A stretch of DNA of 51,519 bases from an uncultured Chitinophagales bacterium (GTDB taxonomy: Bacteria; Bacteroidota; Bacteroidia; Chitinophagales; JAHDHT01). The translations under genes were made by a program, and so were the position numbers. This document shows positions 1 to 51,519 of the stretch, one piece after another. Where the stretch lies: contig CALHDG010000084.1 of NCBI GenBank assembly GCA_938023075.1, forward strand, positions 1 through 51,519, in the 5' to 3' direction. A model generated the notes under the pieces. That model worked only from the letters and a program-made list of their open reading frames with translations, ran no database searches and was not told where the DNA came from. Position 1 is the first letter of the stretch. Each line of letters opens with the position of its first letter.

Positions 1-917
1 TGCCAAGGCGAGTTGGTGGCTCCTAATATTAAAACCCCTTCATTGTTGCTGTCTACGCCATCTAATTCTTTTAAAAATTGGTTAATGGTATGCCGCGAAG
101 AGGATTGTTTTAAATCGTTTCGTTTACTACCCAAAGCATCAATCTCATCAAAAAAGAGTACGCAGGGATTGTTTTTACGGGCAACTTCAAACTTATGGTG
201 CAGGTTTTTTTCGCTGTTACCGAGCCACATATCCAACACTTCATCTAAACCTACATTAATAAATTTTGAATTGATTTCTCCTGCAGTTGCTTTTGCCAAA
301 TAGGTTTTTCCACAACCCGGCGGACCATATAACAAAATTCCTCCGCCCGCTTTTTTGCCAAAGGCTTTAAACAAATCGGCATTGTTTAAGGGGTGAATAA
401 TCTTTATTTTTATTTCTTCTTTAATGTTTTCCATGCCTCCTACATCGGCAAAGTTAATGTTGGGCTTTTCCATAAAAAGGTCTTCGGGCTCTTCTTCGTA
501 CTCTTCATTAGCCAAGCCGGCTTGTTTTAGTTTTAGTTGATCTTCTATTGTTCGATTAGTCCAATTTGGATTGTCTAATTGAAATTTTTGATACTGTTCA
601 ACTGCTTCAACTTGATTGCCATCTTTTATTAATAAATTCAGATACAGTTCTTTAATATTGTCATCGCCTGATGTTTCTAACAATTCCTCACATATAATTA
701 AACCGGCAGAAAAATTATTCAACTTTTCGTAGCATTGCGCCAACAATAATTTCGCCTTATTATCTGCTCTTTTATTAATTAAGAGATTTAAATGATTTTT
801 GGCTTTATGGTATTCGCCAAGTGCAAAGTATGCTTTACTTAATTGTGTTCTCAAAAGATGATTGTTTGGTGTAACGTTTAAAGCATCTTCTAGTGCTTTG
901 CAAGTTTCTAAATCCAT
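1..917 (-). CDS. TPR-like AAA+ ATPase, C-terminus cut by window edge
   Basis: Read on the minus strand from an ATG at 917-915, the frame stays open to the window edge (305 complete codons). About 160 N-terminal residues form TPR-like helical repeats, followed by an acidic linker and an AAA+ module. Visible motifs are Walker A GPPGCGKT (about residues 198-205), Walker B VLFFDEIDA (about 252-260) and a sensor-1-like GATN near the cut end. The block N-terminal to Walker A (FADVGGMENIKEEI) is typical of CDC48/SpoVK-type ATPases, which remodel or unfold proteins. The substrate is unknown. The TPR part probably recruits it. The C-terminal lid and anything after it lie outside the window. No partner gene is visible on this side. 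Confidence 0.88.
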   Translation of the reverse strand, partial: MDLETCKALEDALNVTPNNHLLRTQLSKAYFALGEYHKAKNHLNLLINKRADNKAKLLLAQCYEKLNNFSAGLIICEELLETSGDDNIKELYLNLLIKDGNQVEAVEQYQKFQLDNPNWTNRTIEDQLKLKQAGLANEEYEEEPEDLFMEKPNINFADVGGMENIKEEIKIKIIHPLNNADLFKAFGKKAGGGILLYGPPGCGKTYLAKATAGEINSKFINVGLDEVLDMWLGNSEKNLHHKFEVARKNNPCVLFFDEIDALGSKRNDLKQSSSRHTINQFLKELDGVDSNNEGVLILGATNSPW

Positions 918-1054
918 TTTTTTAGTTTTATTGAGGGCTAAAAATACATAAAATATTTTGGGTATGATATTTTTGTTCTGCTCAAACGTTCACCTTTAAA
1001 TTAACGTTAGGTAGTTAGTTAAGTTGATGTTGCCTGATTAATTTAAATAGAATT

Positions 1055-1308
1055 GACCGGTTTATGAAAGTGGTTGATCCTTTCTTTTTTTGGTGTGCAT
1101 GCGTTTTTCTTAGTACGAAGAAGCGAAGTTTGCAAACTAGCCCCGATTGCAGCGGTTATGCCATTTTGAGTGGCTTTTGAAGCGTTGGCAAATGGCATTT
1201 GAGCGGAAAGCGGGACTACTGTTTTTATGATGCTACAAAGTTTCGCTTCAAAAAAAATTGGTGCAAAGGAGTAAACTAGTTTATATTTATTGTTTGAATA
1301 AACTTGTC
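1055..1308 (+). mobile_element. MITE-like element, family 1, copy A
   Basis: A 254-bp intergenic element. The left end reads GACCGGTTTATGAAAGTGGTTG and the right end, reverse-complemented, reads GACAAGTTTATTCAAAC. These are diverged versions of the family inverted ends. The core carries a REP-like hairpin: CCCCGATTGCAGCGG pairs partly with GAGCGGAAAGCGGG, and ATGCCATTT with AAATGGCAT. The core matches copies B, C and D. No clean target duplication is left here, so this is an older copy. It encodes no transposase. Confidence 0.75.
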
Positions 1309-1459
1309 GTAAAATCTCAACATAATTGGACATCATTAACTTGACAGATTACGAAGAAAGAGCGATATTTTAAACTACCGTACTATTAAAAAAAATGCTG
1401 ATAATACTAAGCAACACTTCATTGCACAACAATTAACAAATTTAATCAACAACTTTCTG

Positions 1460-1467
1460 TAAATTTG
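1460..1467 (+). promoter_or_regulatory. Promoter -7 element upstream of the Lys-rich TPR gene
   Basis: TAAATTTG matches the Bacteroidota -7 consensus TAnnTTTG, about 60 bp before the ATG at 1529. No TTG was found at the expected -33 spacing, so only half of the promoter is supported. Confidence 0.45.
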
Positions 1468-1528
1468 TGAGTCTAACTATAAATTTTCTAGTTTCAGTTA
1501 TATTATAATAACCGCATAACAAGTGATT

Positions 1529-3847
1529 ATGAAAAAAAATAAGTCACAAATAATATTGGGTGTCGCATTATTTTGTGGGTTGATGTGTCTTGATTTGAGT
1601 TTGCTTGCCCAAGAAAAGAAAGATGATATTTTTGATGCCATTCGAAAAGAATTGACACGAGATAAGGATTTTAATTTGCCTGATAGTGTTGACGTAAACA
1701 ATCAAGAACCTTTAAGTGATTACAATATACAAAACAACATTCCGGCAAAAACTATTAAAGCCTTAAAAAAAGAAGAAAGAGCGAAAAAGAAGGCAGCAAA
1801 AGCCAAAGCACGTACGGATGCGAAAGCTGCTCAATTTGAAGCTCAACAAAAGTTTTTAGAAGAAAAGCAAAAAGCCGCAGGCAAAAAAATTGCCGATAAA
1901 AAAGCTGCTATGAAAAAGGCAAATATAGCAGCAGCAAAAGATTCAATTAAGGCACAAGCTACTAAGCCCCAAAAAGAACCTGCCAAAATAAAGACCAGCA
2001 AAAACGTAGTTGATTTACCTAAAGAAGCAAAAGCTAAGCCACCAAAAAAATCAGTTAAAAAAGAAGATAAGCCGAAAAAAAATGCTACTGCTACTTCAAA
2101 AAGTTTGGCAGAAAAAAAAGCATTGATAGAAGCGCTGCAAAAACGAAATGCCGAGCGGGCTGCTAAACGAAAGGAAGCAATTGAAAAAGCTAGCGGAACG
2201 GTTAAGCAAACTCCGAAGGGCAGCAAAAAAGAGAAAAAGGAAAAAGTGCCCAAAGAAATTTCAAAATCAAAAGATCAAATTTTAAAAAGCCAAAAGCCAA
2301 AACAAGCAATTGAAACACCTAAACCTAAAAAAGAAAAAACAAATACTAAAGGCCAAAAACCAAAAACCGATAGACAAAAACAAAAACAAAGTAGTAAAAT
2401 TAAAACACCAAAAGATAAAAAAGAATTGAATAACCAAGCCTCAAAGAAAAAAGAGAAAGAGATTAAAGTAAAAGTGCCAAAAGCCCAAAAGAAAAACGCC
2501 AAAGTAAAAATACCAAAAATAAAAAATGCTGGTAAGGAAAAAAAAGCTACAACAAAAATTCCAAAAAATAAAAAAGCAGGAAATACGATTACCGTAGCAA
2601 AGCCCAAAAATAAAAAAGTAGAAATTGAACAGGAACCAACTAAAGAATCAATTATTGATAAAATAGTGAATACCTCAACCGAAAAAGAAGTACCCAAAAC
2701 AAAAGAACCTGTAGTTAATTTACCCCCTAAAGAAAGTGTAGAGGCAATATTATCTAACAAAAATTTAACCGAAGAGGAACGCCTGCGCTTGGTTGGTAAA
2801 GAGCAGAAGAGAATACAAAGAGAGCTAGAAAAAGCCGAACGAGAGGAAGCTGCTAAAGAACGTAAAAAACTAAGAAGCGAAATGCGGGCAGTACAAAGTA
2901 AAGTAGATTCGGTAAATAGAATAGAATTTCAAAGACAAAAAGAACAACGCTTGCAAGATCGTTTAGCTGCTATGACGCCGGAGCAACGGTTAAAATACAA
3001 TCAGCGGCAACAGCAAAAAGTATTGAGAGTTCAACTTGACTCGGTAAAAAGAGCCAATCGCCAAGCACAACGCAATTATCTAAAAAACAGAACGGGCGGC
3101 ATTACCTATTATGATAAAGACGGCAACTTACTACCCGTTATTGATACCGTTTTAATTGTTGCCGATGGCTTTGCCGCTTTAAATGAAGACGATAAACAAA
3201 AATACAAGTTTAATTTTAACAGGGGCTTAATGAAGGTAACTTTAGAAGACCATAAAGAAGCCTTGAAGTATTTTGAAAAATGTTTAGAACTAACCCCAAA
3301 CAATGAAGAGGTGTTGCAATTACGTGGCAATACTTATGTAGAGTTAGATAAATTTAGGCAAGCCAAACGCGACTTTGAATTTGCTTTAACTCAAAAATCG
3401 GGCGACCCGGTGCTGTATTATAATTATGCCATTACCAACTCAAAGCTGGGTAATTTTGGCGATGCCATTGTAGCTTTTGACAATGCTATTGATTTAAACC
3501 CCGATTATATGTTAGCTTACCAAGGGCGTGCTGTAGCCAAAACTATGACTGGCGATTTTGAAGGCTCGCTCGAAGACTATAACAAAGCGATTGGCATTAG
3601 TGCCTATTTTACGGCAGCTTATAAAGGCAGAGGGGTTTCTAAATGTTTAATGGGCGATTATCAATCTGCCATTTTCGATTTTACTATGGTATTAGAATTT
3701 AAACCCGATGATGCGCTATCTTATTATTACAGAGGTTTAGCCTATCATGGTTTAGATAACTTTTTTAAAGGCTGCACCGATTTAAGCCGGGCAGATGATA
3801 TGGGCGTTTTTGCTGCCGGCATGCAAATGAAAAGTTTGTGCAGATAG
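1529..3847 (+). CDS. Secreted Lys/Ala-rich protein with C-terminal TPR domain
   Basis: A 772-residue protein. I chose the ATG at 1529 over the in-frame GTG at 1523 because it directly precedes a normal signal peptide (MKKNKSQIILGVALFCGL, cleavage near LLAQ). Residues of about 75 to 520 are low complexity: Lys, Ala, Glu, Gln and Pro with many KKxK clusters, probably coiled coil or disordered and strongly basic. From about residue 550 to the end there are several TPR units in tandem (for example EALKYFEKCLELTPN and ALKYFEKCLELTPNNEEVL-like spacing). The protein is likely periplasmic, with the TPRs as a protein-binding module and the basic part contacting an acidic partner such as peptidoglycan-linked polymer or nucleic acid. 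No enzyme domain is seen and the function is unknown. Confidence 0.85.
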   Translation: MKKNKSQIILGVALFCGLMCLDLSLLAQEKKDDIFDAIRKELTRDKDFNLPDSVDVNNQEPLSDYNIQNNIPAKTIKALKKEERAKKKAAKAKARTDAKAAQFEAQQKFLEEKQKAAGKKIADKKAAMKKANIAAAKDSIKAQATKPQKEPAKIKTSKNVVDLPKEAKAKPPKKSVKKEDKPKKNATATSKSLAEKKALIEALQKRNAERAAKRKEAIEKASGTVKQTPKGSKKEKKEKVPKEISKSKDQILKSQKPKQAIETPKPKKEKTNTKGQKPKTDRQKQKQSSKIKTPKDKKELNNQASKKKEKEIKVKVPKAQKKNAKVKIPKIKNAGKEKKATTKIPKNKKAGNTITVAKPKNKKVEIEQEPTKESIIDKIVNTSTEKEVPKTKEPVVNLPPKESVEAILSNKNLTEEERLRLVGKEQKRIQRELEKAEREEAAKERKKLRSEMRAVQSKVDSVNRIEFQRQKEQRLQDRLAAMTPEQRLKYNQRQQQKVLRVQLDSVKRANRQAQRNYLKNRTGGITYYDKDGNLLPVIDTVLIVADGFAALNEDDKQKYKFNFNRGLMKVTLEDHKEALKYFEKCLELTPNNEEVLQLRGNTYVELDKFRQAKRDFEFALTQKSGDPVLYYNYAITNSKLGNFGDAIVAFDNAIDLNPDYMLAYQGRAVAKTMTGDFEGSLEDYNKAIGISAYFTAAYKGRGVSKCLMGDYQSAIFDFTMVLEFKPDDALSYYYRGLAYHGLDNFFKGCTDLSRADDMGVFAAGMQMKSLCR

Positions 3848-3892
3848 TATAGATCACTTAAAACCAACCGGGTTAACAATACTGCCAAATAA

Positions 3893-3987
3893 AACAAGCT
3901 AATCCAAGTGGTTAATACTTGCTTGTTTTGGATTGCCCCTGTTTTTTTCTTTCTACGGAGAACCGAAATTTTTAAACTATCCCCTAT
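3893..3987 (+). mobile_element. Decayed half copy of the family 1 element
   Basis: About 95 bp align with one half of the family 1 element: the inverted end (AACAAGCTAATCCAAGTGG), then CTTGTTTTGGATTGCCCC, then TTTCTTTCTACGGAGAACC. The core hairpin and the second end are missing, so this is a truncated relic. The gene-free stretch 3848-4357 otherwise holds a short hairpin (TTCGAATG...CATTCGAA, about 4041-4062) and a segment at about 4085-4150 that, reversed, shares GAGTATTTTTAACGAAG with about 40900-40916. Confidence 0.6.
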
Positions 3988-4357
3988 TTTTGAGCCAACG
4001 GCGCTAAAGTGCATTGGGTTGTTTAGTCTATAGATGTTGTTTTCGAATGGTAAAATTTGTCATTCGAACTTCACTATTGGTAGATTGGTAGTTACTTAAT
4101 CAAGTTCAACACATGCGCTTCGTTAAAAATACTCGCCTCAGCTGCTGGCTATGCCTGCGTTTGGAGCTCACCGAATTAATTCCAAAACTTTTGTGTCACT
4201 TTTTACAGTTAAATTGGTATTATTTGTCACAATCCTTAATGTCGTTTGTTTTTTTTAAATTGTGTCGTAATTTATTTACTATTTAAATCTGTAGGTAGTT
4301 ATTGGAAATTTTTGTGCGGAGTTGAGCAAATCGTTTAGTAAAAATTAAAAACATGGT

Positions 4358-5257
4358 ATGAAACAAATAATCTATAAAACAATATATAACCAAACTATTA
4401 ATTTTGTATTAAGAAACATTAATAAAGCGTTGTACCCAATGTTACCCAAAAAAATTAAAATTCCCCCTTCAGGTTTATTAACTATAAAAAATGAAATAGG
4501 TAAAAGATTAAGAATTCAAACAAACCAAACGAGTTACTTAACGCAACTCCTGTTTTGGGAGGGGTATCAAAACTTTGAATACACCAAAATTTTTTTAAGC
4601 CTTATTAAAAAAGTAAATGTTTTCTATGATATAGGTTCTAATATTGGCTACTATGCATTGCTTGCTGAGATGGAGAACCCTGATATTCAAGTTGTTGCTT
4701 TTGAACCTGCAAGCGGTCCTTTATATTTTTTAAAGAAAAATGTTAGCATAAATAATTTTAACAATATAAAGGTTGAGGATATAGCCTTATCAGAAAAAAA
4801 TGGAAGCATAACTTTTTATGAAATTAAAAATAAAAAATACACTTACCTTGAACATAACTTAGCAGGCGAAGGAAATGCCGGAAGTAAGACTTTGCATCGA
4901 AACTTTGTGCCTATTGAAGTAAAAACGAAGACATTTAACCATTATGTTAGCGATGAGAATCAAGAGAATATTGATTTGGTAAAGATAGATACCGAAGGTA
5001 CTGAACACCTCATTTTACAAAATGCCGATGTTATTTTGGGTGAAATGAAGCCAATATTTATTTGCGAAACTCTATTTAATACAATTGAGTCGCAACTTGA
5101 ATTTATATTCGCTAAGTACAATTACGAGTTCTACAACCATACTGATACAGGACTAAAAAAAGTATCATCTATTATTAGAGATAAAGATAATGGTGTCAGG
5201 AATTGTTTTTTTGTTCACCCAAGTAAATCTCATTTAATTAAACAGTTTGTAAAATAA
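4358..5257 (+). CDS. FkbM-family SAM-dependent methyltransferase
   Basis: A 299-residue protein with the FkbM fold. Motif I is VFYDIGSNIGYYALL (about residues 88-102), then VVAFEPASG (the acidic residue contacting the SAM ribose) and DLVKIDTEGTEHLIL, the signature block of this family. FkbM enzymes O-methylate sugars and other small hydroxyl substrates. The next two plus-strand genes are an O-antigen ligase/polymerase-like protein and a glycosyltransferase, so a glycan substrate is likely here; this is inference from context. The N-terminal 80 residues have no clear motif. The ATG at 4358 is chosen because the nearby ATG at 4353 runs straight into a stop. A 175-bp gap precedes the next gene. 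Confidence 0.88.
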   Translation: MKQIIYKTIYNQTINFVLRNINKALYPMLPKKIKIPPSGLLTIKNEIGKRLRIQTNQTSYLTQLLFWEGYQNFEYTKIFLSLIKKVNVFYDIGSNIGYYALLAEMENPDIQVVAFEPASGPLYFLKKNVSINNFNNIKVEDIALSEKNGSITFYEIKNKKYTYLEHNLAGEGNAGSKTLHRNFVPIEVKTKTFNHYVSDENQENIDLVKIDTEGTEHLILQNADVILGEMKPIFICETLFNTIESQLEFIFAKYNYEFYNHTDTGLKKVSSIIRDKDNGVRNCFFVHPSKSHLIKQFVK

Positions 5258-5432
5258 ATTTACTAAGCACTAAATTAACTACTTGCTATAAATACTCCTT
5301 CTCAGAAAATAGCATGGCATGCTGGTTTGAACAATTTAAACAAACACAATTCAGTTTATAGGTAATCATGTTTATAACAATATAACTTGTACATTTGGAG
5401 CATTCAACTTTCATTGATTAATCACACACAAA

Positions 5433-6683
5433 GTGAACCTGATTTTCAACAATAAGCAACGCTGGTATTTAAACTACCTCAGTATTATTGCCATCATCAT
5501 TTGCTATTTTACTACACCGGCAGGTTTAATAATGTCCATCATTTTTTTATTTGCACTAGCTGTTATTAATGTTGATTTTAAACAAAACATTAAGCGATTA
5601 TGGAAAGATAAAGGTATGCTGGCAATTGGCGGAATATTGATATTATATCTGTTAGGTGGCTTTCACTCATCTAATCAAGCTTACTTTTTTAAAAGAGTTA
5701 CTCAAAAAATACCGATGTTGATGTTCGCTTTTTCTTTTGCCTCATTATACTTTTTTAAGCGAAAGCACTTTAAACAGTTACTCTATATTTTTATTGCCAT
5801 TTCCACACTTTTAAGTATTGGCGTTTTTATTGCATTTGCGTTTAATTACGATGCCAATATTCTACGACAAAGTCAAGGTGGTAACATACCGGTACCAATG
5901 AATCATATTCGTTTTAGCCTGGCTATTTCTTTTGCTTGTGCTGCGGCATTTTATTTCTTCTTACAAAAACACAAAAACAACATAATTAAATATGTTTTAT
6001 TAGGAGTTACCCTATTTTTGTTCGGCTTTTTACATTTCTTTTCAGTGCGTAGTGGGTTGCTGGCTATTTATTTAACCGCTGTAGGGTGGTTAATCTATTT
6101 CGTTATTCAATCAAAAAAAAAGGTGTTTACTTTATTGATATTAACTGGATTGATACTGTTGCCTTTAGTAGCCTACAAAACGGTAAAGCCTTTAAAAACA
6201 CGTATCGATTTTATGATTTATGATGTTAAAAGCTTCAAAAACAATCCCGATTTATTAAATTATTCTGATGGTAAACGGATTGGCTCAATTGTAGCAGCTT
6301 GTTCTGCTTATCAACAAAGTTGGTTAATTGGCTACGGTTTTGGCGATATTTTTGAAGGCATGAACAATGGTTATGATCAAGTTTTACCACATATATTACC
6401 CAACTCTCGCGTAATACCACACAACCAATTTTTAGTAGTTGCGGTTGGTTTTGGAAGCCTTGGATTGTTATTGTTTTTATATTTATTGTATGTAACTTTA
6501 GCTTACAATAAACGTTATAAGCATCCTTTAGTATGGTCTTTTGTTATTGTAATGTTTAGCTCTTTTTTAAGTGAACCTACTTTAGAAACTCAGGAAGGTA
6601 TTGCCTTATATTGCATCACCGGTTTACTTTCCTTATCTTATGCACAAGCAACTATCTATGAAAATATCGGCAGTTATCATTAG
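5433..6683 (+). CDS. O-antigen ligase/polymerase-like membrane protein
   Basis: A 416-residue polytopic inner-membrane protein with about ten hydrophobic segments. The region around NHIRFSLAISFACAAA and the later loop VIPHNQFLVVAVGFGSLG fit the Wzy_C/WaaL family, in which a periplasmic loop with conserved Arg and His residues transfers or polymerises undecaprenyl-linked glycan. The start is a GTG (5433); no better ATG is available before the first membrane segment. The gene overlaps the following glycosyltransferase by 26 bp in another frame, which suggests coupled translation. Ligase and polymerase cannot be told apart from sequence alone. Confidence 0.82.
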   Translation: MNLIFNNKQRWYLNYLSIIAIIICYFTTPAGLIMSIIFLFALAVINVDFKQNIKRLWKDKGMLAIGGILILYLLGGFHSSNQAYFFKRVTQKIPMLMFAFSFASLYFFKRKHFKQLLYIFIAISTLLSIGVFIAFAFNYDANILRQSQGGNIPVPMNHIRFSLAISFACAAAFYFFLQKHKNNIIKYVLLGVTLFLFGFLHFFSVRSGLLAIYLTAVGWLIYFVIQSKKKVFTLLILTGLILLPLVAYKTVKPLKTRIDFMIYDVKSFKNNPDLLNYSDGKRIGSIVAACSAYQQSWLIGYGFGDIFEGMNNGYDQVLPHILPNSRVIPHNQFLVVAVGFGSLGLLLFLYLLYVTLAYNKRYKHPLVWSFVIVMFSSFLSEPTLETQEGIALYCITGLLSLSYAQATIYENIGSYH

Positions 6684-7416
6684 TTATAATGCGGCAGGTA
6701 CTTTAGCGCAATGTTTACAAAGCTTACAAACAGTTGCTGATGAAATAATAGTTATTGATAGTTTTTCAACAGATGAAACGCCACAAATTTGCGAGCAGTA
6801 CCAAGTTGTATTTTTGCAAAGAACATTTATGGGTTATGGCGACCAAAAAAATTTTGGGGTTGCGCAATCAAAGTACGCCTACATTTTATCTTTAGATGCC
6901 GATGAGTATTTATCGGAAGACTTACAAGCATCTATTAAGCAGCTTAAACAACACACTCAAAAACCGTTTGATGCCTACCAATTTAAACTAGTCAATTTAT
7001 ATAAAAATAAACCACTTCAATATGGCGTAGCAGCTCCAATTATAAAAATGCGTTTGTGGAATAAGCATGCTGGCTTATGGAATCTTGCCAAAGTTCACGA
7101 AAAGGTAGTTTTCAATCAAAAGACCACAATTAGTTTTTTAAACGGATGTATTATGCATCATTTTCATCAATCAAAAGCAGAGTTGATTAATAAAAACAAT
7201 CATTATGCAAAATTGGGTGCAGAACATTTATGGCTAGCCGGCAAAAAATCAAATCGATTAACCATTTGGAGTAAACAAATTTTTGCGTTCATTAAGGCAT
7301 ATTTTTTGAAACTTGGCTTTTTAGATTTTTATACCGGCTTTGAATTGGCAAAGGAACACAGCCGCCATGTTGGTTTAAAATATCGTCTCTTATTACAAAT
7401 GCAACAAGAAAATTAG
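6658..7416 (+). CDS. Family 2 glycosyltransferase, WaaE/KdtX-like
   Basis: A 252-residue cytoplasmic or membrane-associated glycosyltransferase. The N-terminus MKISAVIISYNAAGTLAQCL is the GT2 nucleotide-sugar binding start. IIVIDSFSTDETP and ILSLDADEYLS (the DxD-like metal site) follow. The later part (LWNLAKVHEKVVF, then an MHHFHQS segment) resembles the WaaE/KdtX subgroup, which adds a hexose to lipopolysaccharide core. I use the ATG at 6658; the frame is open back to 6601, but the extra 19 residues lie inside the upstream gene and precede the domain. It is co-transcribed with the O-antigen ligase-like gene. Confidence 0.87.
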   Translation: MKISAVIISYNAAGTLAQCLQSLQTVADEIIVIDSFSTDETPQICEQYQVVFLQRTFMGYGDQKNFGVAQSKYAYILSLDADEYLSEDLQASIKQLKQHTQKPFDAYQFKLVNLYKNKPLQYGVAAPIIKMRLWNKHAGLWNLAKVHEKVVFNQKTTISFLNGCIMHHFHQSKAELINKNNHYAKLGAEHLWLAGKKSNRLTIWSKQIFAFIKAYFLKLGFLDFYTGFELAKEHSRHVGLKYRLLLQMQQEN

Positions 7417-7472
7417 TAATCTAATTTATTAAAAAATACTTAATTGTGCATGTTTAAAATGCGCAATAATTT

Positions 7473-7695
7473 ACTTAAGTTTCGGTAGTAAAATAATTGC
7501 GGTTCCAATGGAACCTGTTCCATTGTGTCAACAAAAGCACGGCAACTTTACTACAACAAGTGAACAGGTTCACTTGGATGATTTTATGCTTTATATGTTG
7601 AATTAAGTTTACTTAACCTTATAGAGCACTTCAATTTTCATAAATAATTTATATTCAAGTTATTATGAAATGAATACTACTACCGAAACTTAAGT
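7473..7695. mobile_element. MITE-like element, family 2 ends, with 5-bp target duplication
   Basis: A 223-bp non-coding element with perfect 18-bp inverted ends: ACTTAAGTTTCGGTAGTA at 7473-7490 and its reverse complement at 7678-7695. It is flanked by the direct repeat AATTT (7468-7472 and 7696-7700). Inside are a perfect dyad GGTTCCAATGGAACC (7501-7515) and a dispersed inverted pair GAACCTGTTC (7511-7520)/GAACAGGTTC (7562-7571). No ORF is present, so movement would need a transposase from elsewhere. It fills the gap between the convergent glycosyltransferase genes. Confidence 0.8.
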
Positions 7696-7711
7696 AATTT
7701 AACTTAATAAA

Positions 7712-8830
7712 TTATCTAACAGAAGACAATTGATTATAACAATCTAACATTTTTTGGCTGGTAATTTTGGGAGAGAAATGTTGAATTGCGTAATCTAATC
7801 CATTGTCTTTCATCTTTTTACGTAAGTTAGAATTAGTCAAAACACGTTCAATAGCGATGGCTAGCTCTTCTGCATTTTTCGGATCAATATAAATAGAAGT
7901 GTTACCGCCCGCTTCTTTTAACGATGAGGTTTGAGCAGTAATTACAGGTGTTTTACACAGTAAAGCTTCGGCAACTGGTAACCCAAAACCTTCATAAAAA
8001 GAAGGATAAACCAATAACTGTGCTTGCCTATATAAAGTTTTTAGTTGCTGCGAGTCTACACTACTAAGCCAAATAAAAAGCTTTTCTAATCCATATTTAC
8101 GTATTAACTGATTCATCTTTTTCTTATACTGTTTGCCTTGCCCAACAATCACAAGCGGTATCGAACAATCTTTTGGTAACAGTTTGTAAGCCTCAATAAT
8201 TAGTTTCAAATTTTTTCGTGGTATTACACTTCCTACATATAATAAATATTCATTAGGCAATTTTTGGTAAGCTTTTTCATTGCAGTCCGTTTCAAAATAA
8301 TGAGGTAAACAACTTTGATAAATCACCTCAATTTTTTCGGGTTTTATATTATAGTAATGAACAATATCAGTTTTGGTACTTTCACTAATCGCAATAATTT
8401 TATCAGCTTGTAAACAACTGTTCTTAAATTTCACATCGTAGAATAGGCGATCAAAAAATGGATAGGTATCAGGATAAATTTTAAAAATTAGATCATGAAT
8501 AGTAACCACACTCTTTATAGCTGTTTTGTTTAAACCAAACGGAAGCTCATTGCTTAAGCCATGGTAAATATCCAATTGATCGTTTTGAAGTTGCTTTGTG
8601 ATACCTAGGCTACGCCACCAAGCTTTTAGGCTTGCTTTAGAAACGTATATATGATAAGCTTCGTTTTGCTTAAAGTGTTGTGCTTCGCTTAATTTTTTTT
8701 GTTTTGGAGTATATAAATAGTATTCATTTTGTGGCGCATGCTTTTGAAGATTATGTACTAATGTACGGCTATAGTTTCCCAAACCGGTTGTATTGCAAAA
8801 CAAACGCTTAGCATCATATCCAATTTTCAT
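7712..8830 (-). CDS. Family 4 glycosyltransferase
   Basis: A 372-residue GT-B enzyme. The N-terminal half begins MKIGYDAKRLFCNTTGLGNYSRTL, with the acceptor-side glycine motif G-L-G-N-Y. The C-terminal half has LLYVGSVIPRKNL (start of the donor domain), LVIVGQGKQ, and LVYPSFYEGFGLPVAEAL, the E-x7-E donor-binding motif of GT4. It is predicted to transfer a sugar from a nucleotide donor to a lipid-linked or surface glycan. It points toward the GT2 operon from the other strand, and both fit one polysaccharide locus. A -7-like TATGTTTG lies upstream on the minus strand at 8907-8914. Confidence 0.9.
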   Translation of the reverse strand: MKIGYDAKRLFCNTTGLGNYSRTLVHNLQKHAPQNEYYLYTPKQKKLSEAQHFKQNEAYHIYVSKASLKAWWRSLGITKQLQNDQLDIYHGLSNELPFGLNKTAIKSVVTIHDLIFKIYPDTYPFFDRLFYDVKFKNSCLQADKIIAISESTKTDIVHYYNIKPEKIEVIYQSCLPHYFETDCNEKAYQKLPNEYLLYVGSVIPRKNLKLIIEAYKLLPKDCSIPLVIVGQGKQYKKKMNQLIRKYGLEKLFIWLSSVDSQQLKTLYRQAQLLVYPSFYEGFGLPVAEALLCKTPVITAQTSSLKEAGGNTSIYIDPKNAEELAIAIERVLTNSNLRKKMKDNGLDYAIQHFSPKITSQKMLDCYNQLSSVR

Positions 8831-8984
8831 ATAAAATTTATATAATATATTATCTGTTTAACTATCTTCATAAAAGATTGAAGTTTTCTCCATAAGTTAA
8901 ATAACACAAACATAGTAAAGTTGATCTAAATAGTTAGTTAAGCTAATACTATAAAACAATCTAAGGATCATCCCTAACTATAAA

Positions 8985-9032
8985 ACGCAAGAGCGTAGCA
9001 TAGTTGTTATTAACTACGCTACGCTCTTGCGT
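8985..9032 (-). terminator. Strong intrinsic terminator of the 9058-10620 gene
   Basis: On the minus strand a 21-bp stem with one mismatch (ACGCAAGAGCGTAGC... paired with its complement) closes over a 6-base loop and runs into TTTTAT. It lies 26 bp past the stop codon at 9058. Confidence 0.8.
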
Positions 9033-9057
9033 AACTTTTAAGGGCATTTTATTATTC

Positions 9058-10620
9058 TTACTCGCAGGTATTTATATTGACTTCAAAGTTGGCATTGGCT
9101 TTTACTTCAAAACCTTTATTCATTATTATTTCTCTGCCTGCATTAAATTTGGTATCTTCTCTTACAACCGAATTGTCAGTATAAATATGATCTCCAACCT
9201 GATAAGTAGATGGAGTAATATTTGTATCAGTAAAAGACATTTGCGGCGTACAGTTTGAGCCGATACTAACACTAACTATATCATGATCATCTTCGTCCTC
9301 ATTTCGTAAGGCACCATTTTGGTTTACCTCATTGTCTATATAAATAATTTCATCATTTTTGTTATCGGCAAATGAATCGATATCAGGCCAAACTAACGGT
9401 AAACCCTCTTCTGTATACCTGTTTACGTATAAGTTGATTTCGGCGAAATTGGCTATAGTACCTGTAAATGCATCGTTAACTGTAAATTGTATTTGTTTCT
9501 TTACGCTTTCTTTTGGTGAAATACCATCGCTTATATCTAATAAAGTAAAATTATCATTAAACATCAACCAACCTTCTTGCTCTTTTAGTGTTAAACCCGA
9601 TGATAAATAATTAATAATTTGAACATAGTTTACTTCAATTTCACCTTGATTAATAATTTCAATATCAAAAGTAAGTTCTTGTCCAGCTGTTGCAGGTACA
9701 ACTTGGTTAGGACTTAAATCAATTTTCAAGGCTAAGTCGTGATAGGGTTTTAAAAATTCTACTGCTGTAAAATTTAAATTTACCTCCTCAGTAACTTTTG
9801 AAACAGCCTGTACACTTCCCATAAATTGATCAATATGATATACATGAGATTCACTCGAGGTCATATCTTTGGCTACTGCAAAAAGCTTTCCCCTACTTGA
9901 AAAGGTTAAATTATTCACAAATTTATCTTTTATCTCAAAGAGTGGTGCAATAATTGACCCGGCTGTTTTATCAGCTACAACTAAACAAAAATCATTCTGA
10001 TGTTGGTAAACTACATATAATTGTCCGCTAAGTGGGTCTAAAGTAATATCCAAAACTATATCATAAATGTTGTCGTTTAACTCTAATTCTTCAATAACTT
10101 GATAATCTACCTTTACTTTGGTTTTGCTATGGTTAAATCCGTTTCGAATAATTTCTCCGGTGTTCGGATTAATTTTAAATATGATGTCAGGATGATCGGT
10201 TAAACGGTAAACCGCAAATACTTCTTGCTTTGCAGCATCATAGGTCATCGCTTCTACAGATTTAACATTAATTCCACCTAATTCTCCAGAAAGCGTTTTA
10301 TTAATATGTGCGATGGCAGTAAAAGAACTATTAGCTGGATTAACTGTACCAAAACTTTGCCCGTTAACCGCATACATTGTTTTGGTTACCGGATTACTTG
10401 TTAGTGCGGTTATATTGCTATTTGTACTTTTTGAAATTTCTGCCCATGTATTAGATGCGCTATCATACTCATAAAAAACATCTTCGAGTAAAGCATTTTT
10501 TCCTACAGCAAAGCAAGAAAAATCATTATCGATTTGAGCAAACAAAATTGTGGACTGTAATAATACAGTAACTAAGGTAACATAAAGTTTAACCTTTAAT
10601 TGGTTGTGGGGTAATAACAT
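9058..10620 (-). CDS. Secreted protein with DUF11/CARDB-like and coathanger-stack domains
   Basis: A 520-residue exported protein. The signal peptide ends near LLQSTILFAQ (about residue 29). Residues of about 50 to 290 look like a beta-propeller or WD-like sheet repeat region, with phrases such as TKTMYAVNGQSFGTVNP and GQLYVVYQHQ. Residues of about 300 to 410 resemble a DUF11/CARDB Ig-like module (FDIEIINQGEIEVNYVQI). The last 50 residues (from STYQVGDHIYTDNSV to KGFEVKANANFEVNI) resemble the triple coathanger-stack motif common at the ends of secreted Bacteroidota proteins. No classical type A sorting tail is present. The role is unknown; a surface or matrix protein is likely. A strong terminator follows. 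Confidence 0.82.
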   Translation of the reverse strand: MLLPHNQLKVKLYVTLVTVLLQSTILFAQIDNDFSCFAVGKNALLEDVFYEYDSASNTWAEISKSTNSNITALTSNPVTKTMYAVNGQSFGTVNPANSSFTAIAHINKTLSGELGGINVKSVEAMTYDAAKQEVFAVYRLTDHPDIIFKINPNTGEIIRNGFNHSKTKVKVDYQVIEELELNDNIYDIVLDITLDPLSGQLYVVYQHQNDFCLVVADKTAGSIIAPLFEIKDKFVNNLTFSSRGKLFAVAKDMTSSESHVYHIDQFMGSVQAVSKVTEEVNLNFTAVEFLKPYHDLALKIDLSPNQVVPATAGQELTFDIEIINQGEIEVNYVQIINYLSSGLTLKEQEGWLMFNDNFTLLDISDGISPKESVKKQIQFTVNDAFTGTIANFAEINLYVNRYTEEGLPLVWPDIDSFADNKNDEIIYIDNEVNQNGALRNEDEDDHDIVSVSIGSNCTPQMSFTDTNITPSTYQVGDHIYTDNSVVREDTKFNAGREIIMNKGFEVKANANFEVNINTCE

Positions 10621-10871
10621 GCGTTAAGTTTTAAAATGAAAAAATAAACTTGTATAGTTTATCGACTGGTTTGATAATATATATACGATTAATAAACAAA
10701 TTTGTTATATACAAAGTTCAAAAAAAATCAAATATTTTTTTAATTATTGATTTATGTTTACTTAGCTAGTCTAATTTAAGATTTTACAAAAGCTTTTGCA
10801 CTTTCTTGCACCTATGTATACTATACTGGAATCGTAACTCCTGTTTCAAAATAGTGCATTTTACAGCCATT

Positions 10872-10887
10872 TGTTTCACGTGAAACA
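10872..10887. promoter_or_regulatory. parS-type ParB binding site 1
   Basis: TGTTTCACGTGAAACA is a perfect 16-bp palindrome and fits the bacterial chromosomal parS consensus TGTTnCACGTGAAACA exactly. Confidence 0.85.
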
Positions 10888-11004
10888 TTGCTATGTCAAT
10901 TAGATTAACAAGTAGAATAAAAATCGTTTAAATTCATTAAATGCTTTAAAAAATGATAGTGTAAGATTTGAAAAGTATAAATAAATTTAACAACATCATA
11001 AATA

Positions 11005-11020
11005 TGTTCCACGTGAAACA
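11005..11020. promoter_or_regulatory. parS-type ParB binding site 2
   Basis: TGTTCCACGTGAAACA fits the same consensus exactly, 133 bp from site 1. Two exact matches this close in non-coding DNA are very unlikely by chance. Confidence 0.87.
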
Positions 11021-12509
11021 TTGTTATGCTCAGTCTTAATTACAGTAGTTTCATATAAAAATAGATTTTTGCTAAACAGCCGATCTGTTATTGTTGTTTA
11101 ATTTGTATTGCCTAACGGTTACTTTAGTATGAATCATTGGATAATTCAAATAATATGCTACTGCCTCTAACAAGTCTATCAATCAACTACAAAGTTAGAC
11201 TGCAATTTCTATTTCAAAATAACATCTAAAACGTACCCTCAAACAAGATGAGAAGACGTGTAAAATACATAATTATCTTTAGTTCATTAACCAGTTTTAT
11301 TTACAATAATCACGATTTCTGAACTTAGAGAAATTAGACAAAACATTATTAATAATGGAGATTTCGTATTAACATATTGTAAAGAGTAAGATTGATGAAA
11401 TTATTAAACTTTTGACAAGGCAAAAATACATTGCATAATGTCTATATTAACATCTAATAAGCTTAGAATTTTTGACCAATCTTAAAGTTATGTGTTATCA
11501 AAATAAATGGCTTTCAGGTCTATAGACCAATCGTTTAAGAAATCAGTTTGATCCTTCAAAACCTAATATTGAATTTCCATTTTAATAAGATGTATGTTGT
11601 TTGAGAATTATTCAGACAAGTTGTCTTCCTTCAATCGATAGTACATAATTTATCTAATGTCAATTTATAGTTTATAAATTAACTGTAATACAATTATTTT
11701 TATCGCGATTAAGATGGAGCAAAGCTAAAGGAATACTCAGTATCTCTATGTTATTTTGACTTACGTTAGCTAAACCAATCTCCTTTTTAATCAGATAAAT
11801 TCTGAGCAAGCTAATTCACTTCATTTAATATCTTATCAGAATACCGGTTTATGATGGGTGTTAGACGGGAAGTCAATAAAATTATTGTTGAAACTTAAAT
11901 GATATAATATCTCTTTACCATAATTTCTATTACAATAAAGGTTCGTTATATGTAAATCAAACATTTAAATAAAGCCAACAAAGTTACTTACTCTATTTGT
12001 TTACAGCTATAGCATTAACGTAATACCACCTTATTAACTAAAATCAAATAGTTAGTAACATAACGTTAATATTTATTTATATATCACTCTATTTCACTAT
12101 TTTATAGACCATGCCACGTGCTGATAGTTTGTTAGTTCAAATAAAGTTATACACTACTTTATAATCGAAATTATTTTAATTAAAAATCTTGTAATTCTTA
12201 TGCAACAAACTTATTAGAAGATTAATCACATCAATTTATCTTGAATCCACATAAATATTAGTAGAAAGTTATAAAGATACCAAATATTAACAGATTGTTT
12301 AAAAAGCAGAAAGCAATAACAATTAAAGGAAACAACATGTTAATCAACTGTCAATTAATAACTCAAAATTGTTAGTAACCTTAAAATAAAACGTAATTCA
12401 ATTAATCTATCAACCAATCCACATCCCTTATTATTATTATTAATTTTAAATATTATTATTAATAGAAGAGTTGTAACGTGGATAAACTAAAAAATATCAA
12501 TTTTCAAAT

Positions 12510-12517
12510 TACCTTTG
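12510..12517 (+). promoter_or_regulatory. Promoter -7 element for the methyltransferase gene
   Basis: TACCTTTG is an exact match to the Bacteroidota -7 consensus TAnnTTTG and lies 17 bp before the ATG at 12535, giving a very short leader. No TTG is found at -33. Confidence 0.5.
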
Positions 12518-12534
12518 TGTCGTCAAATTGAAAA

Positions 12535-13347
12535 ATGAAAAAAGAGCGCGATTATATTTTGGGAACTCACGAGGCAGAATTAAACCGGTTGAAATTGCAG
12601 CACCAAATTTGGAGACCGCACGTTTTAGCCGCTTGGCAAAAAGCAGGTATCACAATCGGCTCAGCGGTTTTAGATGTTGGGGCAGGTCCGGGTTATGCAA
12701 CTTTCGATTTGCAAGATATTGTTGGCAGAAGTGGAAAAGTGATAAGCGTAGAACGATCGAAAAAATTTGTAGATCATCTTTTGCAACACGCTGACAAAAG
12801 CCAAACAAATGTAGAAGCATATGAGTTGGATTTAATGGAAGATGAGATACCCACTAAAAATTTAGACTTTGCTTGGTGTCGATGGGTAGCCTGTTTTGTA
12901 CATTCTCCGAAATTGTTGGTACAAAAAATTGCCAATTGCCTCAAATCGAAAGGGCGGGTAATTTTTCACGAATATGTTCATTATGAATCTTGGCAGCTAT
13001 TGCCACCCAACAAACATCAAAAACAATTTATTAATGAAGTTATTAAAAGTTGGAGAGCGCAAGGAGGTGAACCTAATATTGCTGCATTTTTACCAGAAAT
13101 ATTACATCAACATAATTTTGATATAGTGTCGACAAAGCCATTAGTCTTTAACTGTACACCAAACGATTATTTTTGGCAATGGCCCGAAAGTTTTATAGAA
13201 ATAAATTTAATAAGGCAAGTAGAATTAGGTGGCGTAAGTCAACAATGGGCAGAGGAGGTTTTAGAAAGTTTTAGAAAAGCAAAAAGCAATCCATTTTCTA
13301 TGCAAGTAACGCCAATGGTATTAGAAATAATTGCGGAGAAGCAATAG
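12535..13347 (+). CDS. Class I SAM-dependent methyltransferase
   Basis: A 270-residue cytoplasmic methyltransferase. Motif I is VLDVGAGPGYATFDL (residues 45-59), then VISVERSKKFVDHLL (acidic motif II), YELDLMEDEIP and LDFAWCRWVACFV (motif IV region), and KSKGRVIFHEYVHY. The C-terminal 130 residues are less typical, with Trp-rich stretches (NDYFWQWPESFIE) that may form a substrate lid. The family is the broad Methyltransf_11/25 group; the substrate cannot be named. It is the first gene right of the gene-free origin-like region and stands alone, with a gap of more than 100 bp to the next gene. Confidence 0.85.
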   Translation: MKKERDYILGTHEAELNRLKLQHQIWRPHVLAAWQKAGITIGSAVLDVGAGPGYATFDLQDIVGRSGKVISVERSKKFVDHLLQHADKSQTNVEAYELDLMEDEIPTKNLDFAWCRWVACFVHSPKLLVQKIANCLKSKGRVIFHEYVHYESWQLLPPNKHQKQFINEVIKSWRAQGGEPNIAAFLPEILHQHNFDIVSTKPLVFNCTPNDYFWQWPESFIEINLIRQVELGGVSQQWAEEVLESFRKAKSNPFSMQVTPMVLEIIAEKQ

Positions 13348-13469
13348 AATACTTTAATTTATGTACTTAATATAAATAAACTTTAGTATATTGTAAGATA
13401 TTTTTAGATATGATGTAATATTTCTATGTAACATTGAAGAATTACAAAACGACAAAACAAACTCAGCCT

Positions 13470-15503
13470 ATGAAATTCAATAGTATAATAATAGAAACAC
13501 AAAAAAAAGAAGTAGAATATGCTGATCAGTTATTAGAAAAAAGCAAGAAAGTAATTAGTGAAGAAAATAATTGTACAAAAGCGATAGACTATATCAATAA
13601 CTCACTTTCAATATATGTAAAACATAAATTATATGATAAAGTAAAAGACTGTTATAATAAATTAAACCAGTACTTAAATCAATATAATCAAATAGATGAG
13701 GCAAAAGTACGCGCAGTTGAGGCGTTAAGTTATTTTGAAACAGAAATAAAAATTTGCGAACCAGAAGAAGAAAACTTTTCGAAACTAAAAAGAGGCATTG
13801 CCAATGCTTATGCAAATCATGGAATTGCATTAACCCGTGAAGAAGATTTTGACCGTGCCCGGTATTATTTTTCACTTAGCTCATCAGTTTACGATTACTA
13901 TGGTAATTGGGATCAACGAACTCAGTTATATATAAACTTGGCAGGTGTTAATAAAGTGGTTGGTAACATTAATCAGTCTATTCATTTTCTAAACAAGTCG
14001 CTTGCTCACGCTGCACAAACTAGTGATGCTAAAAACATATATCATACAATTGTTTTGCAATTAGGTAATATGTATATGCAACAAGAAAACTTTGGAAAAT
14101 CAATTGACTTTTTTAATAAAAGTTTTCAATATGCAGATGCGGAAGAAAGCCTTAAAAAATTTTCTATTAATGTATATTATTGTTTAGCACAATGTTATTT
14201 AGAACTATATGAAGAAAAAAAATGCATAGATAATTTAGAAAAAGCAATTAGTTTAGATGAGCAAACAGATGCCGCTTTATATGATGCTTACATTACGCTG
14301 CTAAAAGCACGTTTATTAAGATTGCAAGGTAACTATAAAGAGGCAATACCTTATTTTGCCGAATGCTTAAAAAAAGATACCGGCATTAGTGCAAGAACAA
14401 GACGACTCAGTTGTATTAATGCTATTATTAAATTTAAACTAGATGCTCCTGCACAAATAAGTAATCTTTTAGAAGAAGTTTTACAAAAAAATTATTTGCC
14501 AAACATAGAAGAACTTATAAAAGAATTAGACACTTCTAATATAAAAATATACAATATTTGGAGCTTTAAAAAAGCTTATGAAACATTGAGTACTTATTAT
14601 GAGAAACAACATAACTACGAAGAAGCTCATAAATATACAAAAAAAATAAATTTAATTTATAATCAATTATCTCAAATTAATGTTGACGATCAGGTTGATG
14701 CCATTCATCATAACTTTAATATTCATCTTTTAGAAAAGAAAATAGAAACAGCAGTAGAAACAAAAAATACCCTGCAAGAAAAAAACAATGATTTAGAAAT
14801 AAAAGTAAAACAACGTACACAAAAACTGTTAAAACAAAATGAAGAGCTAAAAGAATTTACCAATATTGTAGCACACGATTTAAAAGAACCAGCGAGGAAA
14901 ATAAATAGTCATCTTGATTTTTTTCTACAAAAAACCAAAGAAAAACTTTCTGAAGAAGAAGGGTTTCTTATTGGCAATGTTTTAGAAAATTCGGAACGAT
15001 TAATTTTAATGATGGACAACTTAATTGTTTATAGTTTTTTAAGTGAACATTTTAACCCAGGTGAACATACCAATTTACATCAATTGTTAAATGCACTCAT
15101 TAAAACTTATAATATACCGCACGATATTGCTGAAGTAAACATAAGGCTTGAAAATTTACCGATTGTTAAAATGTCATCAAACCACCTTACTCAAATTTTT
15201 AGAAGACTAATTGATAATTCTATTAAATTTAAATCAGATAAAAGAGCACTGAAACTAAATATATCAACTTATACAAAAGAGAACAAACAGTTTATTCAAT
15301 TTAAAGATAATGGCATAGGTTTTAATCAAGAAGACGTGCCCAATGCCTTTAAAATATTTCAGCAACTTCACGGAGATACCTATGCCGGAAACGGAGTAGG
15401 CTTAGCTATTTGTAAGAAAATTGTAGAACTATACAATCAAACCATTCTGCTAGAAACGCAACCTGATGAAGGATTAACCGTTAGTTTTTCTGTACCAGTG
15501 TAA
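13470..15503 (+). CDS. Cytoplasmic TPR-domain histidine kinase
   Basis: A 677-residue protein from the ATG at 13470; an in-frame TTG at 13434 would add 12 residues but nothing domain-like. Residues 1 to about 405 are TPR repeats (for example GNINQSIHFLNKSLAHA and FGKSIDFFNKSFQYA). A coiled coil of about 420-455 follows (EKKIETAVETKNTLQEKNND). Then comes HisKA with the phospho-acceptor His469 in VAHDLKEPARK. The HATPase_c domain has an N box RRLIDNSIKFK, G1 DNGIGF and G2 GNGVGLAICKKI. No membrane segment or signal peptide is seen, so it senses a cytoplasmic partner through the TPRs. No response regulator is adjacent, making it an orphan kinase. Cognate DNA-binding regulators of this group in Bacteroidota are usually LytTR or NarL type, but none is here. 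Confidence 0.9.
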   Translation: MKFNSIIIETQKKEVEYADQLLEKSKKVISEENNCTKAIDYINNSLSIYVKHKLYDKVKDCYNKLNQYLNQYNQIDEAKVRAVEALSYFETEIKICEPEEENFSKLKRGIANAYANHGIALTREEDFDRARYYFSLSSSVYDYYGNWDQRTQLYINLAGVNKVVGNINQSIHFLNKSLAHAAQTSDAKNIYHTIVLQLGNMYMQQENFGKSIDFFNKSFQYADAEESLKKFSINVYYCLAQCYLELYEEKKCIDNLEKAISLDEQTDAALYDAYITLLKARLLRLQGNYKEAIPYFAECLKKDTGISARTRRLSCINAIIKFKLDAPAQISNLLEEVLQKNYLPNIEELIKELDTSNIKIYNIWSFKKAYETLSTYYEKQHNYEEAHKYTKKINLIYNQLSQINVDDQVDAIHHNFNIHLLEKKIETAVETKNTLQEKNNDLEIKVKQRTQKLLKQNEELKEFTNIVAHDLKEPARKINSHLDFFLQKTKEKLSEEEGFLIGNVLENSERLILMMDNLIVYSFLSEHFNPGEHTNLHQLLNALIKTYNIPHDIAEVNIRLENLPIVKMSSNHLTQIFRRLIDNSIKFKSDKRALKLNISTYTKENKQFIQFKDNGIGFNQEDVPNAFKIFQQLHGDTYAGNGVGLAICKKIVELYNQTILLETQPDEGLTVSFSVPV

Positions 15504-15520
15504 GATCTTCTTCATATCAA

Positions 15521-15552
15521 TTGTATAATCCCAATATTGGTTTGTAACTTCG
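15521..15552 (+). promoter_or_regulatory. Possible promoter of the arginase-fold gene
   Basis: TTG (15521-15523), a 21-base spacer and TAACTTCG (15545-15552, one base off TAnnTTTG). It lies 10 bp before the ATG at 15562, so a nearly leaderless transcript is implied. Confidence 0.35.
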
Positions 15553-15561
15553 TTCATTATT

Positions 15562-16767
15562 ATGTTACAAGAAATTTTAGAACCAATTAACAAACAAAAA
15601 TTTTTAAATAATAAAACATTTGAACAGCACCAAATGTTACATCAAATACAAATAAATGAACCCGGTAACTTTCCTGATCTTGCTGATATAAACATAGCTT
15701 TAATAGGTATTGCAGAAGATAGAAATGCCATACACAAAACACAACCCGAACAAGGCATACAAAAAGTAAGAGAAGCTTTTTATCAATTATACAACCATAA
15801 CCATAATATTAAAATAGCCGATCTTGGTAATTTAAAACTTGGCGAAAACGCTTACCAAAGTTATCAGGCAGTAAGCATTATTATGCAAGAACTGTTTCAA
15901 AAAAATATCATTCCGATAATAATAGGAGGAACACAAGATTTAACGCACGGGCAATTTCTAGGTTATTTACCACAAAACAAATTAGTAAATATTGCAGTAG
16001 TTGATCAGGAAATTGATTTGTATCATACCAACGAACATATTGATAATACCTCATATTTATATGAAATGTTAAACAACCAAGCACAGCGTTTATATAATAT
16101 TAGTGTATTGGGTTATCAACTACATTTAGTTAATCCTTTGGTTTTAGAAACTTTAGAAGCATTACATTTTGACAATATCCGCTTGGGTAAATTTAAACAA
16201 AATGTACTTGCCTTAGAGCCGGCAGTGCGTAATGCCGATTTGGTTAGCTTTGATATGCGCGCTATTAAATACGCCGATGCCGCAGGCGTAGCGCAAGCCA
16301 CCCCCAATGGGTTTAACGGTATAGAAGCTTGTCGTTTATGTTGGTATGCCGGCATTAGTGATCACGTGTCTAGTATTGGTTTTTATGAATATGCTATACA
16401 AAACGATACGCAGCAACAAACCGCACAACTCATAGCACAAATGATGGCTTATTTTATTGAAGGCTTTTATCAACGCAAAAATGATGTTGCCCCCATTGAA
16501 GATCAATCTTTACATTACACCGTCAATTTTACAAAATCAAACCATTGCCTTAAATTTATAAAAAGTAAAAAAAGTGATCGTTGGTGGATGCTGATTGAAG
16601 CAAGCAAACCACTCGCTAAGCATTTAAAGCGACATCAATTGGTACCATGTACGTATAAAGATTACTTAGATGCTTGCGATGAAAAAATACCAGAACGTTG
16701 GCAAAAAGCCTACGATAAACTCAACCATTGGAATCAATTTAACGCAGAAGATTTTCCTGAAAATTAG
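15562..16767 (+). CDS. Arginase/formimidoylglutamase-fold protein with altered metal site
   Basis: A 401-residue ureohydrolase-fold protein. The three metal-binding blocks are recognisable but changed. GGDH is GGTQ (about residue 121), DAHxD is DQEID (about 148), and SxDxD is SFDMR (about 227-231). Compared with arginase, three of the six manganese ligands (two His and one Asp) are replaced by Gln, Glu and Arg. Arginase-type hydrolysis is therefore doubtful, and the protein may be a pseudoenzyme or use another chemistry. Length is near that of Bacteroidota proteins annotated as formimidoylglutamase, which are longer than true HutG. No histidine-degradation gene is nearby. The gene stands alone and is followed by a stable palindrome at 16895-16923. 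Confidence 0.8.
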   Translation: MLQEILEPINKQKFLNNKTFEQHQMLHQIQINEPGNFPDLADINIALIGIAEDRNAIHKTQPEQGIQKVREAFYQLYNHNHNIKIADLGNLKLGENAYQSYQAVSIIMQELFQKNIIPIIIGGTQDLTHGQFLGYLPQNKLVNIAVVDQEIDLYHTNEHIDNTSYLYEMLNNQAQRLYNISVLGYQLHLVNPLVLETLEALHFDNIRLGKFKQNVLALEPAVRNADLVSFDMRAIKYADAAGVAQATPNGFNGIEACRLCWYAGISDHVSSIGFYEYAIQNDTQQQTAQLIAQMMAYFIEGFYQRKNDVAPIEDQSLHYTVNFTKSNHCLKFIKSKKSDRWWMLIEASKPLAKHLKRHQLVPCTYKDYLDACDEKIPERWQKAYDKLNHWNQFNAEDFPEN

Positions 16768-16894
16768 AAAGCTCAATAAAAATTACCTTAGTAATGCCGA
16801 GAAAATAAATCTACTTTTAATGTCAAAATCATTTTTTGATAAACGAGGCGAAAAACCTACCTAAAAAGTAAATGGTTTTATAGGTAGCCCTTAG

Positions 16895-16923
16895 ACCTGA
16901 CAGGTTTCAAAAACCTGTCAGGT
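16895..16923. terminator. Perfect 13-bp stem-loop after the arginase-fold gene
   Basis: ACCTGACAGGTTT, loop CAA, then the exact complement, followed by TTT on the plus strand. It would serve as a terminator for the plus-strand gene, 128 bp past its stop. The same palindrome type is widely scattered in Bacteroidota genomes, so it may also be a REP-like unit. Confidence 0.6.
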
Positions 16924-16997
16924 TTTGATAGCATACATTTATGTGTTTTTCATTTTACGAAGAGGTATACTCCAAGTATTGATTTTTGGGATTGGGG

Positions 16998-17246
16998 GTC
17001 AGAAGTTCTGAATATAAAGTAGTTAACATTTTCAAATTGATTTTTTTTGAAGCGAAACTTTGTAGCATTATAATAACTTTGGGTCCCGCTTTCCGCTCAA
17101 ATGCTATTGCTTGGCTTCAGTTGCTAAGCGGCAAAATAGCATAACCGCTGCAATCGGGGCTAGTTTGCAAACGTCGGTTCTTCGTAGAAAGAAAAAAAAG
17201 AAATCAGTCGAAACAAGAAAGCACCAACCAATTTGATAAACTTGTC
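16998..17246 (-). mobile_element. MITE-like element, family 1, copy B
   Basis: About 249 bp in the reverse orientation to copy A. It carries the shared core (GAGCGGAAAGCGGGAC and CCCCGATTGCAGCGG, seen here as complements) and a well-kept right end GATAAACTTGTC. The left end is diverged (GTCAGAAGTTCTG). No target duplication is recognisable. Its right end contributes TTG to the promoter of the next gene. The remaining gene-free sequence at 16768-17302 holds the palindrome at 16895. Confidence 0.72.
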
Positions 17247-17272
17247 ACTATCTAGCAATAATCTTATATTTG
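17242..17272 (+). promoter_or_regulatory. Promoter of the YceI gene, -33 inside the MITE end
   Basis: TTG at 17242-17244, a 20-base spacer and TATATTTG at 17265-17272, matching the Bacteroidota consensus. The TTG is part of the terminal CTTGTC of mobile element copy B. The ATG at 17303 lies 30 bp downstream of the -7 element. Confidence 0.6.
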
Positions 17273-17302
17273 AGAAAATAATTATAAAAATATTCTGGCG
17301 AT

Positions 17303-17839
17303 ATGAAGACTATATACAAAATACTTTGGATAAATGTATTTATTGTTTTTTTATTTATTTATGCAAAGGCTCAAGTAATCAATACTCAAAATTCTGAGGC
17401 AACCTTTAAAGTAGGCAATATGCTTTTTAATACCGTTAAAGGAAATTTTACCGGTATGCAAGGAGAAGTTATTTTTGAGGAGAACGATTTAGAAAATGCC
17501 TATTTTAATGTTTGTATTGATGCCGCGTCCATTAATACTAATAACGAAAAAAGAGATGAACATTTGAGAAGTGAAGATTTTTTAGGAACGCAAAATCATC
17601 TAAACATCTGTTTTGCTTCTTCAGTAATTTTATTTAAAAACAATACATATGTAGCTATTGGGCAACTAACCATGCATGGCATTACCAATAGGGTTGAAAT
17701 TCCCTTTACTTATGAAAACGAAACTTTTCAAGGAAACTTAAGCATCAATCGCCTAGACTATAATATAGGTGAAAGTACTGGAAAATTTTTAGTAGCAAAC
17801 ACCATTAAAATATCAATTGTGTGTGTATTATATAATTAA
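17303..17839 (+). CDS. YceI-family periplasmic lipid-binding protein
   Basis: A 178-residue protein with a signal peptide (cleavage near AKAQ, about residue 23). The rest shows the YceI lipocalin-like barrel: SEATFKVGNMLFNTVKGNF at the start, DAASINTNNEKRDEHLRSEDFL (the NTxxxxRDxHLxSxxFL signature) in the middle, then LTMHGITNRVEIPF (the HGxT motif). YceI proteins bind isoprenoid or other apolar molecules in the periplasm. The stop lies 13 bp before the next ATG (17853), so the two are probably co-transcribed. Confidence 0.9.
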   Translation: MKTIYKILWINVFIVFLFIYAKAQVINTQNSEATFKVGNMLFNTVKGNFTGMQGEVIFEENDLENAYFNVCIDAASINTNNEKRDEHLRSEDFLGTQNHLNICFASSVILFKNNTYVAIGQLTMHGITNRVEIPFTYENETFQGNLSINRLDYNIGESTGKFLVANTIKISIVCVLYN

Positions 17840-17852
17840 ATTTATTTTTTTG

Positions 17853-18335
17853 ATGGATATGCTTACGAATCAAATTAAACAAACCATAGACCAATGTGTG
17901 CTTTGTTGGTTAGCCAGCAGTTCGGCAGAGAATATGCCAAACGTTTCACCGAAAGAAATATTTACACACTTTAATCAGCAAATTATTATTGCTAACATTG
18001 CCTCACCACAAACCGTTAAAAACATATTGCAAAACCAACAAGTATGTCTAAGTATTGTACAAATTTTTATTCAAAAGGGCTATCAAATAAAAGGCAAGGC
18101 AAATATAATAGATGCTACAAACGAAGGCTTTAAAACCAAAGAAGAAAAGTTGTTGAAAATGACTGGTGATAAATTTCCTTTTTCTACCATAACCGTTATA
18201 CAGCCAGAAAGCATTAAAGAAATTTGGGCACCAAGTTATTTGCTATATCCTGATACTACAACCGAAGCGGCACAAATTAAAAATGCCGAAAAATCTTATA
18301 TGAAAATCTTGAAAAATTTAAAATTAAATAAATAA
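17853..18335 (+). CDS. Pyridoxamine 5'-phosphate oxidase-like FMN-binding protein
   Basis: A 160-residue protein. The ATG at 17853 is preferred because an earlier in-frame start (17817) would lie inside the upstream gene. The N-terminus DQCVLCWLASSSAENMPNVSPKEIF is the split-barrel flavin-binding start (the cysteine and SP motif are typical), and the chain ends soon after the barrel. PNPOx-fold proteins of this size bind FMN, F420 or haem and often act as small reductases. No substrate can be named. It sits directly behind the YceI gene. Confidence 0.72.
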   Translation: MDMLTNQIKQTIDQCVLCWLASSSAENMPNVSPKEIFTHFNQQIIIANIASPQTVKNILQNQQVCLSIVQIFIQKGYQIKGKANIIDATNEGFKTKEEKLLKMTGDKFPFSTITVIQPESIKEIWAPSYLLYPDTTTEAAQIKNAEKSYMKILKNLKLNK

Positions 18336-18374
18336 AAATATATTGCAAAACCATACAATAAAATTATAATTCAC

Positions 18375-18382
18375 TAAATTTG
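18375..18382 (+). promoter_or_regulatory. Promoter -7 element of the first DUF4190 lipoprotein gene
   Basis: TAAATTTG, an exact TAnnTTTG match, 34 bp before the ATG at 18417. Confidence 0.5.
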
Positions 18383-18416
18383 AACCTAAGATTCACAAAA
18401 CTTTAAAAATAACACA

Positions 18417-19199
18417 ATGAATAAGTTATTACCTTTTTTATTAATTACCTTAATCTTTTTAAGTGCTTGTTCTTCTACCCAAAGCTTAACAAACTGTCCG
18501 CAATTTAATGGTCATAAAAAACACAAGCATCTTGTAAAAACATTTAATATAAAGAAAGATAAACGTAACAAAAGCAAAAAAACACAGGCTGAAAAAGTTA
18601 GCCAAAAAGTAGTTAAAAGAGCACAAAAGCAAACCAAAAAAATTGATAAGTTAAGCCAAAAAGTAATTAAGCAATTAACAAAAAGAAACCTGCTAGCTAA
18701 GCTTGAAGATTTACCAAAAAATCAAGTTGAAGAATTATATGAATCAATAAATAAAATAACCAATAAAACGAATATTGTTAAAGAGCAGCCTTTAGCACCG
18801 GCTCTTCGTAATGAAAGCATTATTGAACCTATCGCAAGTTTATCAAAAACGCAACAATTAAGCCATAAAGATATTAGTAAGCCTAACTTATTGAAGCGGA
18901 AAAACAAAAAACAAATTAAAAAAACAAAGGCAAAACTATTTCACGAAGATGGCTTTGTTAAAACCCATGGGCTTGCTATTGCTGCTTTAGTATGTGGAAT
19001 ATTAGGTCTTATACTCTCTGCTGTTCCATTTGGTATTTTAGCCATTATTTTTGGGGCAATTAGTAAACGGAAAATATTAGAACAACCCAACCGTTGGGAT
19101 GGTAAAGGAATGGCTCAATCAGGTTTAATTATGGGCATTGTAAGTGTAGCATTAACAGCATTACTTATTATGTTAGGATTGGCGATAGCTGTTTTATAA
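18417..19199 (+). CDS. DUF4190-type membrane lipoprotein, first of a tandem pair
   Basis: A 260-residue protein. The N-terminus is a lipoprotein signal with lipobox LSAC (Cys18). A strongly basic stretch follows (KDKRNKSKKTQAEKVSQK) and then a predicted coiled coil to about residue 110. The C-terminal 80 residues match DUF4190: two hydrophobic helices (GLAIAALVCGILGLILSAV and AQSGLIMGIVSVALTALLI) around the loop FGAISKRKILEQP with GKGMA. It therefore seems anchored at both ends, by lipid and by helices. Function unknown. Its tandem paralog starts 35 bp downstream, with the same architecture. Confidence 0.8.
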   Translation: MNKLLPFLLITLIFLSACSSTQSLTNCPQFNGHKKHKHLVKTFNIKKDKRNKSKKTQAEKVSQKVVKRAQKQTKKIDKLSQKVIKQLTKRNLLAKLEDLPKNQVEELYESINKITNKTNIVKEQPLAPALRNESIIEPIASLSKTQQLSHKDISKPNLLKRKNKKQIKKTKAKLFHEDGFVKTHGLAIAALVCGILGLILSAVPFGILAIIFGAISKRKILEQPNRWDGKGMAQSGLIMGIVSVALTALLIMLGLAIAVL

Positions 19200-19233
19200 T
19201 TAAAAATATTAGCTTACGATTTAAAATAAAAAA

Positions 19234-20028
19234 ATGAGAAGATCATTATCATTTTTATTTATCATCTTAATCTTTTTAAGTGGATGTTCTTCAACAAAAT
19301 CACTTACTAGTTGTGCTAAATTTAAAGGACATCCATCAAACAAACATCTTACGAAATCATTTAGCAAAAAGAAGAATAAGCGCAATAAGAATAACAAAAA
19401 TCAAGTAGAGAAAATAGCCGAAAAAATTGCCGCAAAAGAACATAAGCAAACAAAGCGAATAAATAAAATAAGCCAAAAAGTAATTAAGCAATTAGAGAAA
19501 AGAAACGTGGAGGCAGCACTAGCAGAAATGCCGCAAAACCGGATTAATAAGTTAAGTGAAGTATTTAGTAGTTTAGAAATGAAGCCAACTGTTGCAAAAG
19601 AACAATCAATTTTAGCATGCACATCTAACCAACAACAGATAAAGGCTATTGAGCCAATTGGTCAACATAAAAATATTGACAAATTAGCCGAGCTTGGCTT
19701 ACACAATTACCCAAAACACCCAAACACAGAAAGCATTTATAAAAAGCAAGCACAAGAAACAAATTTAACTTTACCTAAACCCCATGGTTTCGCCATCGCT
19801 TCTTTAATAGGTGGCATATTGAGTATACTCATCTCGTTTATACCTCCATTTTCTTTGGTACCTGCAGTATTGGCAATTATTTTTGGAGCAATAGGCATTC
19901 GAAGAATATCGGAAGACCCTAAAACGTGGCGTGGAAAAGGAATGGCAATTGCCGGTATTATTATGGGTTCATTATTAATTGTATTGACACTAGCCGCTGT
20001 TCTTTTAATTTTAGCATTCGTACTTTAG
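19234..20028 (+). CDS. DUF4190-type membrane lipoprotein, second of a tandem pair
   Basis: A 264-residue protein and close paralog of the preceding gene. It has lipobox LSGC (Cys18), the shared block CAKFKGHPSNKHLTKSF, the basic run KKNKRNKNNKNQ and the same KISQKVIKQL helix. The C-terminal DUF4190 hairpin is HGFAIASLIGGILSILIS, FGAIGIRRISEDP and GKGMAIAGIIMGSLLIVL. Sequence between the domains has diverged. The pair looks like a local duplication; both copies are intact. Confidence 0.8.
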   Translation: MRRSLSFLFIILIFLSGCSSTKSLTSCAKFKGHPSNKHLTKSFSKKKNKRNKNNKNQVEKIAEKIAAKEHKQTKRINKISQKVIKQLEKRNVEAALAEMPQNRINKLSEVFSSLEMKPTVAKEQSILACTSNQQQIKAIEPIGQHKNIDKLAELGLHNYPKHPNTESIYKKQAQETNLTLPKPHGFAIASLIGGILSILISFIPPFSLVPAVLAIIFGAIGIRRISEDPKTWRGKGMAIAGIIMGSLLIVLTLAAVLLILAFVL

Positions 20029-20069
20029 CTAAATTTTATTTTCAAACTATAACCACTGTGCCAAACCTT

Positions 20070-20315
20070 TTATAATACAATAACTATTTCTTTGCCATTT
20101 TGGTAATAGCTTTTTACGGCACTTAAATTGTAAACGGTATTATCTACTGTAAAAAATTGATCGCTGAAACGTACGTTTTTAACTGAGTACTTCTTTTCTT
20201 GTTGATTCAATTGTACCCTAATCTGTTCAATACTATTTTGCTGAATAGATTTTTTTAAGTTGTCACTTATTTCATAACCACTAGAACAACTAATGAAGGT
20301 GGCAACAATAAGCAA
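20070..20315 (-). CDS. Small putative lipoprotein
   Basis: About 81 residues with a lipobox-like ATFISC|SS (Cys10 from the TTG at 20315). The in-frame codons upstream (KINQLKNYAL) would lengthen the signal peptide to a normal size but contain no ATG before a stop, so the true start is unsure (TTG or ATA). The mature part is short and mixed (NQQEKKYSVKNVRF, then VYNLSAVKSYYQNGKEIVIVL) with no recognised domain. It converges on the DUF4190 pair, with 41 bp between the stops. Confidence 0.5.
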   Translation of the reverse strand: MLIVATFISCSSGYEISDNLKKSIQQNSIEQIRVQLNQQEKKYSVKNVRFSDQFFTVDNTVYNLSAVKSYYQNGKEIVIVL

Positions 20316-20436
20316 AAGTGCATAGTTTTTAAGCTGATTTATTTTTCAAAATTTATTGATTGTATGATGCTGCAAAGATAAATAAATTAGCAATAGCTTA
20401 CCTTCATTTTAAAATTATGTGTGCTAACCAATCGAT

Positions 20437-20692
20437 TTACCATCGCAAAATTAGAGGAGTCCGGATGATGCACCCTTTTTGAATGGGTTGATAAGCCTCC
20501 CTTCCTTTTAAAGGGTTTAACCACACTAAATTTTTAGTCTGCATTTTTATCTGCTGTAATGCCTTATGTAAATTGTTGGATTCACCGGTATCTAATCCAT
20601 CACTCAATACAATTGTTAAGGTTTTGCCCTGAAAAATACGTAAATAGCAAAAAGTTAAGTAGTCAAAGGATAGAAACTGCTTTCCTCTTTAG
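20437..20692 (-). pseudogene. Remnant of a VWA/CoxE-type gene
   Basis: A minus-strand frame of about 83 codons, open between stops but with no start, reads as a middle piece of a CoxE/VWA protein: RIFQGKTLTIVLSDGLDTGE (the VWA beta strand and DG), then KNLVWLNPLKGREAYQPIQKG, a family hallmark. After that glycine the homology ends abruptly in unrelated residues and a stop. The N-terminal metal-site part (DxSxS) and the C-terminus are missing. This is a decayed gene, not a functional one. Confidence 0.7.
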
Positions 20693-20707
20693 TATAGCGT
20701 ACCAAAT

Positions 20708-20945
20708 AAAAAAAACTGCCGGTAAACCGGCAGCCTTTCCGTGTGAAACGAAAACCCTTATCCTTATTTTCATTTCAAGAATTTACTCTTATAAAATTGT
20801 GATAAAGTTTTGGGGCTTCATCAGTTTTTAGGAATCTTTCGAACTCATTTAGTCCGAATGTTTCCTTAGCTTAGGTAATTGAATGTATTTAGTTATGAAA
20901 CATTTTTTAGCCAGATTTTAAATACAATTACTGTATAACTTAACA
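20708..20945 (-). ncRNA. Candidate structured small RNA with promoter and terminator
   Basis: On the minus strand a promoter fits the Bacteroidota form: TTTG (20980-20983), 20-base spacer, GATCTTTG (20952-20959). About 240 bases later an intrinsic terminator follows: stem CTGCCGGT/ACCGGCAG (20716-20733) then eight U (20708-20715). Between them lie a helix GTAATTG/CAATTAC extended by TATTT/AAATA (20875-20890 with 20930-20941), a 16-bp stem with two A-A mismatches (20830-20845 with 20851-20866) and a small TTTTCG/CGGAAA hairpin (20736-20754). No ORF fits. I could not assign a family; 6S-like RNA was considered, but no conserved bubble was verified. Confidence 0.55.
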
Positions 20946-21111
20946 ACAATACAAAGATCGTTTACACCGGTAACTCAATCAAATACAAAAAAGCATACTT
21001 ATCCTTATTTTTTGTACTATCTTTAGGCAAGATTTAATTACAAAAGCTATTTAAAACATTGATAATCAGCGTATTGTTTTTCGTTCCCTTATCACGATTA
21101 ATAACCGTTAA

Positions 21112-22551
21112 ATGAGAAGAAATCTATTTAATTATCTGGAAAAATTAAATGAACAAGATTTAGCCAGATTAGACCAATATTTGAAAAGCCCGTTTTTTTC
21201 CGTGACCAATAAAAAACGGGTGATTACTTTATATAAATATTTAAAGCGCTATCACCCCAACTATCATGATAATCCTAAAACCGACAATGAAGTAATCGCT
21301 CAAAAATTGGAGTTTCAAAACGTGGGTAATTTGAGAACCAATTTGTTAGATGCCGTTAGCCATTATCTACAATTAAAAGGTTTAGAAAGAAACCAAACTA
21401 TTCAAACATTTTTACTTGCCGATACTTTAGATCATTTAAAAATTAGTGAATTTGAGCGATTTACCAAAAAAGCCATACAAAAAATAGATGAAAAATCTGC
21501 AAAAGACGCTACTGCTTATTTTTTAAAATATCAACTACTACTGCTGTTGTATATGAGCAAAGGGGTGAAAAAAGTAGGCGACCGGGATACGTTTTTAAAG
21601 GATGCTATTAATGCCTTAAATAGTTATTTTGTGTTTGATAGCTTAAAGGCATTAAACGCCTTTAAAGAAAATGCAAGACATAATTTAAATGCCAATTTTT
21701 TTGATGAACTCAATAAAATATTAAAAAAATATATTAACCATTGTGACATAGATGACCCGAACATTAAAATTTATGCACTAATTAATAAAGGCTTTAAAAT
21801 AACCCAAATAAAAAAACTACAAAAAATGTACTTTAAACTGAAACGCCTTACTTTGGATAATTGGGAAAGATTAACTTCTGAAACGCAAAATGAGGTATAT
21901 ATTCCTTTAGTAAACTTTGCTACAACTTTAAAAAACCACTGTTGCCAAAATTTTAAACACGAATTGTTTAGTTTACGTAAGTTTGGTATAAAACAGCATA
22001 TACATTTAATTTATGGACAAATTGATAGTGCAACGTTTTATCGTGTAGTAACCAGCGCATGTGATGTTAATGCTTTCGATTGGTGCGATAAATTTATGTC
22101 AGAAAACCAGACACATTTATCTAACATAGAACGACACGATATTTTACGGATAAGCAAAGCATATTTTAATTTATCGAAAAAACAGTATGATGATGCTTTA
22201 ATGAATTTATTACAAGCCGACTCGTTAAATACTACCTTAAATACGCCTTTTAAGGTAGTGGCAAGAATAATTGAGCTTAAATGCATGTATTTTATTAATG
22301 ATTACGACCGGTTTGAAAATAGCCATCGTAGAGTTAACCAGTTTTTAAATAATCAAAACGAATTAAATGAAACAACTATTGAAAGATTAAAATTATTTAT
22401 CAAAATAACGGTAAAGCTATTTAAGGTAAAAAATCAACAAGTGAGCCATCAAAGCAAATTGCTGACAGAACTTGAGGATTTAATAAATAAGGCTGTTCGG
22501 TTATATGAAAAGCCATGGTTACTTGAACAATTTTCAAAATATAAAATTTAG
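21112..22551 (+). CDS. Large helical protein of unknown function
   Basis: A 479-residue soluble protein, not recognised. It is almost entirely alpha-helical, rich in Leu, Lys and Asn, and shows a loose repeat pattern reminiscent of HEAT or TPR solenoids. The N-terminus MRRNLFNYLEKLNEQDLARL, followed by YLKSPFFSVTNKKRV, looks like a conserved cap; similar starts occur in multi-copy hypothetical proteins of Bacteroidota, by my recollection. There is no signal peptide, membrane segment or catalytic motif. A -7-like TATCTTTA lies at 21018-21025. It faces the following secreted protein gene (stops 36 bp apart). Confidence 0.75.
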   Translation: MRRNLFNYLEKLNEQDLARLDQYLKSPFFSVTNKKRVITLYKYLKRYHPNYHDNPKTDNEVIAQKLEFQNVGNLRTNLLDAVSHYLQLKGLERNQTIQTFLLADTLDHLKISEFERFTKKAIQKIDEKSAKDATAYFLKYQLLLLLYMSKGVKKVGDRDTFLKDAINALNSYFVFDSLKALNAFKENARHNLNANFFDELNKILKKYINHCDIDDPNIKIYALINKGFKITQIKKLQKMYFKLKRLTLDNWERLTSETQNEVYIPLVNFATTLKNHCCQNFKHELFSLRKFGIKQHIHLIYGQIDSATFYRVVTSACDVNAFDWCDKFMSENQTHLSNIERHDILRISKAYFNLSKKQYDDALMNLLQADSLNTTLNTPFKVVARIIELKCMYFINDYDRFENSHRRVNQFLNNQNELNETTIERLKLFIKITVKLFKVKNQQVSHQSKLLTELEDLINKAVRLYEKPWLLEQFSKYKI

Positions 22552-22587
22552 CCTGAGTTATGCTAATGATAAGCATCACGACAAATA

Positions 22588-23499
22588 CTATTCAATAATT
22601 AGCTTGTTGCTATATTGTATTTGTTTCAATTGATTGAACACGCTTATATTATAAATACCTTCACTTAACTGAGCTACATTAATGGCTTTTTGTGCAATCC
22701 ATTTTTCGCTTAGCACTATTTGACCATTGATAGTATATATTTGCACATCATAATTTTTTGCGTTATTCTGTAAACTACCTAAATGAATATAAACTATATC
22801 TTTAGCAGGATTCGGAAAACTATACATTAAGTTATCAGCTACTATTTTAGATGAAAAGGCTGATTCAGATGGAATATATTTTTGATAATCTTCTAACTCT
22901 ATCAATACAGTTTCGGTGTAGTTTGCTGCACAATAGTCGAAAAACATATAGTTACTTGTTTTAAAGCTGATATTCTTAAGCTCAATAGTAAATCCTATCT
23001 CATTGGTAAAATCTTCGTCACCTCTGTAGAAAGCTATCGATCTTTCTAAAACATTTTCAACGATTAAACTAGATCGGTCATCAATTAAAAAGGGGCTATA
23101 AGCTGCATTTTGATTATAGGTGTAGGTTACCTCATACCAATCGCCATTTTGGATTATGGCAAAATCATCCGTAATATAATTGTCATTTAAGTAATCAAAG
23201 TTTTCAAAATCAATGGGCTGCCCTTCATTATAATTGGTGATTTTAAAAGAATAGTTGAGTTGACTAACAGAAACAGCAGTACCCCATCTATTTTCTATAC
23301 CTACAATAAAAAGTGGAGCAGCAGCAGTTGCTAAACCTGTGTTTGGCTCTATAGCAATTTGGTTTTCTAACAGTAAGGTGGTTGAATATGCGCTGTAGCA
23401 GCTGCTTACTGGTATAGGAATTTGGTTTCTTTGCGCAGTAGTTGATAAACTAAATAATAAAAGTACTCCCCATAAAACGTTTTTTTGTAAAGATTTCAT
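22588..23499 (-). CDS. Secreted protein with type IX sorting domain
   Basis: A 303-residue exported protein. The signal peptide ends near STTAQ (about residue 23). The central part (residues of about 35-215) is beta-rich with no recognised family; it includes phrases such as TNYNEGQPIDFENFDYL and a single CAAN. The last 75 residues form a type A C-terminal domain: YSFPNPAKDIVYIHL, then VQIYTINGQIVLSEKW, then LSEGIYNISVFN, ending in NKLIIE. This tail directs the protein through the type IX secretion system to the cell surface. Function of the cargo unknown. Confidence 0.88.
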   Translation of the reverse strand: MKSLQKNVLWGVLLLFSLSTTAQRNQIPIPVSSCYSAYSTTLLLENQIAIEPNTGLATAAAPLFIVGIENRWGTAVSVSQLNYSFKITNYNEGQPIDFENFDYLNDNYITDDFAIIQNGDWYEVTYTYNQNAAYSPFLIDDRSSLIVENVLERSIAFYRGDEDFTNEIGFTIELKNISFKTSNYMFFDYCAANYTETVLIELEDYQKYIPSESAFSSKIVADNLMYSFPNPAKDIVYIHLGSLQNNAKNYDVQIYTINGQIVLSEKWIAQKAINVAQLSEGIYNISVFNQLKQIQYSNKLIIE

Positions 23500-23766
23500 T
23501 TCACTAAATTTTATTGAATTTCAATATTAGTCCAAATTCTACTAAATGGGAATTACAAAAAATAGCCTTAGTAATGATTTTTCTGAAGTGTTTTAATCAG
23601 AAAATGAATAGAAAACACATCTAAAAGTTTGACTATCAATTAATTGAAAAAAAACTAAAAGTCGATTTTGTAACGAATTTTTGATGAAAAGATCGCTATA
23701 AACAATATAAGATCGTCTGATACGTGTCAATTTGGTATAATTAAATTAATGAATATTACACTTTAG

Positions 23767-23944
23767 GAATGATGAGAAAGGAAATTGACCATTTATGATA
23801 AAGCAATTTTTTGACTGACTACTTAGTCAAGCTAATTCTGTCGGTTAATTTGGCAAAATTAGAACGATTACTTCATTGGAGAACATCAACCATAGTTCTA
23901 ATGCTATGCTTGATAAGCTCCGCCTCGTACCCCTCTAAATTTTA
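23767..23944. repeat. Dispersed intergenic repeat (family 3), intact form
   Basis: Two blocks of this stretch recur near 49.3-49.8 kb. Block 1 (about 23767-23815) has GAATGATGAGAAA and AAATTGACCATTTATGATAA. Block 2 (about 23824-23944) has AGTCAAGCTAATTCTGTCGG and TTGGAGAACA. At 49 kb the blocks come in the opposite order and block 1 is split by a mobile element. The rest of the gene-free span 23500-24108 shows no other recognised structure. Confidence 0.6.
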
Positions 23945-24108
23945 CTTAAGATCGAGTTCGGAATAAGTGAGTAAATTTAGAATTAGATTTTTTGTTTTGA
24001 CGATAAAAAAAAATGAGCGTTTATCGAGATAAATAATGTTTTTTTGAAGAAGTAAAAAGTAAAAATGGCATTATAAAATGCGAAGTAATTAAGTACACGT
24101 TCCTTAAC

Positions 24109-25506
24109 TTAGTCTGCTATACTAACTTCATCTCTACCAATAATAATTGGCGAAACATCACCAAAACGATCTTTATCTACAGGTCCATTTTCTAAGCGTA
24201 AAACCCCACGTGGGCAAACTGCCGAACAAATACCGCAACCTACGCAACTGGCACGAACAATATTTTGCCCACGTTGTGCATACCAACGTACATCAATACC
24301 CATTTCGCAATACGTACTACAATTTCCGCACGAAATACATTGTCCACCATTAGTGGTAATTCTAAAACGACTAAAAAAGCGCTGTTGTAAACCTAAAATG
24401 GCTGCCATAGGGCAACCGAATCTGCACCAAACCCGGCTACCTAAAATTGGGTAAAAACCAACACCAATTACACCAGAAAATATGGCACCGATAGCAAAAC
24501 CATACCAGGACCGTAAACTATAGGTATTTAAAAACCATACTTGGGCATTGCCAGTAAAGTAGGTGTACAAAACCAAAGCGGTAGTTAACAAAATAAAGAT
24601 AAGCACACTATAAATTAACCAACGTTCAATTTTCCAAGCGGTTAACGATTTATCAGACAAATGCCGAAAGGGATCTCCAGCAGTTTCAGCTAAACCACCA
24701 CAACCGCAAACCCAACTACAATACCAACGCTTTCCAAAAAAATAAGTTAACACCGGTGAAATGATTACAATCATAGCCACACCAAAAACCAACATAAACT
24801 TACCTAAGTTGCCACCGGATAGCATTGCATTTAAATGCCAGTCTTCAAAAAAATAATAATTGAGGGGCCACATATTTTTTAAGTCTTTAGCAAAGTAGGC
24901 TTTATCACTATTTAAACCTTCTAACAATTCGGGGATTAAAAAGGCAAACCCTAATTGGAAAAACATAACCGATAGCGTACGAATAATTTGATATTTGTTG
25001 TGCCGGTATTTCCAAATAAATTTTACTCCAAAAACCAAAATAGCTAGGGTGTACAGTGTACCATAAACAAACCATTGGCTGGCAGCTTTACCTTTTAAAG
25101 CAAAACTCAAAGGATCAAATAATTGTACCAAACCCGTGTTACCGGCTTCATTAAAACCCAACAAGCCTTCGTAAAAATATAACAGCACATAAAAGCCGGT
25201 AATAATAATGCCAGCTAGCCAAGCCCACAAACCTCTGTTGGTTAAACTGCTAAAATAATTTCCATTGTTTTTTACACCGGCAGGTAAATCTTTATACATT
25301 AACCTTGCATAACCAACCACACCAATTGCCATAAGCAATAATGATGGATACAACAAATGGGTAATATTAAATTGTTGACTAGCAGCCCAAGCCACAAAAA
25401 GGAACAAAAGACCTACGCCGCCAATAGCAGCAAAAACTTTTTGACCTACACTTAATTGTGGCGGATGTGGGTTAGCTAAAGATAATGAAGGATTTATTTG
25501 GCTCAT
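24109..25506 (-). CDS. NapH/NosR-like membrane polyferredoxin
   Basis: A 465-residue inner-membrane electron-transfer protein with about eight hydrophobic segments. Cysteine motifs in the membrane domain are RWYCSWVCGCGG and VWCRFGCPMAA, the CxxxCP-type pair of the NapH/NosR/RdxA family. The C-terminus is a two-cluster ferredoxin: CISCGNCSTYCEMG and CVGCGICSAVCPRG, each able to bind a [4Fe-4S] cluster. It lies 16 bp downstream of an FAD oxidoreductase gene and is surely in its operon. The likely job is passing electrons between the quinone pool or NAD(P)H and an unidentified acceptor; no terminal reductase gene is present in the window. Confidence 0.85.
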   Translation of the reverse strand: MSQINPSLSLANPHPPQLSVGQKVFAAIGGVGLLFLFVAWAASQQFNITHLLYPSLLLMAIGVVGYARLMYKDLPAGVKNNGNYFSSLTNRGLWAWLAGIIITGFYVLLYFYEGLLGFNEAGNTGLVQLFDPLSFALKGKAASQWFVYGTLYTLAILVFGVKFIWKYRHNKYQIIRTLSVMFFQLGFAFLIPELLEGLNSDKAYFAKDLKNMWPLNYYFFEDWHLNAMLSGGNLGKFMLVFGVAMIVIISPVLTYFFGKRWYCSWVCGCGGLAETAGDPFRHLSDKSLTAWKIERWLIYSVLIFILLTTALVLYTYFTGNAQVWFLNTYSLRSWYGFAIGAIFSGVIGVGFYPILGSRVWCRFGCPMAAILGLQQRFFSRFRITTNGGQCISCGNCSTYCEMGIDVRWYAQRGQNIVRASCVGCGICSAVCPRGVLRLENGPVDKDRFGDVSPIIIGRDEVSIAD

Positions 25507-25522
25507 TGCTTTTCTTTTAAAT

Positions 25523-26872
25523 TCAATTAGTGTTTCTTAGTAATTTAAACATATTAAAAATACCACGTCGTGCTTTGCTTTTTAATTGGGCTCCACTTTG
25601 CTGGTTGTATTGTTGAATAATGCCAGGTTCATATTGAACAAAAAATTCAGGATCAAAATTAGCCGCCGACAGGTTTTCTAAAACAGTTTCTATACTGGCT
25701 TTGTTGCGCAACCATTTATCAAAAAGATGATGTCGCATTCGTATACCTAAGGTGTTAATACCAATAAATGCTTTAGTCGTTTTATCATAAACCATATGTA
25801 CACATTTGTCGCCTTGCTCGTGTTCCCAATATAAGGAAGTTTCATTTTCTCGAAGTTGCGGCATAACCACACCATAGGTTTGATATTCAATATCTAAAAA
25901 TTTAGCGGAGTTGAACCAAGGTCCGGGCTTGTACGCTTGTCGTTTTCCGCAAATGTTTTGTGCTACTACTTCGCCATGCATTCTGCCCGTATACCAAACT
26001 TGTTCTATGGGGCGGCGCTTGGCTAAAGGTTCTCTAAACTCGGCACAATCTCCAATAGCATATACATCTTTTATATTAGTTTCAAAATAATGATTAATTA
26101 ATACTCCCCTATTGGTTTCTATATCAGATGCCTTTTTAATAAAATCGATATTGGGATGAACGCCTGCGGTAATGCCTACTAACTCGCACTCAATTTCTTC
26201 TCCGGTTTCTTTTACTTTAACCGCTTTTACCCGTCCGGTACCATCATCTAAAACATAATCTAAATTTACATTTAACCGTAAGTCGAAACCATGTAAACGT
26301 ATATGTTTATTAATGATGTCAGATTCTCCAGCAGGTAACACGTTGTTCCAAAAGCTGCTTTCTCTTACCAAAAAAGTAACCGGTATGTGGCGCGAGTGCA
26401 ACATTTCTGCTAATTCAATACCAATTAAACCGCCTCCTACAATTACAGCACGTTTACAGTTGAGGCTGTTTTGTTCCAGCAATTGCAAATCTTGATAGCT
26501 ATATAAACCTTGAACGCCATTTAAATCTTGCCCTTTCCAACCAAAAAAATTACTGGCTGAACCGGTCGCCAGAATTAAAACATCGTAATCAATCTGTTCT
26601 CCGTTTTTTGTAGTAAGTATTTTGTTAGCTGTGTCAATTTGCTCTATGAATGCCCGTTTTAATTGAATGTTATTTTTTTTCCAAAACCAATCTTCATAAG
26701 GTTTGGTTTCTTTAAAACGCATATGCCCCATATAAATATACATTAAGGCGGTGCGTGAATAAAAATGATCTGTTTCAGCTGAAATAACGGTAATGTTATG
26801 ATCGCTTAATTGACGAATGTGGCGTGCAGCTGTAATACCCGAAATGCCGTTTCCAATAATAGCGATTTTCAT
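25523..26872 (-). CDS. FAD/NAD(P)-dependent pyridine nucleotide-disulphide oxidoreductase
   Basis: A 449-residue flavoprotein. The FAD-binding Rossmann motif GNGISGITAARHI begins at residue 7, and the NAD(P) site is VIVGGGLIGIELAEML (about residues 142-157). ILATGSASN and NIKDVYAIGDCAEF (the GD motif binding FAD) follow. The family is the NirB N-terminal/rubredoxin reductase type. The 100-residue C-terminus is longer than in simple rubredoxin reductases and has no recognised domain. No redox-active CxxC disulphide is present, so it transfers electrons to another carrier, most simply the polyferredoxin encoded directly downstream. Confidence 0.87.
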   Translation of the reverse strand: MKIAIIGNGISGITAARHIRQLSDHNITVISAETDHFYSRTALMYIYMGHMRFKETKPYEDWFWKKNNIQLKRAFIEQIDTANKILTTKNGEQIDYDVLILATGSASNFFGWKGQDLNGVQGLYSYQDLQLLEQNSLNCKRAVIVGGGLIGIELAEMLHSRHIPVTFLVRESSFWNNVLPAGESDIINKHIRLHGFDLRLNVNLDYVLDDGTGRVKAVKVKETGEEIECELVGITAGVHPNIDFIKKASDIETNRGVLINHYFETNIKDVYAIGDCAEFREPLAKRRPIEQVWYTGRMHGEVVAQNICGKRQAYKPGPWFNSAKFLDIEYQTYGVVMPQLRENETSLYWEHEQGDKCVHMVYDKTTKAFIGINTLGIRMRHHLFDKWLRNKASIETVLENLSAANFDPEFFVQYEPGIIQQYNQQSGAQLKSKARRGIFNMFKLLRNTN

Positions 26873-26968
26873 TATATTCTAATTTAAAGTAAATGTACAA
26901 AAATATATGAACTAAACTGTCGGTATTTGGCGGATGTAATAGTTTAGTTTCATTTCATATTAAAAAAC

Positions 26969-27262
26969 GACAAGTTTATCCAAACATTAAAAGTAGTTGA
27001 CACTTTATTAAAATTCTCAATAAGAAGACCCAATCGAAAACCCCGGAAACTCTTTATGCCCACTGCTTTCATCTTAGAAAATGTGGGTAGCAACGGAACA
27101 TTTATCTGAGATACCTCCTAAGGTTTTCCCCAAATTTCAAAGTTTAGCAGGCTGTTTTTAGGAGAGATACCGGATAATCTGTTCCGCAAGCTCCGCAGAT
27201 TTCCGGTATGACGTTTGTTACGCTGCCTTTTATCGTAGGTCAACTGCTTTGATAAACTTGTC
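26969..27262. mobile_element. MITE-like element E, family 1 ends, different core
   Basis: A 294-bp non-coding element with inverted ends GACAAGTTTATC and GATAAACTTGTC, and related inner steps AAGTAGTTGACAC/GTCAACTGCTTTG. It is flanked by perfect 8-bp direct repeats TAAAAAAC (26961-26968 and 27263-27270). The core differs from copies A to D. It includes a REP-like hairpin ATACCGGATAATCTG...CAGATTTCCGGTAT (about 27168-27212). It is the only structured content of the gene-free span 26873-27372 apart from the terminator at 27303. Confidence 0.82.
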
Positions 27263-27302
27263 TAAAAAACGAATGGAAAATATAGAGTGCGTGTGCATAA
27301 AA

Positions 27303-27343
27303 AAATGCAACACAAATCCACCAAAAAATTCGTGTTACATTTT
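27303..27343 (-). terminator. Intrinsic terminator of the LRR gene
   Basis: On the minus strand AAATGTAACACGAAT pairs with ATTTGTGTTGCATTT (13 of 15 pairs), followed by a run of T. It starts about 30 bp past the stop at 27373. Confidence 0.65.
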
Positions 27344-27372
27344 TTAACAAATTAGGGGTAAACTAATTTGTA

Positions 27373-28569
27373 TTATTGGATAACTACCTTTTGAGAAGTG
27401 GTGTTATCATTTTGCTCAACAAAAATGAAGTAATTGCCCTTACTTAAACTCTCTAAATTAACCTTATAGTTATTTACAAAACCTTCATCAATGTTTTGCT
27501 GATGTACTAATGCCCCTTTTAAATTGTATACTTTAAAATTTACAGGATGATTGACTACTGTTGTTTGAGCATTTATATAAAACAAACCATTGCCTATGGT
27601 CGGATTAATTTGAATGTTGAGTTCATGATCTGTTGTGTGTTTTAAATTTTCAAAACAAGCACCTCTATAATCAACATCAAATTCTTCCCAAGTGGCTTCA
27701 AAGTTATTCCCATCACTAAAGTAATAATTTCTATTGTAGAACTTTGGCAAAGTTTCACACAAATAATGTATTTCTACCGGATAACACCCACTAAGTTGAT
27801 TGTTTCGTACATTGGCAATGGATAAATTACCCATTCTGCTTGGTAAGTTACCACTAAGTTTATTATCGTTTAAATAGCAATAGCGTAACTTTTCACATGC
27901 ATCTAACTCAATGGGAATAGAACCACTTATTTCATTATGACTTAAGTTAAGTATAGTCAAATTTTTCAATCTGCCTATTTCAGCAGGTATTTCACCAGCA
28001 ATTTGATTGTTGTATAATTCTAAGCGGTTTAAATATGTACAGTTACCAATTTGTTTTGGAATGTTACCTTTAAGTTGATTATTGCCAAGGGTTAATGTCT
28101 GCAAATTTTCAAGAAACCCGATGGAAAATGGAATTTGTCCTTCCAGTAAATTATCTTTTAAAGTAATACGTCGAAGATTTTTCAAATACCCAAAAGTAGC
28201 AGGAATATTACCACTTAACTTGCTGTTGGTTATATAAATATCAGTCAACCGATCTAACAAATAAAAGTTGCGTGGAAATTTGCCATCAATATTGTTGGGG
28301 CTGTTAAAACTAATTTTAGCTACGCGACCTGCAATAACGGTTATACCGTATAAATTGTTTAAATTGCATACTTTTGGTGGAACTTCATGATCTCTAACCA
28401 ACTCCCAGCCAGTATTAATATACCATTCGTCGCCATTGGTAGAAGTATAGAAATTTTTTAAAGCTATAAAATCTTTGCTATCGCATTGAGCTTGTGTTGT
28501 AAGGTTAATAAGTAAAAAACTTGTAGCAATTGTTAATGCTATAATTGTGGGTTGACATAAATGTTTCAT
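27373..28569 (-). CDS. Secreted leucine-rich repeat protein with type IX sorting tail
   Basis: A 398-residue exported protein. The signal peptide ends near TTQAQ (about residue 27). An N-terminal cap (SKDFIALKNFYTSTNGDEWY, with W-x-x-x-x-GW spacing) resembles that of plant-type LRR proteins. Residues of about 100-265 hold seven or so LRR units with the plant-specific consensus LxxNxLxGxIPxxIG (for example LTLGNNQLKGNIPKQIG). Two cysteine-containing segments follow. The tail (VYNLKGALVHQQNI, then LSKGNYFIFVEQ, ending QKVVIQ) is a type A sorting domain. It is likely a surface adhesin or glycan/protein-binding protein; no enzyme domain is seen. Confidence 0.87.
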   Translation of the reverse strand: MKHLCQPTIIALTIATSFLLINLTTQAQCDSKDFIALKNFYTSTNGDEWYINTGWELVRDHEVPPKVCNLNNLYGITVIAGRVAKISFNSPNNIDGKFPRNFYLLDRLTDIYITNSKLSGNIPATFGYLKNLRRITLKDNLLEGQIPFSIGFLENLQTLTLGNNQLKGNIPKQIGNCTYLNRLELYNNQIAGEIPAEIGRLKNLTILNLSHNEISGSIPIELDACEKLRYCYLNDNKLSGNLPSRMGNLSIANVRNNQLSGCYPVEIHYLCETLPKFYNRNYYFSDGNNFEATWEEFDVDYRGACFENLKHTTDHELNIQINPTIGNGLFYINAQTTVVNHPVNFKVYNLKGALVHQQNIDEGFVNNYKVNLESLSKGNYFIFVEQNDNTTSQKVVIQ

Positions 28570-28875
28570 AATACATTATTTTAAAAATTAGAAAATCGTT
28601 TGTTGTTGTTTTTTTGATTGATACAGTAAAGTTGAGTTATTGTAACATTCAATTGCAATAAGATAGATCAATATGAACAATAACTTAAATCATCAAAGTA
28701 GATGACTTAAATCATATCTTTTATAAATTAAATTCTGCTTTAAAAATATACTTTTAGTAAATAGCTACTTAACATGTTGGCTTTCAATGGCTATAAATAG
28801 TATTCATGTCATTAATGCAAAGTGTATAGTTTAGCTTCAATTCTATATAAAATATACTGGTCAATTAAGCTATCA

Positions 28876-29964
28876 ATGTTGTATATTTACAATGTGGTAT
28901 TTAAACACACAAAAAAAATAGTAATTATTGAAGATGATAAAGTCATTAGAGAAAATCTGATAGACATATTAAAGCTTAGTGGCTATGATGCGCTACCTGC
29001 TAAAAGCGGAAAATCAGGTATTCAATTAATTGAACACTCGAACCCCGATTTAATTATTTGCGACACTAGCCTACCAGAATTGGATGGATACGGCGTGTTG
29101 CACATTCTCAACAACAAACCAACCTTAAGTCACATCCCTTTTGTTTTTTTAAATGCTAAAGCAAGCGATACCGATTTTAGAAAAGGGATGAACCTTGGTG
29201 CAAGCGATTACATTACCAAACCTTTTGATGTTGATGAATTGTTGAACATTGTGGAGATCAGATTGAATAAAGCACACATCATAAAAGAAAATTATTATAA
29301 CAACATAAAGGGAATAAGCAGTTTTTTTGTTGAGGCTAAAGCTCAGTTAGCCTTAAATAGCTTAATGGCAAATAGAGATACCAAAATTTTCAGCAAAAAA
29401 GAATCAATTTATTACAAAGAGAAGAAAGCCTTTAATTTGTTTTACCTAATATCCGGTAAAGTAAAATTGTTTGAAACCAATAAACAGGGTAAAGAATTAA
29501 TTTTACAGTTAATTCACCCGAATGAGTTTTTTGGTTATACTGCATTGGTGCAAAACAAACCTTATTCCTGTTTTGCTGCTGCCTTAGAAAATTGCGAAGT
29601 ATGCATGATACCTAAAGATGATTTTTTAAATTTAATGTATCAAGATGTGCATGTATCGCAAAAATTTATTCAACTATTAGGTAATGATATAGAAGCTAAA
29701 GAACATAAACTAATCAGCATGGCTTATGGCTCGGTAAAAAAAAGAGTAGCTGAAAGTTTAATAGAATTAGCCCAAGCTCAACGTACACAAAACGAAAAAA
29801 AGCCGACCAAAATTTACATACTTCGTGAAGATCTTGCAGCATTGGTTGGTACGGCAAAAGAAACAGCCATTAGAGCCCTTTGCGACCTGAAAGCTGCCGG
29901 ACATATCGCCATAGAAAATAAATATATTGAAATATTAAATTTTAAGGCATTAAAAAATTTCTGA
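28876..29964 (+). CDS. REC-CNB-HTH hybrid transcription regulator
   Basis: A 362-residue one-polypeptide fusion. The receiver domain (KKIVIIEDDKVIRENL) has the acidic pocket EDD, phospho-acceptor Asp63 in IICDTSLPELDGY, and Lys in ITKPFD. A cyclic-nucleotide-binding-type barrel follows (LFYLISGKVKLFETN, FFGYTALVQNKPYSC). The C-terminus is a Crp-type winged helix (REDLAALVGTAKETAIRAL). The ATG at 28876 is chosen; the GTG at 28822 adds a hydrophobic N-terminal extension untypical for REC. No partner kinase is adjacent. The barrel lacks the full Arg/Ser cAMP pocket as far as I can see, so ligand binding is unproven. It probably controls redox or stress genes, as other Crp/Fnr members do. Confidence 0.87.
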   Translation: MLYIYNVVFKHTKKIVIIEDDKVIRENLIDILKLSGYDALPAKSGKSGIQLIEHSNPDLIICDTSLPELDGYGVLHILNNKPTLSHIPFVFLNAKASDTDFRKGMNLGASDYITKPFDVDELLNIVEIRLNKAHIIKENYYNNIKGISSFFVEAKAQLALNSLMANRDTKIFSKKESIYYKEKKAFNLFYLISGKVKLFETNKQGKELILQLIHPNEFFGYTALVQNKPYSCFAAALENCEVCMIPKDDFLNLMYQDVHVSQKFIQLLGNDIEAKEHKLISMAYGSVKKRVAESLIELAQAQRTQNEKKPTKIYILREDLAALVGTAKETAIRALCDLKAAGHIAIENKYIEILNFKALKNF

Positions 29965-30047
29965 TTATTAAGTTATAAGGAATTTAATGAAGTTAATCGA
30001 AAAATATCAAAGTAAAAAATGGACAGTAATTTTTGAATTATTCCTTA

Positions 30048-30601
30048 TCAATCAATTTCTTTAATATACTTTACAGGTACTTTATTGGTTAGCCAAACTC
30101 CATTGTCCGATTCGTAAAATTCAAATCCATTGGTGTGCATATGTTTAGCAGCTATTTTTAGAATAACCGGTTTGCCATGCCGTTGCCCTACCCTATAGGC
30201 AGTTTCAACATCTTTACTTAAACGTGTAGCCGGTTTCGTTTTTCTAAACCGGTTTGGAAAATGCTATCCACATATTTTTTAGCTGTTCCATGATACAGTT
30301 CATCAGGTGGTACTTTTGGTTGATAGGCTAAATCCACTTGTAAAGAATGCCCTTGATTGGCTCTTATTTTAGTTTGATCTTCATTAAAGGCAAACCGCTT
30401 TTTATTATTGGTTTCAACAAGGGTAACCAAGGTGTTGAAATCTACATGTTGCCCATGTTCATTAATTTTTTCAATTAAGGTTTTTGTAACCGCCCATCCA
30501 TCTTTTGATAGTTTAATACCAACTGTTTGAGGCTTGTGTCTAAGAATTAAACTGAGGAGTTTACTCAACTTGGTATAGGCTTTCTTTTCTTTGTTGGTCA
30601 T
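30048..30601 (-). pseudogene. kptA: RNA 2'-phosphotransferase KptA, frameshifted
   Basis: The first frame (30601-30218) encodes 127 residues with the Tpt1/KptA signatures SLILRHKP (Arg-His), RANQGHS and YHGT, then stops after RNRLHV. The second frame continues as RLSKDVETAYRVGQRHG (HGKPVIL follows) and ends TNKVPVKYIKEID with a stop at 30048-30050. Together they give a normal KptA of about 180 residues. The break falls in the expected HVHLS motif. A 4-base loss from a GTTCATTTAAGT-like parent (now GTTTAAGT) explains it exactly. The enzyme removes a 2'-phosphate from RNA using NAD+. It lies 18 bp after the SNF2 gene stop, in the same operon. Decay or a sequencing error are both possible. Confidence 0.8.
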
Positions 30602-30619
30602 AGCATTTTTGTTGTTTGT

Positions 30620-33337
30620 TTAAAGAGCCAACTTAAACTTAATAGACACCTCGCCGGTTGCTTTATCAATTTCAACTTTGGGCTTGCCGTTGGTTGATAA
30701 TTCTTTACCCGTACTCATTTTAAATATACCGGTTAAAAATTCCATGCCTTTGGTCATCACGGTTTCCATTTCTTGATAGTTGGGTTGTACTTCAGTTGTC
30801 GTCTCTGTTGGTGGCGTATCCTCTTGATGTTGTAGTTGACCATTCGTTTGATTTTCTGCTATTGCCAATGCTGGCTCAGGTTGCTCAACTTTTTCAAACA
30901 GTTGTTCAATAGGATTTTCTTTTTCCTCAGATACCTCACTTAATATTTCCTCCTCTTCTTCTAAAACTTCTATCACTTCAACCACTTCCTCTTCTGCAGA
31001 TTCATTGACATAGAACGTTTCATCCGCGTCCATCATGGCTTCTAAACGTTGTATAAATTGCGACTTTCCTTTTTCGGTAAAGCTAACTTCATCAATTTCG
31101 TTGTTGGCATTCAGCACTCCATCAAACAAATTTTGCTTTAACAATAAGCCGGTTGAAATATCTATCTCTATGGAGTTTAAAGAAATTAAATTAAAAACAT
31201 GCAGCTTTTGCTTCTCTTGTCCAATGCGGTCTATTCTACCAATTCGTTGATTTTTCTTTGCTGGATTCCAGGGAATTTCATAATTAATAACCGTATCCGC
31301 TACTTGAAGGTTTAATCCCGTTCCACCACTTTCACTCGATAAAAACACCTTGCAATCTTCATTTTCTTCAAACTCTTTAATTAAGGCTCCTCGCTTTTTT
31401 ACCGGCACTTTACCGGTGAGCGTAGTAAAGGTAATGCCTTCCTTTTCTAACTCATCGCCAATTATTTTAAGCATCGTTGTCCACTCCGAAAAAATAATGA
31501 CTTTTCGTTTAGTGTTTTTTAAGTCTAATTTTTCTAGTAAAATATGTTTAAGCTCAATCAGCTTTGGTGCAAAATGAGTTTCTTTATCTATTAAAAAAGT
31601 ACTGTCGCAAACCATACGCATTTGGGTTAACAACAACATTAAGCGTTGCCAATCAAACGGCGTTTTAAACTTTTTTCCCAAAATTTGAGCAATCCCTTTT
31701 TTATAACTAAAGTGCGGACCGGCTTGTTCATCGCTAAGTTTTACATAAACATTTTGTTGCTGCACACTAGGTAGTTGTTCAAATACTTCGTGTTTTTGCC
31801 GGCGCAATAAAATAGGCTGTAACCGTTTTTTGAGTTGGTTTAAATTATAATAGCCCCGTATTCTGTTTTTCGAATGCGTATCAAATACACAATGTTGGTA
31901 AGAGAATTCCCACTGAGGTGTTAAAAAATAGTCATCTAAAAATTGAACAACGGAATATAAATCTATCAACTTATTTTCGATTGGTGTGCCGGTAATGACT
32001 AAACCGTGTTGTTTTTTAATTGATTTTACAGCATTAGCTGTTTTGGTTTCGTAGTTTTTTATGCGTTGCGCTTCATCTAAAATAACAAAGTCGTAAGCTG
32101 CTTTGTTAATGGTAGGCAAGTCGCGTAAAACCGTTTCATAATTAATAATGTGAAACAAACGCTCATCATGCAAATACAACTCTTCTCTTTCTGGTGGAGA
32201 GCCTTGTACTACTATTGCCTGTTCCTCCGAAAATTTGAGCACTTCATTTTTCCATTGCTCTTTAACTGTTGCCGGACAAATAACCAATACGCGTTTAAAG
32301 TCAAAAATTTGTTTTTTTAAGATGGCAATAGTAATGGCTTGCAAGGTTTTACCCAAACCCATTTCGTCGGCAATGATAATTCCTTTTTTAAATACCCCAA
32401 ATTCAACGCCTTCTTTTTGATAAGGATATAAGGTTGCATTGATGCAAGAAAAATCAAGTTTGGTTTGTGCTTCCACTTCTGCCAATTCGCGCTCATTAAA
32501 ATAGCGGTCAATTTTTTCAATCACTTCTTCCCGAATTTTTATCCGTTCAAAGTCTGCCGCGTGGTTAATGAAACTCGAAAAATGAGCGAGCTTGTCTGTT
32601 TCAATATGTTTGGCATCACCAAAATAATTATGAATTAATAAGGCTTCTTCTTCACTTAACTCAGGTGGATAATACCATGTAATTTTATAGTCGTTTAAAG
32701 GGTCGGTATAAATTTCTATAAAAGGAAATTCTTTTTTTAATCTTCTTTTTTTGCTAGGATGCTCTTTCAAATAATGGTATAAATATAAGATGTGTTTGGT
32801 GGTATCTAATTTGTTGGTACGCCAATCAATGTTGTTGATGTATCCGGTTCGCTTTTCAAAATCGCGCAGGGTAATTTTGTAGGCTTTCCCTTTTTCATTA
32901 AATAAAGTATGTTCGCCATATAAATTTTTTGCCAGTTTTACGCGGTAATTACTTTTTAAAGCCCGGTCTTCCCGTTCTCCCCAAACGCGTTTGCGCATGC
33001 CGGCTTCTGTATAAATTAAGCCTTCCGACAATTCAGCCTCAGTACATTCATCCAATATAAAATACATCGCTGTTAGGCTTTCAATTGTCCAATCAGTGTT
33101 TTCTTTTTGATTTACTTTAAACCGTAACTCTTGATCTTCATCGGCACCTTCAGCTAAAACTGCTACTTCATTTGACAAACCATTCAAGGCTAACAATACA
33201 TTTATTTTATTTGCTCCTTTCGACAAAATAACGTGCTCATTTTGTAAAGCCAATACTTTGGCTTCTTTTAAAAGCTGTTCTTCAACAATGGCTTCTTTGT
33301 GTAAAATTTCTAAGTTTTTTTCAATTAAAGCTACCAT
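30620..33337 (-). CDS. SNF2-family DNA/RNA helicase-like ATPase
   Basis: A 905-residue SF2 ATPase. A 270-residue N-terminal region has no clear motif. The first RecA-like domain has IIIADEMGLGKTLQAITI (Walker A, about residues 319-336), VILDEAQRIKNYETK (motif II DEAQ, about 417-431) and LVITGTPIENK (motif III). The second has VIIFSEWTTM, LSSESGGTGLNLQ and NQRIGRIDRIGQ (motif VI). This is the Rad54/HepA-type core without a SWIM or RING domain. The C-terminal 200 residues include an acidic region (VVEVIEVLEEEEEILSEVSE). SNF2 proteins translocate on duplex DNA; bacterial members act in repair, transcription recycling or defence. The operon partner is kptA. Confidence 0.88.
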   Translation of the reverse strand: MVALIEKNLEILHKEAIVEEQLLKEAKVLALQNEHVILSKGANKINVLLALNGLSNEVAVLAEGADEDQELRFKVNQKENTDWTIESLTAMYFILDECTEAELSEGLIYTEAGMRKRVWGEREDRALKSNYRVKLAKNLYGEHTLFNEKGKAYKITLRDFEKRTGYINNIDWRTNKLDTTKHILYLYHYLKEHPSKKRRLKKEFPFIEIYTDPLNDYKITWYYPPELSEEEALLIHNYFGDAKHIETDKLAHFSSFINHAADFERIKIREEVIEKIDRYFNERELAEVEAQTKLDFSCINATLYPYQKEGVEFGVFKKGIIIADEMGLGKTLQAITIAILKKQIFDFKRVLVICPATVKEQWKNEVLKFSEEQAIVVQGSPPEREELYLHDERLFHIINYETVLRDLPTINKAAYDFVILDEAQRIKNYETKTANAVKSIKKQHGLVITGTPIENKLIDLYSVVQFLDDYFLTPQWEFSYQHCVFDTHSKNRIRGYYNLNQLKKRLQPILLRRQKHEVFEQLPSVQQQNVYVKLSDEQAGPHFSYKKGIAQILGKKFKTPFDWQRLMLLLTQMRMVCDSTFLIDKETHFAPKLIELKHILLEKLDLKNTKRKVIIFSEWTTMLKIIGDELEKEGITFTTLTGKVPVKKRGALIKEFEENEDCKVFLSSESGGTGLNLQVADTVINYEIPWNPAKKNQRIGRIDRIGQEKQKLHVFNLISLNSIEIDISTGLLLKQNLFDGVLNANNEIDEVSFTEKGKSQFIQRLEAMMDADETFYVNESAEEEVVEVIEVLEEEEEILSEVSEEKENPIEQLFEKVEQPEPALAIAENQTNGQLQHQEDTPPTETTTEVQPNYQEMETVMTKGMEFLTGIFKMSTGKELSTNGKPKVEIDKATGEVSIKFKLAL

Positions 33338-33575
33338 ATAATCTTCTGATTTTAATTACTTGCAAGAAAAGAATTTCGTATGTTTTTATAAAGTAAAGTA
33401 ACTAACAGCTTGTTGATAGTTGTTTTAAGCCTCTACCTTCTTTGTTGGTATCAAAAATAAATCTTTAACGCACATAAAATTTTGTTGGATTCAGAGCGAC
33501 CTTATAGTGAATAAGCTTACATCTTATCGATTGAATTTAAGATTTACACGTGAAATCCATATTTTTTAAATTGGC

Positions 33576-33709
33576 TATCCGTGGCGGAAAGTGCTATTTT
33601 TACATAGATTCCGCCACGGATAAATATTTTGGAGTGCAGCAAAAAATTGTTTCTAAATTTTCTATCCGTGGCGGAAAGTGCTATATTTACATAGATTTCG
33701 CCACGGATA
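33576..33709 (+). promoter_or_regulatory. Tandem palindromic operator/promoter units
   Basis: Two near-identical units 87 bp apart. Unit 1: TATCCGTGGCGGAA (33576-33589) and its perfect complement TTCCGCCACGGATA (33609-33622), 19-base spacer. Unit 2: the same left arm at 33663-33676 and right arm at 33696-33709 with one mismatch. The spacer contains TATTTTTAC or TATATTTAC, both close to the -7 TAnnTTTG. In unit 1 a TTG lies about 21 bases before the -7-like element (33572-33574), so the left arm falls between -33 and -7. Unit 2 ends 14 bp before the ATG at 33724. Autoregulation or an element end are alternatives. Confidence 0.55.
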
Positions 33710-33723
33710 AAATTTTATTTTAA

Positions 33724-35166
33724 ATGCAATCATTAGCTGTAATCGGTCGATCAACCCAAAAAAAGATATTTGAAGAAGTCTTAAATTCTTCAAAATCAGA
33801 ATTTGTGGTGGTTTATGGAAGGCGCAGAGTAGGTAAAACTTTTTTAATTAAAAAAGTATTAGACAAACGGATTCATTTTGAAATGACCGGCATTCAAAAC
33901 GGATCGATGAACGACCAACTTCAAAATTTTACCGAAAAACTATCTCAATTTAGCGGTAAAGTTATTGAAAAACCCGAAAGTTGGATGCAAGCCTTTGTCT
34001 TGTTGAAAAAGCATCTTACCAAAATTAGAACACGAAAGAAAAAGGTTATTTTTTTAGATGAATTGCCGTGGATAGACACTCATAAATCGAAGTTTATTGG
34101 TATGCTCGGGCATTTTTGGAACGATTGGGCATTGTACAACAATGTGCTGTTAGTGGTTTGTGGTTCAGCAGCTTCGTGGATGATTAAAAACATACTAAAC
34201 AACAAAGGCGGTTTGCATAACCGGGCTACTCAGTATATGCCGCTTAAACCTTTTACGCTCTTAGAAACCGAACAATTTTTGAAAGCTCAAAAAGTTAAGG
34301 TTAGTCGCTATCAGGTGGTTCAAATTTATATGGCTTTTGGTGGAATTCCGTATTATTTAGAATTACTGAAACCGGGCAAAAGCATCCCACAAAATATTGA
34401 CCATATATGTTTTGATATGCACGGTTTTTTGAGAGATGAATTTGACAGACTGTATCAATCTTTGTTTGATAAAGCCGAAAATCATATTAAAGTGGTAAAG
34501 GCTTTAGCCTCAAAATGGAAAGGTTTAAGCCGCAAAGAAGTTGCCAAAATTACCAAGTTAAATGATGGTGGTAGTTTAACCAGAATATTAGAAGAATTAG
34601 AAAAGTCGGCTTTTATTCAACGCTACCATCCTTTTGGTAAAAAGAAAAAAGGCAGCCTCTATCGGTTAACCGATAATTTTTCGTTGTTTTATTTAAAGTT
34701 GATGGCTCGCAGAGGATTAAACAATCAAAAAAATGTTTTTTTAAAACTGTTTAAAGATCCTAAATTTAAAGTATGGTGTGGCTATGCTTTTGAAAACACA
34801 TGCTTTATGCATGATCAACAAATTGCGAGGGCTTTGGGTATTGATTCTATTTTTCATGAATTTTCTAGTTTCCAATTTTATGGTAATGAAACTTACGATG
34901 GTATACAAATTGATTTACTGATTGACCGGGCAGACGACATTATTAATTTATGCGAGGTTAAATTTGCCAACAGTGATTTTAAACTGACGCCATCTTACCA
35001 AAAAAAATTACGTGAAAGAGCCGATACTTTTACCAACATTGCAGAAAGCCGCAAAACCATATTGACCACATTAATTACAACTTATGGTTTAAAAAATGCT
35101 GATAGCCATATAGAGCTTGTTCAAAATGTTTTAACCTTAAATGATTTGTTTTTACCCGTGCAGTAA
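33724..35166 (+). CDS. AAA-family ATPase with C-terminal DUF234 nuclease-like domain
   Basis: A 480-residue protein. The ATPase domain (PF01637/AAA_14 type) has Walker A YGRRRVGKTFLIKK (about residues 31-44), Walker B VIFLDELPW (about 108-116) and the Arg-rich LVVCGSAASW. A winged-helix region follows (GLSRKEVAKITKLNDGGSLTRIL, RLTDNFSLFYLKL), then a C-terminal DUF234 domain whose DLLIDRADDIINLCEVKF has the D-x-x-x-x-x-ExK pattern of PD-(D/E)XK nucleases. The family is multi-copy and mobile-looking in archaea and bacteria; function is unknown. Two palindromic units sit directly upstream. The gene is alone and unrelated to its neighbours. Confidence 0.85.
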   Translation: MQSLAVIGRSTQKKIFEEVLNSSKSEFVVVYGRRRVGKTFLIKKVLDKRIHFEMTGIQNGSMNDQLQNFTEKLSQFSGKVIEKPESWMQAFVLLKKHLTKIRTRKKKVIFLDELPWIDTHKSKFIGMLGHFWNDWALYNNVLLVVCGSAASWMIKNILNNKGGLHNRATQYMPLKPFTLLETEQFLKAQKVKVSRYQVVQIYMAFGGIPYYLELLKPGKSIPQNIDHICFDMHGFLRDEFDRLYQSLFDKAENHIKVVKALASKWKGLSRKEVAKITKLNDGGSLTRILEELEKSAFIQRYHPFGKKKKGSLYRLTDNFSLFYLKLMARRGLNNQKNVFLKLFKDPKFKVWCGYAFENTCFMHDQQIARALGIDSIFHEFSSFQFYGNETYDGIQIDLLIDRADDIINLCEVKFANSDFKLTPSYQKKLRERADTFTNIAESRKTILTTLITTYGLKNADSHIELVQNVLTLNDLFLPVQ

Positions 35167-35195
35167 ACTTAATAGTTAATATTTAAATTATTCTC

Positions 35196-35203
35196 TAAAT
35201 TTG
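35196..35203 (+). promoter_or_regulatory. Promoter -7 element of cmk
   Basis: TAAATTTG, an exact TAnnTTTG match, 61 bp before the ATG at 35265. No TTG at the ideal -33 spacing was found. Confidence 0.45.
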
Positions 35204-35264
35204 TGTTACATTTTATGGTTAATTTGGTATTATCCCTTGCATAGTGAATTCTTCAGTACATATT

Positions 35265-35969
35265 ATGAAAATAATTATTGCAGTTGATGGTTTTGCCTCA
35301 ACGGGTAAAAGCACATTAGCCCGTCAATTGGCACAAAAAATGGGCTATACTTATATTGATACGGGTGCCATGTACCGCGCAGTTACTTTATATTTTTTAG
35401 ATAATACCATTAGCCTTAAAAACAAAAACCAAATTGAAGAGGCACTTCTACAGATTGAGTTAGCCTTTATGCAGCAAAAACATACAGGCAAACAAATAAC
35501 GCTTTTAAATGGCTTGAATGTAGAAGAACCAATTAGAAGTTTTCGGGTATCTAACTTTGTAAGTGAAGTTAGTACTTTAAAGCAGGTGCGCACTTTTTTG
35601 GTAAAGCAACAACAACAAATGGGCGCACAAAAAGGCATTGTTATGGATGGTCGCGATATTGGTACGGTGGTTTTTCCGCAGGCAGAATTAAAACTGTTTA
35701 TTACCGCACAACCCAAAGTTAGAGCAGAACGCCGCTTTTACGAAATGAAAGAAATGGGCATTGTTACCACCCTGCAAGAGGTAGAAAAAAACTTACAACA
35801 CCGCGATACCATTGATACGACTCGCACCATTAGCCCTTTAAAAAAAGCAGCCGATGCTGTAGTAATTGATAATTCTCATTTAACGATTGATGAACAACTC
35901 GACCGGGCAATGCAGTTAGCAAAACAGGTTATTTTATCGCTAACCAATAAAGCCCATCCACCACATTAA
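35265..35969 (+). CDS. cmk: Cytidylate kinase
   Basis: A 234-residue cytoplasmic enzyme that phosphorylates CMP and dCMP with ATP. The start is the ATG at 35265; an in-frame upstream start at 35244 would add residues MNSSVHI not seen in the family. Signatures are the P-loop IAVDGFASTGKSTLA, YIDTGAMYRAVTLYFL (CMP-binding region), GIVMDGRDIGTVVFP and LFITAQPKVRAERR with NLQHRDTIDTTRTISPLKKA (lid region). Length is normal. Its last 30 bases overlap the end of a small gene on the other strand. Confidence 0.95.
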   Translation: MKIIIAVDGFASTGKSTLARQLAQKMGYTYIDTGAMYRAVTLYFLDNTISLKNKNQIEEALLQIELAFMQQKHTGKQITLLNGLNVEEPIRSFRVSNFVSEVSTLKQVRTFLVKQQQQMGAQKGIVMDGRDIGTVVFPQAELKLFITAQPKVRAERRFYEMKEMGIVTTLQEVEKNLQHRDTIDTTRTISPLKKAADAVVIDNSHLTIDEQLDRAMQLAKQVILSLTNKAHPPH

Positions 35970-36212
35970 AAATATACCCCAAGGGATAAACGCAAAAAAG
36001 AAAATTTTATACTTTAAGTTGCTTAATTTTTCTGCGTGTACATCTTTTAAATCCTCTAAATCTAAAGGCTTACTTACATCAATATCTCCATCAACAATAT
36101 CAGTAGCATTTAAGTATTTTCTATTGAAATGATAAGCACTGGTTTTACGCAATAAACCAAGGTTGTATTGATTACTGGCTATCATGCCTAAGGTAGTTCC
36201 TGCGAAACTCAT
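35940..36212 (-). CDS. Small membrane protein, unknown function
   Basis: A 90-residue protein. The N-terminal 65 residues are hydrophilic (MSFAGTTLGMIASNQYNLGLL, then NATDIVDGDIDVSKPLDLEDL) and a single membrane helix closes the chain (IFFFAFIPWGIFLMWWMGFIG). It looks like a tail-anchored protein. The 3' end overlaps cmk by 30 bp on the opposite strand. It follows the dihaem peroxidase by 88 bp in the same direction, so co-transcription is possible. No family was recognised, but composition and reading frame look real. Confidence 0.6.
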   Translation of the reverse strand: MSFAGTTLGMIASNQYNLGLLRKTSAYHFNRKYLNATDIVDGDIDVSKPLDLEDLKDVHAEKLSNLKYKIFFFAFIPWGIFLMWWMGFIG

Positions 36213-36300
36213 GGTTATTTAGTTTGGTGTATATTCTAAAACAACTATGCTACTCAAAAAGTTCAAGCATTTAAAAATTTAGATTACAGGAAGAAGCTAA

Positions 36301-37653
36301 TTACCAACAATCCAAATCAATTTTAGAAACGGCATCATTATTAGGAAAGCAATTACCCGAAGGCAATTCAGCAGGTTGATACCTCAATAAATTATCATCG
36401 TATAAAGCGTGTTCAATAAATTGGCTTAGCTGTTCAATTTCTGTATCGTTTAAACCTAAGGGTTCAAATGCAGGCGACAAATAACGGTCGGGAACCTGCT
36501 CGTTTTCTTTTACAGCGTTGTTTTTATATTCTACCAATTGCTTTATCGATTTAAAAGAACCACCATGGCCAAAAAAAGGAGAATCTTTCAAGTTGTACAA
36601 TTGCGGTACTTTAAAAGCGTAGTTGTCGGCTTCATTTTTCGTAAATCCACCTCTACCTAAATTAGCGGTTTGGTTTTCTTTTTCATCTTTAATTAACGTG
36701 CCGGCTTGGTCATCAAGATCCTTCATACCCAAAGCATAAAACTGCATAGAATTAAGTGCCGGACCAGTATGGCAAGTACTGCATTTGGCTTTAGAAAAAA
36801 ACAACAAGGCACCTCTTTTTTCATTTTCGCTTAGTGCCTCATAGTTGCCTCCTAACCATTGTTGAAAGGGAGCTTCTGTAGCTAACAAGGTTCGTTCATA
36901 AGCGGCAATAGCTAAGGCAAAATGTTCCGTAGTGTATTGTTTATTGTCAATTTCAGGAAAAGCCTGTTTAAAAAGAGTATTGTATTCGGTATGCTTTAAT
37001 AAATTTTGATTCGCCTCTAAACGGTGCACTTCCATGCCCGCAATGGCTTGGCTTTCTACACCTTCATAACCTAAACGATTAACTTCTTTAGGCGTATCTT
37101 CTGTCCATTGGTTATAAGTACCTTCGTTTACACCATTGGCTCCAAATTGTCCATTCCACAACATGTTTTGCTGATATGCTACATGAAGTACCGAAGGCGA
37201 ACGAATGGGTTGAACATCTACACTTTCAAGAGGATATTGGTTGTTCAACAATCTACCTTCGCCGCGCATACCAAAACCTGCTCCGCCTTCACCAACACCT
37301 TGCGCTTTGCATGCTTGAAAACCGGCTTTAGCCGCATGACAACTAGCACAAGAATAGGTGCCGGCACTAACGGTTAGCATAGGGTTTACGGCAAGTCCGG
37401 TTTCATGAAACAACAATTTGCCTAAGGCAACTTTAGCCGTAGTTAATTTATTTCTGGCATCTTGTGGTATGTTTTCAAAATCATCACTTTCTGGAAATTT
37501 AAAAAAATCAATCTTGCCTGTTTCAGATGCTCTCTTTAGCGCATCCATTAACGCAATATCTAAAGATGTTTCAATCGCTTCTGGATAATCTAGTACACAA
37601 CTCATTAAAAAGAAAATTAATGCAGACAAATTAGCCAGAACCAATGTATTCAT
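36301..37653 (-). CDS. MauG/CcpA-type dihaem cytochrome c peroxidase, lipoprotein
   Basis: A 450-residue periplasmic protein. The ATG at 37653 is used: it gives a lipoprotein signal with lipobox FLMSC (Cys19), and a perfect -7 TAAATTTG sits at 37720-37727, over the start of a longer reading. Haem motifs are CASCH (residues 102-106) and CSTCH in the second half, with a Met-rich stretch between (GMEVHRL). This is the CcpA/MauG family, which reduces hydrogen peroxide or oxidises protein side chains using two c-haems. Length exceeds the simplest CcpA (about 330) by an N-terminal extension (residues 20-75). The substrate is unknown; no MauAB partner is visible. Confidence 0.87.
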   Translation of the reverse strand: MNTLVLANLSALIFFLMSCVLDYPEAIETSLDIALMDALKRASETGKIDFFKFPESDDFENIPQDARNKLTTAKVALGKLLFHETGLAVNPMLTVSAGTYSCASCHAAKAGFQACKAQGVGEGGAGFGMRGEGRLLNNQYPLESVDVQPIRSPSVLHVAYQQNMLWNGQFGANGVNEGTYNQWTEDTPKEVNRLGYEGVESQAIAGMEVHRLEANQNLLKHTEYNTLFKQAFPEIDNKQYTTEHFALAIAAYERTLLATEAPFQQWLGGNYEALSENEKRGALLFFSKAKCSTCHTGPALNSMQFYALGMKDLDDQAGTLIKDEKENQTANLGRGGFTKNEADNYAFKVPQLYNLKDSPFFGHGGSFKSIKQLVEYKNNAVKENEQVPDRYLSPAFEPLGLNDTEIEQLSQFIEHALYDDNLLRYQPAELPSGNCFPNNDAVSKIDLDCW

Positions 37654-37719
37654 CAATAATACTTTTATTTTTTTAAGATAATATTTAAACCGGTAGAGTT
37701 GCATTATACAGAACACTTG

Positions 37720-37727
37720 CAAATTTA
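37720..37727 (-). promoter_or_regulatory. Promoter -7 element of the dihaem peroxidase gene
   Basis: On the minus strand TAAATTTG, an exact consensus match, 66 bp before the ATG at 37653. It overlaps the longest possible start (37722) and therefore argues against that start. The divergent gap 37654-38164 holds nothing else that I can identify. Confidence 0.5.
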
Positions 37728-38164
37728 CGGTATAATGCTTAGTAATTTACGCATTTTGTGTATAAAGGTTGTTTTAAAAATTGAAACAGAATTCAGTTAG
37801 ATGGAAACACCAACATAAAACTTCATATTGATCAAAAAAAGTTTGTAACTAATTTTAGTATACGCCGTTTAACATCAATAAATATTGACAAACTGTAATT
37901 TACTTATTATTTTATCTTATAATAAGATTTAAGAGTAGTCTAATAAATTATAGGGCAGACATTAAAAAAAATGCTTGGGCAGAAACGCATAATTACTCTT
38001 TATTTTATATGTTAAAAATTAATTAGTGCCAAATCTTGTGTTTGGCATTTTAAATTCTTTAACTTTACTACTAAATCTTTTCACTAATCTTGTTAAAAAA
38101 CATTTATTATTAACAAATAAACACCAAATTGTTCTTTTTTTATAATCTTTAAATTTTAGTGTTT

Positions 38165-40732
38165 ATGATCAAAAATCCACTTTTTTCTTGCCTCCTACTT
38201 ATTATGATGATTTGTGTTAGCCTGAGTAGCCAGGCAGAGCAGCGTAATTGCAGTGCTATGGATGTGCTGGAAAGGCAATTAGAACGCAGCCCTGACCTGG
38301 CTAAAAAAATGGATAAGATAGAAAATTTTACACAACGCGTTATACGTAACAGTAATGAAGACCTTCAAAGAGCAGATGGTATTATTACTATACCGGTTGT
38401 AGTGCATGTTATCTATCAAACAAATGCGCAAAATATTAGTCAAGCGCAAATCAATTCTCAAATGCAGGTGTTAAACGATGATTTCAGAAGATTAAATTCT
38501 GATGCCAATAACACGTGGTCGCAAGCGGCTGATTCTCAAATTGAATTTTGCTTAGCAAGTATTGATCCAAATGGCAATTCAACTACAGGGGTTACCCGTA
38601 AGTATTATAACCGAAGCGAGTGGGGCACCAATGATGCCATGAAGTCTTCTTCAAATGGAGGCGTTGATGCGTGGCCTACCGGTGATTACTTAAACATGTG
38701 GATATGTAATATTGGTGGTGGCATATTGGGTTACGCTCAATTTCCGGGCAGTGGTTCAGCAGCAACCGACGGTGTGGTAATGAGTCCCCAATATTTTGGA
38801 ACTACGGGTTCTGCTCAAGCTCCTTTTGATGGTGGTAGAACAACTACCCACGAAGTAGGGCACTGGTTAAACTTGCGTCATATTTGGGGTGATGGCAACT
38901 GTAATGCCGATGATTTTGTAAGTGATACACCAACTTCGGATGCGCCAAACTATGGTTGCGCTTCTGGACATGTTTCTTGTAGTTCGACAGATATGGTTCA
39001 AAATTACATGGACTATTCGGATGATGGTTGCATGAATTTATTTACGCAAGGTCAAAAAGATAGAATGCGTGCTTTGTTTGCAGCAGGCGGTTTTAGAGCA
39101 AGTCTGTTAAATTCTGCTGGATGTGGTAATAGCGGTGGTCCGGTTGCTTCTTGTAATGATGGTATTCAAAACCAAGGCGAAACGGGTATTGATTGTGGTG
39201 GTCCTTGTACGGCTTGCCCTTCTAACTGTAGTGGTACAGAAGTTTCTATAACCATTACTTTTGATAATTATCCGGAAGAAACCAGTTGGGCAATTACCAA
39301 TGCTTCTGGTGCAACGGTAGCTTCAGGTGGTACTTATGGTAATCAGGCTGATGGAAGTACTTTAACGATTACAGAGTGTTTATCAGGTGGTTGTTATGAT
39401 TTTACAATTAGTGATGCCTATGGCGATGGTATTTGCTGTAGCTATGGTAATGGTTCTTACAGTGTAACAGGCGGTGGAAGTACCTTAGCTTCTGGAAGTA
39501 GCTTTACTGCATCAGAGACTACTAATTTCTGTGTTGGTTCGCAACCTCCACCACCTCCTCCACCAAGTTGTGATACCCCTAGCGGTTTAGGTACTACAGG
39601 TGTTACAGATGTAGATGGCACTTTAACTTGGAATGCCGTAAGCGGTGCTTCAAGCTATACGGTTGAAATTTTTACCGGTGGTAATTCTATCTATACCACA
39701 AGTGTTAGCACCAATTCACTAAGTCTTACTGGTTTTGCAGCAGGTACAACATACTCTTTTACTGTTCAAGCTGATTGTGGCGATGCCACTTCGGCAACTT
39801 CTTCTGCTCATAGTTTTACTACCAACTCTAGTGGTGGCGGTGGTAACCCTGGCGGTGGTTGTAGCAATGTAGTTGTTGATGCTGAAAACTTTGACAGTGG
39901 CTGGGGTATTTGGAATGATGGTGGTTCTGATTCGTACAGAAACAACTATGCAGCTTATGCTTCAAGTGGTTCATATACCATCCGCTTGAGAGATAATACT
40001 TCTTCTTCAGTGATGACTACCGATAACTTAAACTTATCAAGTTTCGAAGAAGTTACTGTTGATTTCCATTATCGTCCGGTAGGGATGGATTCTAATGAAG
40101 ATTTCTGGTTACAGGTTTCAACAGATGGGGGTAGCTCTTATACTACTGTTGAAACTTGGGTAAAAGGAACTGATTTTAATAATAATACTAATTATAATGA
40201 GTCGGTAACTATTACTGGTACTTTTTCATCAACTACCAAAATTAGATTTAGAGTAGATGCTTCTGTAAATAACGATAGAGTATATTTTGATGACGTTACT
40301 ATTTCTGGTTGTTCTACCAATACCAGAGGAACGTTGTTAACTATTGTGGAAGATACTGTTGAGGATACGGTAGTAGAACAATTAGATACAGAAGAGCCGA
40401 TTATTAAGTATCCGGTTGATCCTATTGAAGTAAGCGATAACTTTAGCTTATTAAGTTCTTTCAAATTGGCAGCAACCCATGATATGCAAGTTTATCCAAA
40501 TCCGGCAGTTAATCAAGTTAGGGTTGAGTTGAATTTAAATAGTTTATCAACTAATGTTAATTTACATATTGTTGACTTAATGGGTAAAATGGTGTATACT
40601 CAAAATGTTGAGTCATTAGCGCAAAAGCAATTGCTCAATGTAAATGTTGAATCACTATCAACTGGTGTTTATATGATTTATGTAATATCTGACCAACAGC
40701 AACTAAGTAAAAAGTTGACTATTGTAGATTAG
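38165..40732 (+). CDS. Secreted M43-type zinc metalloprotease with T9SS tail
   Basis: An 855-residue exported protein. The ATG at 38165 is preferred to a GTG at 38159. The signal peptide ends near SSQAE (about residue 26). The catalytic domain has HEVGHWLNLRHIWG (zinc site HExxHxxxLxH from His229) and downstream YMDYSDDGCMNLF, the Met-turn region of pappalysin-like M43 proteases. Next are a cysteine module (NGETG-like GIDCGGPCTAC), a beta module (SITITFDNYPEETSW) shared with the next gene, a fibronectin type III domain (SGLGTTGVTDVDGTLTWNAV) and an MAM/lectin-like domain (FDSGWGIWNDGGSDSYRNNY). The type A sorting tail ends YPNPAVNQVRVELNL, then KKLTIVD. Confidence 0.9.
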   Translation: MIKNPLFSCLLLIMMICVSLSSQAEQRNCSAMDVLERQLERSPDLAKKMDKIENFTQRVIRNSNEDLQRADGIITIPVVVHVIYQTNAQNISQAQINSQMQVLNDDFRRLNSDANNTWSQAADSQIEFCLASIDPNGNSTTGVTRKYYNRSEWGTNDAMKSSSNGGVDAWPTGDYLNMWICNIGGGILGYAQFPGSGSAATDGVVMSPQYFGTTGSAQAPFDGGRTTTHEVGHWLNLRHIWGDGNCNADDFVSDTPTSDAPNYGCASGHVSCSSTDMVQNYMDYSDDGCMNLFTQGQKDRMRALFAAGGFRASLLNSAGCGNSGGPVASCNDGIQNQGETGIDCGGPCTACPSNCSGTEVSITITFDNYPEETSWAITNASGATVASGGTYGNQADGSTLTITECLSGGCYDFTISDAYGDGICCSYGNGSYSVTGGGSTLASGSSFTASETTNFCVGSQPPPPPPPSCDTPSGLGTTGVTDVDGTLTWNAVSGASSYTVEIFTGGNSIYTTSVSTNSLSLTGFAAGTTYSFTVQADCGDATSATSSAHSFTTNSSGGGGNPGGGCSNVVVDAENFDSGWGIWNDGGSDSYRNNYAAYASSGSYTIRLRDNTSSSVMTTDNLNLSSFEEVTVDFHYRPVGMDSNEDFWLQVSTDGGSSYTTVETWVKGTDFNNNTNYNESVTITGTFSSTTKIRFRVDASVNNDRVYFDDVTISGCSTNTRGTLLTIVEDTVEDTVVEQLDTEEPIIKYPVDPIEVSDNFSLLSSFKLAATHDMQVYPNPAVNQVRVELNLNSLSTNVNLHIVDLMGKMVYTQNVESLAQKQLLNVNVESLSTGVYMIYVISDQQQLSKKLTIVD

Positions 40733-40756
40733 ATATTTTTATACAATAACTTTTAT

Positions 40757-40792
40757 AAAGGCTGAACTGCTTAGGTGGTTTAGCCTTTTTTA
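40757..40792 (+). terminator. Intrinsic terminator of the M43 protease gene
   Basis: AAAGGCTGAAC pairs with GTTTAGCCTTT (one G-U), 10-base loop, then a T-rich run. It starts 25 bp past the stop at 40732. Confidence 0.75.
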
Positions 40793-40961
40793 TTTGTTTG
40801 AAGTAAATATATATGAATGATAAAAAAATAAATGTTTAAAATTTTAGGACAAGATATTTTTCGATATAGAAAGCAAAAAGCACAGGCTTAGTGGGGCTAA
40901 GATGAGTATTTTTAACGAAGTAGATTAGAAAACTGCCAAAGTAAAAGTGGACAGTAACTTT

Positions 40962-41210
40962 GACAAAACTATCAAATTGGTTGATCCTTTCCTGTTTTGA
41001 CTGACATCGTTTTTTCTCTTTCTACGAAGCACCGAAGTTTTTAAACTAGCCCCGATTGCAGCGGTTATGCCATTTTGAGTGGCTTGTAGTGTTGGCAAAT
41101 GGCATTTGAGCGGAAAGCGGGACTAAAGTTATAATGATGCTTCAAGGTTTCGCTTCAAAAAAAATCTACGCTAAAGTATCAACTACTTTATCTATTTGGA
41201 AAAACTTGTC
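40962..41210 (+). mobile_element. MITE-like element, family 1, copy C
   Basis: A 249-bp element. Ends are GACAAAACTATCAAATTGG and, reverse-complemented, GACAAGTTTTTCCAAA. The core has the REP-like CCCCGATTGCAGCGG/GAGCGGAAAGCGGG. Eight-base flanks GTAACTTT (40954-40961) and GTTATTTT (41211-41218) agree at six of eight positions and look like a decayed target duplication. An uninterrupted relative of the target occurs at about 30007-30041 (GGACAGTAATTTTTGAATTA). In the gene-free span 40733-41475 only this element, the terminator and a promoter are visible. Confidence 0.82.
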
Positions 41211-41392
41211 GTTATTTTTGAATTATTTCATACAAAAGAACGCTTTAGCTCAATCTAATTTTTAACAATCTTACATGAACAATCATTTTTAATTACAGAA
41301 CTTAGTTAACCCAAGTATTGTAAACAGGTTGTTATACAATAACATCTTAAAATAAAATTTTTTATGCATAGAATTTATTTTTAATTTAAATA

Positions 41393-41424
41393 TTGATTGT
41401 TGTTCTGTTTTTTAGTAAATTTGA
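41393..41424 (+). promoter_or_regulatory. Promoter of the reprolysin-like protease gene
   Basis: TTG (41393-41395), 21-base spacer and TAAATTTG (41417-41424), matching the Bacteroidota consensus, with the ATG at 41476 52 bp downstream. Confidence 0.6.
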
Positions 41425-41475
41425 TTTTGATATTAATAATGTATTTTTTCAAAATAACTAAAATTAAACTGTATT

Positions 41476-43926
41476 ATGCGTAGATTACTAAATTATACAA
41501 TCACAATTACGATTGTACTTGCCTCTTTTAAAGGCTATGGTCAGCGAGCTATCAATCAAAAGGTTCAACAAAATGCTCAGCAAATTTCTAGTAGTTCGTT
41601 ACACAACATTTTTGAAGTGGAAAACGATAATAACTTAAGCAAAGAAATACCCAATACGGTGTTAAGTCAGAAACAGTTTCTGAAAATTCAATCATCAATT
41701 TTTGAAAGTATTGTAAATTCTAAACAAGCACATCTTCGGGTAAATTTACCGGTTGAGCAACAAAATGTAGAACTTCAATTATTCAAAGCCAACATTTTTA
41801 CACCAGATTTTTATGCGGTAAGCTCATCGGGCAGTGCCGTTAATATAAAAACTGGTTTGCATTATTGGGGTATTGTTGCCGGCAATCCAAACAGTTTAGC
41901 CGCTATATCTTTTTTTGATGATGAAATAGCTGGTTTAATTCATATTGATGGCGCATCTTATAATTTAAATAAATATAGAGATACGGAGTACCATTTGTTG
42001 TATAAAAACACTAATTTAAACTACCAACCAAACTTTATTTGCAATGCCATTCCTGTTGAATTTTCTGAAGGTGTTAATATAATTAATACCGAACGTGTTA
42101 TGCCTGCAGCTTGTGTTAGACTGCATGTTGAAGCAGACTATTCTTTATATCAAAATCAAGGTTCTAGCATTAGTAATACCACCAATTATATTAATGGCGT
42201 ATTTAGTCAGGTAGCCATATTATATGCAAACGAATCAATAGAAATTGCCATTAGTTATTTAAATATTTGGAACACGCCTTCTCCTTACGGACCGGGCACC
42301 GAGTTAGATGATTTAAATGCAGAAAGATATGGTAGAACTTACGGTGATTTAGTACACGTAGTACACAGCAATGGTGGCGGCGGTGTAGCCTATGTTGATG
42401 TTTTGTGTAACAGCAATGTAAATACCGGAGTGAGTGGTGTTTTTGGAAGTTATAGTAATGTGCCAACCTACTCGTGGGATGTTGAAGTAATTACCCACGA
42501 ATTGGGACATAACCTGGGCTCGCCACACACGCACGCTTGTGTATGGAATGGTAACAACACGCCTATTGACGGTTGTGGTCCAACATCTGGTAACGATGAG
42601 GGTTGCACCACCAGCCTGCCTTCAGCAGGTACTATTATGAGTTACTGTCATTTAGTAGGTGGTGTAGGTATTGATTTTAACTTGGGCTTTGGTCAGCAGC
42701 CAGGCGATTTAATTCGTAACCGGGTTGCTAATGCCGTTTGTTTAACCACATGCGATCCACCAACTTGTACAGATGGCTTTTTAAATGGTGAAGAACGAGA
42801 TGTAGACTGCGGAGGACCAGACTGCCCGCCTTGCTCCTCTTGTACCAATGGCTCACAAGACAATACAGAAACTGGTGTTGATTGCGGAGGTGTATATTGT
42901 AATGCTTGCAGTTGTGCCTCAGGAACGGGTGTTTCATTAATCATTAGTCCAGATAATTATACTTCGGAAACCTCTTGGGATTTTAGAGATGCTTCGGGCA
43001 ATGTAGTTGCTTCTGGCGGACCTTATGCCGACGGTTTACCCAATGTAGTAGAAGCGGTTTGTCTGCCACCGGGTTGTTATGATTTTACTATTTATGATGG
43101 CTACGGTGATGGTTTATTAGATGGCAACATAACCGGTTTTTATGATGTGATTGATGAAAATGGTAGTGTGTTGGCAGAAGGTATTGGCAATTTCGGATTT
43201 TCGCAAACCTCTAACTTTTGTGTTTCCTCTGCTTGCGCGGCTGTTGATTTAGATATCTTTTTCGACGGTTTCCCTGCTCAAACTAGTTGGGATATTACTG
43301 ATGACAACAATGGTGGCATTGTTGCTTCAGGCGGTAGTTATGGTAACCAACCTGGTAATTCTACTTTAAGTACCTCACCAGCTTGTTTGCCCGATGGTTG
43401 TTATACCCTTAATTTTTATGATGCTGTTGGTAATGGCATGTGTCCTTTCCAAAGCAGTGCTGTTGGAGTGTCTACTTTTATTACACCAGGCACTTTAATC
43501 TCACCAGGCAGTATTGTAGGTACTTTAAGTTTGGTTGCTACACCCGGCTTATGTGGTAATTACAATTTATCTGATGCCAACGGGACTGTGCTGGCTTCCG
43601 GTGGTGGTGGTTTTGGAGCCTCAGAAAGTAATTCATTTTGTATTAACAATGGCGTTTCAGGTCCGAGATATGGTAATATAACTGACACAGCAAATAACTT
43701 GTTCGATATCTTACCAAATCCGGTAATTGACCACATGTTGATTCGTACCAATGTTGAATTAGACGGTGCGGTTGATCTACAAATAGTGGATATGTTGGGT
43801 AAAGTTGTGAAGCAACAAGCTTTAAGCAATCAACTAATTATGGTAGATGACCTAAAATCAGGCGTATACCTTGTTCAGTTAAGGGCTAATAATCATTTGA
43901 TTAGCCAAAAGTTTGTTAAGCAATAA
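41476..43926 (+). CDS. Secreted reprolysin-like zinc metalloprotease with T9SS tail
   Basis: An 816-residue exported protein. The signal peptide ends near FKGYGQ (about residue 23). A propeptide-like region reaches about residue 200. The protease domain (about 215-425) has the zinc motif HELGHNLGSPHTH from His341 and the Met-turn TIMSYCH, typical of M12B reprolysin-like enzymes. After it come two cysteine modules (ERDVDCGGPDCPPC, TGVDCGGVYCNAC) and at least two copies of a beta module (SETSWDFRDASGNVVASGG and QTSWDITDDNNGGIVASGG) that also occurs in the previous gene. The type A sorting tail (ILPNPVIDHMLIRTNV, LKSGVYLVQL) ends in QKFVKQ. Likely a surface protease for nutrient breakdown. Confidence 0.9.
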   Translation: MRRLLNYTITITIVLASFKGYGQRAINQKVQQNAQQISSSSLHNIFEVENDNNLSKEIPNTVLSQKQFLKIQSSIFESIVNSKQAHLRVNLPVEQQNVELQLFKANIFTPDFYAVSSSGSAVNIKTGLHYWGIVAGNPNSLAAISFFDDEIAGLIHIDGASYNLNKYRDTEYHLLYKNTNLNYQPNFICNAIPVEFSEGVNIINTERVMPAACVRLHVEADYSLYQNQGSSISNTTNYINGVFSQVAILYANESIEIAISYLNIWNTPSPYGPGTELDDLNAERYGRTYGDLVHVVHSNGGGGVAYVDVLCNSNVNTGVSGVFGSYSNVPTYSWDVEVITHELGHNLGSPHTHACVWNGNNTPIDGCGPTSGNDEGCTTSLPSAGTIMSYCHLVGGVGIDFNLGFGQQPGDLIRNRVANAVCLTTCDPPTCTDGFLNGEERDVDCGGPDCPPCSSCTNGSQDNTETGVDCGGVYCNACSCASGTGVSLIISPDNYTSETSWDFRDASGNVVASGGPYADGLPNVVEAVCLPPGCYDFTIYDGYGDGLLDGNITGFYDVIDENGSVLAEGIGNFGFSQTSNFCVSSACAAVDLDIFFDGFPAQTSWDITDDNNGGIVASGGSYGNQPGNSTLSTSPACLPDGCYTLNFYDAVGNGMCPFQSSAVGVSTFITPGTLISPGSIVGTLSLVATPGLCGNYNLSDANGTVLASGGGGFGASESNSFCINNGVSGPRYGNITDTANNLFDILPNPVIDHMLIRTNVELDGAVDLQIVDMLGKVVKQQALSNQLIMVDDLKSGVYLVQLRANNHLISQKFVKQ

Positions 43927-43951
43927 GTTTTATTTAAATTTACAATATTTT

Positions 43952-43987
43952 AATGGTGGGTGTATTTTATGCTCACCATTTTTTATG
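43952..43987 (+). terminator. Intrinsic terminator of the reprolysin-like gene
   Basis: AATGGTG pairs with CACCATT over a 15-base loop, then TTTTTTAT. It starts 26 bp past the stop at 43926. The rest of the gene-free span 43988-44260 shows no other clear element. Confidence 0.7.
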
Positions 43988-44260
43988 TGATATGTTTTTT
44001 CAAAATTATTCCTCTCTTTAGGAACTTTAAATTTATTTAGGCAGTTATATCACTTTGTAACGCTTGATAAAAGTAATTTACTAAACTTTAAATGCGTGTC
44101 AATTATGTTGGTTTTTATTCTACATATCTACTCTTAGTTTAGCTTTTCAAAATAAAGCAACTAATTCTTTGGTTTGATTTCATCTTCAAACCATCTTTTA
44201 TTATTTTATTTTTATTTGTTTAAATAAGTTGAGTGAACAGCTCTAACCAAAATCCATAAC

Positions 44261-45667
44261 ATGGGAAAACAAAAATTAAAAGGGAAAGATTTAAGAAAAC
44301 TGCCTTTTAAAACCAATGAACAAAAAAGTTTAGCCATCAACATCATGGCGCAACATTATAAACATCTTAAAAAACACGATAAATTAGATTTATTAAGTGC
44401 GATATTGGCACAGCCAAAAAATTATGAAAACGACAAACATTTAAAACCTTTGGTGAATACTTTATTGCCTAAAGTGGTACATCAAAACTTTACAAGCTAT
44501 TTGCTAAACGAAGAGGCAAGGGCTTTTAAAATTTACGGCAAAAAATTCATTGATCAGAAAGCCATCAAACAAATGGAAGTGGCGATGAAATTACCGGTAG
44601 CCACAAAAGGGGCTCTAATGCCCGATGCGCACTTGGGTTACGGCTTACCCATTGGAGGCGTATTAGCTACTAAAAATGAGGTGATTCCGTATGCCGTTGG
44701 TATGGACATTGGCTGTAGAATGGCTTTATCCATAGTAGACTTGCCACCAATTGAATTGAAGAAGAATGCTTATCAATTTAAAAAGGCTTTAAAAGAAAAA
44801 ACTCATTTTGGCAGAACTAAAAGAAATGACCGATGGTATGATCATGCCGTTTTGGACAGAAAAGAATTTGAAGAAAGCCCCTTATTAAGATCATTAAAAG
44901 ATAAAGCGGCGCAACAAATTGGCACTTCTGGCTCAGGCAATCACTTTGTTGAGTTTGGCTTGGTAGAGTTACCTGATAACAACCAAATGCAATTACCCAA
45001 AGGACAGTATGTTGGTATTTTATCGCATAGTGGCTCAAGAGGAATGGGAGCGGCTATTGCTAATCATTACACACAAATTGCTAAAGATGTTTGTCGTTTG
45101 CCCAAAGGTGCTATCCATTTGGGTTGGTTAGATTTAGACTCAGAAGCCGGAGCAGCTTATTGGAGCAGCATGAATTTAGCCGGTGACTATGCTAAGGCAT
45201 GTCACGAGGTGATTCATCAAAATTTATTGAAAAGTATTGGAGCGAAAGCCGTCTGTACTATTGAAAATCATCATAACTTTGCATGGAAAGAAAAACAAGC
45301 CAATGGCGAAGAATGGATTGTACACAGAAAAGGAGCAACCCCAGCACAAGAAAATGTAATGGGTATTATTCCTGGTAGTATGACGACTCCGGCGTTTATA
45401 GTTTCTGGTAAAGGAAAAGAAGATACTTTAAACTCGGCTGCGCATGGGGCGGGCAGACGATACTCGCGCTCTAAAATGAAAAGTGATTATACCCGAAGCG
45501 ATTTAAAACAGGCTTTACAACAAGCCAAAGTTACTTTAATAGGCGGTGATATTGATGAAGCACCACACGCTTACAAAAACATTCACGATGTAATGGATGC
45601 ACAACAAGATCTATTAAAAATAGAAGGTACGTTTAGCCCTAAAATTGTAAAAATGGATAAAAAATGA
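44261..45667 (+). CDS. rtcB: RNA-splicing ligase RtcB
   Basis: A 468-residue RNA ligase that joins 2',3'-cyclic phosphate (or 3'-phosphate) and 5'-OH ends using GTP and Mn2+. Signatures are [29 protein letters not shown] (metal-binding Cys152), [13 protein letters not shown] (metal-binding His), [19 protein letters not shown] and VHRKGATPA with the nucleotide-accepting His355. The N-terminal 90 residues form an extension not needed in the short RtcB1 form, and the C-terminus ends in a [12 protein letters not shown] block. The stop overlaps the prfH start (ATGA), a coupled arrangement. PrfH-linked RtcB enzymes are known to repair cleaved 16S rRNA. Confidence 0.95.
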
Positions 45668-46293
45668 ACCAGAAAATCATTCAAATATCAGCCGGCAAAG
45701 GACCCAAAGAATGCGCATGGGTAGTTACTCAATTGCGAAAAGTAATGATTAAAGACTTAGAAGTACATGGCATTCGTTTAATTAAAGAACAGCAAATAAC
45801 GGGTAACAACAGCATTCTAATATCGGTTAGTTTAACTATTGAAGGTAAAAACCTCGATGCATTTATGGAAAGTTGGTTAGGCACCATTCAGTGGATTGGC
45901 AAAAGCGTTTTCAGAAAACATCATAAACGAAAAAATTGGTTTGTTAAAGTTACAGAGCATCAACCCAACAAAAAAATATTTTTTAAAGATGATGATCTTA
46001 AAATGGAAACCATGCGATCGGGCGGCAAGGGCGGACAGCATGTAAATAAAGTGGAGACTGCCGTTCGCTTAATTCATCAACCAACCGGTATACAAGTGGT
46101 TTCAAAAGAGGAGCGTTCACAAAGTCAAAACAAAAAGATTGCGTTGAAAAAATTGCATCAAAAACTACAGGGCTTAAACGAGAAAAACAACCAACAGCAA
46201 ACACAACTTTTGTGGCAAGACCATAACGCAATTGAGCGTGGAAATGCCAAAAGAATTTTTAAAGGGCAAAAATTTAAAGAACTGAAACAATGA
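45664..46293 (+). CDS. prfH: Peptide chain release factor homolog PrfH
   Basis: A 209-residue class I release-factor homolog. The GGQ motif is at residues 123-125 in [16 protein letters not shown], followed by [14 protein letters not shown]. Domain 2, needed to read stop codons, is shortened, as in PrfH rather than PrfB. In Escherichia coli PrfH has been described as releasing peptide from ribosomes whose 16S rRNA is cut at the decoding centre, after which RtcB reseals the RNA. The start codon overlaps the rtcB stop by 4 bp, and its stop overlaps the next start the same way, so three genes form one tightly coupled operon. Confidence 0.92.
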
Positions 46294-46835
46294 ATGATAC
46301 ATTAAATAATATCTATTTGATTAAAGCTTTAGACAGTTATCCACACTATTTAGAAGAAGTGGTGGAAAGTTTAAAATACGCTTTAAGCTATGATGAAAAT
46401 AATGCCGATGTGCATTGTTTAATGGCACAGCTTTATATGGAGCAATTTAATGATTTTGAAGCTGCCCAACATCATATTGAAGAAGCCTTGGCTTATAATA
46501 TTGATCACGTAAAAAGCTATCAGGTTTTTATTCGCTTATGCATTCAATTAAATGAATTTGATAAAGCGGAAAAGCTAATTGATTTTGCAGCTACCATTAA
46601 AGGCTTTAGCCAAGTAGTTGTTTACGAACAAAAGGCAACTATACAAGAAAAGCAAGGAAACGTAAAGACAGCCAAAAAGTTGTTGAAGCAAGCCATTGCC
46701 TATTGTATTTGTAATGAAGAATTGTACAACTTAAAAGAGCATTTAAAACGTTTAGAGTATAAGTTGAACTTGGCTAAACCAAAGGCGAAAAAGAAGGGTA
46801 AAAAGGATAAAAAGAAAAATGCAAAAAAGAAGTGA
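46290..46835 (+). CDS. TPR protein with Lys-rich tail, third gene of the rtcB-prfH operon
   Basis: A 181-residue protein coupled to prfH by an ATGA overlap. TPR units occupy about residues 15 to 150: [37 protein letters not shown] and [14 protein letters not shown]. The last 20 residues are nearly all lysine and alanine or glycine ([19 protein letters not shown]), a likely rRNA-binding tail. No signal peptide is present. The tail and operon position suggest a ribosome- or RNA-associated adaptor for RtcB or PrfH. I know of no characterised third member of this type; the role is inference. Confidence 0.8.
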
Positions 46836-46943
46836 TTGGTTAATTAATTGTTAGATTTAAATTTGTATCAATCCTTTAAAAGTAATACTTTCACTTATTG
46901 AATGTGTTAATTTGAATTTAATTAAGAACAATTAGAACTATAT

Positions 46944-47204
46944 ATGGTAAAGAGTATTGCAAAAAAGAGACGATTAAGCAAAGTTAAAAATAGAAGTCAA
47001 GTGTATAATCCTTCTACCGGTGCTTTTGTGAAAAGAGATACAAAAACGGGTAAGTTTATAGAAGTTAATACAGGAGGTAAACCGTTTAAAGGTATTATAA
47101 AAGAAAAATCTATTATTAAATCAAATCCTATCATCAAAAAAAAGATAGCGCAAAAAGCACAAAAGGCAGTTATTTCGGTTAGAAATAAAAGAGCCAATAA
47201 ATGA
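46944..47204 (+). CDS. Small basic protein coupled to the NDT/TIR-like gene
   Basis: An 86-residue, very basic protein. The core is SQVYNPSTGAFVKRDTKTGK with FIEVNTGGKPFKGI, between Lys-rich ends. It has no signal peptide or enzyme motif. It lies 108 bp after the TPR gene. Its stop overlaps the start of the next gene (ATGA), so the two are translated together. Such tight pairing of a short, charged protein with a larger globular one recalls toxin-antitoxin or effector-regulator pairs, but this is inference. Small genes with this YNPxTGxFVKxDTxTG core next to such partners are, from memory, widespread. Confidence 0.72.
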   Translation: MVKSIAKKRRLSKVKNRSQVYNPSTGAFVKRDTKTGKFIEVNTGGKPFKGIIKEKSIIKSNPIIKKKIAQKAQKAVISVRNKRANK

Positions 47205-47818
47205 AAGATTATGATTATTCAGTTTTCTTAAATTGTCCATTTGATGATGATTATGAAAGCTTGTTTAATGCCATATTATTTACTGTTCATAGATGTGGTT
47301 TTATATTAAGATGTTCAAAAGAATTTGATGACAACTCGTCCATAAGAATTAATAATATTCTTAAATTAATCAAAGAGTCAAAATATTCAATTCATGATAT
47401 TTCAAGGGTTGGACTTGATGATCAAAATGATTTACCAAGGTTTAACATGCCACTTGAATTAGGTTTAGCAATTGGTGCTCAAAAATTTGGCAGGAGTCCA
47501 CAAACAAAAAAACAATTTCTAATTTTGGAAAGTGAGCGATATCGATTTAAAATATTTATTTCAGATCTTTCTGGACAAGATATTAAAGAGCACAAAGATG
47601 ATCCTAAAAAAATAGTAAAACAAGTAAGAGATTGGTTATCTACCAAAACCAAAGAAACGCTACCAAGTGGTTCATATATTTTTAAAGAATATGAACAATT
47701 CGTTAAAGTATTACCTGATTTGTGTTATGAAAACAGTTGGACCGTTGACGAACTTACCTATCCTGAATACGTTTCGCTTGTAATAAATTGGTTAGCTTTA
47801 GATAATAGTAAGCTGTAA
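47201..47818 (+). CDS. Conserved protein with NDT/TIR-like fold, possible effector
   Basis: A 205-residue protein. The first 95 residues look like a nucleoside-deoxyribosyltransferase/TIR-type Rossmann domain: DYSVFLNCPFDDDYESLF (first strand and helix), ESKYSIHDISRVGL and FNMPLELGLAIGAQKFG, in which Glu86 could be the nucleophile, as in NDT enzymes. The C-terminal half is helical and unfamiliar. If active it would cleave an N-glycosidic bond, for instance in NAD+ or a nucleotide, but the assignment rests on pattern and not on a search. Directly paired with the small basic protein. The gap to the next gene is 38 bp. Confidence 0.7.
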   Translation: MKDYDYSVFLNCPFDDDYESLFNAILFTVHRCGFILRCSKEFDDNSSIRINNILKLIKESKYSIHDISRVGLDDQNDLPRFNMPLELGLAIGAQKFGRSPQTKKQFLILESERYRFKIFISDLSGQDIKEHKDDPKKIVKQVRDWLSTKTKETLPSGSYIFKEYEQFVKVLPDLCYENSWTVDELTYPEYVSLVINWLALDNSKL

Positions 47819-47856
47819 AAATAAACTGACTAAATGATACAAATATCTTTCAATCA

Positions 47857-48615
47857 ATGAAAATCCAAATCTGTTCAGACTTACATCTTGAATTTCCAAA
47901 CAATAGAAATTGGTTAATGGCACATCCGTTAACTCAGAAAGGCGATGTTTTAATTGTTGCCGGTGATACTTATTATTTGGAAAGAAATTACGGAAAGCTC
48001 GATTTTATTAAACATGCTTCCAACAATTTTGAAGCAGTGTATTTAATTCCCGGCAACCACGAGTATTATGGAGGTTTTGATATTTCGACCGCTTTAAAAC
48101 CTACTTTTCGAGAGATAAAGCACAATGTTTTTTTGCTAAACAACCACAGCATTGAACTCAATAATATTCGGTTCATCTTTACTACCATGTGGTCAAAAAT
48201 TGAACGAAATATTTTTGCTGTGATGCAGGGTATGATGGACTTTCAAAAAATTAAATTTGGGGAGGAAAAGTTTAGCGTAGATCACTACAACCACATTTAT
48301 GAAGCCGCTTTCAAGTTTTTATCAACTGAAGTTTGCAAGCCGGGCAAAAAAGTAGTGGTGAGCCATCATTTACCAAGTCAACAATGCAATGCCAAAGAGT
48401 TTAAAGGCAGTGTGTTAAACGAAGCATTTTGTGTTGAGCATAGTAAGCTTATGCTCGATTACGATATTGACTTTTGGATTTACGGACACAGCCACCGGAA
48501 TTTAACCGACTTTAGTATTGGCAACACCAAGTTAGTCACCAATCAATTGGGTTATGTTGATTGGAACGAACATCATACCTTTGATTATGGGAAGGTGATT
48601 GAGCTACCGGAGTGA
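47857..48615 (+). CDS. Calcineurin-like metallophosphoesterase
   Basis: A 252-residue cytoplasmic phosphoesterase. Metal-binding blocks are CSDLHLEF (Asp and His), VIVAGDTYYL (GD), LIPGNHEYYGG (GNHE), VVSHHLPSQ and IYGHSHRNL. These give the full set of two-metal ligands, so the enzyme should be active. Substrates of this family range from nucleotides to nucleic acids and proteins. It follows the NDT/TIR-like gene by 38 bp on the same strand and may be co-transcribed with it; a nucleotide substrate would fit that context but is not shown. Confidence 0.9.
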   Translation: MKIQICSDLHLEFPNNRNWLMAHPLTQKGDVLIVAGDTYYLERNYGKLDFIKHASNNFEAVYLIPGNHEYYGGFDISTALKPTFREIKHNVFLLNNHSIELNNIRFIFTTMWSKIERNIFAVMQGMMDFQKIKFGEEKFSVDHYNHIYEAAFKFLSTEVCKPGKKVVVSHHLPSQQCNAKEFKGSVLNEAFCVEHSKLMLDYDIDFWIYGHSHRNLTDFSIGNTKLVTNQLGYVDWNEHHTFDYGKVIELPE

Positions 48616-48791
48616 ATTCCAAAAAGGGAAATTTCAACTTTCAATATTCAACAACTGCCTTTTGCGAGATCAGAGAAAACCTGAAATAGTATAAAATATA
48701 CGCACCAAAATTTTCGTTAATATTTCATTTAAAATGATTAAAATAACGAAACTTTGAATGTATTTTTTAGTGTAGCATTTTATTCACAAAC

Positions 48792-49223
48792 ATGCGCATA
48801 AAAAAATACATCAACATGCCTGCAATTAAATTAATAATACCAATTGTGTTTTGTATAAATATAAGTTCTGTTAACTTATATAGTCAAGATACAATAAGGT
48901 ATGAAAAGCTACAATCTGTTGGCAAAATGAATTTTGTGATGTCATCTATTGAGCTATATGAAGATTCTTCTTTCACTTGGACTAGTGAACACGATTTATC
49001 TTGGAGTGAATATGGTATCTATAAAATAAATATGGACACCTTAATACTTAACTTTTACTATAGCGATTTTGATAACATTAGTAAAGATTCCATTAATTGG
49101 ATGCAAACTAAAAAAGTTAAAGAGATTGATGAAACCAGGAAATATTTAAGGAAAAAAAACAAGATGTATAAAATAAGGAAAAATGGACGACTTGAAAAAT
49201 GGACTAACGATAGAACCTATTGA
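48792..49223 (+). CDS. Small secreted protein, unknown
   Basis: A 143-residue protein with a signal peptide (cleavage near NLYSQD, about residue 31; an internal Met at position 9 is an alternative start). The mature part is hydrophilic, with a SSFTWTSEHDLSWSEYG region and a basic C-terminus (RKYLRKKNKMYKIRKNGRLEK). The SSFTW...GxY pattern resembles the strand rhythm of small lipocalin-like lipoproteins. Not recognised. It stands alone. Confidence 0.6.
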   Translation: MRIKKYINMPAIKLIIPIVFCINISSVNLYSQDTIRYEKLQSVGKMNFVMSSIELYEDSSFTWTSEHDLSWSEYGIYKINMDTLILNFYYSDFDNISKDSINWMQTKKVKEIDETRKYLRKKNKMYKIRKNGRLEKWTNDRTY

Positions 49224-49300
49224 TAAATGGAGATTTCTTACTCTTGGATATCGAAAGACATGGTATGTTTTAAAGTAATTATGAAAGTTGCAAAGCAGTC

Positions 49301-49484
49301 AGTCAAGCTCATACTGCCGGTTACTTTGGCAAAATTTTGAACGATTAATCGTTGGAGAACAGCACTTTGGCTATGCCTAATAATCTCCATCTAGTACTCG
49401 TCCAAATTTTATATAAATTAACCCAGCACCATTAAGATGACTAACTACATATGAATGATGAGAAAATAAATTGACCATCTATAA
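49301..49484. repeat. Dispersed repeat (family 3), permuted and interrupted
   Basis: Block 2 (49301-49412: AGTCAAGCTCATACTGCCGG, TTGGAGAACA) precedes block 1 (about 49452-49484: GAATGATGAGAAA, AAATTGACCATCTATAA), the reverse of the order at 23.8 kb. Block 1 resumes after the mobile element at 49733 (ATCTATAACAAAGCAATTTTT). Confidence 0.6.
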
Positions 49485-49732
49485 AGCAAGTTTATCTAAA
49501 CCATAAAGTAGTTTACACAATTGCATAATTTTTTAGCAGCGAAACGATTAGGCTTTTCATATAGGGTAGTCCCGCTTTCCGCTCAAATGCTGCGCCAACG
49601 CTGCAAAATCCTGCGCTTCAGGCAGCATAACCGCTGCAATCGGGGCTAGTTTGCCAACTTCAGTTCTTCGTAGAAAGATAAAAAAGGGGCACTCGAAAAC
49701 AAGAAAGTATCAACCACTTTCATAAACTTGCC
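49485..49732 (-). mobile_element. MITE-like element, family 1, copy D
   Basis: A 248-bp element with ends AGCAAGTTTATC and GGCAAGTTTATG (the latter read on the other strand) and the REP-like core in reverse orientation. Flanked by perfect 8-bp repeats ATCTATAA (49477-49484 and 49733-49740). Removing it and one repeat restores a sequence matching the block at 23785-23815 (ATTGACCATTTATGATAAAG). The gene-free span 49224-50015 holds this, the family 3 repeat and two hairpins. Confidence 0.88.
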
Positions 49733-49824
49733 ATCTATAACAAAGCAATTTTTGGCTATCCGTCTTTAACCGGACACAAGTAAAATTCAATGCGCAGTAC
49801 CTTCCTATTTTAAGCAATAAAATA

Positions 49825-49861
49825 CTGCGAATCCCTGTAGTGAAACAGAACGGATTCGCAG
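49825..49861 (-). terminator. Stem-loop after the T9SS gene
   Basis: A perfect 10-bp stem CTGCGAATCC/GGATTCGCAG with a 17-base loop, followed on the minus strand by TATTTTATTG. It lies 155 bp past the stop of the 50016 gene. A weaker hairpin (CACCT...AGGTG, about 49939-49958) lies nearer but has its T run on the other strand. Confidence 0.4.
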
Positions 49862-50015
49862 CAAGACAGTTTAACCTAAAGTATTTAGTGGGCATTTTTC
49901 GTTGGAATATCCACTTCAAGTCATTTTCCTTACAACCCACCTACTTCGTAGCAGGTGCTTATTTGTTTTTTCTCATTCCTAAACAAGTGTATCAATAAGG
50001 TTTTTAGCTATGCTT

Positions 50016-51519
50016 CTACTCAACAATTAATTTTTTGATACTACGGTTAAGTTCATTTTTTACTTCAATCAGATACATTCCTTTTGTCAGATCATCAACA
50101 TTTATTTCTATAACTGAATCTCCAATATTAGTTTCTAATTGCTTTATCACTTTACCCGATATATTGCTGAGTTTAATTTGATGAGCTGCTTCTACAGGCA
50201 GATCAATAAACACCTTATTGCTAGTAGGGTTTGGATACATGGTAAAAGATGAGCGTGTAGCTCGCTTTTCACTTACACCAGAACAAACCCAAGTTTCGGT
50301 TGGATTAACTAAATTATAACTATTCAAACAGGTTTGCCCATCTGTATCTTCACAATATAATGTACCATCATTTAAATATAATTTACCTTCCCATGCAGTT
50401 TTAAAATAAACAAAAGCATAATTGCCAAAATCGAATTCTAATACTTGGGGTTCCCAAATACATTCGGTGAAACTTATAGTAAAAAGTAACCAGCTGTATT
50501 TATAAAATTCCAAAGTTGGAATAGTGTAAGTGGGATAGTAGTAAATTTCTTCCACGAAAATTGGGTTGAAATCAATACAATTGCCCAAATTGCCAAATGG
50601 ATTAAACCAACAGATTTCTTCTCCATCACAGTAATAATAGGTTATATTATCATGACTATTTGAATAATCAACCGAATAAATCAATTCGTTATTATATAAA
50701 TGGGTAGATACAATGACAGTAAATGTTGGAATTCTTCTACTATACAAAATATAAGCTAGCCAATCTAAATCTGTTATTGGATTTTCCACTTCGCAATTTC
50801 TTGGGCTAGTAGGGTTTGAATTGGTATCTCCACATGCCCAACTATTGGCGACAATACTTAAACCATAAGCAGCAACACAATCAAACCCAGGGGCATCCGA
50901 ACAATAATACGTTCCGTTTTGATAATATAAATCCCTTCCAGATGCACTCGTAAGGCTTAAAAAGTTATAACTACCCGCATCATAAACTGTTACGGTTTCT
51001 CCTCGGCAGTTTGCCGGATTAATATAGGTATTCAACCAAGGATAATCTTCAAAAACGGATGAAGTGTTTTCAATTACTTGATAGCAAACAATGGTAATCG
51101 GATTTTCAGAAATAGTGCAAGGGGTGGTTATATCCGTTTTAATTTCATAATCAAAACGTATTTGTTGTCCTTCTAATGGAGTAAAACCAGTGCCTTCTGC
51201 AAAATAAGGATCGAAAACTCGTCCATCTGCTAGGCGGATAAAATAGTAACTTATACCACCACAATCTTCATAAAAGAAGGTGCCGGTATAACTATCACAA
51301 GTTCCAATACTTTCATATTGACAAGAGCCGTCGTCAACTGTTGCTGATGGATTGTAATTGATCGCGTTAACATCGGTACAACCAAGTTGTGGATTTGGCG
51401 GAATGAATCCGCAAGTCCAGCTTTGAACAACATTGCTTAAACCATAAGCTGCTATACAAGAATACGAAGGCGTTTCATCACAATAGTAGGTGCCATTTTC
51501 AAAATACAATTTGCCTTCA
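50016..51519 (-). CDS. T9SS-secreted repeat protein, N-terminus beyond window
   Basis: 501 complete codons are open to the window edge; the start lies outside. Three copies of a roughly 50-residue unit are visible: YYCDETPSYSCIAAYGLSNV, YYCSDAPGFDCVAAYGLSIV and a weaker LYCEDTDGQTCLNSYNLV, each with paired cysteines and a closing W-x-C-x. Between the first two sits one GCTDVNAINYNPSATVDDG (the calcium-binding-like GCTDxxAxNYxxxAxxDDGSC motif of Bacteroidota surface proteins). The type A sorting tail (MYPNPTSNKVFIDL, LTKGMYLIEV) ends KKLIVE. Function is unknown; likely a surface adhesin or matrix component. Confidence 0.85.
   Translation of the reverse strand, partial: EGKLYFENGTYYCDETPSYSCIAAYGLSNVVQSWTCGFIPPNPQLGCTDVNAINYNPSATVDDGSCQYESIGTCDSYTGTFFYEDCGGISYYFIRLADGRVFDPYFAEGTGFTPLEGQQIRFDYEIKTDITTPCTISENPITIVCYQVIENTSSVFEDYPWLNTYINPANCRGETVTVYDAGSYNFLSLTSASGRDLYYQNGTYYCSDAPGFDCVAAYGLSIVANSWACGDTNSNPTSPRNCEVENPITDLDWLAYILYSRRIPTFTVIVSTHLYNNELIYSVDYSNSHDNITYYYCDGEEICWFNPFGNLGNCIDFNPIFVEEIYYYPTYTIPTLEFYKYSWLLFTISFTECIWEPQVLEFDFGNYAFVYFKTAWEGKLYLNDGTLYCEDTDGQTCLNSYNLVNPTETWVCSGVSEKRATRSSFTMYPNPTSNKVFIDLPVEAAHQIKLSNISGKVIKQLETNIGDSVIEINVDDLTKGMYLIEVKNELNRSIKKLIVE

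Follow-up and report, generated by a model that had tools for sequence, protein, structure and literature searches.

Replication origins of Bacteroidota often lie away from dnaA, which makes it difficult to locate them when a metagenome assembly is fragmented. In the established ParABS mechanism, ParB loads at parS, spreads from it and, together with ParA, separates the origins. The parS consensus for chromosomal ParABS used here, the 16-bp palindrome TGTTNCACGTGAAACA, comes from a review according to which parS lies near oriC in most species with ParAB-parS (PMC7022226). For bacterial origins, a basal unwinding system (BUS) has been defined that consists of a DnaA-box, a spacer and DnaA-trios, in that order (PMC8287927). 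In gut bacteria of several phyla, the origin was placed by parS clusters and GC skew, backed by read coverage, and dnaA was not always adjacent to it (PMC10197239). A search of open-access papers found no literature on parS or oriC in Chitinophagales.

We analyzed a contig of 51,519 nucleotides (C84; CALHDG010000084.1), here called the window, from an uncultured Chitinophagales bacterium whose assembly comprises 6,124,846 bases in 288 contigs (97% complete, 0.08% contamination). Like the chromosomal ParABS systems in the review (PMC7022226), the window has exact consensus sites, two of them clustered, and its genome has one ParA/ParB pair; unlike in those systems, parAB and the usual parS neighbor mnmG (gidA) are on other contigs, and its partition function is a predicted one.

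A parS pair in a gene-free gap

The parS sites and the genes around them are as follows.

9058..10620, minus strand: left neighbor, encoding a DUF11-domain protein of 520 aa
10621..12534, no strand assigned: gene-free, AT-rich stretch with the parS pair and putative oriC, recognized by the length of the ORF-free gap and its low GC
10872..10887, no strand assigned: parS site 1, TGTTTCACGTGAAACA, a perfect palindrome and exact consensus match on both strands
11005..11020, plus strand: parS site 2, TGTTCCACGTGAAACA, exact consensus match
12535..13347, plus strand: right neighbor, encoding a class I SAM methyltransferase of 270 aa

With an ORF cut-off of 80 aa, the ORF-free gap (10621-12527; 1,907 bp) is the longest in the window, the runner-up measuring 792 bp, and its GC content is 25 to 27%, versus ~33% around it. 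The flanking genes diverge, running on the minus strand to the left (9058-10620) and on the plus strand to the right (12535-13347). The long gene-free stretch and the divergence had been put forward in an earlier note on this DNA and both hold; alone, they are a weak argument for an origin. No synteny of window genes with the parS loci of relatives was found near parS, and, as a point against an origin, neither of the two flanking genes is an origin gene in those relatives. Among 39 relatives, the top match to the methyltransferase is just 31% identical and lies away from parS.

The same note had reported two exact parS sites 133 bp apart, starting at 10872 and 11005, and both are present at these positions, each within a longer common 27-nt repeat (89% identity). 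When the whole assembly was searched with TGTTNCACGTGNAACA at up to one mismatch, exact matches occurred only at these two sites, a single one-mismatch site was found on contig C12, and the reversed-pattern control gave 0 matches; parS is thus not spread over the genome. A search that tolerates mismatches does give chance matches to the parS pattern (at up to 3 mismatches, 1.8 are expected in the window), but that AT-rich intergenic DNA produced two such palindromes by accident is hardly conceivable, given two exact sites within 133 bp, none elsewhere in 6.12 Mb, and a ParB/ParA pair in the genome. The gap is almost certainly a ParB centromere, with binding predicted from its sequence.

ParA, ParB and DnaA genes

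As the earlier note had observed, neither parA, parB nor dnaA lies within the window. The one HTH_ParB match in the genome (128 bits) is on contig C205, where a ParB of 304 aa adjoins a ParA of 275 aa; this chromosomal-type pair is the only one in the genome, and dnaA is on contig C141. The core of the C205 ParB aligns with solved ParB, Noc and Spo0J chains, and in this alignment the residue preceding the recognition serine is arginine in the C205 protein and glutamine in Noc. Presumably, following work on ParB/Noc specificity, this arginine fits a parS rather than a Noc-site reading.

A parS pair outside the usual mnmG context, on contigs that cannot be joined at this point, might also be the partition locus of a plasmid, a chromid or an integrated element instead of the main chromosome. 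This is very improbable, however: the window bears ordinary chromosomal genes such as that for cytidylate kinase, the single ParB shares its contig with murF-like and recG-like genes (read from translations), and the parS sequence of the window is the universal chromosomal consensus.

An origin-like element in the gap

Near its right end, the gap contains a candidate BUS element; its parts and the box-like sites near it are as follows.

12243..12251, plus strand: weak DnaA-box-like GAATCCACA, 2 mismatches
12406-12414, plus strand: weaker tandem box-like TCTATCAAC, directly upstream of the next box
12415..12423, plus strand: DnaA-box-like CAATCCACA, 2 mismatches to TTATCCACA
12424..12427, plus strand: short GC-rich spacer TCCC; relatives have GCC or CCC at the equivalent place
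12428..12442, plus strand: DnaA-trio-like repeat (TTA)x5, middle-A trios on the complementary strand (compare the BUS definition in PMC8287927)
12443..12465, plus strand: putative unwinding stretch ATTTTAAATATTATTATTAATAG, A/T at 22 of 23 bases
12477..12485, minus strand: facing DnaA-box-like TTATCCACG, 1 mismatch

The plus strand at 12415-12442 thus reads CAATCCACA, TCCC and TTATTATTATTATTA, followed by 23 bases with one G. Like the described BUS (PMC8287927), the element has a box within two mismatches, a spacer no longer than 16 nt (here 4 bases), five middle-A trios and an AT-rich flank; unlike it, its trios are all 3'-AAT-5', the commonest known being 3'-GAT-5', and its boxes are weak. 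The tandem-box spacing at 12406-12423 is the same as in relatives (e.g., L276/L277, where TTATCYAACA directly precedes ATTCACA), in which TTTAAAT-type stretches come after the element too. Box-like sites with up to 2 mismatches number four between 12190 and 12490 and are weak and not dense, as many as five per 300 bp occurring elsewhere in the window, and a classical DnaA-box count (TTATNCACA, up to one mismatch) found no cluster in the gap and a window total below chance. The element is evidence beyond that in the earlier note and strengthens the case for an origin.

The element in relatives

The element was first spotted by eye in the window, which makes pattern searches that include the window post hoc; it was therefore tested in relatives. 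One form of it, AATNCACANCCTTAATAAT, searched in 148 genomes from the order with up to one mismatch, has 25 matches, spread over 23 of them (reversed control, ~10 matches), and 11 of the 25 places lie 1.7 to 17 kb from mnmG, where ~0.25 would be expected by an estimate from genome sizes. The pattern ATNCACA N1-6 CYTAWTADT has 14 matches in origin loci totaling 1.31 Mb, whereas 2.38 Mb of control DNA has none. Since the window and the two loci from which the pattern was drawn are among the 14, 11 matches are independent, and a single genus accounts for several of these. A looser exact pattern, searched genome-wide, has one other place in the window's genome (C87:37351).

We also built a matrix from the elements of 14 relatives, leaving the window out, which avoids the post hoc problem. 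Over 436 kb of the window's genome (G000), the top site was window 12405-12437 with a score of 23.9, followed by one at 19.7; the simulated maximum for 51 kb was 11.2 ± 2.3 (highest of 60, 16.9), and all 118 control stretches (2.33 Mb in total) stayed below 20. This site shares the gap with the parS pair, ~1.4 kb away. In relative G020, likewise left out of the training set, the top site (~1,330,409; score 30.4, next 19.0) lies by the switch in GC skew described below, just upstream of an apparent nadA and 16.6 kb from parS. Among origin loci outside the training set, just 2 of 86 scored 23.9 or more; either some members of the order lack the predicted element, or it often lies beyond the flanks sampled.

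The mnmG-adjacent oriC/parS loci of other Chitinophagales (e.g., Chitinophaga L171 and L174; G020 and G029) resemble the window in having parS with an element of the same kind a few kb away, or 16.6 kb in the case of G020; they differ in that here the module sits between the DUF11 and methyltransferase genes, with mnmG elsewhere and lacking parS. Named loci from Chitinophaga have parS next to mnmG, and clusters of DnaA boxes lie no more than 5 kb off.

Two side observations concern other loci. A predicted element or box cluster lies just upstream of a nadA-like coding sequence in L098 (~13100-13450), L040 (~12800-13300) and L038 (982-2700), and nadA is a possible second origin marker in the order. 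The Cytophagales mnmG loci L217 (9674-10060), L211 and L215 (both 9476-9823) carry 13 to 20 DnaA boxes per 400 bp, ~2.7 kb downstream of mnmG.

parS and mnmG across the order

A first survey found parS in 31 of 40 genomes, the window's included, few and clustered, and identified mnmG as the recurrent parS neighbor in 18 of 19 (~20 kb examined around the sites). Widening the survey to 148 genomes from the order gave exact parS in 86, again few and clustered. Those among the 86 with places listed and outside family f17 number 49, and comparison of two tables by eye put parS within ~1 kb of mnmG in 48 of them, the exception being the window's genome. Around named mnmG loci, exact parS occurs within ~5 kb in 56 of 80, and several more have one-mismatch sites. 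The remaining 62 of the 148 genomes have no exact parS, many of them at 95 to 100% completeness; examples are most of genus g25 (family f7), and g38 (f2). Variant sites may stand in for it, TGTTACACGTGGAACA in G015 being one of them.

Family f17, which is probably Saprospiraceae judging by a single named locus whose mnmG lacks parS, departs from this arrangement: by eye, all 23 genomes searched have parS either 30 to 260 kb away from mnmG or on a different contig. In one f17 locus (L050, 5233-9941), parS follows threonine-pathway genes, encoding a homoserine-kinase-like protein and threonine synthase, and in a second (L250, 4822-13915), the genes before parS have the same sizes as in the first. 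These two loci suggest that the parS context in f17 is family specific.

The mnmG of the window's genome lies on contig C149, preceded by an AAA-ATPase gene; parS is absent there, and no DnaA-box cluster was found by this mnmG in the stretches examined. The one other sampled member of the window's family, G001, has parS 279 bp from mnmG; it keeps the linkage, and the uncoupling in the window's genome therefore arose within the family.

GC skew and the probable location of the origin

Relative G020, a near-complete genome in two contigs (one of 2.85 Mb), was sampled in 80 stretches of 20 kb plus the parS stretch. Skew is negative to the left and positive to the right of the parS/mnmG stretch and turns back in sign at the far contig end; the fine minimum, within 60 kb around, is at 1,345,432, 1.6 kb from parS at 1,347,048. 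By the gap in the window, gene-strand-corrected GC3 skew is 0.000 ± 0.042 on the left and +0.021 ± 0.019 on the right, which is not significant on a 51-kb contig of a weakly skewed genome, and plain window skew and the GC3 skew of other contigs give a weak, mixed signal in this fragmented genome. Skew within the assembly speaks neither for nor against an origin at the gap. In G143, where parS and mnmG are 260 kb apart, skew around both is too flat to mark an origin.

These results bear on whether parS here might be a centromere only, with replication starting elsewhere (e.g., tens of kb off, by mnmG or by dnaA) and the match at 12415 arising by chance. The distance in G020 shows that sharing one gap is not obligatory, and the weak boxes, the second pattern match on C87 and the non-significant skew by the gap are also compatible with this reading. 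Even so, we consider this unlikely: a matrix made from relatives only gives 12405 the top score of the 436 kb scanned, higher than anything in the 2.33 Mb of control DNA, this site falls inside the gap with the genome's only exact parS pair, and the C149 mnmG has neither parS nor, in the stretches examined, a box cluster. The uniqueness of parS, the position of parS/mnmG at the skew switch in G020 and the presence of an order-wide element in the same gap argue that 10621-12534 is, with high probability, the chromosomal origin region, where ParB would load at parS. The proximity to oriC proposed in the earlier note is supported by parS uniqueness, by the G020 skew minimum at the parS locus and by the DnaA-box/DnaA-trio element at 12405-12442. 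Of the outcomes that the note had named as contradicting its proposal, a distant skew minimum or depth peak and dozens of scattered parS matches, neither was seen as far as the available sequence allowed.

By analogy with the BUS, DnaA would bind the weak tandem boxes at 12406-12423, extend over the (TTA)5 trios and open the AT-rich stretch to 12465. The C205 ParB would load at the two parS sites, ~1.4 kb from the element, and then spread, and with ParA it would move newly copied origins apart. The parts of this module are of known kinds; what is less ordinary is its separation from mnmG. We tentatively suggest, at somewhat less than even confidence, that the BUS and the parS pair left the mnmG neighborhood as a unit and that such uncoupling has occurred at least twice, including in f17. 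If so, origin position is evolutionarily mobile while the BUS and parS stay together. The element derived from relatives, combined with parS, offers a testable route to origins that lie away from dnaA in fragmented assemblies, for which the usual neighbor gene mnmG is also an unsafe marker, as genomes like the window's indicate.

Other features of the window

Two further features lie outside the gap. A Flavo-1 RNA (RF01705) is predicted at 41044-41128 on the plus strand, where the gap ahead of a reprolysin-like protease gene scores 42.2 bits, the gathering score being 42. At 44261-46293, also on the plus strand, rtcB and an RF-1-domain (prfH-like) gene are adjacent with a 4-base overlap and look like an RtcB-PrfH RNA-repair pair.
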